DNA from: Chlorogloea sp. CCALA 695
Lineage (GTDB): Bacteria > Cyanobacteriota > Cyanobacteriia > Cyanobacteriales > Chroococcidiopsidaceae
Length of the DNA stretch: 64,000 bases
NCBI RefSeq assembly: GCF_003003885.1
Contig: NZ_PVWN01000012.1
Location: 1 to 64,000 of the forward strand
Reading direction: 5' to 3'
Shown here: positions 1 through 64,000 of the stretch, one piece after another
Layout of the letters: every line of letters begins with the position of its first letter
Position numbering within the stretch: the first letter of the stretch is position 1
Position numbers and translations under genes: made by a program
Notes under the pieces: model-generated
What the model saw: only the letters and a program-made list of their open reading frames with translations
Database searches by the model: none
What the model was told of the DNA's origin: nothing

Positions 1-52
1 TGGGGGAGGCAACTCGTCCCCCAATGGGGGGTTTGGGGGGCAGACCCCCCAA
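1..52. terminator. G/C-tract hairpins, probable btpA terminator
   Basis: Two hairpins with runs of G and C lie just past the stop codon of the minus-strand btpA gene. The stronger pairs TTGGGGGG (33-40) with CCCCCCAA (45-52) across a 4-nt loop. The other pairs TGGGGG (1-6) with CCCCCA (18-23). Their place suggests transcription termination. The four G runs on one strand could also form a quadruplex. Confidence 0.5.
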
Positions 53-98
53 TTCTTGGTTTTTCTTCAGACAAGATGGACAGCAAAACCCACTTTAA

Positions 99-944
99 TT
101 ATGCGCGGAGGGTAAGAGAATCGACAGTTACCAAAGGCAAAGAAGCCTTCGCACTAATAGCAGCCTCCACAAATTGGCTAACCCGATTGGGATCGATAGA
201 CCCGTCTATTCGCCCATGACGCTTGAGGGAACTTGAAACAATTACCCCATCGGCGGCGGACAAAAGCGTAGAGACATTTTCCCAATTTGCCCCACTGCCG
301 ATAAAAACTGGCGTACCTTTCGCCGCAGCGCTTGCCAACTCCAGATCCTCCAAGTTTGGCGGACTACCCGTAGCCCAACCTGATAAAATGATCCCATCAG
401 CCAAACCCCGCTCAATCGTATCTTGTACCGCCACCGTAAGATTTGGCGAGTTCAAAGGTCTAGCGTGTTTGACCAACACATCGGCAAATATTTTCACATC
501 GCTGCCCAATTCCCGACGATAGCGCAGCAAGTGATGGGCTGCCCCCTCAATTAGCCCCTGATCGGTCGCCATTACGCCTGTCAGCACATTTACCCTGATA
601 AATTGAGCTTTGACCACACTAGCAATGGCGATCGCGCTATGAGCATCATTACGCAATACATTGATCCCAATCGGTAAAGTTACTAAATTCATCAAACGAT
701 CAATTACAATCGTCATCGCACTGACAATCGCCGGATCTACCTGACCTTTAGTAAATGGCGCATCAAAAAAATTTTCAACAATAATGCCATTAACTCCGCC
801 ACTAGCTAAAGCCGTTGCTTCTTGCTCTGCGCGATCGATTACAGCTTTAAGACTACCTCCCCACCGGGGCGATGTAGGCAAAGGCAGTAAATGAACCACA
901 CCAACGATCGGATTTGGAGTTTTAAATAGCCGAGTTAAGTCCAC
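99..944 (-). CDS. btpA: BtpA family photosystem I biogenesis protein
   Basis: This 281-residue protein reads as a BtpA/SgcQ family TIM-barrel-like protein. In Synechocystis BtpA is a thylakoid-associated extrinsic protein needed to stabilise the photosystem I reaction-centre proteins PsaA/PsaB. The family start (PNPIVGVVHLLPLPTSP, residues 11-27) and the internal GGVNGIIVENFFDAPF segment (about residues 49-64) are clear, and the length is normal. There is no signal peptide or membrane segment. The gene stands alone, with G/C-rich hairpins after its stop. Family assignment is firm; the exact role is taken from Synechocystis. Confidence 0.9.
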   Translation of the reverse strand: MDLTRLFKTPNPIVGVVHLLPLPTSPRWGGSLKAVIDRAEQEATALASGGVNGIIVENFFDAPFTKGQVDPAIVSAMTIVIDRLMNLVTLPIGINVLRNDAHSAIAIASVVKAQFIRVNVLTGVMATDQGLIEGAAHHLLRYRRELGSDVKIFADVLVKHARPLNSPNLTVAVQDTIERGLADGIILSGWATGSPPNLEDLELASAAAKGTPVFIGSGANWENVSTLLSAADGVIVSSSLKRHGRIDGSIDPNRVSQFVEAAISAKASLPLVTVDSLTLRA

Positions 945-1389
945 TTCTTTCCTATCTGAATTCAGCCCTTAGTTAGCTAAAGTTCCGTTAAATTTTTACA
1001 CAAACAAGCCTTTATTATGCCTTTTTCCGAAAATAGGAAAATTTAGCCGTAAAGTACTCATAAGATATGTTAAGATAAAAGCGATACAAGAACAGGAGTT
1101 TGCCACTCCTGCAAATTAAAGGCTTACCTCTACTACGCCAAGCGTTACTGTGAGATGAGCCTATCTCTAGGGTAAAGTACGGTAGCTTATACCAAAATCA
1201 AAATTGGTGCTTTAAAGTTTAAAAATTATAAAGTTTAAAGAAATATAGTTTCATCGACTAAGCCCCGCCACAAACGGCATTTTTTAGCGTCCTAAGTTAA
1301 TTGTACAGTCACGAAGATCAATTTTTTAATGGCGAACACAAAAACAAAAGAACATCAAGTTAACTTCACAACGAGCGTTATTTCACTTT
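945..1389. other. Intergenic region between divergent btpA and rimO
   Basis: These 445 bases separate two divergent genes and should hold both promoters. A perfect 7-bp hairpin, CAGGAGT (1093-1099) with ACTCCTG (105 bases on the same scale, 1105-1111), stands in the middle. I see no small ORF with a good ribosome binding site and no recognisable RNA family. Confidence 0.4.
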
Positions 1390-2715
1390 ATGGGAGATAA
1401 GCCAACCATAGCAATTTCACATCTAGGTTGCGAGAAAAACCGAATTGATACCGAACATATGCTAGGACTGCTGGTAGAAGCGGGGTACAGTGTAGATAGT
1501 AATGAGGAGTTAGCCAACTACGTTATTGTCAACACCTGTAGCTTTATTCAATCGGCGCGAGAAGAATCTGTAAGGACGTTGGTAGAACTTGCCGCAGCAG
1601 ATAAAAAAATTGTGATTACAGGCTGCATGGCGCAGCACTTTCAAGAACAACTATTAGACGAATTGCCTGAAGCCGTAGCCGTCGTTGGTACTGGCGACTA
1701 CAACAAAATTGTTGATGTAATTTCGCGGGTACAAGCAGGAGAAAGAGTCAAGCTAGTTTCCCCCGAACCAACCTACATTGCCGATGAAACAACGCCCCGC
1801 TACCGGACAACTACCGAAGGTGTAGCTTACCTGCGGATAGCTGAAGGTTGCGATTATCGCTGTGCTTTTTGCATTATTCCTCACCTACGGGGAAAACAGC
1901 GATCGCGCTCTATTGAATCAATCGTTACTGAGGCAAAATTACTAGCCAGCCAAGGAGTAAAGGAAATTATCTTAATTTCCCAAATTACTACTAACTACGG
2001 TTTAGACTTGTACGGCGAACCAAAGTTAGCCGAGCTATTAAGAGAACTTGGCAAAGTAGATGTTCCTTGGATTCGGATGCACTACGCCTATCCTACGGGA
2101 TTAACAGCAAAGGTAATTGAGGCAATTGTTGAAACCTCCAATGTTTTACCTTACTTAGACTTGCCTTTACAGCATTCGCACCCGGAAATTTTACGGGCAA
2201 TGAATCGACCTTGGCAAGGGGCTATTAACGATGCGATCGTTGAAAGACTAAAAGCAGCTTTACCAAAAGCAGTAATGCGGACAACTTTCATCGTCGGATT
2301 TCCTGGAGAAACAGACGAACATTACAGACATTTGTTACAGTTTGTAAAGCGCCATCAATTTGATCATGTAGGAGTATTTACTTTTTCACCAGAAGAAGAA
2401 ACCCCAGCCTACAATTTACCCAATCAATTGCCCCAAGAACTTATGGAGGCAAGGCGAGATGAGTTAATGGAACTCCAGCAACCAATTTCGCTACACAAAA
2501 ACCAACAGGAAATCGGTCAAGTGGTAGACGTACTAATTGAGCAAGAAAATCCTGAAACTAAAGAACTGATTGGACGCTCCGCCCGATTTTCGCCCGAAGT
2601 AGACGGTTTAGTCTACGTCCAGGGCAAAGCCGCTCTAGGCTCGATTGTGCCAGTAGCAATCTCGGACGCTGATATATACGACTTATACGGGCAAATTGTT
2701 AATAGTTACAACTAA
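1390..2715 (+). CDS. rimO: Ribosomal protein S12 methylthiotransferase RimO
   Basis: RimO is a radical-SAM enzyme that adds a methylthio group to a conserved aspartate of ribosomal protein S12. The N-terminal UPF0004 domain starts [13 protein letters not shown] and carries the expected cysteines (Cys14, Cys50, Cys79 region). The radical-SAM CxxxCxxC cluster is CDYRCAFC (Cys154, Cys158, Cys161). A C-terminal TRAM-like domain closes the 441-residue protein. NTCSF and LPLQH (about residue 256) favour RimO over MiaB. The start matches the family. The helicase gene follows 67 bp downstream on the same strand. Confidence 0.95.
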
Positions 2716-2782
2716 AAGCGTTACATCCCGTAAGACACTCATACAAAGAACATTATCTAAACGTAAACATTTAGGAGAATAA

Positions 2783-4201
2783 ATGACTCTTTCCTTTGAA
2801 AGCTTAGGACTTTCGGCATTTCGTGTTAGCCAATTAGAAAGCCTAGGATTTACCGAGCCTACCAACATCCAAGCCCAAGCAATACCAGAGGTACTTAAGG
2901 GAAACGATGTAGTAGCAAAATCGCAAACCGGAACAGGCAAAACTGCCGCTTTTGCATTGCCAATATTAGAGCAAATTGATAGCACTACTAGAGGAGTGCA
3001 AGCTTTAATTTTGACTCCTACCCGCGAACTTGCAGTGCAAGTTTGTACAGCGATTACTAGCTTTGTCGGCAATCAAGACATTAGAGTAGCGGCAATTTAT
3101 GGCGGACAATCTATCGACCGTCAAATGATGCAACTCAAGCGCGGCGTACAAATAGTTGTTGGTACACCCGGACGAGTAATCGATTTACTAGATCGGGGCA
3201 ACTTAAAACTAGAGTCGATTAAATGGTTTGTGTTGGATGAGGCCGACGAAATGTTGAGCATGGGCTTTATTGATGATGTCGAAAAAATCCTCAAATCAGC
3301 CCCCGACGACAGACAAACGGCTTTATTCTCGGCAACAATGCCTGTAACTATTCGCCACTTGGTTGCAAGATTTTTGAAGTCACCCGTAACAATTACGGTA
3401 GAGCAGCCTAAAGCTGCACCAACAAAAATCAATCAAGTAGCTTACTTAGTCCCCCGTCAATGGACAAAAGCTAGAGCTTTACAGTCAATTTTAGAGCTTG
3501 AAGATCCAGAATCGGCGCTAATATTTGTTCGCACTCGACGCACGGCGGCAGAATTGACCAATCAATTACAAAATGCTGGTCATAGCGCCGATGAGTATCA
3601 TGGAGACTTGACACAGCAAGCTAGAGAGCGGCTATTAAGTCGTTTCCGCAATAAACAAGTTCGGTGGGTAATTGCTACCGATATTGCGGCTAGAGGCTTG
3701 GATGTAGACCAGTTGAGCCATGTAATTAACTTTGATTTGCCCGACAGCGTAGAAACTTACGTTCACCGGATTGGTCGTACTGGTAGAGCCGGGAACGAAG
3801 GAACAGCGATTTCTGTAGTGCAGCCTTTTGAGCGCCGCAAACAGCAGCAAATCGAGCGCCACGTCCGCCAAAATTGGAAAATGACCTCAATTCCTACTAG
3901 GGCGCAAATTGAGTCACGGCAAATAGAAAAGCTGCAAGCCCAGGTAAAAGAAGTTTTATCTGGCGAAAGATTGGCATCATTTTTACCGATTGTACGCGAA
4001 TTGAGCGAAGAATACGATGCTCATGCGATCGCCGCCGCCGCCTTGCAAATTACCTATGACAAAACTCGTCCTACCTGGATGCAGTCTGAAGCTGGGAGTG
4101 CTGAAGAAGAAAGAACTTCTTCGCCAAAGCCAGTTTTACTTAAGCGCGCTCAACAACCACAGCAGCAACAACAACTACCGTCTGTATCAAAAAACGGCTA
4201 A
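2783..4201 (+). CDS. crhR: DEAD-box RNA helicase, CrhR/DeaD type
   Basis: An ATP-dependent RNA helicase of 472 residues. It has a Q motif at the N terminus, motif I SQTGTGKT (from residue 47), the DEAD box (Asp152), motif III SAT, and motif VI HRIGRTGRAG, followed by a basic, glutamine-rich tail (QQPQQQQQ near the C terminus). Size and order fit cyanobacterial CrhR, the redox- and cold-regulated helicase. The start has a good Shine-Dalgarno (AGGAG, 7 bp upstream). A hairpin follows the stop. The symbol is by resemblance; several DEAD-box paralogues exist in bacteria. Confidence 0.85.
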   Translation: MTLSFESLGLSAFRVSQLESLGFTEPTNIQAQAIPEVLKGNDVVAKSQTGTGKTAAFALPILEQIDSTTRGVQALILTPTRELAVQVCTAITSFVGNQDIRVAAIYGGQSIDRQMMQLKRGVQIVVGTPGRVIDLLDRGNLKLESIKWFVLDEADEMLSMGFIDDVEKILKSAPDDRQTALFSATMPVTIRHLVARFLKSPVTITVEQPKAAPTKINQVAYLVPRQWTKARALQSILELEDPESALIFVRTRRTAAELTNQLQNAGHSADEYHGDLTQQARERLLSRFRNKQVRWVIATDIAARGLDVDQLSHVINFDLPDSVETYVHRIGRTGRAGNEGTAISVVQPFERRKQQQIERHVRQNWKMTSIPTRAQIESRQIEKLQAQVKEVLSGERLASFLPIVRELSEEYDAHAIAAAALQITYDKTRPTWMQSEAGSAEEERTSSPKPVLLKRAQQPQQQQQLPSVSKNG

Positions 4202-4209
4202 TTAAGAAT

Positions 4210-4236
4210 GGAGGAAGAAAGTTAATTTCTTCCCCC
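4210..4236. terminator. Bidirectional terminator between convergent genes
   Basis: GGAGGAAGAAA (4210-4220) pairs with TTTCTTCCCCC (4226-4236) over a 5-nt loop, with one A-C mismatch. It sits between the convergent helicase and aldo/keto reductase genes, so it probably serves both. Confidence 0.6.
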
Positions 4237-4243
4237 ATACCTG

Positions 4244-5194
4244 CTAATGGAGCCAAGGACGGCTAATTTGTTCTAGTTCTGCAATTTCATCATTAGTTAG
4301 TTTCCAGCCTAGCGAGCCAGCATTTTGCTGTACTTGTTGGGCTGTTTTTGCGCCCGAAATTGCTACTACATTGCCTTGAGAAATCAGCCAATTTAGGGCT
4401 ACTTGGGCGGGAGTGCGATCGCGCTTTTCACCAATTTGTCTTAATAGCGCTACCACTGGTTCAATTTTTTCTAATCCCGCCTTACTAAACTGGGGATCTA
4501 AGGATCTAGCGCCTGTAGGTTTTTCTGAACTATCGGGGCGATATTTGCCTGTAAGTCTTCCTTGCGCCAAGGGGCTATAAGCAAGCAAAGTTACCCCTAA
4601 TTGTTTGGCTGTAGCAGTTATCCCGCTACTTTCAATTTGTCTAGTTAATAGCGAGTAGCGAACTTGATTTACAGCTAGAGGTACGCCGCGACGAGCTAAA
4701 ATTTGGTGTGCTTCTTGCATTTGCTGGGCGGAGTAGTTGCTTACACCAACAGCGCCGATTCTACCGCGCTGAACTTCATCTGCTAGGGCATTCATAAGAG
4801 TTTCTTGGCTCATCAAAAAGCTAAAGGGCCAATGTACTTGATACAAGGCTACTTGCTCTACTTGGAGACGTTTTAGGCTGTCTGTAAGCGCATCTGAGAC
4901 AGATTGAGCGGTAAATCGCCAAGGTAAAGGGCCAAATTTAGTTGCAATTATGGCACTGCGATCGCTTTGCTTCATGAATTGCCCTAAAAGTTCTTCCGAC
5001 AACCCCAAACCATAAATTTCTGCCGTATCAAAGAAAGTTGTACCCGCTTCTAGGGCGGCGTTAAAGGCTTCTTTTAGCTGTTTTTCATCATAATCGCTGC
5101 CATAACTCCAAAAAAGCTTATCTCCCCACGCCCACGTCCCAATACATAATGGTGGCACGGCTATACTACTCTGCCCTAATGTAATTGTTTCCAT
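4244..5194 (-). CDS. Aldo/keto reductase
   Basis: An NADPH-dependent aldo/keto reductase of about 316 residues, cytosolic, substrate unknown. The catalytic tetrad is visible: Asp and Tyr in FFDTAEIYG, Lys in IIATKFGP, His in YQVHWPF. The C-terminal cofactor region (ISGAKTAQQVQQNAGSLGW) is present. I chose the ATG at 5194 because GGTGA stands 3 bases before it; a GTG two codons upstream (5200) is less likely. Family-level call is firm. Confidence 0.88.
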   Translation of the reverse strand: METITLGQSSIAVPPLCIGTWAWGDKLFWSYGSDYDEKQLKEAFNAALEAGTTFFDTAEIYGLGLSEELLGQFMKQSDRSAIIATKFGPLPWRFTAQSVSDALTDSLKRLQVEQVALYQVHWPFSFLMSQETLMNALADEVQRGRIGAVGVSNYSAQQMQEAHQILARRGVPLAVNQVRYSLLTRQIESSGITATAKQLGVTLLAYSPLAQGRLTGKYRPDSSEKPTGARSLDPQFSKAGLEKIEPVVALLRQIGEKRDRTPAQVALNWLISQGNVVAISGAKTAQQVQQNAGSLGWKLTNDEIAELEQISRPWLH

Positions 5195-5330
5195 TATCAC
5201 CTTTACACTTATTTACATTTTTCTAGTGTAACTTTGTAGTTGGTAGTCGGTGAGTGGTAAGGAATACGTCTATAAATTGTATTTTTATCAAGTATGCTGT
5301 GGTCTAGTTAGTTTTTTGTCTAGAGAGATA

Positions 5331-5507
5331 ATGACCCCCACCACAGCCCAAGTATGGAAATGTTTTCAACTTTGCTGCGCTCTTACTGAAAAGTATTGTT
5401 CTGTTGATTTAGTAACAATAGACAAGCGGACTGGAAAAGTAATTATTCTAGTAAGAGAAGAAATTAATATTGAAATTGAGCATAATGGGGAATGGAAGTT
5501 TGTATGA
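5331..5507 (+). CDS. DUF6888 family small protein
   Basis: A 58-residue protein (MTPTTAQVWKCFQLCCALTE at the start) that resembles the cyanobacterial DUF6888 family; function unknown. An ORF open from 5250 exists, but the ATG at 5331 follows a purine-rich AGAGAG and begins where the family begins. Its stop overlaps the start of the next gene by four bases (ATGA), so the two are translationally coupled. Confidence 0.7.
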   Translation: MTPTTAQVWKCFQLCCALTEKYCSVDLVTIDKRTGKVIILVREEINIEIEHNGEWKFV

Positions 5508-5698
5508 GCATAAAACCAAATTTTACTACTATGACTGCGACTGAACTTCGAGCCTATGTATTAGCCCACCGGGGTGAGGAGGAGGCTTTACACGCATACC
5601 TTGACAAACTCCATGCTGAAAATCGAGGTTCGCAAATATATAACCCCGACGATAATGTAGCTGATGCGATCGCAGAGTATCTAAAAAACAAAAAATAA
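5504..5698 (+). CDS. DUF6887 family small protein
   Basis: A 64-residue protein of the cyanobacterial DUF6887 family, recognised from KPNFTTMTATELRAYVLAHR near its start. It overlaps the DUF6888 gene by ATGA. The two families are usually found as a pair, which has the look of a toxin-antitoxin or other two-part module, but no function is known to me. The start used is the second possible one (an upstream ATG at 5492 lies inside the preceding gene). A dead XRE antitoxin gene follows 42 bp later. Confidence 0.7.
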   Translation: MSIKPNFTTMTATELRAYVLAHRGEEEALHAYLDKLHAENRGSQIYNPDDNVADAIAEYLKNKK

Positions 5699-5740
5699 GT
5701 AGAGTGCATTTAGGGTTGCAAAATCTAAAGGCAGGCAATA

Positions 5741-6060
5741 ATGAGTAAGGAAATTAAAGTGCAATCGAGTAGCAGTAATGTTTTTGCCGATATGGGGCTG
5801 CAAAATCCTGAAAATTGTTAATTAAAGCAGAACAAGTTCTGCAAATTAGCAAAATAATTGCTGCGCGCAAAATCACCTAAACAAAAGCAGCACAAATACT
5901 CGGAATCGATCAACCAAAAGTTTCGGCTCTCGTAAGTGGTAAGCTTTCAGGGTTCCCAACAGAACGTCTACTTCGATTCTTAAACTTGCTTGGCAACGAC
6001 GTAGAAATTTGTGTAATAACGAAGCCTAATTCTGATTTTCAGGCACAAACAACGGTTTAG
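5741..6060 (+). pseudogene. Broken XRE/HigA-like antitoxin gene
   Basis: Read across one frameshift, this encodes a roughly 105-residue XRE-type helix-turn-helix antitoxin: a start MSKEIKVQSSSSNVFADMGL, then KAEQVLQISKIIAARKIT, then TKAAQILGIDQPKVSALVSG (the recognition helix), then LLRFLNLLGNDVEI. Two lesions are visible: a lost base near 5813 shifts the frame, and an in-frame TAA near 5878 replaces what is normally a glutamine codon. A matching toxin gene is not seen next to it, so the locus is probably the relic of a HigBA-like pair. Confidence 0.75.
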
Positions 6061-6113
6061 TTGAAAGGAAATATAAAACCGTATTTATAAAGCGATCGCT
6101 CTAACGTTTTCTG

Positions 6114-7307
6114 TTAACTTCTATTATCGGCAGAAGGAATAACCGCATCATTCTTAGGGAAATTTTTGTATATAAAATGACCGAGTAAAGTGGCAGTTAT
6201 AGCTATTAAAAAAACTATTTGACCTAACAATGGTTGGAGGGAAGCTTGATAATCGCTTGCTGAAATAAAGAATTCTCTTTCAATTGTTGACTTGCTGAAA
6301 AAATTTACAATATCAACAATGGTAGTGATAGTATTATGACCAGTTTGACAAAGAATTGGCGCTAATAAATTGCGGGTTTTAAAATACAAAATTGAATACA
6401 GAATACTTCTAATAAACAGAGGAATAATATCAAAACTAAAATCAAAAACTGCAAACAGTAAAGATGTAGTTATAATTCCCGATTTAACTCCCCATTTAAT
6501 TGACCACTTTTGCAAAATTATTCCGTGAAAAAGCAATTCGTCAATTAGGGGAGCTAATAATATAGTATAGAAACTCCATAGGAGCGCTTCACCAACGTTA
6601 GTAAAGTATTTTTCATTGAGATAGCTTTCTACATAACCTGGAAAAATAAATGATAACTTGTAAAGGACTAGGGAGTGAAAGCTTCTTCCGAAAGTAGGCT
6701 CTAAAATAGCAATAAATAATATTAATTTTAAGCTCACATTATTCTTGAAATTAATAAAGTTAGGAATTTTTAATCCTGATTCTTGAAGCTTAATAATTAA
6801 AATGCTTCCAAAAATAAGACTGCAAAATATACTTTCTAAATTAAAAGTGCTTGATTCTTCTATTAGTGCAACAGGAAAGTTTAAACTATCTAATAAATAA
6901 AGTATTAAAGCTGGTACAAATACGACTCCAATAGCAATAAAAAATAGCAAAAACAATTCTATAATATTAATATCGTTAAAAGGGTTGTTATTGTTTTTGT
7001 TTGATAAATTTAGATTAAAAAAGGGCTTTCTATTGACAGGAATAAGCAAGATAATTAATAAGCAAAATATACTTAATAAGCCTAACCAACCCCAATTAGA
7101 TGAGTAACCTTTACTTTGAGTGTAAAAGCGACATCCTTGAATAAATAATGTATAACCTAATAAAAATAAACCCAATATCAAAAAGTATAAAATATAAGGT
7201 GATGTATTAATATTTTCTACAAATACTGCCAATGTAATCAATGGAACATATTTTAAAACAAGCCCCAGCGAAATTAAATTGATAGCTTTCTCTTTTTCAA
7301 TCTGCAT
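6114..7307 (-). CDS. CPBP-family intramembrane protein with degenerate motifs
   Basis: A 397-residue, AT-rich, multi-spanning membrane protein. The C-terminal half matches the CPBP (CAAX protease and bacteriocin-processing) fold: LAPLIDELLFHGIIL in place of the usual EExxxR, and CQTGHNTITT for the HN motif. The first glutamate is Asp, the arginine is missing, and the middle motif (FAVFDFSF) lacks its usual histidine, so peptidase activity is doubtful. At least eight hydrophobic segments are evident. Base composition is poorer in GC than its neighbours. Confidence 0.7.
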   Translation of the reverse strand: MQIEKEKAINLISLGLVLKYVPLITLAVFVENINTSPYILYFLILGLFLLGYTLFIQGCRFYTQSKGYSSNWGWLGLLSIFCLLIILLIPVNRKPFFNLNLSNKNNNNPFNDINIIELFLLFFIAIGVVFVPALILYLLDSLNFPVALIEESSTFNLESIFCSLIFGSILIIKLQESGLKIPNFINFKNNVSLKLILFIAILEPTFGRSFHSLVLYKLSFIFPGYVESYLNEKYFTNVGEALLWSFYTILLAPLIDELLFHGIILQKWSIKWGVKSGIITTSLLFAVFDFSFDIIPLFIRSILYSILYFKTRNLLAPILCQTGHNTITTIVDIVNFFSKSTIEREFFISASDYQASLQPLLGQIVFLIAITATLLGHFIYKNFPKNDAVIPSADNRS

Positions 7308-7437
7308 TCTTATCCTCGCAAGTTGTCAAACGCTCCTGAAGTTCGATGTCGGAGTCCACTATTATGGCTGTAATATTTGCGATCGCCAATTAGAGTAAAA
7401 TTGGTACAAATTGAATAGCTAGATGTGAGAAAAAACT

Positions 7438-9969
7438 ATGACATCTCTAGATTCATTGGTATGGCTGCAAGAACGAACAGCTTTAGGTATTCTCTCCCCA
7501 ACGGTACTAGAGGCAATTTCCGCCGTTATTAAAGAACAAATAATTCCCGCAAATACGCGCCTTATTGAAGAAGATACTAATCCAGTTGCATTATATATTC
7601 TCATTCAAGGGCAACTAGAAAGTAATCGCATTAATCAACTGGCTCCTACTGCTCCCTATGGTTTTTTACCTGGAGCGGTTATAAACTTGCAAGAATTGCT
7701 ATTAGAGCAACAAGCCGCGCAAACAGTAACTACTTTAAGTGAATGTCATTTGTGGGCTGTTCCCGCCGCTACCTTTAGGCAATTAGTCGCTCAATATCCA
7801 GAAATTGCTCAAGCTTTCTCCCGCCAACTTGCTCAAGAATTAGCGCAATTAACTACTGCTTTTAGTTACGAACAAGAGCGCTCCGTCGCCTTACGTCCTT
7901 ATTTAGTAACTAAAGCCCAACGGGGAATTGTGGGGACGAGTCGCTATGCGGTGCGTTTGCGTCAACAAATTAGACAAGCGGCAGGCGATCGCAAATCTGT
8001 ATTAATATTTGGAGAGCCAGGTTTAGAAAAAGATAACATCGCCGCCCTAATTCACTTTGGCTCACCCCAAAGGCGCGAACCAATTATTAAAGTCAATTGC
8101 GGTATTTTGCAAACTAGCGGCGCAGACTTATTTGGACGCACAGGCGGTAAGCCAGGATTGCTGGAATGGCTAGGAAACGGTACTTTAATTCTCAATAATA
8201 TTCAAGAATTACCCCCCGAATTAGTCCCATCTTTAGCTCAATTGCTAAGAACTAACACTTATACCCCCGTTAGTCGTAATGATGAAGCCGCCGAAACCCA
8301 GACTTCTAGCGCCCGAATTTTGATTGTTTCGGAAACCACGCAGCCAACAATTGAACGTTGTATCGGTCACAATATCAAAGTTCCACCGTTGCGGGTGCGA
8401 AAAACTGATATTAAAGCGCAAGTAGATTACTATATCAGCCTTTACTGTCAAGCCCGAAGCTTAACTAAACCCAAAGTTGTCCCTGAAGCTATCCGCCGCT
8501 TGCAGGCTTACGACTTTCCAGGAAACTTAAAAGAGTTGAATAGTTTAGTAGAAAGGGCAATTGTTCAAGCTGGAGGCGCACCAGAATTAACAGAAGAAAT
8601 ATTTTGGTCAGCCGAAGCCAAGAAAAAGCGATTTCGAGTAAATTTGTTGAACCTTTACCCACAATTGCGGCGGTTTTTGCGGAGCGATTGGTGGCCCGAC
8701 AAAATTAATTATGGTTTTACTTTAACAGTATTTGCGATCGTTGTGGGAATGTTATTTATTGGCCCGCAACATCGCAGCGAAAATGTAGCCCTAAACTTAT
8801 TTTGGGCTTGGTGGTGGCCCTTAATACTATTCGGATTTCCTTTTGTCGGGCGGTTGTGGTGTTCAATTTGTCCATTTATGATTTACGGAGAAGTTACGCA
8901 AAAGCTTTCCTTATGGCTAGTTCCCAGACAATTAAAACGCTGGCCAAGAGAACAAGCCGAAAAATGGGGAGGTTGGTTTTTATTTGGTTTATTCGTCTTA
9001 ATTTTCTTATGGGAAGAACTCTGGAATTTAGAAGACACGGCTTATTTATCTGCTTGCTTGCTACTCTTAATCACCGCCGGAGCAATGATTTTCTCGGCAA
9101 TATTTGAGCGCAGGTTTTGGTGTCGCTATCTTTGTCCAATTGGCGGTATGAATGGCTTATTTGCCAAACTATCAATGACAGAATTACGAGCGCAGCAAGG
9201 CACTTGTTCGGCGGAATGCACTACTTATCAATGCTACAAAGGTGGTGTACAAAAAGGTGAAGGGATGGAGACTAATGGATGTCCTTTATATTCCCATCCC
9301 GCCCAACTAGAAGATAACAAAGATTGCGTACTGTGCATGACTTGTCTTAAAGCTTGTCCTCATCGGTCGGTAGAATTTAACTTACGTCCTCCAGGGATTG
9401 AATTATGGACAACTCACACTCCCCACCTCTACGAAATTGCTTTATTATTTTTGCTACTAAGCGGTGTATTTTTGCATCGTTTACCGGAAATTCAGACAAT
9501 GGGTTTGGAGAATATAGACTTAAAGCCGTTTTTCCCTCATTTAGTCGCATCTATACTAGCTTTAACAATTCCGGTAATTATTCCTGTAGCTGCTTACGGT
9601 TTGACTTCATTAATTTACAGGCTACAAAATACCACACCACGAAGTTTTGTAGAACTCGCTTACGGTTATTTACCTTTAGTATTAGGAGCAAACTTAGCTC
9701 ACTATCTGCGTTTGGGATTAGGGGAAGCGGGGCGGATAATACCAGTAACTTTAGCAACTTTTGGTTACAGCAGTTCATCAATGCCCGTGTTAGTAGCGCA
9801 TCCAGCCGTTACAGCATTTTTGCAAGGAGTAACGCTAATTAGTTCAATTTTATTGACGATTTTATTAACTCAAAAAATTGCTCGTCAACCTTTACAAAGT
9901 CTCTTTCCTCAACATCTTGCTACTATGTTGTTAGGCGTTGGCTTTTGGATAATTATTGTAGGAAGATAG
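7438..9969 (+). CDS. Cyclic-nucleotide / degenerate AAA / polyferredoxin fusion
   Basis: An 843-residue membrane protein with three parts. Residues 20-145 look like a cyclic-nucleotide-binding (CRP-type) domain. Residues 160-390 resemble a sigma-54 activator AAA domain, but Walker A is GEPGLEKD, Walker B is LILNNIQELP instead of a DE pair, and the GAFTGA loop is absent, so it should not remodel sigma-54 (which cyanobacteria lack). Residues 415-843 are a NapH/CcoG-like region: membrane segments, CSICP at Cys475, CRYLCP at Cys562, and a ferredoxin cluster CVLCMTCLKACPH from Cys630. Likely a membrane redox sensor or electron-transfer protein. The architecture recurs in cyanobacteria, function unknown to me. 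Confidence 0.8.
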   Translation: MTSLDSLVWLQERTALGILSPTVLEAISAVIKEQIIPANTRLIEEDTNPVALYILIQGQLESNRINQLAPTAPYGFLPGAVINLQELLLEQQAAQTVTTLSECHLWAVPAATFRQLVAQYPEIAQAFSRQLAQELAQLTTAFSYEQERSVALRPYLVTKAQRGIVGTSRYAVRLRQQIRQAAGDRKSVLIFGEPGLEKDNIAALIHFGSPQRREPIIKVNCGILQTSGADLFGRTGGKPGLLEWLGNGTLILNNIQELPPELVPSLAQLLRTNTYTPVSRNDEAAETQTSSARILIVSETTQPTIERCIGHNIKVPPLRVRKTDIKAQVDYYISLYCQARSLTKPKVVPEAIRRLQAYDFPGNLKELNSLVERAIVQAGGAPELTEEIFWSAEAKKKRFRVNLLNLYPQLRRFLRSDWWPDKINYGFTLTVFAIVVGMLFIGPQHRSENVALNLFWAWWWPLILFGFPFVGRLWCSICPFMIYGEVTQKLSLWLVPRQLKRWPREQAEKWGGWFLFGLFVLIFLWEELWNLEDTAYLSACLLLLITAGAMIFSAIFERRFWCRYLCPIGGMNGLFAKLSMTELRAQQGTCSAECTTYQCYKGGVQKGEGMETNGCPLYSHPAQLEDNKDCVLCMTCLKACPHRSVEFNLRPPGIELWTTHTPHLYEIALLFLLLSGVFLHRLPEIQTMGLENIDLKPFFPHLVASILALTIPVIIPVAAYGLTSLIYRLQNTTPRSFVELAYGYLPLVLGANLAHYLRLGLGEAGRIIPVTLATFGYSSSSMPVLVAHPAVTAFLQGVTLISSILLTILLTQKIARQPLQSLFPQHLATMLLGVGFWIIIVGR

Positions 9970-9987
9970 TGAAACAAAAGTAAAGAT

Positions 9988-11676
9988 TTATTTTGCTGAG
10001 ATTTTCCACAATATATTTATTTTATCCTTGTTTTCACCCATAAAATAAAGTACGTTGCCTACAACAGTAAGGTCTGTAGGGTTAAAGATATCCTCTGTTA
10101 CTAAAGTAGTGTTTTTACCGTCAAATCTCCATAACATTGTTTTGCTACGCTCGGAACCTACAAAATATAGCTGGTCGTTAAAAACGGTTAAATAGTCTGG
10201 ACTATAAACTTCATCGACTGCTAAATAAGTTTTCTCTCCATCATATTTCCATAGTTTCCAACCACTTGTTTCTTCATAAGCTTTAAAATAAAGCTCATTT
10301 TTAAAAACAGCTAAAGTAGTTGCTGTTTCATAGCTGTTCCCTGCTAGTTTCTTAACTAATGATGCTTTATTTTCCTTGAATTTCCAGAGTTCATAGCCAC
10401 TATTAACAAAGAAAAAAAGTTGATTATTATAAGTAGCAAAATAAAATGGGCTGGAACTTTCTTCACCTGGATTTATATCGGCAATTAAGGAAACTTTTTT
10501 ACCGTCATATCTCCATAGCTCACTGCCATGTTCTGCATCTATAGCACTAAAATAAAGTTGATGATTAAATTCTATAAAGGAGCTACCGTAAGCAGGAGAC
10601 GATTTTGTATTTGCTAAAAAAGTAGGTTTTAAACCATCATATTTCCATAACCCTCTACCAGTTTTATCGGTACTAGCAAGAAAATAAAGATTGTTATTAG
10701 AAACAGTTAGAGAACTTGGCTCTGAACCTACTATACCTGGTTGTATATCTATTACCTCAACATTTTTGCCATCAAACTTACATAATTCATTACCGTATTC
10801 TCTATCGTTAATTGTGAAATAGAGGGCATTATGAAAAACTACTAAGTTGCTAGGTTGAAATTGAAAATTATCATCGGTAATCATAGAAAGTAGATTGCCA
10901 TCATACTTCCATAATTCTAATAATCCTAACGATTCATTTATTGCCTGTTCTCTTAATGGAGAATCGCTTTTAATACTCCCTATTGGTAGGGGTGATAAAG
11001 AATCAAATATTGGATTTACTAACTTTTTATTGCCAACTAAATACAAATTATTCTGAAAAGTTGCTAAATTAGATATATTGAATAAATTTTTAATTTTTAC
11101 ACCAGTGAGTTGCTTGGCTGGAGCTTGGGAATGAATAATTGGGCTAGTTGTTGCCACTAACTTAGACTCAAACTGCTCTAATGGTATAAAAATACATAAA
11201 GTCTGTTTATTGAAATGTTTGTGACTGGGCGTTGCAAGTTTTGCATCCTCAAAATACCTAGGTAGCAAAGATACTTTTAGTAAGTCGTTAAGCTTGGTAA
11301 TAAACGATACTGATTTCTGATAAAAGTCTTTAGATTTCCAAACTTCCAAAGTAACTTGCTTCAGCCCATCTTTTTCAGGAATACCACCTCTGCGTACTCG
11401 TTTGAAGTTAAACTGATCGGTGTCGAGCTTGGCAACAACTTCAGTATAAGAAAGATTGTTATCGGTTTTAGACTCAAAGCTAAGAATTTGAAACGATTTA
11501 ACGGAATGCAATTTTAAAGTTTCACTAGGCTTACAGTATTGCTGGTTAGCTTTGCTAAAGTTACCAGCCTGAAGAAAACTTAAATGATTTTCAGCTAAAG
11601 ATTTAGGGCTAATACAAGCTATAGGGGTTAACAAAAGAACGATCAAGAGAACAAAAATATAGTGTTTGCGATTCAT
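9988..11676 (-). CDS. Lipoprotein with ELW-type beta-propeller repeats
   Basis: A 562-residue putative lipoprotein. The signal peptide (hydrophobic residues 8-18) ends in a lipobox LTPIAC, with Cys21 as the lipidation site. Residues 25-180 form an N-terminal domain. From about residue 190 there are seven or so repeats with ELWKYDG / LWKYDGLKP / ELWRYDGKK signatures alternating with NNLYF or NQLYF strands, spaced 45-55 residues apart, as in beta-propeller-like ELW-repeat proteins. Probably faces the periplasm. Convergent with the preceding gene. Confidence 0.75.
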   Translation of the reverse strand: MNRKHYIFVLLIVLLLTPIACISPKSLAENHLSFLQAGNFSKANQQYCKPSETLKLHSVKSFQILSFESKTDNNLSYTEVVAKLDTDQFNFKRVRRGGIPEKDGLKQVTLEVWKSKDFYQKSVSFITKLNDLLKVSLLPRYFEDAKLATPSHKHFNKQTLCIFIPLEQFESKLVATTSPIIHSQAPAKQLTGVKIKNLFNISNLATFQNNLYLVGNKKLVNPIFDSLSPLPIGSIKSDSPLREQAINESLGLLELWKYDGNLLSMITDDNFQFQPSNLVVFHNALYFTINDREYGNELCKFDGKNVEVIDIQPGIVGSEPSSLTVSNNNLYFLASTDKTGRGLWKYDGLKPTFLANTKSSPAYGSSFIEFNHQLYFSAIDAEHGSELWRYDGKKVSLIADINPGEESSSPFYFATYNNQLFFFVNSGYELWKFKENKASLVKKLAGNSYETATTLAVFKNELYFKAYEETSGWKLWKYDGEKTYLAVDEVYSPDYLTVFNDQLYFVGSERSKTMLWRFDGKNTTLVTEDIFNPTDLTVVGNVLYFMGENKDKINILWKISAK

Positions 11677-12027
11677 AAGAGAGCAGTTGCAGCAATGTTT
11701 TTAAATAGGTATGCCCTAGCAACAGCTTGTTAGGCTTTCAAAAATCACAGCTCTTGGCAAGTAGCTAGCTCCCTTAGGATAGGATTCCCAAATCACAGCC
11801 TAGAATAACTACAACGAGATATTTAAGTTAGAAGATGCGATCGCCTCATCCACCTCTGACAATTAATAAATTCTGGCGGAAAAAACAGTGACTTAAAATA
11901 CATTTTGCCTTTTGCAAAATGACAAATTTTCAACTTAATGCTTTTAAATTCTCTACATTCAACCCCAGGTTAGAACTATAAAACTGTAAATATCTGTAAC
12001 TTATCTGTGAAGCACTAAAAAGTAATC
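11677..12027. other. Intergenic region before the GH13 gene
   Basis: A 351-bp gap between divergent genes. It contains one GCGATCGC octamer and an inverted repeat CATTTTGC / GCAAAATG near 11901-11921. I see no gene in it. Promoters for both neighbours are expected here. Confidence 0.35.
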
Positions 12028-13485
12028 ATGCAGATTCAAACCCCAGATTGGGTAAAACACGCAGTTTTTTATCAAATATTCCCTGATCGCTTTGCCAAAA
12101 GTCAAGAGCCGCACAAGCGAGTTTTAAAAACTGTATCTTGGGAGGAATGGGACGATATGCCTACACTCCAAGGCTACAAAGGTGGTGACTTGTGGGGAGT
12201 TTTAGAGCAGTTAGATTATTTGCAAAGTCTAGGCGTTAATGCAATTTACTTTACGCCAATTTTTCAATCTGCCAGCAATCACCGTTACCATACCCATGAT
12301 TACTACCAAATCGATCCTATGTTGGGCGGAAATGATGCCTTTAAAGATTTACTTGTAGCCTGTCACGATCGCAATATTAAAGTAGTTTTAGATGGAGTAT
12401 TTAACCACTCTAGTCGCGGCTTCTTCTTTTTCCACGATGTCCTAGAAAATGGCCCTCATTCCCCTTGGGTAGACTGGTTTAAAATTCACGGTTGGCCCTT
12501 GTCTCCCTATAATGGCGAATTTCCAGCAAATTACGAAGGCTGGGCAGACAACCGAGCGCTACCAGTATTCAACCATGACAATCCTGAAGTGCGAGAGTAC
12601 ATTATGGAAATTGCCGAGTATTGGATTAAATTGGGCATCGACGGCTGGCGTTTGGATGTACCCTTTGAAGTCAAATCGCCCGGATTTTGGCAAGAATTTA
12701 GAACTCGCGTTAAGGCTATTAACCCCGAAGCTTATATTGTGGGCGAAGTGTGGGAAGACTCTACAGAGTGGCTAGACGGCACGCAATTTGACGGCGTGAT
12801 GAATTACTTATTTGCTGCGCCTACCATCGCTTTCGCAGCAGGCGATCGCGTGGATATGGCACAAGTCCAAGACAGGTCTTACCATCCCTATCCCCCATTA
12901 TTTGCCGCCGAATACGGTGACAAAATTCAATCTTTACTAGAGCTTTACCCTTGGGAAATTCAGTTAACTCAACTTAATTTGTTGGCTAGTCACGATACGG
13001 CTAGGCTAATTTCTATTGCTGGTGGCGATCGCTCAAGTGTAGAATTATCAACGTTACTATTACTAACTTTTCCTGGCGCTCCTAGCATCTACTACGGCGA
13101 TGAAGTTGGTCTACCTGGGCGTTTAGATCCCGATTCAAGGCGGGGTTTTCCTTTAGAATCTCAGTGGGAGCGCGATGTTTTAGACTATCACCGTCAGCTA
13201 ATTTCTATTCGTCACAATTACCCAGCCTTGCGTACAGGTAGTTATAAAGTTATCTATGCTCAAGGTGCGTTGTATATATTTGCCCGAATTTTAGACGCGG
13301 AAGAATTGATTATTGCTGTTAATGCTGGTACGGCAGAAGTTACCGCTACTGTTAAAGTTGAAGCTTTAACTTCTCAACCTAGCAAAGTTTTGTATGGCAC
13401 GGGAGAAATAAGCTGGAGTGACGAAGAACACTCTTTAACTATTAATATTCCGTCTCGTAGTGGGAGTATTTTCGCCGCTAGTTAA
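12028..13485 (+). CDS. GH13 alpha-amylase family glycosidase (neopullulanase-like)
   Basis: A 485-residue glycoside hydrolase of family 13, probably acting on alpha-glucans, cyclomaltodextrins or glycogen breakdown products in the cytosol (no signal peptide). The catalytic triad is clear: nucleophile Asp210 in GWRLDVPFEV, acid/base Glu240 in GEVWED, and Asp323 in SHDTARL. DGVFNHSSRGF is conserved region I. It lacks the N-terminal domain of classical neopullulanases. A strong terminator follows the stop. Confidence 0.88.
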   Translation: MQIQTPDWVKHAVFYQIFPDRFAKSQEPHKRVLKTVSWEEWDDMPTLQGYKGGDLWGVLEQLDYLQSLGVNAIYFTPIFQSASNHRYHTHDYYQIDPMLGGNDAFKDLLVACHDRNIKVVLDGVFNHSSRGFFFFHDVLENGPHSPWVDWFKIHGWPLSPYNGEFPANYEGWADNRALPVFNHDNPEVREYIMEIAEYWIKLGIDGWRLDVPFEVKSPGFWQEFRTRVKAINPEAYIVGEVWEDSTEWLDGTQFDGVMNYLFAAPTIAFAAGDRVDMAQVQDRSYHPYPPLFAAEYGDKIQSLLELYPWEIQLTQLNLLASHDTARLISIAGGDRSSVELSTLLLLTFPGAPSIYYGDEVGLPGRLDPDSRRGFPLESQWERDVLDYHRQLISIRHNYPALRTGSYKVIYAQGALYIFARILDAEELIIAVNAGTAEVTATVKVEALTSQPSKVLYGTGEISWSDEEHSLTINIPSRSGSIFAAS

Positions 13486-13490
13486 AACAA

Positions 13491-13524
13491 AACAAGAGGT
13501 ATCTGTAATTAGATACCTCTTGTT
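13491..13524. terminator. Strong hairpin terminator
   Basis: A perfect 14-bp stem, AACAAGAGGTATCT (13491-13504) with its complement at 13511-13524, and a 6-nt loop. The sequence runs AAAACAAAAC before and TTGTTTC after it, so it can end transcription in both directions between the convergent GH13 gene and the small minus-strand gene. Confidence 0.85.
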
Positions 13525-13621
13525 TCAATGTTTGTGCTAAGTTGCAACAGTGTTTTGCTACTTAACGATTTTTTGGCAAAGCTTTACAATGCTGTGATCG
13601 GTTCAGTCAATGCCAGAAAAA

Positions 13622-13939
13622 TTATGAGAGTGACTTACCAGCTTCAGTAAGCATTTTGCCTAATTCTGCCATTTGCGTACCTGCATCACCACCAGTGCTT
13701 GTACCAGCACCAGAAGCTTGTCCACCTAGTTTTGTCAACAATGCACCGATTGAAGAACCAGAGGCGCTACCGCTTGTTAAAGCAGTTTTGAGTTCGCTAA
13801 GAGTTGCTGCAACTTCTGGTGCTGCATCTTTGAGTTGTGAGTGCCAGCTTTCAATATTTTCTACTGCTGCTGCTGCTGGAAGTGCTGTTAATCCGCCTTT
13901 CAAAGCAGAGATTGTTGAACTGAGGTCTGCTGTTGCCAT
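13622..13939 (-). CDS. Small Ala/Ser/Gly-rich hypothetical protein
   Basis: A 105-residue protein not recognised. It is rich in alanine, serine, glycine and leucine, with amphipathic helical stretches at residues 8-45 and a low-complexity GGQASGAGTSTGGDAG linker near residues 72-88. There is no signal peptide or convincing membrane segment. Codon use resembles the core genes around it, which favours a real gene. Unknown function. Confidence 0.6.
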   Translation of the reverse strand: MATADLSSTISALKGGLTALPAAAAVENIESWHSQLKDAAPEVAATLSELKTALTSGSASGSSIGALLTKLGGQASGAGTSTGGDAGTQMAELGKMLTEAGKSLS

Positions 13940-14187
13940 AATTATCTACTTTGAAATGTTTTACCTTGTTACTGTAACAAGTTTTACAACTTTGTGGGTT
14001 GAAATTAGGTTAATTTGAGTTTAAAAATTATTTAAATCCAACCTAATCTTAGAAATAATTTATTTACAGATAAAAACCATCCTTTTAGCAGATGTATTTG
14101 TTTAGAAAATGTAAGTAAAGCAGAATAAATACTTCTACTTTACTTGCGAACTTCAAAAAAGAGCGATCGCCTAAATTATACAAGTAT

Positions 14188-14604
14188 CTACTCAGCCGCT
14201 ACTAATGCAGGTATTAAAACGCCATCAATGATATGGATTACACCATTATCAGCAATAATATCTGTTTGCAAAACGTTAGCGTCATTAACTTTAATACCAT
14301 TATTATTTTCAATAGCAACGATTGAACCTTCTACAGTGGCGGCTTCTTCAATTTGCTGCAAATCTTCTGCTCTTACGTCTCCAAAGACTACATGATAAGT
14401 TAAGATTCTTTTGAGTTTGGGGATGTCTTGGAGTAAAGCAGCTAAAGCTTCTTGAGGCAACTTAGAAAAGGCTTCGTCAGTGGGGGCAAAAACTGTATAA
14501 GATCCTTCACTTTTGAGCAAATCTACTAAGTCGGCGCTTTCAATTGCTTTTACTAAGGTAGTAAAATTTCCGGCATTAACAGCAGTTGCGATAATATCAG
14601 CCAT
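14188..14604 (-). CDS. Fasciclin-domain protein
   Basis: A 138-residue single FAS1 domain. The H1 motif is TVFAPTDEAFSKLP (about residues 37-50), followed by LTYHVV and then the H2 region VIHIIDGVLIP near the C terminus. FAS1 domains mediate adhesion or ligand binding; here no signal peptide is present. A complete, typical short cyanobacterial fasciclin. It is the last chromosomal gene before the transposon island. Confidence 0.9.
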   Translation of the reverse strand: MADIIATAVNAGNFTTLVKAIESADLVDLLKSEGSYTVFAPTDEAFSKLPQEALAALLQDIPKLKRILTYHVVFGDVRAEDLQQIEEAATVEGSIVAIENNNGIKVNDANVLQTDIIADNGVIHIIDGVLIPALVAAE

Positions 14605-14856
14605 GATAGATTTTTGAAATGGTTCAACTTTATAGTACAGCCTGCCTCCTTCAAGAGAACATCAAACTTGCTGCAATAAGCACGGGATTGGTTGAGAGCT
14701 AAATCGGATTTAAAGGCTCGTACATGGGTACAAGTGGACATTAGCAAAGCTGTAGCCCATTATTGCCTCCAATCGTCAGCAACGCTCACATCCATAAAGT
14801 TGCTAATTTTCCATCAACTCAGCTTACGACACCGAGAATTTGCAGAGGTACTAATT
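14605..14856. other. Chromosomal flank of the CAST island
   Basis: A 252-bp gap between the fasciclin gene and the outer end of element 1. I see no gene or RNA in it. Before the insertions its last bases (ending ACTAATTT) would have run straight into AAGTCGGGA, the 3' end of tRNA-Pro now found at 46352. Confidence 0.5.
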
Positions 14857-15083
14857 TGTCGATTGCCACATTATTTGTCCACTTGCCAAATTATTGACCG
14901 CTAATTCTAATAGCTTGCTAGCCTAATCTACACAAGGGTTACAGCTATTAAATCTCCTAAAAATATTGAATAAGCTTTTTGACAAATTAGTTGTCCGGTT
15001 TATGAAACTTGACAAATTCTTTGTCCTCTCTTGAAAGAGGCGAAAATCACAACTTTTGTAAAGAATTGACACAATCTTTGTCC
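14857..15083. repeat. Element 1 tnsB-side end with TnsB-type repeats
   Basis: Five related sites run through this end: TTGCCACATTATTTGTCC (from 14863), TTGCCAAATTATTGACCG (from 14883), TTGACAAATTAGTTGTCC (from 14979), TTGACAAATTCTTTGTCC (from 15009) and TTGACACAATCTTTGTCC (from 15065). They resemble the TnsB-binding repeats of known V-K CAST ends. The last lies just upstream of tnsB, so TnsB could repress its own promoter. Confidence 0.8.
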
Positions 15084-15129
15084 TTAAAAGGATAATACAA
15101 ACATGATTGTATAAAACAATTGTGTAAAT

Positions 15130-16836
15130 ATGCAGGATGATCGCTCCTTGGAAGTACCAATACCTGCTGAAGTAAATGAAATCGTCACTGATTTCTCTGA
15201 TGATGCAAAGCTGATGCAGGAAGTGATCCAGAGTCTTTTGGAACCCTGTGATCGCATTACCTACGGACAACGGCAACGGGAAGCGGCTGCCAAACTCGGA
15301 AAATCAGTACGGACTATACGAAGGCTGGTGAAGAAGTGGGAAGCAGAAGGTTTAAATGCACTACAAGCAACTCAAAGAACTGATAAAGGAAAACATCGAA
15401 TTGATCAGAAGTGGCAGGAGTTTATTATCAAAACCTACAAGGAAGGTAATAAAGGTAGTAAACGGATAACTCCCCAACAAGTAGCTGTGCGCGTGGCAGC
15501 AAAGGCAGCAGAACTAGGTCAGGAAAAGTATCCGAGTTATAGAACGGTATATCGAGTCTTACAACCAATAATTGAGAAACAAGATAAAACCCAAAGTGTG
15601 AGAAGTCGCGGATGGAGAGGATCGCGGCTATCAGTGAAGACTCGTGACGGTCAAGATTTATCGGTGGAATATAGCAACCACGTCTGGCAATGCGACCATA
15701 CCCGTGCGGATGTTCTATTAGTAGATCGCGATGGTCAACTACTTGGTCGTCCCTGGCTTACAACGGTGATTGATACTTATTCTCGTTGCATTATTGGAAT
15801 TAATTTGGGCTACGATGCACCGAGTTCTCAGGTAGTGGCGTTGGCGTTGCGTCATGCGATTTTGCCAAAGCAGTATAGTTCTGAATACAAATTGCACTGC
15901 GAATGGGGTACTTATGGCAAACCTGAACACTTCTATACAGATGGTGGCAAAGATTTTCGTTCTAACCACTTGCAGCAGATTGGAGTGCAGTTAGGGTTTG
16001 TTTGTCATTTACGCGATCGCCCTTCTGAGGGTGGGATTGTTGAGCGTCCCTTTGGCACTTTTAACACAAATTTGTTCTCAACTTTGCCAGGATATACGGG
16101 TTCTAATGTGCAGGAACGCCCAGAGGAAGCAGAGAAAGAAGCAAGCCTGACTCTGCGGGAGCTAGAACAACTGTTGGTGCGCTACATAGTGGATAAATAC
16201 AACCAAAGTATTGATGCACGTATGGGCGATCAAACTCGGTTCCAGCGATGGGAAGCGGGGTTAATTGCAGTACCTAGTCCAATTTCCGAACGAGATTTAG
16301 ATATTTGTTTGATGAAGCAAACTCGGCGGACGATCTACCGAGGCGGGTATCTGCAATTTGAGAATTTGACGTATCGAGGCGATCGCCTGGAAGTTTATGC
16401 AGGGGAAAGTGTCGTTTTACGGTATGAAGAGAAGGATATTACGACGATTTTGGTCTACCGCAAGGAAGGCGGTAAAGAGGTTTTTTTAGCCCATGCTTAT
16501 GCACAAGATTTACAAACTGAGCAGTTGTCTTTTGATGAGGCTAAAGCTAGCAGCCGCAAGCTCCGAGACGCTGGAAAAGCAGTTAGCAATCGTTCCATTT
16601 TGGCAGAGGTACGCTATAGCGCTAGCGCGCTCGCAGAGCTTCGCGAAACATTCCTGGCTCAAAAGAAAAGCAAAAAAGAACGTCAAAAATCTGAGCAAGT
16701 TCAAATTCACAGAAAAAAAGAACTATTTCCCATTGAGGCTGAAGCCACAGAATTTGAATCTCTTGTTGATGAACTCGAAACAGAGACTATAGAAGTTTTT
16801 GATTACGAACAAATGCGTGAAGATTATGGATTGTAG
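15130..16836 (+). CDS. tnsB: TnsB transposase, element 1
   Basis: The DDE transposase of the CAST, which binds the end repeats and joins the 3' ends to target DNA. In 568 residues it shows an N-terminal helix-turn-helix region (RQREAAAKLGKSVRTIRRLV), a second DNA-binding domain, then the RNase H-fold core: Asp189 in WQCDHTRAD, Asp271 in YTDGGKDFR and Glu305 in GGIVERPFG. The C-terminal tail is charged and probably contacts TnsC. All catalytic residues are intact. No tnsA is present, as usual for V-K, which predicts a replicative (cointegrate) mechanism. tnsC follows after 3 bp. Confidence 0.95.
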   Translation: MQDDRSLEVPIPAEVNEIVTDFSDDAKLMQEVIQSLLEPCDRITYGQRQREAAAKLGKSVRTIRRLVKKWEAEGLNALQATQRTDKGKHRIDQKWQEFIIKTYKEGNKGSKRITPQQVAVRVAAKAAELGQEKYPSYRTVYRVLQPIIEKQDKTQSVRSRGWRGSRLSVKTRDGQDLSVEYSNHVWQCDHTRADVLLVDRDGQLLGRPWLTTVIDTYSRCIIGINLGYDAPSSQVVALALRHAILPKQYSSEYKLHCEWGTYGKPEHFYTDGGKDFRSNHLQQIGVQLGFVCHLRDRPSEGGIVERPFGTFNTNLFSTLPGYTGSNVQERPEEAEKEASLTLRELEQLLVRYIVDKYNQSIDARMGDQTRFQRWEAGLIAVPSPISERDLDICLMKQTRRTIYRGGYLQFENLTYRGDRLEVYAGESVVLRYEEKDITTILVYRKEGGKEVFLAHAYAQDLQTEQLSFDEAKASSRKLRDAGKAVSNRSILAEVRYSASALAELRETFLAQKKSKKERQKSEQVQIHRKKELFPIEAEATEFESLVDELETETIEVFDYEQMREDYGL

Positions 16837-16839
16837 GGA

Positions 16840-17703
16840 ATGATGAACCAAGAAAAAGAAGCAAAAGCCATAGCGCAGCAATTAGGTAATATTCCGCTTA
16901 ATGACGAAAAAATACAGGTAGAAATTCAACGATTGAATCGCAAAAATTTTGTTCCTTTAGAACAGGTAAAAGCTTTACACGATTGGTTAGAAAGTAAGCG
17001 GCAGGCGCGTCAGTGTTGTCGGGTGATTGGAGAGTCAAGAACTGGAAAAACTATGGCTTGCAATGCGTATAGGCTAAGACATAAGCCGATTCAACAGCTA
17101 GGTCAACCTCCAATTGTACCTGTTGTTTATATCCAGATTCCCCAAGAGTGTAGTCCAAAGGAGTTATTTTCAGTAGTCATTGAGCATCTAAAATATCAGG
17201 TGACTAAAGGAACTACAGCAGAGATTAGAAACCGGACACTTAGAGTGCTTAAGGGTTGCGGGGTAGAAATGTTAATTATTGATGAGGCTGATCGTTTAAA
17301 ACCGAAGACGTTTGCTGACGTGCGGGATATCTTTGACAATCTAGAAATATCTGTTGTCTTGGTAGGAACAGATAGGCTGGATAAAGTCATGACAAATGAT
17401 GAGCAAGTTTGCAATCGTTTTTCAGCATCTTATCGCTATGGAAAAATTTCAGGGGAAGAGTTTAAAAGGACAGTAAATATTTGGGAAAATCAGGTTTTAA
17501 AATTACCAGTTTTATCAAATCTAACTCAACCGAAAATGCTAGAAATATTAAGGAATAAAACGCAAGGTTATATTGGTTTGATGGATATGATTCTTAGAGA
17601 CGCTGCAATCCGAGCTTTGAAAAAAGGAATGCCAAAAATCGATCTCGATACGTTAAAGGAAGTTACTAACGAGTACACAGCACCCCCCAAAACGCAAAAA
17701 TGA
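16840..17703 (+). CDS. tnsC: TnsC AAA+ regulator, element 1
   Basis: A 287-residue AAA+ ATPase that polymerises on DNA and links the Cas12k-TniQ target complex to TnsB. Walker A is GESRTGKT (residues 64-71) and Walker B is MLIIDEAD (Asp148-Glu149); LVGTDRL follows as sensor 1. All look functional. The start is ATGATG, so either Met may be used. It overlaps tniQ by four bases (ATGA). Confidence 0.94.
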   Translation: MMNQEKEAKAIAQQLGNIPLNDEKIQVEIQRLNRKNFVPLEQVKALHDWLESKRQARQCCRVIGESRTGKTMACNAYRLRHKPIQQLGQPPIVPVVYIQIPQECSPKELFSVVIEHLKYQVTKGTTAEIRNRTLRVLKGCGVEMLIIDEADRLKPKTFADVRDIFDNLEISVVLVGTDRLDKVMTNDEQVCNRFSASYRYGKISGEEFKRTVNIWENQVLKLPVLSNLTQPKMLEILRNKTQGYIGLMDMILRDAAIRALKKGMPKIDLDTLKEVTNEYTAPPKTQK

Positions 17704-18221
17704 AAACCTCAGATTTTCAACCTTGGCTGTTTTGTGTGGAACCTTTTGAGGGGGAAAGTATAAGCCATTTTTTGGGGCGTTTCCGGCGGGCAAATGAAAT
17801 GACTCCTAACGGGTTAGCTAAGGCGGCGGGACTTGAAGGCGCGATCGCACGTTGGGAAAAATTTCGCTTTAATCCTCCTCCTTCTCGTCAGCAGTTAGAG
17901 GCGCTGGCAGTGTTGGTTGGGCTGGAAGCCGATCGTTTAGTGCAGATGCTACCGCCTGTTGGGGTGGGGATGAAAATGGAACCAATTCGTTTGTGTGGGG
18001 CTTGTTATGCCCAGTCTCCTTGTCACAAGATTGAGTGGCAGTTTAAGTCAACACAGGGATGCGTAGGCGATAGCCATCGCCACAAACTAAGCTTGCTATC
18101 GGAATGTCCCAACTGTGGGGCAAGGTTTAAGATTCCTGCTTTGTGGGTGGATGGATGGTGTCATCGCTGTTTCTTGCCTTTTGAGGAGATGACAAAGCAT
18201 CAAAAATTAATTCAAGTTTAG
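17700..18221 (+). CDS. tniQ: TniQ target-selection protein, element 1
   Basis: A short 173-residue TniQ, the size typical of V-K CASTs. The TniQ signature is PFEGESISHFLGRFRRAN (from about residue 14). Two zinc-binding groups follow: CGACYAQSPCH (about residues 99-109) and CPNC...CHRC (about residues 139-160). It caps the TnsC filament beside Cas12k. It starts within tnsC (ATGA). Confidence 0.93.
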   Translation: MKTSDFQPWLFCVEPFEGESISHFLGRFRRANEMTPNGLAKAAGLEGAIARWEKFRFNPPPSRQQLEALAVLVGLEADRLVQMLPPVGVGMKMEPIRLCGACYAQSPCHKIEWQFKSTQGCVGDSHRHKLSLLSECPNCGARFKIPALWVDGWCHRCFLPFEEMTKHQKLIQV

Positions 18222-18297
18222 ATTGCAGCTATTCTATGGCGAAACACTGTACTTAAGATGCCAAAATAAAAAATTGGCAATTCTGGATCAACTCCTC

Positions 18298-20376
18298 ATG
18301 GCGCAACTCGAACACATCGAAGGTATTGAAAAGCGGTTATGGTCAGCCGCAGATACACTGCGATCAAACTCTAACTATGCGAGTAATGAGTATTTCTTAC
18401 CTGTAATGGGTTTGATATTCTTGCGCCATGCTTACAGTCGCTTTTTGAAGGTAAAAGAGGAAGTTGAGGCAAATTTGCCCCAGAGGGAAGGGAAGACGAG
18501 AGAGTTAAAGAAAGAAGACTTCTCCCAAAAGGGCGCTATTTTTCTGAAATCAGAGGCGCAGTTTGACTATTTGGTGTCGTTGACAGATGGTGCAAAACGA
18601 GCAGATACCATCTTTGAGGCGATGGACTCCATTGAGAAAGATTACGAGACTTTGAAAGGGGTTTTACCTAAGTCTGAATACAAAGATTTGGATAATGAGG
18701 TGCTAGGGCAACTCCTACGGCAGCTAAACCCAGAGGAACTTAAATCTGTTTCAGGCGATGTGTTTGGGCGGATCTACGAGTATTTTTTAACCAAGTTTGC
18801 TGACCTTAAAGCCCATGATGGAGGTGAGTTTTTCACTCCTATTTCGTTAGTTTCTCTGATTGCTAATGTGATTGAGCCAGAGCGAGGGACAGTTTTTGAT
18901 CCGGCTTGTGGTTCTGGGGGAATGTTTGTCCAGAGTGCGCGGTTAGTCGAGGAACGCCATGATAACCCTCAAAAGCTAACCTTTCGGGGCTTGGAGAAGA
19001 ACCCCACAACAATCCGATTGGCAAAGATGAACCTGGCAGTACATGGTTTAGAGGGAAATATTCAACAAGCAATTACTTACTACGAAGACCCTTTTAATCT
19101 TGTTAGTCAGGCAGATTTTGTGATGGCAAATCCACCTTTCAATGTTGATGAAGTGGATGCGAAAGTAGAGGGCGATCGCCGTTTACCTTTTGGGTTGCCT
19201 GGGGTAAACAAAAATAAGAAGGTTTCTAATGGCAATTATCTCTGGATTAGTTATTTTCATAGTTATTTGAATCAGCGAGGACGAGCAGGTTTTGTAATGT
19301 CGTCTCAAGCTTCCAGTGCAGGAGGAGATCAGGCGAAGGTACGCCAAAAGCTGATCGCGACTGGAGATGTGGAGTTAATGATCGCTATTCGGAGTAACTT
19401 TTTCTATACTCGGTCTGTGCCTTGTGAGTTGTGGTTTTTCAATCGGGCAAAACTACAGCAGATGCGGGATAAGGTGTTGATGATTGATGCTCGTCAGATT
19501 TACCGCAAGGTGACACGCAAAATTTATGATTTTACCCCAGAGCAGTTACAGAATATAGTCTCAATTGTTTGGCTTTATCGGGGAGAATCTGAGCGATTTT
19601 TGGCTTTAGTTCAAGGCTACTTAGCCCGAATGCTGGATGAAGGCAATTCTTGTGTAGGGGTCTTAGCAGACTACCAAGGGGCTATTTCCGCGCTCCTTAA
19701 AACAGTAGAACCTTTCTTTAGTCCTTCCCTTTTCAAGCAGGGGGGATTAAAAGACCAAGATGAGGTGTGGCAGGAGTTTCAGCATACCTGCAAAACCTTC
19801 AAGGTCGATAGTGAAACATTCACAGACAAATTTTTAACTTTAACGCCACCAGAGGCAAAAGCAACCGCCCTTAATGGCTTTATCGAAAAGGTGCAGCATT
19901 TGGCTGAAACCAGCCGAGATTTAGTCAAGCAGACAGATTTAGTCTATAAGTTGGCAGGTCGTCTGGTAGAGCATTGTGAGGCTGATTTAGAGGCAAAAGA
20001 AAGCGATCTTTGGGTCAGTCGAGAGGTGAAAGCTTGCCTTAAAAAGTTGGATGTTTTTCGTCAGTCCGCAGTAGAGCAACTTAAACAGGTGCGGTATTTT
20101 TTCCGACAAGCACATTGGCTAATGGTGCGCTTTCCTGATGCTCAGTTACGCGATGTTGAAGGCTTGGTGAAACTGGTTGATCATCAGGAGTTAGAAGCGA
20201 ATGATTGGAGTTTGACACCAGGGCGTTATGTAGGAGTTGCACCGGAAGAAGTCGATGAAGATTATGATTTTGAGGAAGCGTTACGGGATATTCATGTTGA
20301 GTTAAAAGGTTTGAATGAGGAGGCGATCGCTTTGGCAGAGGCGATCGCTAAGAATTTTGAAGAGTTGGGGATATGA
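18298..20376 (+). CDS. hsdM: Type I restriction-modification methylase HsdM, element 1 cargo
   Basis: An N6-adenine DNA methyltransferase of about 692 residues. HsdM_N is followed by GEFFTP, motif I DPACGSGGM (Asp201) and catalytic motif IV NPPF (Asn278). The long C-terminal extension with helical segments is normal for the larger HsdM class. A TTG at 18223 would extend the frame by 25 codons, but family similarity begins at the ATG at 18298 (MAQLEHIEGIEKRLW). hsdS overlaps the stop by four bases. Confidence 0.9.
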   Translation: MAQLEHIEGIEKRLWSAADTLRSNSNYASNEYFLPVMGLIFLRHAYSRFLKVKEEVEANLPQREGKTRELKKEDFSQKGAIFLKSEAQFDYLVSLTDGAKRADTIFEAMDSIEKDYETLKGVLPKSEYKDLDNEVLGQLLRQLNPEELKSVSGDVFGRIYEYFLTKFADLKAHDGGEFFTPISLVSLIANVIEPERGTVFDPACGSGGMFVQSARLVEERHDNPQKLTFRGLEKNPTTIRLAKMNLAVHGLEGNIQQAITYYEDPFNLVSQADFVMANPPFNVDEVDAKVEGDRRLPFGLPGVNKNKKVSNGNYLWISYFHSYLNQRGRAGFVMSSQASSAGGDQAKVRQKLIATGDVELMIAIRSNFFYTRSVPCELWFFNRAKLQQMRDKVLMIDARQIYRKVTRKIYDFTPEQLQNIVSIVWLYRGESERFLALVQGYLARMLDEGNSCVGVLADYQGAISALLKTVEPFFSPSLFKQGGLKDQDEVWQEFQHTCKTFKVDSETFTDKFLTLTPPEAKATALNGFIEKVQHLAETSRDLVKQTDLVYKLAGRLVEHCEADLEAKESDLWVSREVKACLKKLDVFRQSAVEQLKQVRYFFRQAHWLMVRFPDAQLRDVEGLVKLVDHQELEANDWSLTPGRYVGVAPEEVDEDYDFEEALRDIHVELKGLNEEAIALAEAIAKNFEELGI

Positions 20377-21515
20377 AATCATATAAACAAAATACTATCC
20401 TTAGTGAACTAATAACCCTTCAGAGAGGTTTTGATTTACCAGAAAGCAATAGACAAATTGGAAATATCCCTGTTGTTGCTTCTAGTGGAGTAGTTGGTTT
20501 TCATAATGAAGCTAAAGTAAAAGCACCTGGAGTCGTAATTGGACGAAGTGGTAGTATTGGAGGAGGACAATATATTACAGAAGATTTTTGGCCATTAAAT
20601 ACTACTTTATGGGTCAAAGACTTTAAAGATCATAATCCCAGGTTTATTTACTATTTACTTAAAAATATTGACTTTTCTTCTTTTAATGGAGGAAGTGGTG
20701 TTCCAACATTAAACCGAAACCATATTGCAAATATTAAAGCCCCTTCATTTGATCAAAAACAAGAAAATAAAATCGCGGATATACTCTCAAAATATGACGA
20801 CTTAATCGAAAACAACCGCCGCCGCATTGAGTTGTTGGAGGAATCAGCGCGATCGCTATATCGGGAATGGTTTGTTTATCTGCGCTTCCCTGGTCACGAA
20901 CACACCCCCATTATTGATGGTATTCCTGATGGGTGGGAGAAGAAAAAAATTGAAGAAATCTGTGAAACTGTAGGTGGTGGTACTCCTTCAACACAAAATC
21001 ATGAATATTGGAGTGATGGTAATATAACTTGGGTTGTTCCTACAGATGTAACAAGAAATAACTGTTTAGCATTATTAAATTCTGAAAGAAAAATTACAGA
21101 AGCAGGTTTGAAAAATTCATCAGCAAAACTTGTTCCATCTGAAACTATTTTAATGACAAGCAGAGCATCTGTAGGATTTTTTGCATTGATGGATCAACAA
21201 GTTTGTACCAATCAAGGCTTTATTAATATTATTCCAAATCAGAAAAATTACAGAATGTATCTTTTACATAATCTCATGTATAGAGTTGAAGAAATCCGCT
21301 CTTATGCTGGAGGTTCTACTTATCAAGAGATTAATAAAACTCGTTTTCGCAATTTAGATATAGTCATTCCTTCAAAAACTTTACTTCAGCAATTCCAAGA
21401 ACAAAGCTATAAAATTTTGCAACAAGTTCGTTTATTAAATAAGCAAATCGCTAAACTTAACCAAGCCCGCGATCTCCTCCTTCCTCGCCTAATGAACGGA
21501 GAAATAGCAGTATGA
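20373..21515 (+). CDS. hsdS: Type I specificity subunit HsdS, element 1 cargo
   Basis: A 380-residue specificity subunit with two target-recognition domains (about residues 1-135 and 190-335). Each is followed by a conserved helix (SKYDDLIENNRRRIELLEE about residue 140; the second at the C terminus, LNKQIAKLNQARDLLLPRLM). It sets the bipartite DNA sequence recognised by the methylase and nuclease. Overlaps hsdM and hsdR by ATGA, so all three form one operon. Confidence 0.9.
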   Translation: MKSYKQNTILSELITLQRGFDLPESNRQIGNIPVVASSGVVGFHNEAKVKAPGVVIGRSGSIGGGQYITEDFWPLNTTLWVKDFKDHNPRFIYYLLKNIDFSSFNGGSGVPTLNRNHIANIKAPSFDQKQENKIADILSKYDDLIENNRRRIELLEESARSLYREWFVYLRFPGHEHTPIIDGIPDGWEKKKIEEICETVGGGTPSTQNHEYWSDGNITWVVPTDVTRNNCLALLNSERKITEAGLKNSSAKLVPSETILMTSRASVGFFALMDQQVCTNQGFINIIPNQKNYRMYLLHNLMYRVEEIRSYAGGSTYQEINKTRFRNLDIVIPSKTLLQQFQEQSYKILQQVRLLNKQIAKLNQARDLLLPRLMNGEIAV

Positions 21516-24500
21516 CCTACAGCGAAGACACACTCGTACAACAAACCACCGCCGACTACCTCCGCGATAAACTAGGCTGGGAATCCATCTACGCCTACGA
21601 CCAAGAAAACTATGGCGAAAATAGTCTTTTGGGGCGCACAAACCGAAAACAGATTATCCTTACTCGCTACCTTGAGCGCAAACTACGAGAATTTAACCCC
21701 AATCACCCAGATCAAGCCTATCAGGACGCAATTCGAGCCATCACTGAATATAGCAGTAGTCAAACTTTATTTAAAATTAACCGTGAAAAAGACAAACTCC
21801 TCAGAGATGGTGTAGAGGTCAGCTATCGCAATAATAAAGGCGAAACCGTTAAACCCACTCTCAAAATTTTCGACTTCGACACTCCCACAAATAATCATTT
21901 TTTAGCCGTTCGGGAACTGTGGATAGAAGGGGGATTTGGTCGCCAAAAACGAGCCGATATCGTTGGCTTTGTGAATGGTATACCCCTAATTTTTATGGAA
22001 CTGAAAAATATCTGGCGAAGTCTCCGCGCCGCCTATGAAGAAAATTATAAAGATTATCTTGATACAATTCCTCAACTTTTTCATCACAACGCCCTTGTTA
22101 TTTTTGGGAATGGAGATGATGCCAAACTCGGCAGCCTTAACAGTCCCTTTGAACACTTCCATGAGTGGAAACGCCTTGCCGAAAGTGACCCTGGCGTAGT
22201 TGACATGGAAACCCTGCTTAAAGGAATTTGTGACAAAAATAACCTTCTCGATATCTTTGAAAACTTCATTTTATTTGATAACTCCTCTCAAAACACCGTC
22301 AAAATTATTGCCCGTAATCATCAGTATCTTGGAGTAAATAAAGCAATAGAAGCTGTAGAAGACCGCCACAACCGCAACGGCAAACTTGGTGTGTTTTGGC
22401 ATACCCAAGGCTCAGGAAAAAGTTATTCAATGACCTTTTTTACAAAAAAAATTAGACGCAAACTGGGAGGTAACTTCACTTTTCTTGTCTGTACCGACCG
22501 TGACGACCTCGACACACAAATTTATGACACTTTCGCAGGCTGTGGACTCGCTAACAATGATCAAGACCCCTGTAGAGCCAGCAGTGCTGAACACCTCAAA
22601 CAACTTTTAGGGGAACATAAATCTTATGTCTTTACCCTGATCCAAAAATTCAATCAAGATGTTGACCCTGAACAACCCTACAACACACGCAACGACATCA
22701 TTGTCATCAGCGACGAGGCACACCGTAGCCAGTACGGGCGGCTATCTCTGAACTTACGCAACGCCTTACCCAATGCCAGCTTTATCGGCTTTACGGGAAC
22801 GCCTCTATTTCAAGATGATGAAATTACCCGCCGCTATTTCGGGGACTATATCTCGACTTACGACTTCCAACGTGCTGTAGAAGATAACGCCACCGTTCCC
22901 CTTTACTTTGACGCAAGAGGAGACAAACTTGAAGTCTCAACAAATGACCTAAATGAACGCATTGCAGCCAAACTCGAAGAATTAGAAATCGAGGATGCAG
23001 ATATTGATAAACGCTTAGAACGAGCATTAAAAGGGGATTATAAGGTCATTACAGCCGAAAAACGCCTTGATGCGATCGCCCAGGATTTCGTCACTCACTA
23101 CGCTAATGGTTGGGAAATGGGCAAAGCGATGTTTATCTGCATCGACAAAATCACCTGTGGGCGAATGTACCAAAAAATCACCCACTACTGGCAACTCGAA
23201 ATTAAAAAGCTCAAAAAACAACTCAAAACCATCACCGATCAACAAGAAACCATCTACAGAGAACGTCAAATTGCTTGGATGGAAGCCACTGTAGCTGCGG
23301 TGATCGTTAGCCATGAACAGGGAGAAGTTGAAAAATTCCGTCAGTGGGGTCTAGAGGACGATATTAACTTTCACCGTAACCGAATTAATAATGGTTTTGA
23401 ACTAGCAGACGGAAAACGAGTTAGTGTCGAAAAAGCCTTTAAAGACTCTGCTCATCCCTTCCGCATCGCCATCGTTTGTGCCATGTGGTTAACCGGATTT
23501 GACGTGCCTCCTCTCTCTATCCTTTACCTTGATAAACCCCTTAAAGCTCATACTCTCATGCAGGCGATCGCCCGTGCTAACCGAGTTTTTGAAGGGAAAA
23601 ATAACGGCTTAATTGTTGACTATTGCGGTATCCTCAAAAACTTAAGAGCCGCCCTTGCTACCTTTGCTGGAACTGCTGACGAAGGCAGAAAAGGCGACAA
23701 AACTGTCGATCCAACCCAACCCCAAGAAAACCTCCTCAATGATCTCCAAAATGCAATTAATGAAGTTAGAGAGTTTTTAAGCAGTCAAGGGGCTTCTCTA
23801 GATCGGATTCTTGCAGAAAAGGGTTTTGCTCTCAATGCTGCGATTCGAGATACCAAAGAAGCAGTCAACGAAAACGATGAAACCCGTAAACGCTTCAAAA
23901 TTCTCTGTCGAGAGGTTTTCAGAAAATTCAAAGCCAGCACTAATATTTCAGGCATAAACGAGTATCGAAAAGCCCATGATGCCATCAAATTAGTGGATAA
24001 AAGCCTTGAAAAAGATGAACAGGTCAAAGATATTAGTCAAGTGCTAAGAGAGCTTTACAGCGTCGTTGACGAAGCCATTGAAGTTACTAATATCAATACT
24101 CAAGATGGTGAACTTTACGACATCAGCAAGATCGACTTTGAACGCCTCAAAGCAGAATTTCAAAAAAGCCCTGCTCCTCGTACTACTGTTCAAAACCTCA
24201 AGCAAGCTGTGGAACAAAGACTCCGGCGAATGCTTAATCAAAATACATCCCGTATTGATTATCAAAAATACTACGAAGAAATAGTCAGTCGCTACAACCA
24301 AGAAAAAGACCGCCTCTTGATCGAACAAACCTTTGAAGAACTCCTTAAATTCATTCAAGACCTTGATGAAGAAGCCCAACGTGCCACCCGTGAAAGCTTG
24401 AGCGAAGAAACCCTTGCTATTTTCGATCTCCTCAAAAAACCCGATCTCCAATGTGATGAAATTAAGCGAATCAAAGGTATTGCCAGTAACCTTCTCCAAA

Positions 24501-24724
24501 TCCTCAAGCAAGAATTACTGCAACTCGATCTGTGGTATGAAAAAGAATCTACCCGCGATCGCATTAAGGGAGCGATTTACGATTTTCTTTACAGTGACAA
24601 CACTGGATTACCCGTTGAAAGCTACGAAATAGAGGAAATAGCAGAAAAAACTAATGTTGTTTTCCTTCACGTCATGCAAGTTTACAAAACTATTCCCTCT
24701 CCCTACTACGAAAACGCAGCGTAA
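21512..24724 (+). CDS. hsdR: Type I restriction endonuclease HsdR, element 1 cargo
   Basis: A 1070-residue motor and nuclease subunit. The N-terminal nuclease domain carries the PD-(D/E)xK remnant ADIVGFVNGIPLIFMELKN. Walker A is TQGSGKS (Gly300 to Ser304), the DEAH box is DEAHRSQYG (Asp401), and the helicase motif III is GFTGTPLF. A charged C-terminal helical domain follows. The protein looks complete, so the cargo could be an active restriction barrier. Confidence 0.93.
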   Translation: MTYSEDTLVQQTTADYLRDKLGWESIYAYDQENYGENSLLGRTNRKQIILTRYLERKLREFNPNHPDQAYQDAIRAITEYSSSQTLFKINREKDKLLRDGVEVSYRNNKGETVKPTLKIFDFDTPTNNHFLAVRELWIEGGFGRQKRADIVGFVNGIPLIFMELKNIWRSLRAAYEENYKDYLDTIPQLFHHNALVIFGNGDDAKLGSLNSPFEHFHEWKRLAESDPGVVDMETLLKGICDKNNLLDIFENFILFDNSSQNTVKIIARNHQYLGVNKAIEAVEDRHNRNGKLGVFWHTQGSGKSYSMTFFTKKIRRKLGGNFTFLVCTDRDDLDTQIYDTFAGCGLANNDQDPCRASSAEHLKQLLGEHKSYVFTLIQKFNQDVDPEQPYNTRNDIIVISDEAHRSQYGRLSLNLRNALPNASFIGFTGTPLFQDDEITRRYFGDYISTYDFQRAVEDNATVPLYFDARGDKLEVSTNDLNERIAAKLEELEIEDADIDKRLERALKGDYKVITAEKRLDAIAQDFVTHYANGWEMGKAMFICIDKITCGRMYQKITHYWQLEIKKLKKQLKTITDQQETIYRERQIAWMEATVAAVIVSHEQGEVEKFRQWGLEDDINFHRNRINNGFELADGKRVSVEKAFKDSAHPFRIAIVCAMWLTGFDVPPLSILYLDKPLKAHTLMQAIARANRVFEGKNNGLIVDYCGILKNLRAALATFAGTADEGRKGDKTVDPTQPQENLLNDLQNAINEVREFLSSQGASLDRILAEKGFALNAAIRDTKEAVNENDETRKRFKILCREVFRKFKASTNISGINEYRKAHDAIKLVDKSLEKDEQVKDISQVLRELYSVVDEAIEVTNINTQDGELYDISKIDFERLKAEFQKSPAPRTTVQNLKQAVEQRLRRMLNQNTSRIDYQKYYEEIVSRYNQEKDRLLIEQTFEELLKFIQDLDEEAQRATRESLSEETLAIFDLLKKPDLQCDEIKRIKGIASNLLQILKQELLQLDLWYEKESTRDRIKGAIYDFLYSDNTGLPVESYEIEEIAEKTNVVFLHVMQVYKTIPSPYYENAA

Positions 24725-24732
24725 GCGCTATA

Positions 24733-25176
24733 TTATCCAAATTTTTTCTTAGACGCTGAAATTTTGTTTAGCTTATCGTGAATCTCTTGTAAACAAAGGG
24801 GAATGACAGGCTGACCTCGATCTAGGAAGGCGATCGCCTTTTCCCTTTCAAACTCCTCCACCCCTAAGTCCTTGGTTTCTCTATCCCAAACCAAGATAAA
24901 ACGCTTCTGCACCACTGGATCGGAAAAATCCGGTACTTTTTGCTTCACAGCCTGCAATGCCTTAGCCGCTACCTCAAAACTCAACCCCACCGATAGGCAA
25001 TATTCCATTACTGCCAACTCAGTCAACTCAGAACGAGAGTAATAAATACTGCGTCCTGTTCCAGTGGCACTGATCGGAGGTACAACAACCCCCCTTTCCC
25101 GCCAATACTGCAATTGGCGCAAACTACACCCTGTAATCTCCGCCGCTTCCTTACTGCTAAAAAATGTTTCTGACAT
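24733..25176 (-). CDS. cvkR: MerR-type CvkR-like repressor of the CAST
   Basis: A 147-residue MerR-superfamily regulator: winged-helix start SSKEAAEITGCSLRQLQYWRERGV (described here by its motif at residues 7-30), then a short effector/dimer domain. Its place, divergent from cas12k with 68 bp between, and its sequence match CvkR (Alr3614 of Anabaena PCC 7120), which represses cas12k and tnsB. I did not find an exact copy of the published CvkR operator in the gap, only partial half-sites such as ACACTAATGT near 25228. Confidence 0.83.
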   Translation of the reverse strand: MSETFFSSKEAAEITGCSLRQLQYWRERGVVVPPISATGTGRSIYYSRSELTELAVMEYCLSVGLSFEVAAKALQAVKQKVPDFSDPVVQKRFILVWDRETKDLGVEEFEREKAIAFLDRGQPVIPLCLQEIHDKLNKISASKKKFG

Positions 25177-25244
25177 ACCTCTGATTTTACAGAGAACAGC
25201 TATAATACTTATATGTGCGTATTAGACACTAATGTTTAAAAAGT

Positions 25245-27095
25245 ATGAGCCAGATTACCATTCAGTGTCGTTTGATTACAAGTGAATCAACCCGCCATCA
25301 TCTCTGGAAATTAATGGCAGACCTTAACACGCCATTAATTAACGAATTACTGACACAAATGGCTCAACATCCTGAGTTTGAAACCTGGAGAAAAAAGGGT
25401 AAGCTTCCAGGTGGTACAGTTAATCAGCTATGTCAACCTCTTAAAACTGACTCTCGCTTCAATAATCAACCAGGGCGGTTTTATAAAAGTGCAATTACCG
25501 TCGTTGAGTACATCTATAAATCTTGGTTTAAAATTCAGCAACGCTTAGAACAAAAGCTAAAAGGGCAAACTCGTTGGTTAGAAATGCTCAAAAGTGATGA
25601 AGAATTAACCACAGAAAGTAATGCTTCTCTAGAAACAATTTGCACCAACGCTGCCCAACTCCTTAGCGCCCTATCCCCTGAAGAGGGCAGTATTTCTAAA
25701 AGACTTTAGCAAGCATACAACGACACAGACGACCTCCTGACTCGCTGTGTTATCTGCTACTTACTCAAAAATGGTAGTAAAATTCCTAAAAAACTCGAAG
25801 AAAACTTAGAAAAATTTGGTTTACACCGTCGCCAAGCTGAAATTAAGATTGAGCGAATAAAAGAGCAACTAGAAAGTCGTATCCCCAACGGTCGAGATTT
25901 AACAAGAAAAAACTGGTTAGATACATTAGAACTCGCATCTACAACTGCCCCCACAGATGAATCAGAAGCTAAATCTTGGAAAGATGCACTGTCGACTGAA
26001 TCAAAACTTCTTCCCTTCCCCGTAGCTTACGAAACTAACGAAGATTTAACTTGGAGTAAAAACGAAAAAGACCGCCTTTGCGTTCAATTTAATGGTTTAA
26101 GCAAGCATATATTTCAAATCTATTGCGACCAACGCCAACTGGAATGGTTTAAACGCTTTTACGAAGACCAAGAAATTAAAAAAGCTAGCAAAAATGAATA
26201 CTCCAGTGGTCTTTTTACCTTGCGTTCAGGACGAATTGCTTGGCAAGAGGGTACAGAGAAAGGAGAACTTTGGAACATTCATCACCTCATCCTCTACTGC
26301 GCTGTAGACACCCGTTTATGGACGGCTGAAGGTACAGAACAAGTTCGTCAAGAAAAAGCAGAAGACATCGCCAAAACCCTTACCAACATGAATAAAAAAG
26401 GTGATATCAATGATAAACAGCAAGCCTTTATCCGTCGTAAACAATCAACCCTAGCCCGACTTGACAACCCCTTTCCCCGTCCTAGCAAACCCTTCTATCA
26501 AGGGCAGCCTCATATTCTTGTAGGTGTGGCATTAGGATTAGATAAACCTGCTACCGTAGCAGTTGTTGATGGACTAGCAAGCAAAGAAATCACTTATCGG
26601 AGTGTCAAACAATTACTTGGAGATAATTACGAACTCTTAAACAAACAGCGCCAGCTTAAACAAAGGCAATCTCACCAACGCCACAAAGCTCAAAGTGGCG
26701 GAAGATTCAATCAATTTAGAGATTCCCAATTAGGTGAATATGTAGATCGTTTATTAGCCAAAGCTATTATCGCCTTTGCTCAAACCTATCACGCAGGTAG
26801 TATTGTTTTACCAAAACTGGGTGATATGCGCGAGTTAGTCCAAAGTGAGGTTCAAGCCAGGGCAGAACAAAAAATTCCAGGTTATCTTGAAGGACAGAAA
26901 AAATACGCCAAGCAGTACAGGGTAAGCATCCATCAATGGAGCTACGGCAGATTAATCGATAATATCAAAGCTCAAGCTGCCAAATTAAATCTTGTCGTTG
27001 AAGAATGCCAACAATCCATCCGAGGAAGTCCCCAAGAAAAAGCCAAAGAAATGGCAATTTCTGCCTATCGCGATCGCTCTATTAGCAAAACTTAA
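25245..27095 (+). pseudogene. cas12k: cas12k with one internal nonsense codon, element 1
   Basis: The reading frame encodes 616 codons of Cas12k, the naturally nuclease-dead type V-K effector that binds tracrRNA-crRNA and recruits TnsC/TniQ. A single in-frame TAG at 25707-25709 (codon 155) breaks it; everything downstream stays in the same frame to 27095. Against the element 2 copy (SVFKVLLNTYEET) the TAG (SISKRL-stop-QAYNDT) replaces a leucine, so one base change explains it. The C-terminal RuvC-like region (GVALGLDKPATVAVVDG) is preserved. The lesion is recent, a sequencing error, or suppressed; no frame change is seen. Confidence 0.9.
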
Positions 27096-27110
27096 TCTTA
27101 ATTCTGCACC

Positions 27111-27350
27111 TTGACAATAAAATAGAGTTATCAATCGCGCCGTAAGTCATGTTCATTTGAACCTCTGAATTGCGAAAAATCTGGGTTAGTTTAACTGTCT
27201 GCCGACAGTTGTGCTTTCTGAAGAAAGGTAGCTGCTCACCCTGATGCTGCTGTCTTCGGACAGGATAGGTGCGCTCCCAGCAATAAGCGGCATGGGTCTA
27301 CTACTGTAGTGGCTACCGAATCACCTCCGAGCAAGGAGGAACCCTCCTTA
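27111..27350 (+). ncRNA. V-K tracrRNA, element 1
   Basis: A structured RNA of about 220 nt, clearly homologous to the V-K tracrRNA: it includes ATCGCGCCGTAAGTCATGTT, GGTAGCTGCTCACCCTGATG, the AGGTGCGCTCCCAGCAATAA loop, TGGCTACCGAATCACCTCC, and ends with GGAGGAACCCTCC, which can pair with the repeat 3' half. A -35-like TTGACA (27111-27116) and TAAAAT (27118-27123) precede it; transcription should start near 27129. It lies between cas12k and the array, on the same strand. Confidence 0.88.
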
Positions 27351-27500
27351 ATTATTCATTTGAAGGACTAAAAATAAGGCAAAATTTCTAAGATATCCGC
27401 GCAAGTCCTAAATTGCTTGCTCTGTCTAAATCTCATCATTTCTAACCCAGACATGATTTTTGTGGTGATAGTTTGAAGGATGGGTTAATTCCAATCCCAT

Positions 27501-27833
27501 GTGACAACAACCCTCCTATTACAGGGTGGGTTGAAAGTCCCTGACCGTCATTAGCCTGCATTGACGACAAAGTGACAACAACCCTCCTATTACAGGGTGG
27601 GTTGGAAGTGATTACTGTCTCGATGTGCTGGGCGCGATCGCCCAATAGTTTCAACACCCCTCCCAGCTAGAGGCGAGTTGAAAGTAGTCGTGGTACGAGA
27701 AGTGGAAGAAAAGGATCGGGCTGTTTCAACTTTCCTTCCAGCTAGGGCGGGTTGAAAGTCAATCCCTATATTGTTGGCGGTTTAAGCGCGATCAGTGTTT
27801 CAACTCCACTCCTAACAGGAGGCAGGTTGAAAG
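27501..27833 (+). CRISPR. CRISPR array, element 1 (five divergent repeats)
   Basis: Repeats at 27501-27537, 27572-27608, 27648-27684, 27723-27758 and 27797-27833 (36-37 nt); spacers of 34, 39, 38 and 38 nt. The first two repeats begin GTGACAACAACCC; the other three begin GTTTCAAC and all end in TTGAAAG or a one-base variant. The middles differ but keep pairing (CCCT/AGGG; CTCCT/AGGAG), so the hairpin is maintained by paired changes. There are no adaptation genes. Confidence 0.9.
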
Positions 27834-27874
27834 ATATGACAAAGTTTGCAAAAGCAAAAGCTTTTGAAGAAAAA

Positions 27875-27904
27875 GGTGGGTTGAAAGGCGCACTTCGTTC
27901 GGGA
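27875..27904 (+). ncRNA. Homing guide, element 1 (half repeat plus tRNA-matching spacer)
   Basis: Past the array a lone repeat remnant, GGTGGGTTGAAAG (27875-27887), is followed by GCGCACTTCGTTCGGGA (27888-27904), 17 of 17 identical to tRNA-Pro(CGG) at 46406-46390 (minus strand). This matches the off-array homing guides described for V-K CASTs. Guide identity continues with element 2 for two further bases (TT), which the tRNA does not share. Confidence 0.92.
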
Positions 27905-28005
27905 TTGTTCCGACTTAGTAATTACAAAGTTAATAGGGTGGAGTTATCATAGAAACTCACAGAAATTCTGCCCGGTTGATTAAAGGAAGAACCGACCTAT
28001 CAAGC

Positions 28006-28068
28006 GGACACTAATTTGTCAAAGCGACATCAATTTGACAACGACGACAAATAATTAGTCAATCGACA
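28006..28068. repeat. Element 1 CRISPR-side end with TnsB-type repeats
   Basis: Three sites in the opposite sense to those at the other end: GGACACTAATTTGTCAAA (28006), GCGACATCAATTTGACAA (28024) and CGACAAATAATTAGTCAA (28045), closing with CAATCGACA at 28068. The arrangement is that of a V-K CAST end. Confidence 0.78.
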
Positions 28069-28073
28069 AATTT
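28069..28073. repeat. AATTT target duplication shared between elements
   Basis: Five bases that lie between the end of element 1 and the start of element 2 and recur at 46347-46351 on the far side of element 2. They are the target duplication of element 2, and the same bases must once have been the right-hand duplication of element 1. Confidence 0.9.
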
Positions 28074-28279
28074 TGTACATTCGCACATTATATGTCGCAA
28101 TTCTCAAGCCAGGTCGTAACTGCTTTTAAAGCCTGAGAACTCAATCGTGTAACCATCGTAGTCTATTTACCTATAAAAGACAAACTAACTTGATTCGCAT
28201 ATTGTACGTCGTAAACGTCAGTTTCGCAAATTGATTGTCGTTTATGAAAATTTAGGTGTTTTGCAAATTAGAAGTCGCA
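28074..28279. repeat. Element 2 tnsB-side end with TnsB-type repeats
   Basis: Four sites with the pattern TTCGCAnATTnnnnGTCG: at 28080, 28194, 28222 and 28260 (the last TTTGCAAATTAGAAGTCG). They differ from element 1's TTGACAAATTnnTTGTCC, so the two TnsB proteins probably have different specificity. Confidence 0.82.
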
Positions 28280-28295
28280 TTTTTGATAAGATAAT

Positions 28296-28309
28296 GGTAC
28301 ATTAGTACC
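28296..28309. promoter_or_regulatory. Palindrome upstream of element 2 tnsB, possible operator
   Basis: GGTAC (28296-28300) and GTACC (28305-28309) flank ATTA, about 15-40 bp before the tnsB start and next to a GATAAT -10-like box (28289). The position suits a repressor site. The binding protein is unknown; the nearby sequence is not an exact CvkR operator. Confidence 0.4.
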
Positions 28310-28338
28310 TTAATTATTTACGAGTGGATTTCACTCTA

Positions 28339-30204
28339 ATGGCAGACGAAGAATTTGAACTTACTGAAGAATTGACACAAGTTCCGGACAATATTTTACT
28401 TGACAAGAGAAATTTTGTCGTAGACCCATCGCAAATTATTCTGGAAACTTCGGATAGGCAAAAACTGACATTTAATCTTATCCAGTGGCTTGCTGAATCA
28501 CCTAATCGCACTATTAAGTCTCAGAGAAAGCAGGCTGTTGCAGATACCCTTAATGTTTCTACCCGCCAGGTGGAACGTCTCCTCAAGCAATACGATGAAG
28601 ACAGGTTAATAGAGACAGCAGGGATAGAACGAGCAGATAAGGGAAAATATCGAGTTAGTAAATATTGGCAAGACTTCATTAAAACAATTTACGAAAAAAG
28701 TCTTAAAGATAAACATCCAATATCGCCAGCATCAATAGTGCGGGAACTGAAGCGACACGCGATTGTTGACCTTGGGCTTAAGCCAGGAGATTTTCCTCAT
28801 CAAGCTACCGTTTATAGAATTTTAGATCCTTTAATGGAGCAACATAAACGCAAGACAAAGGTTAGAAACCCAGGTTCGGGATCTTGGATGACAGTTGTAA
28901 CACGAGAGGGTCAGCTACTGAAGGCTGACTTCAGTAACCAAATTATCCAATGCGACCATACTAAGCTGGATATTCGCATAGTTGATATTCATGGCAGTTT
29001 ATTGTCTGACCGTCCTTGGTTAACTACTATTGTAGATACTTATTCAAGTTGTGTTGTCGGTTTCCGCTTATGGATCAAACAACCAGGTTCTACAGAGGTA
29101 GCTCTCGCTTTAAGACACGCTATTCTGCCCAAACACTATCCTGACGACTATCAGCTAAATAAAGCTTGGGAAATATGGGGACCTCCTTTTCAATATTTTT
29201 TCACTGATGGGGGAAAAGATTTTCGCTCAAAACATCTAAAAGCAATTGGCAAGAAACTAGGATTTCAGTGCGAATTGCGCGATCGCCCACCCGAAGGTGG
29301 TATTGTAGAGCGGATTTTTAAAACGATCAATACTCAAGTTCTCAAAGACCTACCTGGTTATACAGGGGCAAATGTTCAGGAACGCCCCGAAAATGCAGAG
29401 AAAGAAGCCTGTTTGAAAATACAGGATTTAGACAGAATTTTAGCTAGTTTCTTTTGTGACATTTATAACCACGAGCCTTATCCTAAGCAGCCTTGCGATA
29501 CGAGATGTGAACGCTGGTTCAAAGGTATGGGAGGAAAACTGCCTCGGATTTTGGATGAGCGAGAATTAGATATCTGTTTGATGAAAGAAGCGCAACGAGT
29601 TGTTCAAGCTCATGGCTCTATACAGTTTGAGAACCTAATTTATCGAGGAGAATCACTCAAGGCATATAGAGGTGAATATGTGACGCTGAGATACGACCCC
29701 GACCATATCCTGACTTTATATGTCTACAGTTGCGAAACTGATGATGGTGTAGAAAATTTCTTGGACTATGCTCATGCAGTAAACATGGACACCCATGACC
29801 TGAGTGTAGAAGAATTAAAAGCCCTCAATAAAGAGCGCAGTAAAGCGCGTAGGGAGCATTTTAATTATGATGCCTTATTAGCATTGGGTAAACGGAAGGA
29901 ACTTGTAGAAGAATGTAAAGAGGATAAGAAGGAAAAAAGACGGTTAGAGCAAAAGCGTCTTCGTTCTACATCCAAGAAAAGCTCAAATGTTATTGAGCTA
30001 CGCAAAATTAGAGCTTCAACTTCTTTAAAGAAAGATGATCGTCAGGAAGTTTTACCTGAGAGAGTTGGCAGGGAAGAAATTAAGATTGAGAGGATAGAAC
30101 CGCAACTACAGGAAGACATTTCAGTGCAAACTGATACTCAAGAAGAGCAAAGACATAAGTTAGTTGTCTCTAATCGTCAAAAAAACTTGAAAAAAATTTG
30201 GTAA
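28339..30204 (+). CDS. tnsB: TnsB transposase, element 2
   Basis: A DDE transposase of about 621 residues, the same family as the element 1 copy but divergent. Catalytic residues are Asp206 (IQCDHTKLD), Asp290 (FTDGGKDFR) and Glu324 (GGIVERIFK). The tail (residues 520-620) is highly charged and longer than in element 1. A GTG at 28324 could add five residues; I prefer the ATG at 28339. All catalytic residues are present. Confidence 0.94.
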   Translation: MADEEFELTEELTQVPDNILLDKRNFVVDPSQIILETSDRQKLTFNLIQWLAESPNRTIKSQRKQAVADTLNVSTRQVERLLKQYDEDRLIETAGIERADKGKYRVSKYWQDFIKTIYEKSLKDKHPISPASIVRELKRHAIVDLGLKPGDFPHQATVYRILDPLMEQHKRKTKVRNPGSGSWMTVVTREGQLLKADFSNQIIQCDHTKLDIRIVDIHGSLLSDRPWLTTIVDTYSSCVVGFRLWIKQPGSTEVALALRHAILPKHYPDDYQLNKAWEIWGPPFQYFFTDGGKDFRSKHLKAIGKKLGFQCELRDRPPEGGIVERIFKTINTQVLKDLPGYTGANVQERPENAEKEACLKIQDLDRILASFFCDIYNHEPYPKQPCDTRCERWFKGMGGKLPRILDERELDICLMKEAQRVVQAHGSIQFENLIYRGESLKAYRGEYVTLRYDPDHILTLYVYSCETDDGVENFLDYAHAVNMDTHDLSVEELKALNKERSKARREHFNYDALLALGKRKELVEECKEDKKEKRRLEQKRLRSTSKKSSNVIELRKIRASTSLKKDDRQEVLPERVGREEIKIERIEPQLQEDISVQTDTQEEQRHKLVVSNRQKNLKKIW

Positions 30205-30207
30205 ATT

Positions 30208-31062
30208 ATGGCGCGATCGCAACTTACAACTCAATCCTTTGTTGAAGTCTTAGCCCCACAGTTAGACCTCAAGGATCAAATCGCTAAAACTATTGATATT
30301 GAGGAACTTTTCAGGACTTGTTTTATCACAACTGATCGGGCTTCAGAATGCTTCAAATGGTTAGATGAACTGCGTATTTTGAAACAATGTGGTCGTGTCA
30401 TTGGTCCAAGAGATGTGGGAAAAAGCCGAGCCGCGCTTCACTATCGGAATGAGGATAAAAAACGAGTTTCCTATGTAAAAGCTTGGTCAGCATCGAGTTC
30501 TAAACGTCTATTTTCACAAATTCTGAAGGATATTAACCATGCTGCACCAACAGGTAAACGACAGGATTTACGTCCAAGACTAGCGGGTAGTCTTGAGCTA
30601 TTTGGACTAGAAATAGTCATTATTGATAATGCTGAAAATCTTCAAAAAGAGGCACTCATAGACTTAAAACAACTGTTTGAAGAATGTCATGTTCCTATTG
30701 TTTTAGTTGGAGGGAAGGAGTTAGATGATATCTTACAAGGTTGTGATTTGTTGACTAATTTTCCAACATTGTACGAATTTGAACGATTGGAATACGAGGA
30801 TTTTAGAAAAACATTAAGTACAATTGAATTCGATGTTCTAGCTCTTCCAGAAGCGTCGAATTTAGGTGAGGGGAATATATTTGAAATTTTAGCGGTTAGT
30901 ACAAATGCGCGAATGGGACTGTTGGTAAAGATACTTACTAAAGCAGTTTTACATTCTCTCAAAAATGGATTCAGTCGGGTTGATGAGAGCATCTTAGAGA
31001 AAATTGCTAGTCGTTATGGCAGAAAATATATTCCCCTCGAAAATAGAAATAGGAATGGATGA
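30208..31062 (+). CDS. tnsC: TnsC AAA+ regulator with altered Walker B, element 2
   Basis: A 284-residue TnsC. Walker A is GPRDVGKS (residues 66-73), sensor 1 region LVGGKEL. Walker B reads IVIIDNAE: Asp140 is present, but the usual catalytic glutamate is Asn141 (element 1 has Asp-Glu). If ATP hydrolysis depends on that residue, this TnsC may bind ATP but hydrolyse it poorly, unless Glu143 substitutes. The frame is intact and it stands in a normal tnsB-tnsC-tniQ operon. Confidence 0.9.
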   Translation: MARSQLTTQSFVEVLAPQLDLKDQIAKTIDIEELFRTCFITTDRASECFKWLDELRILKQCGRVIGPRDVGKSRAALHYRNEDKKRVSYVKAWSASSSKRLFSQILKDINHAAPTGKRQDLRPRLAGSLELFGLEIVIIDNAENLQKEALIDLKQLFEECHVPIVLVGGKELDDILQGCDLLTNFPTLYEFERLEYEDFRKTLSTIEFDVLALPEASNLGEGNIFEILAVSTNARMGLLVKILTKAVLHSLKNGFSRVDESILEKIASRYGRKYIPLENRNRNG

Positions 31063-31591
31063 AGATAATAAAATTTTGCCAAAGTTGGCGTATGTTGAAC
31101 CATACATAGGTGAGAGCATTAGTCATTATTTGGGACGTTTGCGTCGATTTAAAGCTAACAGTCTGCCTTCAGGATACTCTTTGGGAAAAATTGCTGGACT
31201 AGGTGCAGTTATTTCACGTTGGGAAAAGCTGTACTTCAATCCATTTCCTACTCAACAGGAGTTGGAGGCTTTGGCATCTGTAGTGGGAGTTAATGCGGAT
31301 AGATTAACAGAAATGCTACCACCCAAGGGTATGACGATGAAGCCCAGACCAATTCGATTATGCGGGGCTTGTTATGCAGAATCTCCTTGTCATAGGTTTG
31401 AGTGGCAGTTTAAGGACATAATGAAGTGCGATGGCTACGCCGGTCGCAGACATCGCCACGAATTACGCCTATTAACTAAATGTATTAATTGTGAAACACC
31501 TTTTCCAATTCCCGCAGATTGGATTAAAGGCGAATGCCCTCATTGTTCCTTGCCTTTTGCAAACATGGCTAAACGGCAAAGGCGTGATTAG
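31055..31591 (+). CDS. tniQ: TniQ target-selection protein, element 2
   Basis: A 178-residue TniQ with the signature YIGESISHYLGRLRRF and two zinc groups, CGACYAESPCH and CINC...CPHC. I chose the ATG at 31055, which overlaps the tnsC stop by 8 bp with AGGAAT before it and aligns with the start of element 1 TniQ; an ATG at 31016 and TTG at 31004 are other possibilities. Confidence 0.9.
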   Translation: MDEDNKILPKLAYVEPYIGESISHYLGRLRRFKANSLPSGYSLGKIAGLGAVISRWEKLYFNPFPTQQELEALASVVGVNADRLTEMLPPKGMTMKPRPIRLCGACYAESPCHRFEWQFKDIMKCDGYAGRRHRHELRLLTKCINCETPFPIPADWIKGECPHCSLPFANMAKRQRRD

Positions 31592-31620
31592 GAATTTCCA
31601 CAATAAAGAGCAACGTACCG

Positions 31621-31758
31621 ATGATTCAAATGGGAGAGATACGAAAACTACTAATTGTAGTACCGAGCGCCGAACAGTAGCAGGAGATTATTGTCGAATA
31701 CAATAGGGCGCTTGAACTACGCCAGAAGATTGCAGACACCGAGCGCCAGATTGAATAA
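31621..31758 (+). pseudogene. Remnant of an HsdS-like C-terminal segment
   Basis: Translation across one TAG (31678-31680) gives VVPSAEQ-stop-QEIIVEYNRALELRQKI, which resembles the conserved segment of type I specificity subunits (PxxEEQxxI followed by a helix). It lies between tniQ and hsdM in element 2 and looks like scrap of an earlier R-M cargo or a rearrangement. The rest of the 31592-31916 gap holds nothing I recognise. Confidence 0.45.
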
Positions 31759-31916
31759 ATTGATTCAACCTCCGGGTCTATGTCGCTAACTCTGAATTGA
31801 AAAGTCAGGGCTTTTAGAAATTATTTAGTGATCGCGCAAAGTTAGCTATCGAATCCGGGAATAATCTATTTAGGCGATCGCCAGATTTATCAATAAATTA
31901 TTTTAGTAACTACCTA

Positions 31917-34253
31917 ATGGATCAATCACTGCAAAACAAAATCGTTTCCTTTATCTGGTCAATTGCCGATGACTGTCTGCGAGATGTCTACGTGCGAGGC
32001 AAATACCGAGATGTTATCTTACCGATGTTTGTATTACGACGGCTAGATTGCTTGCTGGAGGTAACTAAGGATGCAGTTACAGAGGAAGTACGCTTTCAGC
32101 GCGAGGAAGCAGGTTTTACAACGCTAGATGCGATCGCTTTGAGAGATTCATCGAGCTATGTGTTTTACAATACTTCGGACTGGACTTTAAAAAAACTGGT
32201 TAAAACCGCCACAAATAATCGTCAAATTCTTGATGCCAATTTCAGCGCCTATTTAGATGGGTTTAGCGACAACGTTAAGGAAATTATTAGCAAATTTGAC
32301 CTGCGAAGCCAAATAAGACGCATGGTGCAGGCAGACGTGTTGTTAGATGTGCTGGAAAAATTTACCTCTCCTTATATCAACCTCAGTCCTCATGATGTTT
32401 TAGATCCAGAGGGGCGCAGGTTGCCAGGACTAACTAATTTGGGCATGGGTTATGTATTTGAGGAATTGATTCGCAAGTTTAACGAAGAAAATAACGAGGA
32501 AGCCGGAGAACACTTTACCCCCCGTGAAGTAATTAACTTAATGACTCACGTACTATTTATGCCTGTAAAGGCGCAGTTGCCTCCGGTAATTGCCATCTAT
32601 GACGGGGCTTGTGGGTCTGGGGGTATGCTTACTGAGTCTCAAGACTTTATTACTAATCCAGAAGGCGGGGTTCGCTCTAAGGCGGCGGTTTATCTCTATG
32701 GCAAAGAGGTAAATGGCGAAACTTACGCAATTTGTAAGTCAGACATGATGATCAAGGGCAATGACCCGGAAAAAATCAAGTTTGGCTCAACGCTGTCAAC
32801 CGATGAGTTTGCAGGAACGCGGTTTGACTTTATGTTGTCGAACCCGCCTTACGGCAAGTCTTACAAGTCAGAGCAGAAATTTATCCTTGATGGTAAGGGA
32901 GTGCTTGACCCGCGCTTTCAGGTGGTACTTAAAAACTTTAAGGGAATTGAAGAGACGGTTCCAGCAACGCCGCGTTCGTCGGATGGGCAATTGCTATTTT
33001 TGATGGATATGGTTAGCAAGATGAAATCCTTGCAGGACAGCCCTTTAGGAACTCGGATTGCGTCGGTGCATAACGGGTCATCGCTGTTTACAGGGGATGC
33101 AGGCAGTGGGGAGAGCAATATCCGGCGCTACATTATTGAAAATGACTGGCTTGAAGCGATCGCGCAATTGCCCAATAACTTGTTTTATAACACGGGGATT
33201 ACAACTTATATTTGGATACTGTCGAATAATAAAGCCTCTCAGCGCAAGGGTAAAGTGCAATTAATTGATGCGTCGGCACTTTACCAGAAGTTGCGGAAGA
33301 ATTTGGGAGAGAAAAATTGCGAGTTTTCCGCCGAGCATATTGATAAAATTACTCACCTTTACTTAGAAATGCCCAACCAAGGTATTTCTAAAGTGTTTGA
33401 TAATAGCGACTTTGGCTATTACAAAGTGACTGTTGAGCGTCCGTTGCGGTTGGCGGCTCAGTTTACACCAGAAAGGTTAGCGGCGCTGCGGTTTGTTCCG
33501 GCGTTGCGAGAGGTAATGGAGCGGGTGTATGAGCAACGGGGCGAGGCAATTTACAGCGAACTGACAGAGCATAAAGCCACAATTGAAGCTTATTTAGAGC
33601 AGCAAGACTTTGACCTCGATAAGAAAAAACGAGATGCGCTACTAGCTGTAAAAACTTGGGAAACTCAGCGTGAACTGATTGCTGTATGCGAAAAGCTCAT
33701 GGCAGAAGTGGGACAAGGGCTGTGGATGGATTTCAACGAGTTTTCGGTAAAGGTGGAGGCGGCTATTAAAAAGCTGGCTATCAAACTTTCAAGTAGTGAG
33801 AAAAACCAGCTTATGAATGCGGTGAGTTGGCGCGATGAAAAGGCAGAAAAGGTAATCAAGAAAATTCACAAGCTAAAGGATGAGGCGTTGAGCGATTTGT
33901 TGCTGGAATTAGACACCAGTGAGGAGCGCTTGCAAGATTTTGGTTACTGGACAGGGAAGAAGCCGGGACAATGGATTGAGTACGAGTCAGACAGCGAACT
34001 AAGAGACACTGAAAATGTGCCGTTGAAAGATAATATTTATGATTACTTTGTCCGGGAGGTGCGCCCCCATGTAGATGATGCGTGGATGGCGTTAGATAAA
34101 ACCCAGATTGGCTATGAGATTAGCTTTAATAAATATTTCTATCAACATAAGTCTTTACGAAGTCTTGAGGAAGTAACGGCGGAAATTTTGACGTTGGAAC
34201 AAGAGACAGAAGGACTGCTAAAGCGGTTGGTGAGTTTTGGGGAGGTTGAGTAA
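31917..34253 (+). CDS. hsdM: Type I restriction-modification methylase HsdM, element 2 cargo
   Basis: A 778-residue N6-adenine methyltransferase of a type I system. AGEHFTPREV leads to motif I DGACGSGGM (Asp229) and motif IV NPPY (Asn309). The sequence is not a close relative of element 1 HsdM. The long C-terminal region (residues 500-778) is helical. hsdS starts at the last base of the stop codon. Confidence 0.9.
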   Translation: MDQSLQNKIVSFIWSIADDCLRDVYVRGKYRDVILPMFVLRRLDCLLEVTKDAVTEEVRFQREEAGFTTLDAIALRDSSSYVFYNTSDWTLKKLVKTATNNRQILDANFSAYLDGFSDNVKEIISKFDLRSQIRRMVQADVLLDVLEKFTSPYINLSPHDVLDPEGRRLPGLTNLGMGYVFEELIRKFNEENNEEAGEHFTPREVINLMTHVLFMPVKAQLPPVIAIYDGACGSGGMLTESQDFITNPEGGVRSKAAVYLYGKEVNGETYAICKSDMMIKGNDPEKIKFGSTLSTDEFAGTRFDFMLSNPPYGKSYKSEQKFILDGKGVLDPRFQVVLKNFKGIEETVPATPRSSDGQLLFLMDMVSKMKSLQDSPLGTRIASVHNGSSLFTGDAGSGESNIRRYIIENDWLEAIAQLPNNLFYNTGITTYIWILSNNKASQRKGKVQLIDASALYQKLRKNLGEKNCEFSAEHIDKITHLYLEMPNQGISKVFDNSDFGYYKVTVERPLRLAAQFTPERLAALRFVPALREVMERVYEQRGEAIYSELTEHKATIEAYLEQQDFDLDKKKRDALLAVKTWETQRELIAVCEKLMAEVGQGLWMDFNEFSVKVEAAIKKLAIKLSSSEKNQLMNAVSWRDEKAEKVIKKIHKLKDEALSDLLLELDTSEERLQDFGYWTGKKPGQWIEYESDSELRDTENVPLKDNIYDYFVREVRPHVDDAWMALDKTQIGYEISFNKYFYQHKSLRSLEEVTAEILTLEQETEGLLKRLVSFGEVE

Positions 34254-35479
34254 TGGTAAATTTCCCTAAGTATGAGAGTTACAAAGATAGTGGGGTTGAG
34301 TGGTTAAGCGAAGTCCCTAGCCATTGGGAATTAATGCCCCTAAAGCGATTATTCTCCGTCAGTAGTGGAGATTTTCTAACGCCTCAAAATCAAGCTAACA
34401 ATGGTTATTCCGTATACGGAGGAAACGGACTACGTGGATTTGCTAACACCTTCAACAATTCGGGAAGGATGCTTTTAATTGGTAGAGTTGGTGCTAAGTG
34501 CGGAAATATTCATTTAGTGAATGGTAATTACTGGGTGTCAGAACACGCACTACGAGTAATTCCAAAAAAGATATTTTGTTTGGATTACTTTAAGTATTTA
34601 CTAGAAGCTATTGACTTTAATAGATTTGCTATTAGAACTGCACAACCTCTAATCAATTCAGATATAGTTTTGACTCAAAAAGTCGCTGTACCTTCCACTG
34701 AAGAACAAAAAAGGGTTGCAAAATTTCTTGATCGCAAAACCTCCGAAATTGACCAAGCGATCGCCCAAAAACAGCGCCTCATCGAACTCCTGCAAGAACA
34801 AAAAGCTATTCTCATTAATCAAGCTGTTACCAAAGGTCTAAACCCAAACGTTCCTATGTGCGATCGTGGGATCGAGTGGTTGGGAGAAATCCCTGCTCAT
34901 TGGAAAATTTGTAAAGCAAAGTACCTTTTTGAAGAAGTAAATGAGCGTTCAAAAACAGGTCTAGAGGAATTACTTTCGGTTTCTCATATGACTGGCGTAA
35001 CCCCACGCTCAGAAAAAAATGTTTATATGTTCATGGCAGAAGACTATTCAGGCTCAAAGCTTTGCCGAAAAGATGATCTTGTAATCAATATTATGTGGGC
35101 ATGGATGGGGGCTTTAGGTGTTTCGGCTCAAACTGGAATTGTTAGCCCGTCTTATGGGGTATTTAGACAGCTAACACCAAATACTTTTAATTCTTGGTAT
35201 TTAGAGCATTTGCTTCGCAGTACAGAATATGTAGCTGAATACAATCGCCGCTCAACAGGATTACATTCATCTAGACTTCGGCTTTATGCACATATGTTTC
35301 TAAGCTTAGAAATTGCTTTTCCTTCAAAAGAGGAACAAGATCGAATTGAAGCTATAACAATTGATCGAACTGTAGAGATTGATACAGTTATTAACACAGT
35401 TAAACGTGAAATCAAAGCTTTGGAGGAGTTTTGCTCAATTATTATCTCGCAAGCCGTAACCGGAAAAATAAAAGTTTGA
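34253..35479 (+). CDS. hsdS: Type I specificity subunit HsdS, element 2 cargo
   Basis: A 408-residue HsdS with two target-recognition domains, each opened by a WLxEVPxHW motif (VEWLSEVPSHWEL at residue 16 and IEWLGEIPAHWKI at about 209) and followed by a conserved helix (FLDRKTSEIDQAIAQKQRLI). It is translationally coupled to hsdM. hsdR is not next: a 4.3-kb insert separates them. Confidence 0.9.
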   Translation: MVNFPKYESYKDSGVEWLSEVPSHWELMPLKRLFSVSSGDFLTPQNQANNGYSVYGGNGLRGFANTFNNSGRMLLIGRVGAKCGNIHLVNGNYWVSEHALRVIPKKIFCLDYFKYLLEAIDFNRFAIRTAQPLINSDIVLTQKVAVPSTEEQKRVAKFLDRKTSEIDQAIAQKQRLIELLQEQKAILINQAVTKGLNPNVPMCDRGIEWLGEIPAHWKICKAKYLFEEVNERSKTGLEELLSVSHMTGVTPRSEKNVYMFMAEDYSGSKLCRKDDLVINIMWAWMGALGVSAQTGIVSPSYGVFRQLTPNTFNSWYLEHLLRSTEYVAEYNRRSTGLHSSRLRLYAHMFLSLEIAFPSKEEQDRIEAITIDRTVEIDTVINTVKREIKALEEFCSIIISQAVTGKIKV

Positions 35480-35488
35480 GTAAATTTT

Positions 35489-35518
35489 ATGGTCAGTCAA
35501 ACCAAAAATCGCGCGTAA
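35489..35518 (+). pseudogene. Nine-codon echo of the hsdR start
   Basis: Ten bases after hsdS, ATGGTCAGTCAAACC opens an ORF MVSQTKNRA-stop. The true hsdR at 39808 starts MVSQTNERA; about 21 of 27 bases agree. This suggests hsdR once followed hsdS directly and its first codons were left behind (or duplicated) when the 4.3-kb segment entered. Confidence 0.55.
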
Positions 35519-35756
35519 ACAATAGCTTCTTAAAACAATTCTTTAAAGTAAACAATAACTTTAACTAGATATCTTTACTTTGTAGAATAATTATCGTGAG
35601 TAATTTTACAGCACTTCCGGCAGCTATGAGGTACATCCTAAAAGCTGAAAGCGATGATAGGAGAGGGGCAAGGAGAAAACTATATTGCATAATAGCCGGA
35701 AGCGCTGTAAGAAGTAAACTATGTCGTGCAAGGCGATAGTTTTCTGAAGAGTGAAA
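35519..35756. other. Non-coding gap downstream of hsdS
   Basis: About 240 bases without a supported gene. TACAGCACTTCCGGC (from 35607) is echoed in reverse by GCCGGAAGCGCTGTAA (from 35695), imperfect inverted repeats about 90 bp apart that may mark a small insertion remnant. Confidence 0.35.
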
Positions 35757-36275
35757 TTACGCAGCTTTAGTAGGTTCATCTTTGGCACGCCTGTGAAAAT
35801 CCTTTATCTCAATCGTCGTGGATTTTCCTGCTACCTCCCAAATCTCTTCTATAACGTCTTGAAGCGCTGGAATGACTATAAGAGTATATTGACCAATACC
35901 TTTTCTATGTTTGCCAGCAACTTTTAAAACTGAAATTTGCTTGCCGAAGTCTGACCAGTTGCGTTCTATCCAGAAAACTTCGTCATCGACGACGATTAGT
36001 TGCTTATCCCTGAGCTTTTTATCGAATTGGCATTTCTCAAAAAAGTCAATAACCTTTCTAATCACCTGCAATGACGTTTCCTTTCTTAAATTGCGGATTG
36101 CCCTAATCTCCAGCAATTGCTCCCAACTGTAGTAAACTTCGGGTTTTTTCTTTCCCTCTTTCAAAATCCTCGTCGGGACAATCAAGCCAGAGCGTTCAAG
36201 GTACTGTAGCTGGTTGGAAGTAGCTCCAGCCAACTCCATAGCTTCTCGTCTGCTGAAAGAGTCAACAACACCCAT
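35757..36275 (-). CDS. MerR-superfamily regulator, element 2
   Basis: A 172-residue protein with an N-terminal MerR-like winged helix (SRREAMELAGATSNQLQYLE) and a wing ending in YYSWEQLLEIRAIRNL. The C-terminal half is unlike element 1 CvkR. It is 7 kb from cas12k, so I do not call it CvkR; it may control the insert it sits in. It is divergent from a 42-codon gene with a strong ribosome binding site. Confidence 0.65.
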   Translation of the reverse strand: MGVVDSFSRREAMELAGATSNQLQYLERSGLIVPTRILKEGKKKPEVYYSWEQLLEIRAIRNLRKETSLQVIRKVIDFFEKCQFDKKLRDKQLIVVDDEVFWIERNWSDFGKQISVLKVAGKHRKGIGQYTLIVIPALQDVIEEIWEVAGKSTTIEIKDFHRRAKDEPTKAA

Positions 36276-36357
36276 AACATCTATTTAAAAACACAAAAAT
36301 GAATACATTTGCTAGGATAAGAAAGTAAACTTAGTTTTCAATTCAGGAGGTGATTTC

Positions 36358-36486
36358 ATGAAAGAACGTCGCACTGGTAAGGCGGCTGCAAGTGCAGCTT
36401 CTAAGGTGTTGAAGGGAAAGAACTACAGCCAAACCGCCAAGCAGGCTGCTGGTTCAGCCCTTTCCCAACGAGTTAGGAAGAAGTAG
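36358..36486 (+). CDS. Small basic Ala/Lys-rich protein
   Basis: A 42-residue ORF with an excellent Shine-Dalgarno (AGGAGGTGAT, 6 bases before ATG). The product starts MKERRTGKAAASAASKVL and ends SALSQRVRKK; it resembles small proteins with a KTAKxxAGSALSQ core that occur in bacterial mobile and accessory regions. Function unknown. The codon pattern and RBS argue that it is real. It is divergent from the MerR gene 82 bp away. Confidence 0.6.
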   Translation: MKERRTGKAAASAASKVLKGKNYSQTAKQAAGSALSQRVRKK

Positions 36487-36561
36487 TAAGGTACGCCCAA
36501 ATTGCTTCTTTTTTTAAGTAGTATCCATTAGCTATAGCTAGTGGATACCCTTCTGTAACTA

Positions 36562-36930
36562 TTGTATTTTATAATAAAAGTTCAAAAAATACGCATTCTG
36601 GGCAGCAATAAAGTGACTTGGCTGGTTTTAGGTGACGACTACTTATCTATTGAACCGATTGAGCAGTTTCTTTCATACTTAAGAAGCACAGAAAAATCTC
36701 CTAACACAATCAGAAGCTACGCTCACCATCTCAAGCATTATTTTCAGTTTTTACAGGCTTACAACATAGAGTGGGCAAAAGTTACAACAGAAATCTTGGC
36801 AAATTTCATTTCCTGGCTAAGGAAGCCAGATTCAAAAGTTGTTTGTATTCACGGAGAAGAATCAAGAAGGTTAGAAAGCACAGTAAACGTATATGTTGAA
36901 AAAATTGTCTGTACATTTTTATCAGGTTAA
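36562..36930 (+). pseudogene. Truncated tyrosine recombinase (N-terminal domain only)
   Basis: The frame encodes the SAM-like core-binding domain of a phage-type integrase: EPIEQFLSYLRSTEKSPNTI, then RSYAHHLKHYFQFL and LANFISWL, up to RRLESTVNVYV. It then breaks off into unrelated sequence at about 36890; the catalytic R-H-R-Y domain is absent. No good ATG start is present (frame opens at a TTG). The DUF6731-like gene begins at the break. Confidence 0.75.
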
Positions 36931-37786
36931 AATTTCTCAACCTTCCACTTTGTCTTTTGAAGCAATCCTTCAAACGGTAGCCAATGCTTCAGCAGATCAA
37001 AGACCTAGAGAAGTTCGCTTACATCATGTATATGTACTCAGCATTCAATATGGATGGCAGGAAACTTGGGAGGGAGAAATTGTCCGTTTGCGTATGAATG
37101 ATATACCTGTAAAAGGCAACCTTTCTGGACAAATAGAAGATTTCAAATTAACACATGAGGAAGGTATAGGTGAGCAATCAGCATTTATTTATCATCCAGC
37201 CACTCGAATTCTCGCGCTTCAATCTAATAGACACGGTGTATCACCAGGAGATTTCGCTAGATATTTTGAAATATTTGCACTGTCAAATACTTCAATTACT
37301 TTAGATTTTGTACTTCAGATGAGTGCAATGCAACGGCTGGCAAAATTAAAAGAAGTAATCAACTTTGAATTTAAAATTGCTAGTTTATCAAATATGAGTA
37401 TCTTTGCTGAGGATGATAATGCTGTTGAGACAATAGTTCATCTAGCAGAAATTTTTCAGGCACCTTCTATAAATATAGAAGTCAAAAGTTCGCTCAAGAG
37501 GAAAAATCAGTCGTCTTTACTTCTTAATAAAGTAGTTGATACGGCTCAAGCTCTGCTAAGAGCTTCGCTACTAAAGCAAAACAAAATTACTACATTAAAA
37601 GTTTCAGGCTGTGACGACGACAATCACACAACAGTCATTGACTTATTAAAAGATAGAATGCAAGATAATATTGATATAAATAATTTAGGCAGAAATCGTA
37701 ATATTGCGTATCCTCTGCGACAAAAGGCTTTACAAGAAGCTTGGAATAATAAATTAACTGAAATATTACGTATGTTTCAAAATTAA
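36893..37786 (+). CDS. DUF6731-like protein in R-M insert
   Basis: A 297-residue protein resembling the DUF6731 family: VHFYQV at the start, then EIVRLRMNDIPVKGNL and EEGIGEQSAFIYHPATRILALQSNRHG in the middle. No membrane segments. Function unknown; such proteins occur in prophages and defence-rich regions. Its stop overlaps the stop of the convergent membrane-protein gene by four bases, an unusually tight arrangement. It lies between hsdS and hsdR. Confidence 0.6.
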   Translation: MLKKLSVHFYQVKISQPSTLSFEAILQTVANASADQRPREVRLHHVYVLSIQYGWQETWEGEIVRLRMNDIPVKGNLSGQIEDFKLTHEEGIGEQSAFIYHPATRILALQSNRHGVSPGDFARYFEIFALSNTSITLDFVLQMSAMQRLAKLKEVINFEFKIASLSNMSIFAEDDNAVETIVHLAEIFQAPSINIEVKSSLKRKNQSSLLLNKVVDTAQALLRASLLKQNKITTLKVSGCDDDNHTTVIDLLKDRMQDNIDINNLGRNRNIAYPLRQKALQEAWNNKLTEILRMFQN

Positions 37787-38229
37787 TATTTGGCACCACG
37801 CATTATTGAAGCAAATAATCGGATAACTCTATAAGAACTTAACATAGAAGTCATAAAAGCTAAACTCCATAAGCCAAAAGCTGGAATTCTGAAGGATTGG
37901 TCAAATTTAGTAATATCAACAAAAAGACCTATAAAGCTTAAAAACAGTAATACGAATAGCCATTGAATTGCATCTATAAAATAATTAATTAACTTATCAT
38001 AGACTTTTGCATTAATAACTTGTTGTACAACATAAGACTTGATTATTGTTAACAATATTGACATTGCAGTAGCAAGAAAACCTATCATAATGCCACTAAG
38101 CGTAGTAGCCGCAGAAAACAATCCATCGAAAGAGTTTGGCGAGGGATTTCCTTTATAAAAGTAAGAGCATAAAATTGCAAATGATATTGCAAAAAATAGA
38201 GGATACCATTTCTCAATTTTGCTTTTCAT
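37783..38229 (-). CDS. Four-helix membrane protein, unknown
   Basis: A 148-residue protein with four hydrophobic segments (about residues 9-26, 40-65, 85-107, 118-133). I do not recognise a family. It is convergent with, and overlaps by four bases, the DUF6731-like gene. The pair may form a module inside the type I R-M locus. AT-rich compared with the hsd genes. Confidence 0.55.
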   Translation of the reverse strand: MKSKIEKWYPLFFAISFAILCSYFYKGNPSPNSFDGLFSAATTLSGIMIGFLATAMSILLTIIKSYVVQQVINAKVYDKLINYFIDAIQWLFVLLFLSFIGLFVDITKFDQSFRIPAFGLWSLAFMTSMLSSYRVIRLFASIMRGAKY

Positions 38230-38592
38230 AAATTTGCCTATGTCAAACCCAATAAAAAACCCTCTTATATATCATTTTACCTAGGATAGTACATATATAC
38301 TATCCTTTCTAAAAGGATTAAGATATATTACCCAAAGTTGTTACATCCATATATATTTAAGCGCTATTCACTCAAGTAACTAAGATTCTCAAATATTAAC
38401 TTCAATGGGCTTTAAAGCTCAATCACTTCTTAAACACTTTTACTTAATTGACATATATAAAGTAAAAATGTTGTGGGCAGTGCGCCGCACGGTTTAAGTT
38501 ATAGATAACCGGCGATGTATGACAAGCCCATGCTAAAAGCGATACTTGGTTAAAATCAAAGATACAATGCAGCGCAATTCTGATGTGTGGCA
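38230..38592. other. AT-rich intergenic region with perfect palindrome
   Basis: A gap of 363 bases without a gene. It holds AGGATAGTA (38283-38291) and TACTATCCT (38298-38306) around CATATA, upstream of the membrane-protein gene, so an operator is possible. Confidence 0.4.
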
Positions 38593-39192
38593 ATGGTACA
38601 AACTCCCCTTCTTAACCAACCCTCCACCGATCAGCGCCTCGTTTATAGGGGTATTACCTGGCAACATTTCAAGCTGATTCAAGCAGGTTTTGCCGAGTCT
38701 CCAGGGGTCAGACTATCCTACTACAACGGCGAAATCGAAATTATTATGCCGGGACGCGAACACGAATTTTTAAAAACCATCATTGGGATGCTGCTCGAAT
38801 TGTTCTGTTTAGAAATGGCAATCGAATTTGATCCTACAGGTTCTATGACGCAAGAGCGAGAAGGAGAAGTATCAGCCGAGACGGATGAATCTTACTGTTT
38901 TGGGACATCAAAGCCAATCCCCGATTTAGTAATCGAAGTAGTTTTTAATAGCGGTAGTTCCAAAAAACTCCAGCGATATCAAGCGCTTAATGTCTCTGAA
39001 GTATGGTTATGGCAAGACGGGCTATTTAGCCTTGATCATTCGCGAGATAATGGCTACGAAAAAATTTCCCGCAGCGAGATTTCAGAACTTGCAACCCTCG
39101 ATCTAGATTTGCTCACCCGTAGCGTGTTGATTGCCCAAACGTCTCGATTAGAAGCAGCAACCACATTTCGCAACGCCCTGAAGACCATTTAA
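38593..39192 (+). CDS. Uma2 family endonuclease-like protein
   Basis: A 199-residue Uma2 (DUF820) protein with the PD-(D/E)xK fold elements: GEIEIIMPGREHE near residue 47 and PIPDLVIEVVFNSGSSKKL near residue 112, then WLWQDG. These families are greatly expanded in cyanobacteria and their role is not established. I prefer the ATG at 38593 over a GTG two codons earlier. Confidence 0.82.
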   Translation: MVQTPLLNQPSTDQRLVYRGITWQHFKLIQAGFAESPGVRLSYYNGEIEIIMPGREHEFLKTIIGMLLELFCLEMAIEFDPTGSMTQEREGEVSAETDESYCFGTSKPIPDLVIEVVFNSGSSKKLQRYQALNVSEVWLWQDGLFSLDHSRDNGYEKISRSEISELATLDLDLLTRSVLIAQTSRLEAATTFRNALKTI

Positions 39193-39243
39193 ATAATAGT
39201 TACTATCCACCGTTGCTCTATTGCGTTCTAAAACTGAATAACT

Positions 39244-39765
39244 ATGATTACCGCTTATAAATGGACAATAGAACGTTACCATCAGGCGATCGCGGCGGGA
39301 TTATTTGACATCAGCCCGTCGAACTATTGCGCGGAGATATTATAGTTATGCCCCCCGAAGGAGAGTTCCACGTCTACTACAATAGCGAAGTTGGGGACTA
39401 TTTACGGGCATTATTAGGTGATCGCTCCAAAATCCGTGAGACACACCCCATCCCCTTACCCAACAACTCTGAACCCATCCCAGATTTAGCGATCGCCCAA
39501 CCTCTAGGATCGGTTTATCTACAACACCATCCCTATCCCAATAATATTTTTTGGTTAATTGAGTTCTCAAGCACCACTCTTGACAAAGACCTAAACGAAA
39601 AAAAGCTACCTATAGCGAAGCGGTATCATTGAATATTGGGTAGTAAACCTTACGGGTAAAGAGCTTATAGTTTTTCGAGACTTAGAAAGCAATCGTTAAA
39701 CCATTGAGCGAACCTCCAAAACTGGTGTAGTGTCGCCTCAGACCTTGCCTAAAGTGGAAATTTAG
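39244..39765 (+). pseudogene. Frameshifted Uma2 family gene
   Basis: A second Uma2 gene with at least two frame changes. Pieces in order: MITAYKWTIERYHQAIAAGL (frame 1), ELLRGDIIVMPPEGEFHVYY...PIPDLAIAQP...NIFWLIEFSSTTLDKD (frame 3, 39327-39632), and NLTGKELIVFRDLESN...VVSPQTLPKVEI (third piece). An in-frame stop also interrupts the last part. Confidence 0.75.
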
Positions 39766-39807
39766 GCGTAACGATTAATGAATCAACACTAATAGGAAAC
39801 AATTAAC

Positions 39808-42777
39808 ATGGTCAGCCAAACCAACGAGCGGGCGCTAGAAAATTGCATTGAAACTTCTTTAATAGACCATTCCCGCTACGAAAAAGGAAACCCGGCTGAC
39901 TTCGAGCGCGAATTTGCCATTGATAGCGAAAAGCTTTGGCGGTTTCTGGAAACGACCCAACCACAAGAACTAGAAAAGCTCAAAGATCGCCCCAACTGGC
40001 AAAGACTTATTTTAGAGCGGCTAGACCGTAAAATTAAAACTGGCGGCATTCTCTCAGTATTAAAAAAGGGATTAGCAATTGATGACGCTCATCTAACCCT
40101 GCTTTATAGCCTGCCCTACAACGACGCAAACCCCAAGGTAATAGAGAACTTCGAGCGCAATATTTTCTCTGTCACTCGACAGGTGCATTACTCAAAAAGC
40201 GATCCACTACTTTCTATTGATATGGTGCTATTTATCAATGGGATTGCGATCGCTACCATAGAATTAAAAAATGCTTGGTCGGGTCAAACTGTCTACCATG
40301 CTAAAGAGCAATACAAATCTAGCCGCGACCCCGCCGAAACCCTCCTTCAGTTTGCTCGGTGCGTCGTCCACTTTGCCGTAGATACCGATGAAGTGTGGAT
40401 GACTACCAAGCTAGACAAAAACAACACCTACTTTCTACCCTTCAATAAAGGCTTTAACTTTGGTAAAGGCAATCCACCAAACCCAAAGGGACACAAAACC
40501 GCCTATTTTTGGTCAGATACTTTAACCCGCCGCAGCTTTACAAATATCATCGAACACTTAGCGATTTTAGCTCCCGGAGATAACAAAACCCCACTCCAGC
40601 AAAAATCTCTCTACTTTCCCCGCTATCACCAACTCGATATAGTCCGCCAACTCCTAACTCATGCTCGAAAAAATGGCGTAGGACACACCTATTTAATTCA
40701 ACACTCCGCCGGGTCGGGCAAGTCTAATTCTATTACCTGGACAGCTTATCAACTAATCGAGCTATACGCACCAGGCAGTGATTACCCCCTGTTTGATTCG
40801 GTAGTTGTAGTTACTGATCGCACTAACCTTGATAAACAAATCCGCGACAACATTAAAGGTTTCTCAGAAATTAAAAATATTATTACCCATGCGGACAATG
40901 CTCAAGAACTCAAAACTGCGCTAGAAACAGGTAAGCGAATTATTATTACAACTATTCAAAAATTCCCCTTTATTGTCAATGGGGTAGAAGATTTGCGCGA
41001 TCGCAATTTCGCCATCATTATCGACGAGGCGCATTCTTCCCAAAGCGGTCAAGCGGCGGACAAAATGAACGCGGCTTTGAGTAGCGATGAGGAGGAACCC
41101 GAAGACGACATCCAAGACAAAATTCTTAAGGCAATGGAAGGGCGCAAGCTTGGTAAAAACGCCTCTTATTTTGCCTTTACCGCTACCCCCAAAAACGCCA
41201 CTTTAGAGAAGTTTGGACAACAAAACGACGATGGTAAGTTTGTACCATTTCATCTCTACTCAATGAAACAAGCGATCGAAGAAGGTTTTATTCTTGATGT
41301 GCTGGCAAACTATACCACCTACCACAGCTACTACGAGATTCAAAAATCTGTCCAAGACAATCCCCTATTCGATACCGCTAAAGCACAAAAGAAGCTGCGA
41401 TCTTATGTAGAAGGACACAAAGAGACGATCGCTATCAAAGCCGACATTATGGTAAATCACTTTTTAGAGCAAGTTTGGAAGCCCAAAAAGCTCAAAGGAC
41501 AAGCTAAAGTAATGGTCGTCACCCGCAACATTGAAGCTGCAATTGGCTACTATTTCGCCATCCGTAAAACCTTAAAACGCGAAAATGCCCCTTTTAATGC
41601 GATCGTTGCTTTTTCCGGCAAAAAAACTGTAGATGGTATTGAATACACTGAAGATATACTTAACGGCTTCCCTAGCAAAGATATCCCAGAAAAGTTGAGA
41701 GAAGATGACTACAAAATTTTAATAGTTGCCAACAAGTTTCTCACGGGGTTTGACGAGCCGCTTTTGCACACTATGTATGTAGATAAAAAACTGCAATCTG
41801 TTCTAGCGGTGCAGTGTTTATCGCGCCTCAATCGTTGCAATAACAAAATGGGTAAAGTTGATACTTTTGTGCTTGACTTTTTCAACACTGTTAATGATAT
41901 TAAACACGCCTTTGATGACTTTTACACCTCCACCTCCTTAAGCGAACCCACCGATGTCAACGTTTTACACGATTTGCAAGAAGCTTTGGAGAATGTGGGC
42001 GTTTACGAAGGGCAAGAAATCGAGCAGTTTAACGAACTATTTTTTAGCAAAGCCCCAGCCGACACACTTAGCCCTCTAATCGATGTTGCTGCGGCTCGAT
42101 TTAATCAAGAATTAGAGTTAGAGAATGAAGATAAAATCGACTTCAAAATTAAAGCCAAACAGTTTGTCAAAATCTACGGTCAAGTTGCTTGCATAATTGC
42201 TTACAACAACGTGCGGTGGGAGAAACTGTATTGGTTCTTGAAATTCCTCATCCCCAAACTAATCGTCCGAGATTCAGCCCTAGACCAAATCGACGAATTG
42301 CTCGAAAGTATAGATTTATCTACTTATGGTTTAGAACGAGTGTATCTCAATTATGCGATCGCTCTTGAATCAACCGAATCGCAAATCGCTCCCCAAAACT
42401 CTAACCTGCGCGGCTATCGCGGCGATGCGTCCCAAAGCGATCCTCTTAGTGAAATTATTGCCGCTTTTAATGATCGCTTTTTTTCTGGTTGGGATGCGAC
42501 ACCCCAAGAGCAAAGAGTTAAATTTATTAATATTGCCCAACACGTCGTCAACAATCCCAATTATCAAACCCAAGTAGTTGATAATCAAGACGAGCAAAAC
42601 CGCCGCATTGCTTTAGAGAAGTTAATTCAACAAGCTGTTAGCCAGGAACGAAAGCGAGAGCTTGACCTTTATAAACGTTATGCTTCCGACCCCGATTTTA
42701 AGCGAACCTTTGATGCAGGTATTATGCAATTATTAATTCGTAGCAGTCCAGAACAACTAAATCAATTGCTTGCGTAG
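39808..42777 (+). CDS. hsdR: Type I restriction endonuclease HsdR, element 2 cargo
   Basis: A 989-residue HsdR. Nuclease-domain motif: DMVLFINGIAIATIELKN. Walker A SAGSGKS (from Gly302), DEAH box (Asp406, DEAHSSQSG), motif III FTATPKN. It starts MVSQTNERA. It belongs to a different HsdR branch from that of element 1. It is 4.3 kb downstream of its partner hsdS, so it probably has its own promoter or depends on read-through. Confidence 0.92.
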   Translation: MVSQTNERALENCIETSLIDHSRYEKGNPADFEREFAIDSEKLWRFLETTQPQELEKLKDRPNWQRLILERLDRKIKTGGILSVLKKGLAIDDAHLTLLYSLPYNDANPKVIENFERNIFSVTRQVHYSKSDPLLSIDMVLFINGIAIATIELKNAWSGQTVYHAKEQYKSSRDPAETLLQFARCVVHFAVDTDEVWMTTKLDKNNTYFLPFNKGFNFGKGNPPNPKGHKTAYFWSDTLTRRSFTNIIEHLAILAPGDNKTPLQQKSLYFPRYHQLDIVRQLLTHARKNGVGHTYLIQHSAGSGKSNSITWTAYQLIELYAPGSDYPLFDSVVVVTDRTNLDKQIRDNIKGFSEIKNIITHADNAQELKTALETGKRIIITTIQKFPFIVNGVEDLRDRNFAIIIDEAHSSQSGQAADKMNAALSSDEEEPEDDIQDKILKAMEGRKLGKNASYFAFTATPKNATLEKFGQQNDDGKFVPFHLYSMKQAIEEGFILDVLANYTTYHSYYEIQKSVQDNPLFDTAKAQKKLRSYVEGHKETIAIKADIMVNHFLEQVWKPKKLKGQAKVMVVTRNIEAAIGYYFAIRKTLKRENAPFNAIVAFSGKKTVDGIEYTEDILNGFPSKDIPEKLREDDYKILIVANKFLTGFDEPLLHTMYVDKKLQSVLAVQCLSRLNRCNNKMGKVDTFVLDFFNTVNDIKHAFDDFYTSTSLSEPTDVNVLHDLQEALENVGVYEGQEIEQFNELFFSKAPADTLSPLIDVAAARFNQELELENEDKIDFKIKAKQFVKIYGQVACIIAYNNVRWEKLYWFLKFLIPKLIVRDSALDQIDELLESIDLSTYGLERVYLNYAIALESTESQIAPQNSNLRGYRGDASQSDPLSEIIAAFNDRFFSGWDATPQEQRVKFINIAQHVVNNPNYQTQVVDNQDEQNRRIALEKLIQQAVSQERKRELDLYKRYASDPDFKRTFDAGIMQLLIRSSPEQLNQLLA

Positions 42778-43125
42778 GCACGTCAAATTTTCTTACTTCT
42801 CTCTGGGTAGCTTTAGGTAGACAGTTGCTAGGGGTTTTATCCTCTCCTTACTACTCCCTCAGTTGTAGCGACCCACAATCATAATTACAGCAGACTACAA
42901 TCATCGCGTTTTTGATACCACATTAACTGAAAATAATTCGTTGAGCGCTAAATCACGGTTAAAAGACCGTACGTAGTTACTTCAATCCAAGACTCCTAAG
43001 TCTAGATTTAAATTCTTGATTAATGTGGGCATAACCCGGATTTCTCACAAAAATTGAGAAAACGGGGTCAAAGGCAACCAAAATTTGTGTTTTATAAGTA
43101 TTCCAACAGTTTTGAGCATAACTAT
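42778..43125. other. Non-coding gap before the RHH gene
   Basis: About 350 bases between the convergent ends of hsdR and the RHH gene. Nothing beyond short weak hairpins (CGGTTAAAAGACCG near 42957) is seen. The minus-strand ORF running through 42977-43177 is not supported; it overlaps the RHH gene in another frame. Confidence 0.35.
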
Positions 43126-43299
43126 TTAACTCCTCTGCAACTTTCCACCAGCAGGGGAATCTTTTTTTTGCAACCAATCTCTAATCGCCTCCTCCAGAGC
43201 CGCAGTTTGCGTCACTTCCAGACGCGCACAAGCGATTTCAAATGCGATTTTTAAGTCTTTAGGGACTCTCCCCCGAACCTCTCTAGTTTCTTCTGCCAT
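43126..43299 (-). CDS. Small ribbon-helix-helix regulator next to cas12k
   Basis: A 57-residue protein, MAEETREVRGRVPKDLKIAF at its start, with the Arc/CopG-type pattern: a beta strand (EVRGRVP), then two helices (KDLKIAFEIACARLEV, TQTAALEEAIRDWLQ). It is divergent from cas12k and takes the place that CvkR holds in element 1. It probably represses cas12k through the direct repeats at 43361-43390. Too short for an ORF list with a 60-residue cutoff, but well supported by domain and position. Confidence 0.75.
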   Translation of the reverse strand: MAEETREVRGRVPKDLKIAFEIACARLEVTQTAALEEAIRDWLQKKDSPAGGKLQRS

Positions 43300-43360
43300 C
43301 CTAATTTGAAGTCAAAGCTTGCGGCTTTTATTTTTGCACAGCCTTTCGGCAAAAAAACAT

Positions 43361-43396
43361 TTGCGTCATTGCGCTGTTGCGTCATTGCGCTATAAT
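43361..43396 (+). promoter_or_regulatory. cas12k promoter overlapped by tandem 14-bp repeats
   Basis: TTGCGTCATTGCGC occurs twice (43361-43374 and 43377-43390), 16 bp apart, and runs into a perfect -10 TATAAT (43391-43396). The repeats cover the -35 region. Direct repeats at such spacing are typical operators for ribbon-helix-helix repressors, and the RHH gene is divergent from here. Confidence 0.7.
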
Positions 43397-43461
43397 AGAG
43401 TAAGTAAGAAAACACTTAGAAACCCTGTCAGTTTCATCAAATCTATAAAGCTGAGGACACC

Positions 43462-45369
43462 ATGAGCGTTATTACAATTCAATGTCGCTTGGTTGCTGAA
43501 GAAGACTTCCTTCGTCAATTGTGGGAACTGATGGCTGAAAAAAATACACCACTAATCAATGAATTATTGGCACAGTTAGGAAAACACCCAGAACTTGAAA
43601 CTTGGCTAGAAAAAGGCAAAATACCTACTGAATTACTCAAAGCACTTGGTAACGCCCTCAAAACTCAAGAACCTTTTGCTGGACAGCCTGGACGTTTTTA
43701 CACCTCAGCAATTGCTCTAGTGAATTATGTATATAAATCCTGGTTCGCGTTACAAAAACGAAGAAAGTACCAAATAGAAGGGAAAGAGCGTTGGCTGAAA
43801 ATGCTCAAAAGTGATCTAGACCTGGAACAAGAAAGTCAGTGTAGCTTAGATGTAATTCGTATTAAAGCCACCGAACTTCTTACCAAATTTACCCCCCAGT
43901 TTGATACCAATAACAAACAGAGAAAAGGTAAAAAAAATAAGAAAGCCTCAAAAACGCAAAAACCCTCGGTTTTTAAAGTCCTATTAAACACTTACGAAGA
44001 AACACAATGCCTTTTGACTCGTTGCGCCCTTGCATATCTGCTCAAAAATAACTGTCAAATCAGTGAACTTAATGAAAATCTGGAAGAGTTTACTAGAAAT
44101 AGACGTAAAAAGGAAATAGAAATTGAGCGATTAAAAGACCAACTCCAAAGTCGGATACCTAAAGGTAGAGATTTGAAAGGGGAAGAGTGGTTAAAAATTT
44201 TAAAAATTGCTACAGCCAATGTAGCTCAAGATGAAAATGAGGCAAAAGCTTGGCAAGCAGCACTTTTAAGAAAAACTAAAAATGTGCCATTTCCTGTGGA
44301 TTACGAATCTAACGAAGATATGACATGGTTGAAGAATGATAAAAATCGTCTTTTTGTTCGGTTCAATGGCTTGGGAAAACTTACTTTTGAGATTTACTGT
44401 GATAAGCGTCATTTGCCCTACTTCCAACGATTTTTAGAGGATCAAGAAATTAAACGCAATAGTAAAAATCAATACTCTAGTAGTTTATTTACTCTACGTT
44501 CAGCAAGAATTTCTTGGTTGCCAGGTAAAGAAAAAGGTGAAGCTTGGAAAGTAAATCAGCTAAATCTTTACTGCTCTTTAGATACGCGGATGTGGACTAC
44601 TGAAGGAACCATACAGGTAGTTGAGGAGAAAGTCATGGCAATTACTGAAACCTTAACCAAGACAAAACAGAAAGACGACCTCAATCATAAACAGCAAGCT
44701 TTTATTACTCGTCAGCAATCAACTCTAAACCGAATTACTAATCCCTTTCCTCGTCCCTGCAAGCCTACTTACCAAGGCAAACCATCAATACTTCTTGGCG
44801 TTAGTTTTGGACTAGATAAACCTGCAACGGTAGCTGTGGTAGATGCTGCTAACAAAAAAGTTTTGGCATATCGCAGCACTAAACAATTACTGGGAAAAAA
44901 TTACAATCTCCTAAATCGTCAGCGACAACAACAGCAACGCCTATCTCATGAACGTCATATAGCTCAGAAACAGAATGCGCCGAACTCCTTTGGTGAGTCA
45001 GAGTTAGGGCAATATGTGGATAGATTGTTGGCAGATGCAATTATTGCGATCGCCAAAACTTACCAAGTGGGCAACATTGTTTTACCAAAACTCCGTTATA
45101 TGCGTGAGCAAATCAGCAGTGAAATTCAATCCAGAGCAGAGAAAAAGTGTCCTGGTTTCAAGGAAGCTCAACAAAAATACGCCCAAGAATATCGGATTAG
45201 CGTTCATCGCTGGAGTTACGGACGATTAGTTGAAAGCATCAAATCTCAAGCTGCAAAGGCTGGAATTTCTACTGAAATTGTGACATTGCTAACCAGAGGT
45301 AGTCCAGAAGAAAAAGCACGAGATTTAGCCGTCTTTGCTTACCAAGAACGTCAAGCTGCACTAATTTAG
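43462..45369 (+). CDS. cas12k: Cas12k effector, element 2
   Basis: An intact 635-residue Cas12k, the RNA-guided but nuclease-dead effector that directs the transposon. It starts MSVITIQCRL like the element 1 copy and continues without a stop. RuvC-like segments are recognisable (LLGVSFGLDKPATVAVVDAA near residue 450; IVLPKLRYMREQISSE; the C-terminal RGSPEEKARDLAVFAYQ) but lack the usual catalytic set, as known for Cas12k. It may serve element 1 in trans, though the tracrRNAs differ. Confidence 0.96.
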   Translation: MSVITIQCRLVAEEDFLRQLWELMAEKNTPLINELLAQLGKHPELETWLEKGKIPTELLKALGNALKTQEPFAGQPGRFYTSAIALVNYVYKSWFALQKRRKYQIEGKERWLKMLKSDLDLEQESQCSLDVIRIKATELLTKFTPQFDTNNKQRKGKKNKKASKTQKPSVFKVLLNTYEETQCLLTRCALAYLLKNNCQISELNENLEEFTRNRRKKEIEIERLKDQLQSRIPKGRDLKGEEWLKILKIATANVAQDENEAKAWQAALLRKTKNVPFPVDYESNEDMTWLKNDKNRLFVRFNGLGKLTFEIYCDKRHLPYFQRFLEDQEIKRNSKNQYSSSLFTLRSARISWLPGKEKGEAWKVNQLNLYCSLDTRMWTTEGTIQVVEEKVMAITETLTKTKQKDDLNHKQQAFITRQQSTLNRITNPFPRPCKPTYQGKPSILLGVSFGLDKPATVAVVDAANKKVLAYRSTKQLLGKNYNLLNRQRQQQQRLSHERHIAQKQNAPNSFGESELGQYVDRLLADAIIAIAKTYQVGNIVLPKLRYMREQISSEIQSRAEKKCPGFKEAQQKYAQEYRISVHRWSYGRLVESIKSQAAKAGISTEIVTLLTRGSPEEKARDLAVFAYQERQAALI

Positions 45370-45390
45370 TTTACTTCCGAACCTTGAAAA

Positions 45391-45654
45391 TATAATATGG
45401 ATATAACAGCGCCGCAGTTCATGCTCTTTAAAGCCTCTGTACTGTGAATAATCTGGGTTAGTTTGGTGGTTGGAAGACCGTCATGCTTTCTGACCCTGGT
45501 AGCTGCCCGCTTCTGATGCTGCTGTCGCCAGACAGGATAGGTGCGCTCCCAGCAATAAGGAGTAAGGCTTTTAGCCATAGTCGTTATTCATAACGGCGTG
45601 GATCTCCACAGTGGTGGCTACTGAATCACCCCCTTCGTCGGGGGAACCCTCCCA
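45391..45654 (+). ncRNA. V-K tracrRNA, element 2
   Basis: A homologue of the V-K tracrRNA starting near 45403, after a TATAAT box (45391-45396). Conserved pieces: AGCGCCGCAGTTCATGCT, GGGTTAGTTTGG, GCTTTCTGACCCTGGTAGCT, AGGATAGGTGCGCTCCCAGC, TGGTGGCTACTGAATCACCC and GGGGGAACCCTCCC at the end. It is about 30 nt longer than in element 1 because of an extra segment around 45560-45605. Confidence 0.88.
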
Positions 45655-45710
45655 AATATTTTTTGGCAAACCGAAGCGAGGTGAAAACCCTGGAGCTTTG
45701 CCAAAATATT
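45655..45710. repeat. Inverted repeat between tracrRNA and array
   Basis: AATATTTTTTGGCAAA (45655-45670) pairs with TTTGCCAAAATATT (45697-45710), with a two-base bulge. It could be the tracrRNA terminator or a further structured part of the RNA. Confidence 0.45.
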
Positions 45711-45849
45711 GAATCCCTTGTCCAGTATTGGTTTGATTCTTTGGAGGAGTGATGAATCTCCTCACATTAAAGCAGAAAAGCGAGTATTTTGACAGGGTTG
45801 CCAAAATTGCATCTGGAACCCTGTACTAACAAGGGGTCAGACGGGTGCG

Positions 45850-46083
45850 GTTTCAAAGACCATCCCGGCTGGAGGTAAGTTGAAAGCTTAGGGTTGAAGT
45901 CGGGCGATCGTACATCTTTTGAGTTTCAAAGACCATCCCGGCTGGAGGTAAGTTGAAAGTGACAGTAGCCTAAAAATACACGCTTGCCATTACTGGTTTC
46001 AAAGACCATCCCGGCTGGAGGTAAGTTGAAAGAGGCGTGAGTGGTGAGGTTCAAAAACTATCCGACCAGGGGTATGTTAGAAG
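45850..46083 (+). CRISPR. CRISPR array, element 2
   Basis: Three identical 37-nt repeats (45850-45886, 45923-45959, 45996-46032), each beginning GTTTCAAAGACCATCCCGGC and ending GTTGAAAG, separated by 36-nt spacers. A 16-nt spacer then leads to a degenerate repeat (46049-46083, GTTCAAAAACTATCC...TTAGAAG). No adaptation genes. Repeats differ in sequence from those of element 1. Confidence 0.93.
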
Positions 46084-46121
46084 AGAATAGCAATTTTTGT
46101 TATTGATACTTCACGGATGTA

Positions 46122-46161
46122 TTTTTCAAGGGGAGGGTAGAAAGGCGCACTTCGTTCGGGA
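46122..46161 (+). ncRNA. Homing guide, element 2 (half repeat plus tRNA-matching spacer)
   Basis: A degenerate repeat (46122-46144, ending GGGTAGAAAG) is followed by GCGCACTTCGTTCGGGA (46145-46161), 17 of 17 identical to tRNA-Pro(CGG). It shares the first 19 bases with element 1's guide. The protospacer is 46406-46390 on the minus strand, PAM GTA. Confidence 0.93.
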
Positions 46162-46224
46162 TTATCCTAAAGTTTGTCAGTAAATTATAAAAGTAGTGGA
46201 CTAAACTTCATCTTAAGACAGTCT

Positions 46225-46346
46225 ACGACATCAATTTGCAAAAACTCAGTGTGATTAAATCACATCATTAAAACTACTAAGGCAACATTAATTTGCGAGT
46301 AACGACACTAATTTGCGAATTGCGACATATAATGTGCGAATGTACA
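46225..46346. repeat. Element 2 CRISPR-side end with TnsB-type repeats
   Basis: Four sites of the inverse pattern CGACAnnAATTTGCGAA: near 46225, 46282, 46302 and 46322. The last closes with TGTACA at 46346, the partner of TGTACA at 28074. Confidence 0.85.
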
Positions 46347-46351
46347 AATTT
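46347..46351. repeat. AATTT target duplication, right copy
   Basis: Matches 28069-28073 exactly. It lies 3 bp from the 3' end of tRNA-Pro(CGG). Confidence 0.9.
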
Positions 46352-46354
46352 AAG

Positions 46355-46428
<74 letters not shown>

Positions 46429-46554
46429 CGAAAAAATGCTTTCATTTCACGCCTTTCTATCCTACACCAAACGCACCAATTCCCGCACTTTTAGACCCGA
46501 CTTGGTACAGAATTGGTACGACGATGAAAACGGCAAAAGGCAATGTAGCCATAG

Positions 46555-47010
46555 AGAATAACTGCGATCGCAACTACTGTCGGGTCATTATTTGAAACTT
46601 CTAGCGTCACGGCTTATGTAGAATCTATTTCTGGGGTACTTGAAGGGGGACGGACTGGATCTACAGCCGTTATTGTAGGACTTTTATTTTTACTATCTTT
46701 ATTTTTTATCCCGATTTTTCAAGCTATCCCAGCTTTTGCAACTACTCCGACATTGGTAATCGTGGGTGCAATGATGTCCCAAGTTAAGGAAATTCGCTGG
46801 AATGATTTATCTGAAGCTATTCCGGCATTTTTAACCATATTTATGATTCCGCTTACTTATTCAATCGCCGAAGGCTTAGCGATCGGTTTTATTGCTTATC
46901 CAGTGGTTAAAGCTTTTCAAGGTAAAGGTCAAGAAGTATCGTTAGATACTTGGGTTATTGCCGGGGTTTTTGTTGCTAGGTTTGTATTTATGACGTTGCG
47001 TTTTCAATAA
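46555..47010 (+). pseudogene. 3' remnant of an NCS2 purine permease
   Basis: The frame encodes only the C-terminal third of an adenine/guanine/hypoxanthine permease (AzgA-like NCS2): TTVGSLFETSSVTAYVESIS, then GGRTGSTAVIVGLLF, LVIVGAMMSQVKEI and GLAIGFIAYPVVK. There is no start codon upstream; a TAG at 46552 closes the frame. Five or more membrane segments remain of about twelve. guaD lies 2.5 kb away, so a purine-salvage function may once have been here. Confidence 0.8.
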
Positions 47011-47066
47011 TTTTTCTATAAAAAAGCTAAAACCTTTAGTATCCAAAAGTTGCCTTTAAACATTAC

Positions 47067-47119
47067 TAATTACTATGAATAGAATGCTTACAGAAAAAGC
47101 CTTCTATTCATAGTAATTA
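47067..47119. repeat. Perfect 18-bp inverted repeat
   Basis: TAATTACTATGAATAGAA (47067-47084) and its exact complement (47102-47119), with a 17-nt loop. It follows the permease remnant. It may be a terminator or a small palindromic repeat element. The rest of the 47011-47312 gap shows nothing I recognise. Confidence 0.6.
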
Positions 47120-47312
47120 ATCGATAAAGTTTTGCACTTGTTTCAACAGTTTTTTAATTACTGTGATGCTTGTTTAGTGGAATGGAGTGAAAGATTATAG
47201 AAAAAGTTTCAATATAATAAATAGTTAAATTTCACAAACTGGATAACCCATGATTTTAGATATTTGACTACAATAGGGAAGACAAAATTACAAATGAGCA
47301 TACTAGATCACT

Positions 47313-48344
47313 ATGGGTAGCCAAAGAGAAAATTATTTCTTCCTGGGCTTTCAGGGTAAGTGTTCACCTCCAAACTATCAAGACGTTAGAAATTCAGACT
47401 TAAGTGGTAAGTCATTTATATTAATTCCTGACAATAATGTTTGCATCCATATATCTGAGAGTGATGCCTTAAAACAAGATAATTTAAAAAAAGCAAAAGT
47501 TAATAACTTCTTGAATTATTATCATACATCTAATATTACTGTTCTTCCAGCTTATGGGTTAATAGAACGTGCAAGCCAACCTGGAACCCTAAAATTAAAC
47601 AAAGATAAACTTATTCATACCGAGGATATCTTTTGGAAAAAATTAGGTCATTATTTTCATAATGACCTAATTTCATCTGGGATTTCAACAATTGAACCTC
47701 TAAAAGTATTTATTTATCCACTTTATGCATACCTGTTAATGATTAAACTAATTCTTGTTAAGAGAGAGCCAAGCCGAACAAACGTAAGAAGTAACTTACA
47801 AGATTTATATGAATTTACAAATGAAATAGGTATAAAATTAGCTTTACCGTGGCAATTTGCTCTAGCTATATTTGGAGGAAACACAGAATTAAATAAATTT
47901 ATACATCCGAAAAAAGGAGATGTATTTAAGGCTCTGTGGGGAGCGGCTTGGGACTTATTTTATATTCAACTAATTCATGAGCATAACGGAATAAGAGAGA
48001 AGGTTAAAGGTTCCTTTCCTCGATTCATTCTAGTTACAGATGATAAGGCATGTTTTACTATCGGTGATTTGGCAAAAGTTACTGCTGCTTTTGATTATGG
48101 AGATACTATTTATGATGGGGTTATGATGAATTATGATTTTCCTCATTTAAGGGCAGATTCAATTTTTCTGTCTGAAATAAGTTCGAGGATGGATCTTGAC
48201 CTGCATCAAAAGGCTAATGAGCGAGCATTAATGTCTGAATTAGAGCGTCAAAATGATATTGATAAAATAATAAATAGAGCATATGCTTTCATTTTAGAAA
48301 TCACTAAAAAAATTCAACTTCATGAAAAGAAAGGATTTGGATAA
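47313..48344 (+). CDS. Hypothetical protein with PIN-like features
   Basis: A 343-residue protein not firmly recognised. It has acidic positions in the order of a PIN-type nuclease: ILIPDNNVCIHIS (Asp about residue 39), AWDLFYIQLIHEH (about residue 212) and FILVTDDKACF (about residues 236-246). No membrane segment. AT-rich. A small BrnA-like gene follows at once, so a toxin-antitoxin pair is possible. Confidence is in the gene, not the fold. Confidence 0.6.
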   Translation: MGSQRENYFFLGFQGKCSPPNYQDVRNSDLSGKSFILIPDNNVCIHISESDALKQDNLKKAKVNNFLNYYHTSNITVLPAYGLIERASQPGTLKLNKDKLIHTEDIFWKKLGHYFHNDLISSGISTIEPLKVFIYPLYAYLLMIKLILVKREPSRTNVRSNLQDLYEFTNEIGIKLALPWQFALAIFGGNTELNKFIHPKKGDVFKALWGAAWDLFYIQLIHEHNGIREKVKGSFPRFILVTDDKACFTIGDLAKVTAAFDYGDTIYDGVMMNYDFPHLRADSIFLSEISSRMDLDLHQKANERALMSELERQNDIDKIINRAYAFILEITKKIQLHEKKGFG

Positions 48345-48345
48345 A

Positions 48346-48531
48346 ATGGAAAGATACATTACTTCCTCCTTAAAAGCAAAATTGCGTACGCCTTCTTTAT
48401 TAGCTACCGTTGCTATTCGTATTGATTCTGAGACTTTGGCTTGGTTTCAATCAAAGGGTGAAAAGGCAGAGCAACATAGGGCTGCGGCTCTAAGAATTTA
48501 CGCAGAAGTAAAAAAAATGCCGCTAGTATGA
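48346..48531 (+). CDS. BrnA-like small antitoxin
   Basis: A 61-residue protein: VAIRIDSETLAWFQSKGEKA then AALRIYAEVKK, similar to the C-terminal RHH-like part of BrnA antitoxins (DxxxLxWFKxxG...NxxLRxY). The ATG at 48346 comes one base after the stop of the preceding gene and has AAGGA upstream; an ATG at 48322 lies within that gene. Likely partner of the 343-residue protein. Confidence 0.6.
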   Translation: MERYITSSLKAKLRTPSLLATVAIRIDSETLAWFQSKGEKAEQHRAAALRIYAEVKKMPLV

Positions 48532-48895
48532 GTCAATTACCCTCATAAACCTTCGACAGTAAATGTATTGAAAAGGGCAATCTTTATAAATACTCGTGAT
48601 GGCGCGATCGCACTTTGTCATAAAAATTCCCTCTCCTTATACAACCGCGAGTATGTATCCAACAATTTCAACGGATTATCTATTGAATATTCCGCTCTAT
48701 ACCGATAGAATCCACTCGTCAGTAAATCATAAAAAAGGTCAGGGAATCTCGCAAAGCGCGGAGACAATTTAAACAACTGCTGGAAATTGCCAAAATAGGA
48801 GTATAACAAGCGATCGCAACAGCCTGGATAAACCAGCATTTTGAAACCTTGGATATTAACCTAACCACTATTATTGAAACAATTTTGGAGTAGCA
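48532..48895. other. Gap with a degenerate ORF
   Basis: The last part (48726-48893) reads RRQFKQLLEIAKIGV-stop-QAIATAWINQHFETLD, ending ETILE with a stop just before the next ATG. It looks like a dead small gene of unknown family; the rest of the gap holds nothing I recognise. Confidence 0.35.
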
Positions 48896-49135
48896 ATGAA
48901 AGCACTTAAAGTTATGGCAACAGTCGATGAGCAAGGACAACTAACCTTAGATCGTCCTCTCACAACGGATAAAAATAGCCGTGTAGAGGTTATTGTTTTA
49001 ATCCCAGAAGCAGCAGACCTAGACGATAAATCTCAAACAGAAATTTTGGCAGATTTCCGGCAAGCTTGGCATGAAGCAACAAGTGGACAAACTATCCCCG
49101 TTGCTCAACTTTGGCAAGGGATTGAAGATGCCTGA
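48896..49135 (+). CDS. Antitoxin-like small protein
   Basis: A 79-residue protein (MKALKVMATVDEQGQLTLDR at the start), with a short N-terminal beta region like AbrB/DUF2281-type antitoxins and an acidic helical C terminus (FRQAWHEATSGQ). It overlaps the following RelE/HigB-type gene by 8 bp, the usual order for an antitoxin. Confidence 0.7.
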   Translation: MKALKVMATVDEQGQLTLDRPLTTDKNSRVEVIVLIPEAADLDDKSQTEILADFRQAWHEATSGQTIPVAQLWQGIEDA

Positions 49136-49490
49136 GCAGCCGTTGATTCAAGTAGAAGCTTCGCTAACATTCAACCGAAACTTGCGTACTCTTGCTAAGA
49201 AATATCGCAGTATTCGGAATGACATACAACCCATTATCGAACAACTTGAACAGGGAGAGTTGCCAGGAGATCAAATAATAGGAGTTGATTATACAGTCTT
49301 CAAGCTAAGAGTCCGAAATACCGATATCCAAAAAGGTAAAAGTGGTGGCTACCGTCTGATTTACTACGTCAAAACAGCAATGGGGATTATTCTGCTGACT
49401 ATTTACACAAAATCTGAACAAGTCAATATTGCCGCCGATGATATTCGGAGCATTATTGCAGAATACGAACAATGTGCAGTCGAAGAATAA
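49128..49490 (+). CDS. RelE/HigB-type toxin-like protein
   Basis: A 120-residue protein of the ParE/RelE superfamily: FNRNLRTLAKKYRSIRNDI, then GELPGDQIIG, VFKLRVRN, SGGYRLIYYV and ILLTIYTKSEQVNI, the succession typical of mRNA-interferase toxins. The ATG at 49128 lies inside the antitoxin gene and begins the family match. Confidence 0.82.
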   Translation: MPEQPLIQVEASLTFNRNLRTLAKKYRSIRNDIQPIIEQLEQGELPGDQIIGVDYTVFKLRVRNTDIQKGKSGGYRLIYYVKTAMGIILLTIYTKSEQVNIAADDIRSIIAEYEQCAVEE

Positions 49491-49520
49491 ACAGGAATGA
49501 TGTTATTAAAGTTTAAAAGA

Positions 49521-50849
49521 TTAATTAAGTCGCTCATAAGATAACTTTCCTAAGATGTAAGTAGCATAAATAGTGCGATCGCTTCCCACCACCATTAAAG
49601 TAAATACTTTTGCTGCTAATTCCGCTAATGATGTTGCGGTTGCGTCTCCATTACGAAAAGCTAAAAGCTCTGTGCATCTTGGATCTATAACTATAAAATC
49701 TGCTTCTTTACCTGTTTCAAAGTTGCCAATTTTGTCTTCTAATCTTAATGCTCTTGCACCGCCCAAAGTGGCTAAAAACAAAGCTTGAAAAGGAGATAGT
49801 TTTTGCTTTTGCAGTTGAGCAACTTTGTAAGCTTCACCCGCAGTTTGCAGCAACGAAAAACTCGTCCCCGCGCCTACATCTGTACCTAAACCTAGTTTAA
49901 CGGGATGCTCTTTAGATTTGGCTTTTTCTAGCTTAAATAATCCGCTACCCAAAAATAAATTGGAAGTTGGACAAAAGGCGATCGCACTTTTCGCCTCAGA
50001 CAATCGAGCAAATTCAGCATCGGTTAAATGAACGCCATGAGCAAAGATAGAGCGATTTCTCACTAACCCCGCGCGATCATATACATCTAAATAACCCTCA
50101 TTTTCGGGGAAAAGCTGCTTAACTAAAGCAATTTCGTCTACATTCTCCGATAGGTGCGTATGCAAATAAACATCAGGAAATTCATCTAGAAGTTGACTTG
50201 CTACTCTTAATTGTTCAACGCTAGAAGTTACAGCAAAACGAGGAGTTACAGCATAAAGTAGACGTCCGTTTTTATGCCATTTTTCGATTAATTGCTTGCT
50301 TTGGTAGTAAGAACTTTCGGGGTTATCGACAAGATAATCTGGAGCGTTTCTGTCCATCATTACTTTACCTGCGATCGCTCGCAGATTTCGACGGCTTGCT
50401 TCAGTAAAAAAAGCCTCCACAGATTCAGGATAAACCGCCGCAAATACTAACGCTGTGGTTGTACCGTTTTTGAGTAATTCATCAAGGAAAATTGCCGCAA
50501 CTTTTTGAGCGTAGGCAAATTCTTGAAACTTCCTTTCGGTGGGAAATATGTACTTATGCAACCATTCCAGCAATTGTTCGCCGTAGGATGCGATCGCCCC
50601 TGTTTGCGGGAAATGAATATGAGTGTCGATAAATCCTGGCATAATCAGCATTCCAGAATAGGAAGTAATTTCAATTCCTACATATTTAGCGTGTAAGCTC
50701 TCGTAATCGCCTAGTTCTTTAACTAAACCATTTTCGATAATTAATAAACCATCCGCAATATAACGAACGCTCTCTAGTTCGCTTATATAAAAGGGATCGT
50801 CTATAAAGTCTAAAAAGGAGCAACGAAAAGCTTTTAGCTGGGCTGGCAT
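49521..50849 (-). CDS. guaD: Guanine deaminase
   Basis: GuaD converts guanine to xanthine with a zinc cofactor. The 442-residue amidohydrolase shows the metal site MPGFIDTHIHFPQ (about residue 70), the HTHLSEN segment (about 232), FAHGVHLTD (about 268) and the zinc-binding aspartate in GLGTDVGAGTSFSLL (about 323). Length is typical. psaM lies 94 bp upstream on the same strand. Confidence 0.93.
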   Translation of the reverse strand: MPAQLKAFRCSFLDFIDDPFYISELESVRYIADGLLIIENGLVKELGDYESLHAKYVGIEITSYSGMLIMPGFIDTHIHFPQTGAIASYGEQLLEWLHKYIFPTERKFQEFAYAQKVAAIFLDELLKNGTTTALVFAAVYPESVEAFFTEASRRNLRAIAGKVMMDRNAPDYLVDNPESSYYQSKQLIEKWHKNGRLLYAVTPRFAVTSSVEQLRVASQLLDEFPDVYLHTHLSENVDEIALVKQLFPENEGYLDVYDRAGLVRNRSIFAHGVHLTDAEFARLSEAKSAIAFCPTSNLFLGSGLFKLEKAKSKEHPVKLGLGTDVGAGTSFSLLQTAGEAYKVAQLQKQKLSPFQALFLATLGGARALRLEDKIGNFETGKEADFIVIDPRCTELLAFRNGDATATSLAELAAKVFTLMVVGSDRTIYATYILGKLSYERLN

Positions 50850-50943
50850 GGATTTAAAATTAGTTAAAGGTTAAGGGCAATAGTTTAACCATTTTGCCCT
50901 TAACCTTAAAAATCGCTTTTAGTTTAATTGTCCAAGCAAAACT

Positions 50944-51042
50944 TTACTTATAAAGTTCTGTTGACAGGCGCAAAGCCAAAACGCCGGGAATTAATGCAAC
51001 AAGTAGCGCTGCATATATTTGAATGTCGGATAAAGAAGACAT
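50944..51042 (-). CDS. psaM: Photosystem I reaction centre subunit XII
   Basis: A 32-residue protein with a single membrane helix: MSSLSDIQIYAALLVALIPG opens it and RLSTELYK ends it. This is PsaM, found in the photosystem I trimer of cyanobacteria. The whole gene is 99 bases, so it is missed by ORF lists with a length cutoff. It lies in the gap between guaD and the sugar kinase. Confidence 0.93.
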   Translation of the reverse strand: MSSLSDIQIYAALLVALIPGVLALRLSTELYK

Positions 51043-51148
51043 GGTTTAAACCCTCGTATATGAACGGATTTCACTTTTATAGATCGTTCCCTACTTTCGG
51101 CTACATTTCCTAAGTAGAGGAATATTTTGTAACAAGTTGAAACACTAG

Positions 51149-52405
51149 ATGAATTTTTACTTGGGTATAGACTTCGGAACGTCGGGCGCGAGAGCCGTTG
51201 TTATTGATGATGCAAGTATTATTAAGGCAGAAGTTGAACAGCGATTTGAGCTAGTAGCGCCGGAATATTGGGCAGCTATGTGGCAAAAAGCTTTATTCAA
51301 CCTAATTGAGCAGTTACCTAGAGATTTACGCGCCGAAATTAATGCGATCGCCATTAATGGCACTTCTTCCACCGTAATGCTCTGCGATCAGCTAGGAAAC
51401 GTTCTAAATACACCTTTGTTGTACAACGATGGGCGCGGGGTTGAAGTATTGGAAACATTGCAGGCGATCGCACCTGCTAACAATATTGTCCTCAGCGCCA
51501 CTTCTAGCCTCGCTAAACTGTTGTGGATGAGCAAACAACCCTTTTTCAACCAAGGGCAATATTTACTGCATCAAGCTGATTATTTGGCTTACTTATTACA
51601 TGGCAAATTGGGAATTAGCGACTATCACAACGCTTTAAAGCTGGGTTATGACGTAGAAAAGTTAGCATATCCCGCTTGGTTAACGAATTTAGCTGTAATG
51701 CCGTTATTGCCTCAAGTTTTAGCGCCTGGTAAGCCCATAGGAGAAGTTACGCCAGCCATTAATCAAACTTTGGGTTTGCGGAACGATTGTCTAGTTTGTG
51801 CAGGTACAACCGATAGTATTGCGGCATTTTTGGCTAGTGGCGCTATAAAGCCTGGGGAAGCGGTAACTTCTTTAGGCTCTACGCTGGTACTTAAACTATT
51901 AAGCCGTACTCGCGTAGAAAATGCAGAGTTGGGAATTTATAGTCATCGTTTGGGGGATTTGTGGCTAACGGGCGGCGCTTCTGATACAGGTGGTGCGGTG
52001 TTAAGGCATTTTTTCAGTGAGGCAGAGTTAGCAAGCCTCAGCAGCCAAATAGAGGCACATACAAGTAACCTTGATTATTATCCATTATTGAAAATGGGCG
52101 ATCGCTTTCCCATCAACGATCCTCTACTCCCACCACGCCTAGAACCTCGCCCAGATAGCGATGTAGAGTTTTTACATGGTTTGCTAGAAAGTATGGCGCG
52201 AATTGAAGCTAAAGGCTACGAACTATTGCAGCAGTTAGGCGCGGATAAATTAACTTGCGTTTATACGGCAGGTGGTGGTGCAAAAAATAGTGTTTGGACG
52301 AGAATACGCGGATTCTACCTGCAAGTTCCAATGCTTCCTCCCATTCATACCGCCGCCGCTTACGGTACGGCATTGTTAGCAATGCAAGCAATCAAAACCG
52401 GATAA
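51149..52405 (+). CDS. FGGY-family sugar kinase (D-ribulose kinase-like)
   Basis: A 418-residue carbohydrate kinase. The phosphate motif is YLGIDFGTSGARAVVID (residues 4-20), then INGTSSTVMLCD, and the catalytic region CAGTTDSIAAFLASG (about residue 215); GGGAKNSVW (about 371) completes the ATP site. Its short length fits the cyanobacterial/plant D-ribulose kinase group. A xylulose substrate is not excluded. Confidence 0.85.
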   Translation: MNFYLGIDFGTSGARAVVIDDASIIKAEVEQRFELVAPEYWAAMWQKALFNLIEQLPRDLRAEINAIAINGTSSTVMLCDQLGNVLNTPLLYNDGRGVEVLETLQAIAPANNIVLSATSSLAKLLWMSKQPFFNQGQYLLHQADYLAYLLHGKLGISDYHNALKLGYDVEKLAYPAWLTNLAVMPLLPQVLAPGKPIGEVTPAINQTLGLRNDCLVCAGTTDSIAAFLASGAIKPGEAVTSLGSTLVLKLLSRTRVENAELGIYSHRLGDLWLTGGASDTGGAVLRHFFSEAELASLSSQIEAHTSNLDYYPLLKMGDRFPINDPLLPPRLEPRPDSDVEFLHGLLESMARIEAKGYELLQQLGADKLTCVYTAGGGAKNSVWTRIRGFYLQVPMLPPIHTAAAYGTALLAMQAIKTG

Positions 52406-52436
52406 ACTCAAGGTAGTTTGTACTTGCTGTAGATAT

Positions 52437-53039
52437 ATGACTACATTACTAATTCAAAATGAAAGCACCTTGCTATCAGTAATTCTTCCTAACAGCGAAT
52501 CGATGACAACGGAGCAGTTTTATCAATTTTGTCAAGCAAATCCAGATTTACGCATTGAGCGCACCGCCAATGGAGAAGTAATTGTTATGCCGCCAGCCTT
52601 TTCGGATACAGGTAATCGTAACGGTAAGATTTTTCAGCAAGTTGCAAACTGGGCGGATAGAGATGGCACAGGCGAAACTTTTGACTCTAGTGCAGGCTTT
52701 ACCTTACCCAATGGTGCAATCCGCGCTCCTGATGCCTCGTGGATGAAGCTAGAACGCTGGAATGCTTTAACAGAACAGCAAAAAGCCTCCTTTGCCCCAA
52801 TTTGTCCAGATTTTGTAATTGAGTTACGCTCTAAAAGCGATACTTTAAAAAGCTTACAAGCCAAAATGCAGGAATATATCGCAAATGGTGCGTTATTAGG
52901 TTGGTTAATCGATCGCCAAAACCGTAAAGTTTATATTTATTGTCCTAACCAAGAAGCAGAAATTTTAGATCATCCTGAATCTGTAAGCGGCGATCGCATA
53001 TTACCGGGATTTGTGTTCCAAATGGCGAAAATCTGGTAA
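52437..53039 (+). CDS. Uma2 family endonuclease-like protein
   Basis: A 200-residue Uma2 protein. MTTEQFYQFCQANPDLRIER leads to NGEVIVMPP, then RAPDASWM and CPDFVIELRSKSD (the PD-ExK-like element), and GWLIDRQNRKVYIY. The gene ends one base before the convergent pcrA stop. Confidence 0.88.
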   Translation: MTTLLIQNESTLLSVILPNSESMTTEQFYQFCQANPDLRIERTANGEVIVMPPAFSDTGNRNGKIFQQVANWADRDGTGETFDSSAGFTLPNGAIRAPDASWMKLERWNALTEQQKASFAPICPDFVIELRSKSDTLKSLQAKMQEYIANGALLGWLIDRQNRKVYIYCPNQEAEILDHPESVSGDRILPGFVFQMAKIW

Positions 53040-55361
53040 CTAATCTACTTTTTCTAATTGAGCAATTCTCGGATCGATGATCTTTTTTTGATTGAGACTA
53101 GGAAAAGCGATCGCTAATGATATCTTGTTCCCAGAACCTAAAATATGCGTAATTTCGCCAATTCCAAAGCTTCGGTGTAAAATGCGATCGCCTACTTGCC
53201 AACTTTGATTAGTAGAAACTGTAGTACGCGCACTCGCTGGGGGTTTAGTTGCAACCCGCGTTTGCTGTCTTGCTGCTAACAATTCTTCTGGTAACTCTGC
53301 TAAAAATTGCGATGGCATGGCGCTTTCACGATTACCATACAAGCGACGTTCGCGGGCGTGAGAAATGTACAATTTTTCTTCAGCGCGAGTTATACCAACG
53401 TAACATAAACGCCGTTCTTCTTCCAAAGATGCCGGATCGTTTAACGAACGAAAATTAGGAAATAAACCTTGTTCTAGTCCTACTAAAAATACTACCGGAA
53501 ATTCTAAACCTTTCGAGGCGTGTAAGGTTAGTAAAGAAACGGCGGTTTGTCCTTCTTTTAAGTTATCCAAATCCGAAGTTAAAGCTGTACTTGCTAGAAA
53601 AGCTCCAAGGTTTGGTTCTTCGGTTTCTTCTTCAAATTGCTTGACAGCGTTATAAAGTTCTTGAACGTTTGCTAGTCTATCGGAACTTTCATCTGTACCT
53701 TGATTTTGTAAGTCTTTGACATAACCCGATTCTTCTAAAACGCCTTGCACAATCTCCGATGGTGTTGCCGTATCTACCTGTCCTTGCCAAGTGCTAATTA
53801 TCCGGGCAAAACTATTTACACCTTTGGCTGAACGACCAGCTAAAGTATTTACAGAAGTTTCATCGCTCAATATTTCCCATAATGGTAAACCTAATTCTTG
53901 GGAAGCTTTGACGAGATTATCTATAGTTGCTTTACCAATTCCGCGCCGGGGGGTATTGATTACACGTAATAAACTTACTGTATCTGCTGGATTTGCGATC
54001 GCTCTCAAGTATCCTAAGATATCTTTAATCTCTTTGCGATCATAGAACTTTAAACCACCGACAATTGTATAAGGTATACCCCGCCGTACTAATAAGTCTT
54101 CAAAAGGGCGAGATTGCGCGTTAGTTCTGTATAAAATAGCAAAACTACCCCAGTGTATATCTGATGTTTTACTTTCTAAAGTCCGAATTTGATTGACTAC
54201 AAAATCTGCTTCAACAGTTTCATCTTCTGCTCTGTAAATATAAATTTGTTCTCCAGCGCCTCTAGTAGGTTTAAGAACTTTATCAATCCGTTGGGTATTA
54301 TTAGAAATTAGTTCGTTAGCCGCTTCTAAAATGTTGTCTGTAGAGCGATAATTTTCTTCTAGCTTAACCATTGTCCGCGTATCATCATCGGGCAAACCAT
54401 CGCCAAAGTTGTTTTGAAACTCTAGCAAAATTGTAAAGTCTGCCATCCGGAAACTATATATAGATTGATCGGCATCGCCAACTACAAATACCGAGCGGTT
54501 TTGCCAATTCCATTCACTTTTAGTCATTTCTCCGTTAGTGACTAAAAGCCGAATTAGATCGTATTGAATCCTGTTAGTATCTTGGTATTCATCTACTAAA
54601 ATATGCTTAAACTTTCTATGCCAATAATTTAATACTTGTTCGTTTTGTTCAAATAATTTAACTGGAATTAAAATCAAGTCGTCAAAATCTAAAGCATTAT
54701 TTTCGGCTAGTTTATCTTGATAGTGACCGTAAACTTCCGCAATTACCCGTCCGCGATAATTTGGCTGATCTCTTTCAAAATCTTGGGGTGTAATTCCTTG
54801 GTTTTTGGCATTACTAATTGCGTAACGAACCGAACGCGGCTCAAACTTTTTATCGTCTAAGTTAAGCTTTCTAACAACAATTTCTTTAACCAATCCTTGA
54901 GCGTCAGATTCATCAAAGATAGAGAAATTACGATTCCATTTACGCCCTTTTTCATCTTGGTACTTTTCAATGTCGTAGCGCAAAATGCGAGATAAAAGGC
55001 TGTGAAACGTTCCCACCCAAAGGTCTTTGATGTATTCTTTATAAACGTGCGATCGCAATTGAACTTGTTGGACTGGTGGCAACTGCTCTAAAGGCTTACC
55101 ATAGTTAGTAATAGCTAATTGCTCGGCAAATAACTTTTGAATGCGATCTTTCATTTCCCGTGCAGCTTTGTTGGTAAAAGTAACTGCCAAGATATTTTCG
55201 GGATCTACTCGATGCTTTAAAATTAAGTTAGAAATACGATAAGTAAGCGCTCTAGTTTTACCAGAACCCGCCCCCGCAACTACCAATAAAGCACCACAAT
55301 AATGCTCTACGGCTTGGCGTTGGCTGGGGTTAAGATGGCTGAGAAAATCGATAGTTGTCAT
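53040..55361 (-). CDS. pcrA: ATP-dependent DNA helicase PcrA/UvrD
   Basis: A 773-residue superfamily 1 helicase for repair and conflict resolution. Walker A is AGAGSGKT (residues 29-36), followed by AVTFTNKAAREMKDRI, the DEYQDTN motif and VVGDADQSIYSFR, then LTLHASKGLEF and VGITRAEEKLY. A short Tudor-like C terminus (GDRILHRSFGIGEITHI) is typical of PcrA. Confidence 0.95.
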   Translation of the reverse strand: MTTIDFLSHLNPSQRQAVEHYCGALLVVAGAGSGKTRALTYRISNLILKHRVDPENILAVTFTNKAAREMKDRIQKLFAEQLAITNYGKPLEQLPPVQQVQLRSHVYKEYIKDLWVGTFHSLLSRILRYDIEKYQDEKGRKWNRNFSIFDESDAQGLVKEIVVRKLNLDDKKFEPRSVRYAISNAKNQGITPQDFERDQPNYRGRVIAEVYGHYQDKLAENNALDFDDLILIPVKLFEQNEQVLNYWHRKFKHILVDEYQDTNRIQYDLIRLLVTNGEMTKSEWNWQNRSVFVVGDADQSIYSFRMADFTILLEFQNNFGDGLPDDDTRTMVKLEENYRSTDNILEAANELISNNTQRIDKVLKPTRGAGEQIYIYRAEDETVEADFVVNQIRTLESKTSDIHWGSFAILYRTNAQSRPFEDLLVRRGIPYTIVGGLKFYDRKEIKDILGYLRAIANPADTVSLLRVINTPRRGIGKATIDNLVKASQELGLPLWEILSDETSVNTLAGRSAKGVNSFARIISTWQGQVDTATPSEIVQGVLEESGYVKDLQNQGTDESSDRLANVQELYNAVKQFEEETEEPNLGAFLASTALTSDLDNLKEGQTAVSLLTLHASKGLEFPVVFLVGLEQGLFPNFRSLNDPASLEEERRLCYVGITRAEEKLYISHARERRLYGNRESAMPSQFLAELPEELLAARQQTRVATKPPASARTTVSTNQSWQVGDRILHRSFGIGEITHILGSGNKISLAIAFPSLNQKKIIDPRIAQLEKVD

Positions 55362-55387
55362 AAGTAATATCTATAAAATAATTTAGT

Positions 55388-55409
55388 TTACAGGCTAAAG
55401 AGCCTGTAA
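55388..55409 (-). terminator. Hairpin after the cax gene
   Basis: A perfect 9-bp stem, TTACAGGCT (55388-55396) with AGCCTGTAA (55401-55409), loop AAAG, lies between the antiporter stop and pcrA. The T run after it is weak. Confidence 0.5.
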
Positions 55410-55415
55410 GAATTT

Positions 55416-56507
55416 TTAAGCTGGGTGAAAGTAAAAAGCTGCACCCAAAACTACATAAGTTGCTAGTAATAATGTTCCTTCTAACCAATTAGAACGCCCA
55501 TCTAAACTAACTAAGTTAGCAACTACAACTGCAACTGCAACTGCAACTACTTCAAAAGGATTGAAATTTAGATCCATTGGTTGATCGATCGCAACTCCAA
55601 CCAAAACTAGAATAGGTGCAACTAAAAGCGCTACGAGTAAGCTAGATCCCATTGCAACTGAAACAGATAGATCCATATTATTTTTTATAGCAACGCCTAC
55701 CGCCGTAACATATTCAGCAGCGCCGCCAACTAAAGGTAGAAGAATTACCCCGGTAAATAATGGAGTCAAACCTAGTCCTTTTGTTGCTTCTTCCACAACA
55801 CCTACAAAAATTTCTGATTCAAAAGCAACACCAAGAGTAGCAACAACTAATACACCAATCCACAGTGTCAAGTTTGGCTTGTGAGCGGGAGTTTCGACTA
55901 CACCATCTGGCGATCCTTCTAATTCTACCAATCCCACCTCATAAAGGTAGCTGTGAGTTTTCAAAGAGAATAGCAACGTCAAAGCGTAAACAATCATTAA
56001 TACAACCGCGACGGTAATTGAGAGATTGCGAATTGCTAAATCTTCAACTCCGTTTGATGTGTAGATTACCATTGTAGGCAAAACGATCGCCGTAACCGCC
56101 AGCGTCATCGACGAACCATTTACCCGCGCGACAATGGGCTGAAATACTTGCTCTTTGTAACGCAGTCCTCCCAGCAGCATAGACAGCCCCATCACGAGCA
56201 ACAAGTTACTAATAATAGTTCCCGTAATACTTGCCTTAACAATGTCTACCAAGCCTGCTTTTAGGGCAACTAGAGCGATAATTAGCTCGGTAGCATTACC
56301 AAATACGGCATTTAACAGCGCCCCAATAGAAGAACCCGCAACAACAGCTATTTCCTCTGTTGCCGTACTTAACCATATCGCCAAAGGCACGATCGCAATT
56401 CCCGAAGTGATAAATACTGTCAGCGTACCCCAGTGCAAATACTCGGCGGCTATTGAAATTGGGATAAAGACAAGTAAACCGATAGAAAGTGTTTTTTTGA
56501 TTGACAT
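55416..56507 (-). CDS. cax: Calcium/proton antiporter (CAX family)
   Basis: A 363-residue membrane antiporter with about eleven hydrophobic segments. The two alpha repeats are GALLNAVFGNATELIIALVA (about residues 62-81) and LPLVGGAAEYVTAVGVAIKN (about residues 256-275), each with the ion-binding Glu. This is a typical prokaryotic CAX protein. Its start is 38 bp from the DUF1232 gene stop on the same strand. Confidence 0.93.
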   Translation of the reverse strand: MSIKKTLSIGLLVFIPISIAAEYLHWGTLTVFITSGIAIVPLAIWLSTATEEIAVVAGSSIGALLNAVFGNATELIIALVALKAGLVDIVKASITGTIISNLLLVMGLSMLLGGLRYKEQVFQPIVARVNGSSMTLAVTAIVLPTMVIYTSNGVEDLAIRNLSITVAVVLMIVYALTLLFSLKTHSYLYEVGLVELEGSPDGVVETPAHKPNLTLWIGVLVVATLGVAFESEIFVGVVEEATKGLGLTPLFTGVILLPLVGGAAEYVTAVGVAIKNNMDLSVSVAMGSSLLVALLVAPILVLVGVAIDQPMDLNFNPFEVVAVAVAVVVANLVSLDGRSNWLEGTLLLATYVVLGAAFYFHPA

Positions 56508-56545
56508 AAAGTTAGATTGCCCTATTCATACAACAAGTTAAATCC

Positions 56546-56929
56546 TCAACCAAATGTAGCTTTTAGCCATACTACCGCCCCAATTCCTAACAAAAACCAC
56601 AAACCAACTATGATAATGGCAGCTACCCAATTTGTCGGCTTACCGTCAGCCATAGCTGTAGCAGCTTTTTCTCGACATTCAACCAATACATCTGGGGGAA
56701 TCATTTTAATTACTAAAGCAATCCCCAAAGGAACCAATATTAGATCGTCAAGATAACCAATTACAGGAATTACATCAGGAATTAAATCGATGGGGCTAAA
56801 AGCATAAGCAACTACCGCCGCCGCCAGCAACCGCGCATACCAAGGTACGCGAGGATCTTTGCAAGCAATGTAAATAGCATAGGTTTCTTGCTTGAGTAGC
56901 TTTAGCTGTTGTTTCCATCTCTGCATCAT
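56546..56929 (-). CDS. DUF1232 / YkvA family membrane protein
   Basis: A 127-residue protein with the DUF1232 core VAYAFSPIDLIPDVIPVIGY (about residues 40-59) followed by LDDLILVPLGI, and an extra C-terminal hydrophobic segment (residues 103-122). Function unknown; likely in the same transcript as the antiporter. Confidence 0.88.
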   Translation of the reverse strand: MMQRWKQQLKLLKQETYAIYIACKDPRVPWYARLLAAAVVAYAFSPIDLIPDVIPVIGYLDDLILVPLGIALVIKMIPPDVLVECREKAATAMADGKPTNWVAAIIIVGLWFLLGIGAVVWLKATFG

Positions 56930-56939
56930 AAATAAAATA

Positions 56940-56953
56940 CCCCCTTGTGGGGG
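56940..56953 (-). terminator. Terminator of the solute-binding protein gene
   Basis: CCCCC-TTGT-GGGGG stem; on the minus strand it is followed by TATTTTATTT, the signature of an intrinsic terminator. Confidence 0.7.
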
Positions 56954-56960
56954 CGAAATA

Positions 56961-57024
56961 GAGCGATCGCACTCCGCGCAGCACTAAGAGCGATCGCACT
57001 CCGCGCAGCACTAAGAGCGATCGC
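56961..57024. repeat. Tandem 27-bp repeat carrying HIP1 octamers
   Basis: Two exact copies of a 27-bp unit (56961-56987, 56988-57014) and the first 10 bases of a third (57015-57024). Each unit holds GCGATCGC, followed by ACTCCGCGCAGCACTAA. It sits between a stop codon and its terminator. Confidence 0.85.
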
Positions 57025-57035
57025 ATATCCAGTAT

Positions 57036-58358
57036 TTAAGCGCGATTATCCCACTCTTGGGCGGCATCAGCCACCGCTTGATCTACAGTTTTCTCTCCTA
57101 ACATTGCTGCTTGCAAGTTTTCATAAATTGCTTTTTGCAAAACGTTGATATTCTTCATCGCCGGAACTAAAACTTCCGCGTTTGGCAACTCTCCAGCGCT
57201 AATTACCCGTGCCTTTTCCAAAGCACTCCCATTGGCTGCAACAGTTTTAAAGTAACTATCAGCAAGGGCGGCGGTTGTCGAAGGTAAAACATTAGCAGCT
57301 TTAGCAAAACTTAGCTGATTTTGATTATTTGTGACAAATAAGGCAAATTTAAGTGCATTATCTGGTTGTTCGGTATCGCGGGGAATCACTAAATTCATTA
57401 CTGCTACGTTTTTTTTGCCCGTTTCTCCGGTGATTTGTGGGGCCGTAGCCGATACTTTAGCAATAGCTGGGGCATTAGTTGCGATCGCTGTTAAAAATTC
57501 TCCTCCCGATGCTAACATTGCCGCTTCTCCAGATTGATACATCTCTATACCATGTCTGTGTCCTTGAGTCAAAACTTCTTTCGGTAGTAAACCATCTTTA
57601 TATAGATTCACCCAGTATTCAAAAGCTGTTTTTCCCACTGGTGTATTAAATGCTGCTTTCCCTTGGTCATCTACCAAAGTTACACCCATTTGTACCAATG
57701 ACTCTAATACTTCAGCAGAATCTTCAGCAACAAAGGTAGTAAACATCGCATATTTACCAGTTTTGTCTTTAAGTTGTTTAGCTACTTGAGCCAGTTGAGT
57801 ATAACTTGTGGGCGGATTACTTACCCCTGCTTGCTTAAGTAACTCAGTATTGTAAATAGTCAATCGTGTAGTTAAATACCAAGGAATACCAAAACTTTTT
57901 CCATCTATAGTACTAGCTTGCCAAATATTCGGTAGATACGTCCCTAACACCTCCTTTGGTACTTTTGCATCCAAGTCTAACCAAGCATTACGAGTTGCGA
58001 GTTGAGAAGCAAAATCTGGGTTAAGATTCACAACATCCGGTGCAGTTTTCGCGGCTACTGCCGTTAAAATTTTGCTTTCCATTGCCGACCAAGGAACATC
58101 AACCCAGTTAATTTTGATACTAGGGTTCTCTGTTTCAAAGGTACTAATTAAGTTTTTGAAATAATCTGTAAACTCTGGCTGTAACTGCATTGTCCAAAAT
58201 TCAAGCGGCGGATTATTAGTGCTAGACTGCGGGGCTTGCGTACTTACATTACCTGTATTACAACTAACAATCCAGCTTAACATTAAGCCCAGCATTGCAA
58301 AAATTCCGAGTTTTTTCCAGGGTTTGATTTTATTTTTTAACCTTTGCATTATTGACAT
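57036..58358 (-). CDS. ABC transporter sugar-binding lipoprotein
   Basis: A 440-residue family 1 extracellular solute-binding protein. The signal peptide (residues 16-32) ends in a lipobox WIVSC, Cys33. The body has LEFWTMQLQPEFTDYFKNLI, WVDVPWSAMESKILTAVAA and APDVVNLNP. Probably binds sugars or glycosyl-glycerol for uptake. No permease or ATPase gene is next to it, so partners lie elsewhere. Confidence 0.9.
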   Translation of the reverse strand: MSIMQRLKNKIKPWKKLGIFAMLGLMLSWIVSCNTGNVSTQAPQSSTNNPPLEFWTMQLQPEFTDYFKNLISTFETENPSIKINWVDVPWSAMESKILTAVAAKTAPDVVNLNPDFASQLATRNAWLDLDAKVPKEVLGTYLPNIWQASTIDGKSFGIPWYLTTRLTIYNTELLKQAGVSNPPTSYTQLAQVAKQLKDKTGKYAMFTTFVAEDSAEVLESLVQMGVTLVDDQGKAAFNTPVGKTAFEYWVNLYKDGLLPKEVLTQGHRHGIEMYQSGEAAMLASGGEFLTAIATNAPAIAKVSATAPQITGETGKKNVAVMNLVIPRDTEQPDNALKFALFVTNNQNQLSFAKAANVLPSTTAALADSYFKTVAANGSALEKARVISAGELPNAEVLVPAMKNINVLQKAIYENLQAAMLGEKTVDQAVADAAQEWDNRA

Positions 58359-58482
58359 TTGTTAGAACTTATGGATTGATTAAGGCAGTTTGACATTTTT
58401 AAGCTACCTTTACGCAAGAGAAGACATTAATATAAATATCTCATCTAGTTTAGTTATCAACCTTTAGGCAATTGACAAAACT

Positions 58483-59601
58483 GTGTTTAATCGTTTTAAA
58501 AATTTATTGGCAAAACGTAAAGTAGGCGTTGGGATTGAACTTGCTTCAGAGAGAATTAATATAGCTCAATTAAGCAAGCAACGTCAGGGGTTTAAACTAA
58601 CGGCATTATCATCTTTTCCGGTTCCTGAAGGAATATTCCAAGATGGTCAAATTGTTGATTCACCTGCCTTGGCAGAATTAATAACTTCAGCCTTAGCTGA
58701 AAGCAAAATCACAGCCCAGCGCGTCGCCACCGCAGTACCCGGTAGAGAATCTTTAGTAAGACTGATTCCCTTACCCGCCGAACTTGACGATCGCGAATTA
58801 CGAGAAATGGTACTAAATCACGAAGCTGGGCTATACTTGCCCTATCCTAGGGAAGAAGCCGACGTTGATTATCAAAAGCTGGGGTACTTCGTCGATGAAG
58901 ATGGCATTGAAAAAGTTCAAGTGCTGCTAGTTGCCACGCGCAAAGAGATTACAGATACTTACATGGATACTTTTGCCCAAGCAGGTTTGGAAGTAGACGT
59001 GCTAGAAATTAATAGTTTTTCCTTAATTCGGACTATCCGCGAACAACTACGGCAATTTGCCCCTCAAGAAGCCGCCGTATTAGTGGATATTGAGTTTGAC
59101 AATACAGAAATTGCCATTATTGTTGATGGAGTGCCGCAGTTTTCGCGCACTGTACCGATTGGGACTTACCAGTTACAAGCGGCATTATTAAGAGCGACAA
59201 AATTGCCCGCAACTAGAGACACGCGGATGCTACAAACGATTTCTATTCCTTCTACCCAAGGCGATGATGTTGAAGATTCGATTACATCAACTAATCCAGG
59301 TATAGCATCATTACTAAGAGTTCTCGGAGAGTTAACGGATGAATTACGCCGCTCTCTCGATTTCTATCTTAATCAAAATAGCAACTTGGAAATTACGCAA
59401 ATTTTATTAGCAGGGCCCGGAGGCGGAATTAATAACCTAGAGGAGTTTTTTCGCCAAAAGTTAAACCTCCCAACAGTGCAGATAGACCCCGTGTCTGCTT
59501 TGTCCCTAGAAGTAAACGAAGATCAATTTACCAAAGCTCAAAGACCGGGATTGGGAATTGTACTTGGATTAGGACTTAGAGAGGCGTGGAGCGATGTATA
59601 G
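58483..59601 (+). CDS. pilM: Type IV pilus assembly protein PilM
   Basis: A 372-residue actin-like ATPase that forms the cytoplasmic ring of the pilus machine with PilN and PilO. GVGIELASERINIAQLSKQ near the start (residues 15-33), AVPGRESLVRLIPLPAEL, then VDIEFDNTEIAII, and GPGGGINNLEEF near the end. It starts with GTG. Overlaps pilN by 8 bp. Confidence 0.94.
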   Translation: MFNRFKNLLAKRKVGVGIELASERINIAQLSKQRQGFKLTALSSFPVPEGIFQDGQIVDSPALAELITSALAESKITAQRVATAVPGRESLVRLIPLPAELDDRELREMVLNHEAGLYLPYPREEADVDYQKLGYFVDEDGIEKVQVLLVATRKEITDTYMDTFAQAGLEVDVLEINSFSLIRTIREQLRQFAPQEAAVLVDIEFDNTEIAIIVDGVPQFSRTVPIGTYQLQAALLRATKLPATRDTRMLQTISIPSTQGDDVEDSITSTNPGIASLLRVLGELTDELRRSLDFYLNQNSNLEITQILLAGPGGGINNLEEFFRQKLNLPTVQIDPVSALSLEVNEDQFTKAQRPGLGIVLGLGLREAWSDV

Positions 59602-60433
59602 TCTCGATGTAAATTTTGTTAGAAGTCGCAAGCCAGTAAAGGCAGATACCGTCTCCAGAAACTTTAGCGTTCCTCGCCTTTCGGGAGACATGACCCCCAT
59701 CTATATAGGTTTGGGTGTAGGGTTAGCGTCTTGTGCCTTGGTAGGAGCGGGGCTAGTAATTTTGTCAGCCCAAAATTCAAGGTTAACATCAGAAGTAGCT
59801 CAGTTAGACCAAACTCTGACCGCGTTGGGTATTCAAGAACAAGAAATTCAACGCACTAAAACCCAGTTGGAGCAAATTAAGGGGCAAAATAGAGCGTTAG
59901 CTACGGTATTTAACCAGATTAGACCTTGGTCAGCTATTTTGCAGGATATTCGCGATCGCATTCCCGCTAATGCCGTCCAAATTCAAAGTATCAAGCAAAT
60001 TGCCCCCACACAAACGGTTGTAGCAGCCACACCCGCAGCTACCCCCGCACCCGCAGCCACCCCAGCAGCTACGCCAGCAGCGACACCTGCCGCCGTCCCC
60101 ATTCCCCCAGCGACTCCGATTCCCGTTAGTGGGGTAGAGATTTCTGGGCTTGCGCGCTCCTTCAACGATGTAAACGATTTAATTTTGACTCTCAAGCAAT
60201 CTTCTTTCCTCCAAAGTGCTGAAACAAGAATAATTACCGCTACGTTGGTGGAAAACCCCGTACAATCAAGCGCTAGGGGAGGCGGTAGGTTGCCACAAGT
60301 TGTAAGTTATACAATTCAATCAACTTTCAGCGATGCTGGTGCAACTCAGCTATTAAGAGAGTTAGAACGCAAAGGTACTTTAGGTCTAGTAACGCGAATT
60401 CGGACACTGCAACAAAAAGGACTTATCCAATAA
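59594..60433 (+). CDS. pilN: Type IV pilus assembly protein PilN
   Basis: A 279-residue inner-membrane protein: YSLDVNFVRSRKP (the PilM-binding N terminus), a single membrane helix (about residues 36-57), a coiled coil (residues 60-105) and the PilN fold. An Ala-Pro-Thr linker (residues 144-175, built of ATPA repeats) is inserted before the last domain. It overlaps pilM and pilO. Confidence 0.92.
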   Translation: MYSLDVNFVRSRKPVKADTVSRNFSVPRLSGDMTPIYIGLGVGLASCALVGAGLVILSAQNSRLTSEVAQLDQTLTALGIQEQEIQRTKTQLEQIKGQNRALATVFNQIRPWSAILQDIRDRIPANAVQIQSIKQIAPTQTVVAATPAATPAPAATPAATPAATPAAVPIPPATPIPVSGVEISGLARSFNDVNDLILTLKQSSFLQSAETRIITATLVENPVQSSARGGGRLPQVVSYTIQSTFSDAGATQLLRELERKGTLGLVTRIRTLQQKGLIQ

Positions 60434-61182
60434 TGACGTTTAGCGATGATTTTATTACGGTCGGCGAAGGGCAAGAATTACAAGGCTCGCCAGATAACTC
60501 CCCCTCTTTGTTTGGCATCAAACTAACACCACAAGTTAGCGGCATTTTAATCGCTGTAGCACTGCTCGCTTTAGCTGCTTACTTGGCTAATAGCTATGTT
60601 ACGCCCCTATGGCAAAAATACGGAGAATTAACAGCAGACCGCGATCTCAAACAGTCACAAGTTAGTCAAAAACAAGCCAATATTAAGCAAGGCGAAGAAC
60701 TAAAAAAGGATTTAGACACAGCAAAAAAAAATCAAACAGAAATTTTATCCTTATTTGCTAACGAAAAAACCTTGGATACTTTATTGCTAGACATCAACCG
60801 CCTAGTTGATTCGGGTAATTCAACTACTGGTGGGGCAGTTGCTAAACTACAAAAATTTGAACCAGTAAATCAATCCGCCGAAATAATCAACGATGGTTCT
60901 TTTGGCTCGGAAGTAAACGGCAAATTAAAACGCCGCATAATTAATATTTCCCTTGCTGGAAATTACGAACAAACCCAGTCAATATTTCGCAACATGGAGC
61001 GCCTGCAACCGTTGTTGATTGTCAATGAGTACACTTCAACGTTGCAGCAAGATCCGGTCGATCCTACTACGGGGCGCTTACCTCCAGCTTCGATCAATAC
61101 AGCGTTCAAACTGCAAGCGCTAATTCCAGCTACTCCCGAAGAAACTGCTGCTGCCGCCGCCGCCGCCGCTCCTAAACAGTAG
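60433..61182 (+). CDS. pilO: Type IV pilus assembly protein PilO
   Basis: A 249-residue partner of PilN, with one membrane helix (about residues 35-53), a coiled coil (residues 65-105) and the PilO fold. The C terminus ends in an alanine run. Its start overlaps the pilN stop by one base. Confidence 0.92.
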   Translation: MTFSDDFITVGEGQELQGSPDNSPSLFGIKLTPQVSGILIAVALLALAAYLANSYVTPLWQKYGELTADRDLKQSQVSQKQANIKQGEELKKDLDTAKKNQTEILSLFANEKTLDTLLLDINRLVDSGNSTTGGAVAKLQKFEPVNQSAEIINDGSFGSEVNGKLKRRIINISLAGNYEQTQSIFRNMERLQPLLIVNEYTSTLQQDPVDPTTGRLPPASINTAFKLQALIPATPEETAAAAAAAAPKQ

Positions 61183-61200
61183 ATGACGCATGAATCGACC

Positions 61201-61230
61201 CAGAACTATGTTTTAGGAATAGTTCTGTTT
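61201..61230 (+). terminator. Terminator after pilMNO
   Basis: CAGAACTAT (61201-61209) pairs perfectly with ATAGTTCTG (61219-61227), followed by TTT. It closes the pilMNO unit, so pilQ probably has its own promoter in the remaining 340-base gap, where nothing else is recognised. Confidence 0.65.
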
Positions 61231-61566
61231 AATGTTTCTTTATCTAGCATTTTTGCCTAGTTCTAAAATCATCAAACCTAATAGGTGCGTGTAATTACTT
61301 AGCAAAGACAAATTTTACAATAAAGATTAAGTGAAGTTATCCGTAAATTCTCGCTTGTATATTTACGGTAGATAGAGATAAGTTTTTGGGGAAGTTTAAT
61401 AGATGAAAAGTACAAAAAAAACTTTAAGAAAAGGTAGTATAGTAACCCTTAACTATCTGCCTGTAAAGTAAACAAATCAGCATAATTTAAGGAATTAAAT
61501 CTAAATAAATAACTAAGTTTAGTATTTTTAGTTCGGCTTTCAAGTAAACATCTATATTTATAATTA

Positions 61567-63636
61567 GTGAAGTGTGAAGACGTGAAAAATCCTTGGATTA
61601 ATGGTAGTGTAATAGTTGCAGGAGCAACAGTGGTATTGATGGCCGCCCATCCGGGATTTGCCCAAGTAGCAAAAGTAATAAACGTCCAGCTAAATCAAAC
61701 AAGTGGTGGCTTGAATTTAGTCTTAGAAACCTCTACAGGCAAGCGTCCGCAAATTTTTACCAGTAAGCGAGGAAATAGTTTTGTTGCTGACATTATCAAT
61801 ACGCAATTACAACTACCTCAAGGAGACGCATTTCGCCAAGTTAACCCCGCGCCAGGAGTGGCTTCGGTCATAATTAATCGGTTAGACGCAAATAGCATTC
61901 GGATTGTGGTTACAGGCAGCAACAGCGCCCCCAACGGTCAAATTAGCGATCGCACTGACAAAGGATTTACCCTAAGTTTGACCCCCGCAGCGCCTACGGC
62001 TGCCGCCCCTAGCTCTAGTGGAGCAACTCCCACCGCGCAAAATCCTGGGGTAATGGTTCCCAATCCTAACGTCACGATTGATGGGGTTACAACTAGCGGA
62101 GCCGTTGCACCAACATTACCTAGAGCCGTCGCTCCGCCTGTAGGAGATATTGCCATTTCTAGCACCGATTCTTCTGCCGCCCAAATCGATCTAGGCACGC
62201 AAGAGCGCGTCCCACGTTTGGTATTAAGGGAAGCCCCAGTTAGGGAAGTTCTCGCCTTACTAGCCCGTGCTGCCGGACTAAACCTTGCTTTTAGTGCCGC
62301 CCCCGCCGCCGGACAACAGAACCAGCCTAACGATCCTGCTACCACCGCAGAGGGGCCAAAAATTTCTTTAGACATTGAGAATGAATCGGTGCAAGACGTT
62401 TTTAACTACGTTTTGCGCTTAAGTGGATTGCAAGCAAACCGCGAAGGACGGACGATTTTTGTAGGTACAAGACTGCCCAACCAATCCCGCGATTTAGTAG
62501 TACGCAGTCTTAGGCTCAATCAAGTAACGGTAGGCGTAGCTTTAAACTTTTTAGTGGGCATGGGTGCAGAAAGTGCCGTGAGTAGAGAAAGAACAATTAC
62601 GAGCGTTAATGCTGTACCCGTTGGCGGTTCGGCAACTCCCGCCACTCAAACCCAAACCAGCACAGAAACAAGAATTGAACTGCAACGCATAGAATTTCAA
62701 GACTCTACACCTTTACTAAGAGGATTGCAGGCTTTAGGAGACGAGCGGACTAATTCTGTCACCTTAATTGGTACGCCTAAGCAACTAGATGTAGCGACTG
62801 CTCAATTAGTTCAGCTTGATTCCCGTCGTCGCCAAGTAGCAATAAACGTCAAAATCGTAGATGTAAATCTCTTGGCTACCGAAGACTTCAATACAAGTTT
62901 TTCCTTTGGCATCGGCAATAACTTCTTTACAAATAACGCTGGCTCGGCAACTATAAATATTGCAGGAGATGCCCCTCGGGCGACGAATAATTTAATCGCT
63001 GGTTTACAAGCTCAAGTTGTCAACGGTAATGCTAAAGTTTTAACCGACCCTACTTTAATTGTCCAAGAAGGTCAGCAGGCTAATGTCAACTTGACTCAAG
63101 AAGTAGTAGGAGAAATTACAACTATTTTTACTGACACTGAAGGTAGTAGTAGAGAAACTCAAGAAATTGAGAAAGTAAACGTAGGTTTAACTGTTACTAT
63201 CCGAGTCGAACGGATCGACGATAACGGTTTCGTCGCCCTATCTGTAGCTCCCATCGTTAAAGCACCTCAAGGCGAGGCCGTTACATCTCAAGGAGATCGA
63301 TTTACCCTGATATCAGAACGAAGTCTTAATTCTGGTTTAATTCGTTTGCGCGATAACCAAACTTTGATTTTGTCAGGAATTATTCAAGACAGCGATCGCA
63401 CAACAGTTTCTAAAGTGCCAATTTTGGGTGACATTCCTTTATTAGGTGCATTATTTAGAAGCACCAACAGACAAAATCAACGCCAAGAAGTAATTGTCTT
63501 GCTCACTCCCCAAATTCTTGATGATTCTGAGCGCAGTAGTGCGGGTTTTGAGAATTATAACCCCGGTGCTGATGCGCGTCAATTGCTAGAACGCAGTCGT
63601 TCGGGTAAGCAACTAAAAGAAGTCAATACCAAATAA
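61567..63636 (+). CDS. pilQ: Type IV pilus secretin PilQ
   Basis: A 689-residue outer-membrane secretin. A signal peptide (residues 11-33, ending GFA) is followed by an AMIN domain (residues 36-130), a low-complexity Pro/Ala linker, STN and NolW domains, and the secretin pore (about residues 440-660: KVLTDPTLIVQEGQQANVN, VPILGDIPLLGALFRSTN). It starts at GTG 61567; a GTG at 61582 is also possible. No gene overlap with pilO. Confidence 0.95.
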   Translation: MKCEDVKNPWINGSVIVAGATVVLMAAHPGFAQVAKVINVQLNQTSGGLNLVLETSTGKRPQIFTSKRGNSFVADIINTQLQLPQGDAFRQVNPAPGVASVIINRLDANSIRIVVTGSNSAPNGQISDRTDKGFTLSLTPAAPTAAAPSSSGATPTAQNPGVMVPNPNVTIDGVTTSGAVAPTLPRAVAPPVGDIAISSTDSSAAQIDLGTQERVPRLVLREAPVREVLALLARAAGLNLAFSAAPAAGQQNQPNDPATTAEGPKISLDIENESVQDVFNYVLRLSGLQANREGRTIFVGTRLPNQSRDLVVRSLRLNQVTVGVALNFLVGMGAESAVSRERTITSVNAVPVGGSATPATQTQTSTETRIELQRIEFQDSTPLLRGLQALGDERTNSVTLIGTPKQLDVATAQLVQLDSRRRQVAINVKIVDVNLLATEDFNTSFSFGIGNNFFTNNAGSATINIAGDAPRATNNLIAGLQAQVVNGNAKVLTDPTLIVQEGQQANVNLTQEVVGEITTIFTDTEGSSRETQEIEKVNVGLTVTIRVERIDDNGFVALSVAPIVKAPQGEAVTSQGDRFTLISERSLNSGLIRLRDNQTLILSGIIQDSDRTTVSKVPILGDIPLLGALFRSTNRQNQRQEVIVLLTPQILDDSERSSAGFENYNPGADARQLLERSRSGKQLKEVNTK

Positions 63637-63677
63637 TTAGTAATACAAAAGTTGCTAGGATTATTTTTTCTAGCAAT

Positions 63678-63998
63678 TTATTTGCAGCCTAAACTCTCCC
63701 TTGTTGCTATCTCCGTGACTGGGTTTGTCCCTGTCGCGCGATCGCACAACAAACTTACTTGGTATCTATCGATTAAAGCATTGCTAAAATCTGCGCCCGT
63801 AATATCCGCGTCAAAAAACCGCGAACGAGTTAAGGTTGCGTCAGTAAAAATGGCATTTTTCAAGTTGGCATTATCGAAGGTTACAATATCTACTAATGCA
63901 CCCGAAAGGTTAGCCCCTTCTAGGTTTGCTCCTAACAAAACGCCTTTAGTCATAATTGCATTAGTCAAATCTGCACCTTGAAAATTTGCCCCCCGCAT
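63678..63998 (-). CDS. Pentapeptide-repeat protein (edge of window)
   Basis: The last 106 residues of a pentapeptide-repeat protein, with A(D/N)LxN/xF repeats (GANFQGADLTNAIMTKGVLL and following, through ITGADFSNALI) and a C-terminal tail with two cysteines. The first visible ATG is two bases from the window end, so the start may lie outside. Function unknown. Confidence 0.8.
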   Translation of the reverse strand: MRGANFQGADLTNAIMTKGVLLGANLEGANLSGALVDIVTFDNANLKNAIFTDATLTRSRFFDADITGADFSNALIDRYQVSLLCDRATGTNPVTEIATRESLGCK

Positions 63999-64000
63999 CT

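Follow-up and report, generated by a model that had tools for sequence, protein, structure and literature searches.

Two V-K elements lie in the window, by which we mean the whole stretch of 64,000 nucleotides (64 kb) analysed here, and they carry different regulator genes beside cas12k. The initial annotation took these genes, one of MerR type and one encoding a 57-residue ribbon-helix-helix (RHH) protein, for unrelated repressors of the same control step, which raises the question of what the RHH protein is, which DNA it would read and how far its control would match that of CvkR. Overall, the observation is confirmed, the interpretation is known in outline, and a likely operator, an array of 8-bp repeats (octads), was not found in the literature covered, which includes parts of the main text of Ziemann et al. 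2023 (PMC9938897).

An Arc_1-type gene in the position of CvkR

43126–43299, minus strand: arc_1-type RHH gene, 57 aa (ORF; PF21432, E 3.2e-15; 2KEL, E 1.5e-4)
43361–43368, plus strand: octad 1, TTGCGTCA (window sequence, relatives)
43369–43376, plus strand: octad 2, TTGCGCTG (window sequence, relatives)
43377–43384, plus strand: octad 3, TTGCGTCA (window sequence, repeat search)
43385–43392, plus strand: octad 4, TTGCGCTA, sharing 2 bases with the −10 box (sequence)
43391–43396, plus strand: −10-like box TATAAT of cas12k (sequence)
43453–43457, plus strand: Shine-Dalgarno-like GAGGA ahead of the cas12k ATG (sequence)
43462–45369, plus strand: cas12k of element 2, intact frame, 635 aa (NF038191 V_Cas12k, E 4.5e-279)
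45849–46032, plus strand: CRISPR repeats of element 2, three 38-nt copies at a spacing of 73 (repeat search)
24733–25176, minus strand: CvkR-like MerR gene of element 1, for comparison (MerR hit; 7XN2)

In element 2, arc_1 (43299–43126, minus strand) and cas12k (43462–45369, plus strand) are divergent, with the repeats in the spacer between them. The 57-aa protein matches PF21432 (56B_RHH) at E 3.2e-15, above the cut-off, and the only solved structure that it matches at E ≤ 10 is 2KEL (E 1.5e-4, residues 12–47); it has no match to RHH_5, the Arc_2 type, at E ≤ 1 and lacks the MerR hit found for the element 1 protein. The best solved match of the latter is 7XN2 (Alr3614/CvkR, E 3e-31). Both gene assignments of the initial annotation are therefore borne out, as is the statement that an RHH-family gene of element 2 occupies the spot held by CvkR in element 1. 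The RHH assignment is backed by the sequence profiles (PF21432, 2KEL); an AlphaFold2 model of the monomer is a single long helix with no strand (mean pLDDT 75, pTM 0.39) and does not support the RHH fold. Across 22 aligned Arc_1 proteins, with the protein of locus L116 excluded, the strand residues R6, E7, R9, G10, P13 and K14 are invariant, and R11 is replaced by K in L128.

In the parts covered, Ziemann et al. 2023 (PMC9938897) describe three regulator types divergent from V-K cas12k: CvkR, which is of MerR type, and the RHH types Arc_1 and Arc_2, with 22 and 11 genes, respectively. Arc_1 is described there as a small RHH-family gene of 53–72 aa, upstream of cas12k in reverse orientation, recognised by a cl10310/PHA01623 domain or by BLAST at E ≤ 1e-20 to the published Arc_1 set. 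The gene studied here is likewise small (57 aa) and lies upstream of cas12k in reverse orientation, and by length, RHH family and orientation it fits Arc_1. It shares its position, and its predicted role in cas12k repression, with CvkR (Alr3614) of AnCAST as presented in those parts. That unrelated repressors operate at V-K cas12k is already known from the same source (PMC9938897), so this part of the earlier interpretation stands, though as a published one; the "same control step" holds for cas12k only, where repression by the RHH protein is predicted.

An in-frame TAG interrupts the cas12k gene of element 1 (25245–27095), which is probably inactive; the CvkR gene beside it is open.

Four direct octads run into the cas12k −10 box

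The initial annotation described two 14-bp units running into TATAAT over the cas12k promoter. Their placement is correct, but the units are not: the region 43361–43392 is made up of four 8-bp octads (TTGCGNNN), in the order TTGCGTCA TTGCGCTG TTGCGTCA TTGCGCTA, which run into TATAAT at 43391–43396. A repeat search returned TTGCGTCATTGCGCT twice (15 nt), at 43361 and 43377 with a spacing of 16, and because each 15-nt copy consists of two TTGCG cores 8 bp apart, the repeat unit is the octad, at an 8-bp pitch.

Across promoters, the octad consensus is TTGCGNNA. Exact TTGCG occurs in 79 of 107 octads from the 25 loci that could be placed in register; the other 28 read TTACG (11), TTAAG (5), TTGAG (4), TTTAG (4) or one of four singles, and 15 of these 28 differ by a single change at position 3 or 4. 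Locus L114, whose box lies outside the search range, is absent from this table and by eye has two octads followed by TATAAC. Within exact octads, A predominates at position 8 and positions 6–7 are variable (CT, TC, GC, GT and others). Over the first three octads of 17 distinct first-clade arrays, entropy averages 1.17 bits at positions 6–7 versus 0.18 bits elsewhere, a contrast that was the highest of eight phases and was equalled in 2 of 200,000 label permutations, the two positions having been picked post hoc, after inspection of the data.

Array size changes by whole octads, from two in L114 through four in most first-clade loci to five in L103, and arrays of 2, 4 and 5 units all keep the 8-bp pitch. 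The register of the last octad against the −10 box is constant within each clade, with one extra base of offset in the second, whose arrays include octads with two changes (TTAAG, TTTAG); in L115, only two octads are adjacent. An extra TTGCG at 43319, in the arc_1 leader, was considered as an operator and rejected: most first-clade loci have it, but the second clade does not.

TTGCGC of octad 2, separated from TATAAT by a 16-bp spacer, could be a weak −35 element; a simple promoter scan gave no sigma-70 match at the scan threshold. Downstream, GAGGA precedes the cas12k ATG, so cas12k of element 2 probably has a leader, unlike cas12k of AnCAST, which is leaderless according to the covered parts of Ziemann et al. 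2023 (PMC9938897). By eye, a Shine-Dalgarno-like GAGGA is present in many, not all, first-clade relatives.

Octads accompany Arc_1 across cyanobacteria

Cas12k is present in 42 of 386 cyanobacterial genomes, from which 30 Cas12k loci were examined. The array was found at all eight Arc_1-cas12k promoters among them, where none of 200 shuffles per promoter scored as high, and at none of the remaining 22 loci, scanned on both strands. Fair negatives number 19 of these 22, as L008, L020 and L024 begin inside cas12k; 15 of the 16 loci flagged for CvkR are among the 19, and L025 is MerR-like by eye but unflagged.

Scanning the Arc_1 alignment against a collection with one genome per species yielded 33 loci. 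Our script detected the array in 27 of them and missed none of the 21 in which a cas12k start is directly divergent; one locus scored positive, L129, is weak, with one exact core and one GTGCG. The script-negative loci are L119, L124, L128, L130, L131 and L132. L131 and L132 are Arc_1 gene fragments and L119 has only one octad; inspection by eye showed two exact octads 16 bp apart in L124 and degenerate cores in L128 and L130.

Pooling both searches, at least two octads at 8-bp pitch are present in all 26 distinct promoters where Arc_1 directly faces a cas12k start and in none of the 19 that have another regulator or no regulator. The 26 comprise the 21 above, three of which are, by length, the same contigs as L003, L005 and L006, plus L001, L002, L004, L007 and L009, and all 26 intergenic sequences are distinct. 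The annotation's proposed check, conservation of the RHH gene and the repeats in relatives of element 2, thus came out in its favour on both counts. Conservation alone is weak evidence in close relatives, because much of the intergenic region is kept there. Octads are also kept beside Arc_1 in L105, L110 and L127, 10-kb loci with no cas12k detected, which indicates that they follow the regulator.

In L127–L130, Arc_1 homologues (71–80% identical) lie opposite other small genes, including an HTH gene, and octads, exact or degenerate, lie between the two. The facing genes include one of HNH type in L127 and L128, and in L128 a cas12k relative follows 2.3 kb further along.

Specificity of the octad pattern in genomes

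In the 64-kb window, TTGCGN3TTGCG has three overlapping matches, all in the array, against 0.14 expected, and in the 5.2-Mb genome to which the window belongs the three-octad pattern has two overlapping matches, both in this array. Across the collection, TTGCGN3TTGCGN3TTGCG occurs in 43 of 386 genomes, with dozens of copies in some; nearly all dispersed triples, among the matches listed, are of the TTGCG-NCT form, and these octamers are a real confounder. When the octads were required to end in A, the triple was matched five times, in 4 of 386 genomes; this pattern misses any array with an imperfect octad, the window's own included. Four of the five lie at Arc_1-cas12k promoters (three genomes, two matches overlapping in one array) and the remaining one lies within a coding gene.

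G245, G278, G131, G149 and other genomes hold dozens of dispersed TTGCG(C/T)CT-like arrays that have the operator's 5-mer and pitch. As a speculation, such arrays might be decoys for Arc_1 in these hosts.

A predicted Arc_1 operator and competing explanations

The present data establish the gene and the octads, along with the fixed pitch of the octads, the register that they keep to the −10 box and their association with Arc_1 genes. RHH repressors are DNA-binding dimers that contact DNA through a two-stranded ribbon, often cooperatively on tandem sites. By analogy, and given the sequence evidence above, it is highly probable that Arc_1-type repressor dimers sit side by side on the octads across the cas12k promoter and keep RNA polymerase off. 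The dimers would bind tandem 8-bp half-sites (consensus TTGCGNNA), one per octad, and would fill the four octads cooperatively over 32 bp. From general RHH biology, R9 and R11 of the N-terminal strand are predicted to read the G/C core, and the comparison with MetJ suggests that E7, R9 and R11 would face the DNA. Spanning the −35 region into the −10 box, the filled array would repress cas12k by occlusion.

The octads might instead mainly autoregulate arc_1, or serve an activator, with control of cas12k secondary. In the first clade, ∼61 nt lie between the arc_1 ATG and the start of the array upstream of it, and binding to the repressor's own promoter is described for RHH proteins, SvtR among them (PMC5569661, in the parts covered); we nevertheless regard this explanation as unlikely, since in both clades the last octad abuts or overlaps the −10 box of cas12k, so that the array covers the promoter of that gene. 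By eye no clear −10 box for arc_1 was seen, and the promoter scan gave no sigma-70 match at its threshold. Binding of Arc_1 to the octads is a prediction, and another DNA-binding factor might read them, Arc_1 being merely linked. This is very improbable, given that the 19 examined promoters without Arc_1 are also without octads and that octads stay with Arc_1 where cas12k was not found.

In a third alternative, the array would be functionless debris of the dispersed TTGCG(C/T)CT octamers that are common in related genomes. The 43 of 386 genomes with TTGCGN3TTGCGN3TTGCG, and the TTGCG-NCT form of nearly all matches listed, would agree with this, but the genome of the window is without such octamers elsewhere, the operator octads end in A rather than T, their place, pitch and register are fixed in two divergent clades, and the A-ended triple is found almost nowhere but at this promoter, so that debris is scarcely credible.

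With occupation of the octads by Arc_1 as the preferred reading, the array is the likely Arc_1 operator. No operator of Arc_1 or Arc_2 was found in the covered parts of the main text of PMC9938897, and none of Arc_1 in the open-licence literature on cas12k with Arc or ribbon-helix-helix regulators; within this literature the octad array is apparently new. To the published description of Arc_1, which gives no operator in those parts, we add the array. Both RHH regulators of V-K CASTs are without a binding site in the parts covered (PMC9938897), and the octads offer a candidate for Arc_1. Their conservation makes Arc_1 directly testable and provides a means to recognise Arc_1-controlled promoters in genomes, and the array bears on the convergence of unrelated repressors on one mobile-element promoter.

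No octads at the tnsB promoters scanned

28296–28309, plus strand: palindrome GGTACATTAGTACC in the tnsB promoter, without octads (relatives, motif scan)
28324–30204, plus strand: tnsB of element 2; ATG 28339 is the more probable start

According to the parts of PMC9938897 covered, CvkR acts on both cas12k and tnsB through one motif, palindromic AnnACATnATGTnnT, and represses tnsB too. We scanned 33 upstream regions from 51 tnsB loci, 18 loci, mostly partial or distant matches, having been excluded before counting. Octads were found in 0 of the 33, six of which are from Arc_1 elements (both strands, one mismatch allowed), so the notion of a common control step fails beyond cas12k. The two regulators have unrelated folds, and the motifs differ as well: CvkR uses palindromic AnnACATnATGTnnT at cas12k and tnsB (PMC9938897, parts covered), whereas Arc_1 elements have tandem octads at cas12k only. 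The octad array marks where Arc_1 control may differ from that by CvkR, in that tnsB is left out.

A different palindrome, GGTACN4GTAC, occurs in 6 of the 33 regions, and all six belong to Arc_1 elements. These tnsB genes (L079–L084) are 78–100% identical. In five of the six promoters the palindrome is exactly GGTACATTAGTACC, a sequence unique to the tnsB promoter site in genomes G000, G019, G042, G048 and G072, and in five of the six elements a GAGTG...CACTC inverted repeat directly precedes the tnsB start codon. The link between palindrome and Arc_1 is not absolute, because in three Arc_1 genomes (G340, G352, G064) the closest tnsB is of another clade and without the palindrome. The strict CvkR motif was present in 5 of the 33 regions, none of them bearing the palindrome; since most non-Arc_1 tnsB regions scanned are without it, the contrast between CvkR and Arc_1 at tnsB draws on PMC9938897, in the parts covered, and these five regions. 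Full AnnACATnATGTnnT occurs nowhere in the 64-kb window, and the CvkR-type promoter of element 1 is also without the strict motif.

Tentatively, control may be split in Arc_1 elements, with an RHH octad switch for cas12k and a separate palindrome-binding factor for tnsB, and the Arc_1-octad switch may predate its pairing with cas12k, as Arc_1 homologues opposite other genes would suggest; we consider this doubtful, though possible. If control were split in this way, targeting and transposition could be induced separately. A MerR-like gene in the cargo of element 2 (35757–36275) was rejected as the tnsB regulator, as no homologue was found in seven other Arc_1 genomes.

The genome of the window contains a third V-K element, of CvkR type (L136, G000:C116, cas12k start at G000:C116:160720), in which the cas12k promoter and the tnsB promoter each carry the CvkR motif (ACATTATGT).

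Related repressors and further cas12k-facing genes

MetJ binds tandem 8-bp met boxes with graded matches to the consensus; the met box is palindromic and a corepressor is used. The octad array likewise consists of tandem 8-bp units with graded matches, but the octad is non-palindromic and Arc_1 is not known to use a ligand. Contiguous short repeats at a fixed pitch over a promoter, a trait of MetJ and omega, are present at 26 of 26 distinct promoters.

Omega, the ParB of pSM19035, binds non-palindromic short repeats that are contiguous over promoters, one dimer per repeat, and has low affinity for a single repeat (PMC9499535, in the parts covered). The contiguous, non-palindromic layout over a promoter is common to both systems, but omega repeats are 7-bp WATCACW in mixed orientation, 7–10 per site (same parts of PMC9499535), and the octads are 8-bp TTGCGNNA, all direct, with 2–5 per array. 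The closest solved sequence to the 57-aa protein, 2KEL (SIRV1 56B protein), is SvtR (PMC5569661), with which it has the Pfam family name in common. The covered parts of that paper describe SvtR as a repressor from an archaeal virus whose consensus site is an imperfect inverted repeat, in contrast to the tandem direct octads.

Other genes were seen facing cas12k. In L016 (G167:C3) this is an 88-aa Xre-type HTH gene (PF01381, E 2.5e-20), possibly a further kind of cas12k regulator besides CvkR, Arc_1 and Arc_2. In L028 (G185:C19), a 126-aa ORF with an HTH-like stretch and no confident family lies opposite cas12k.
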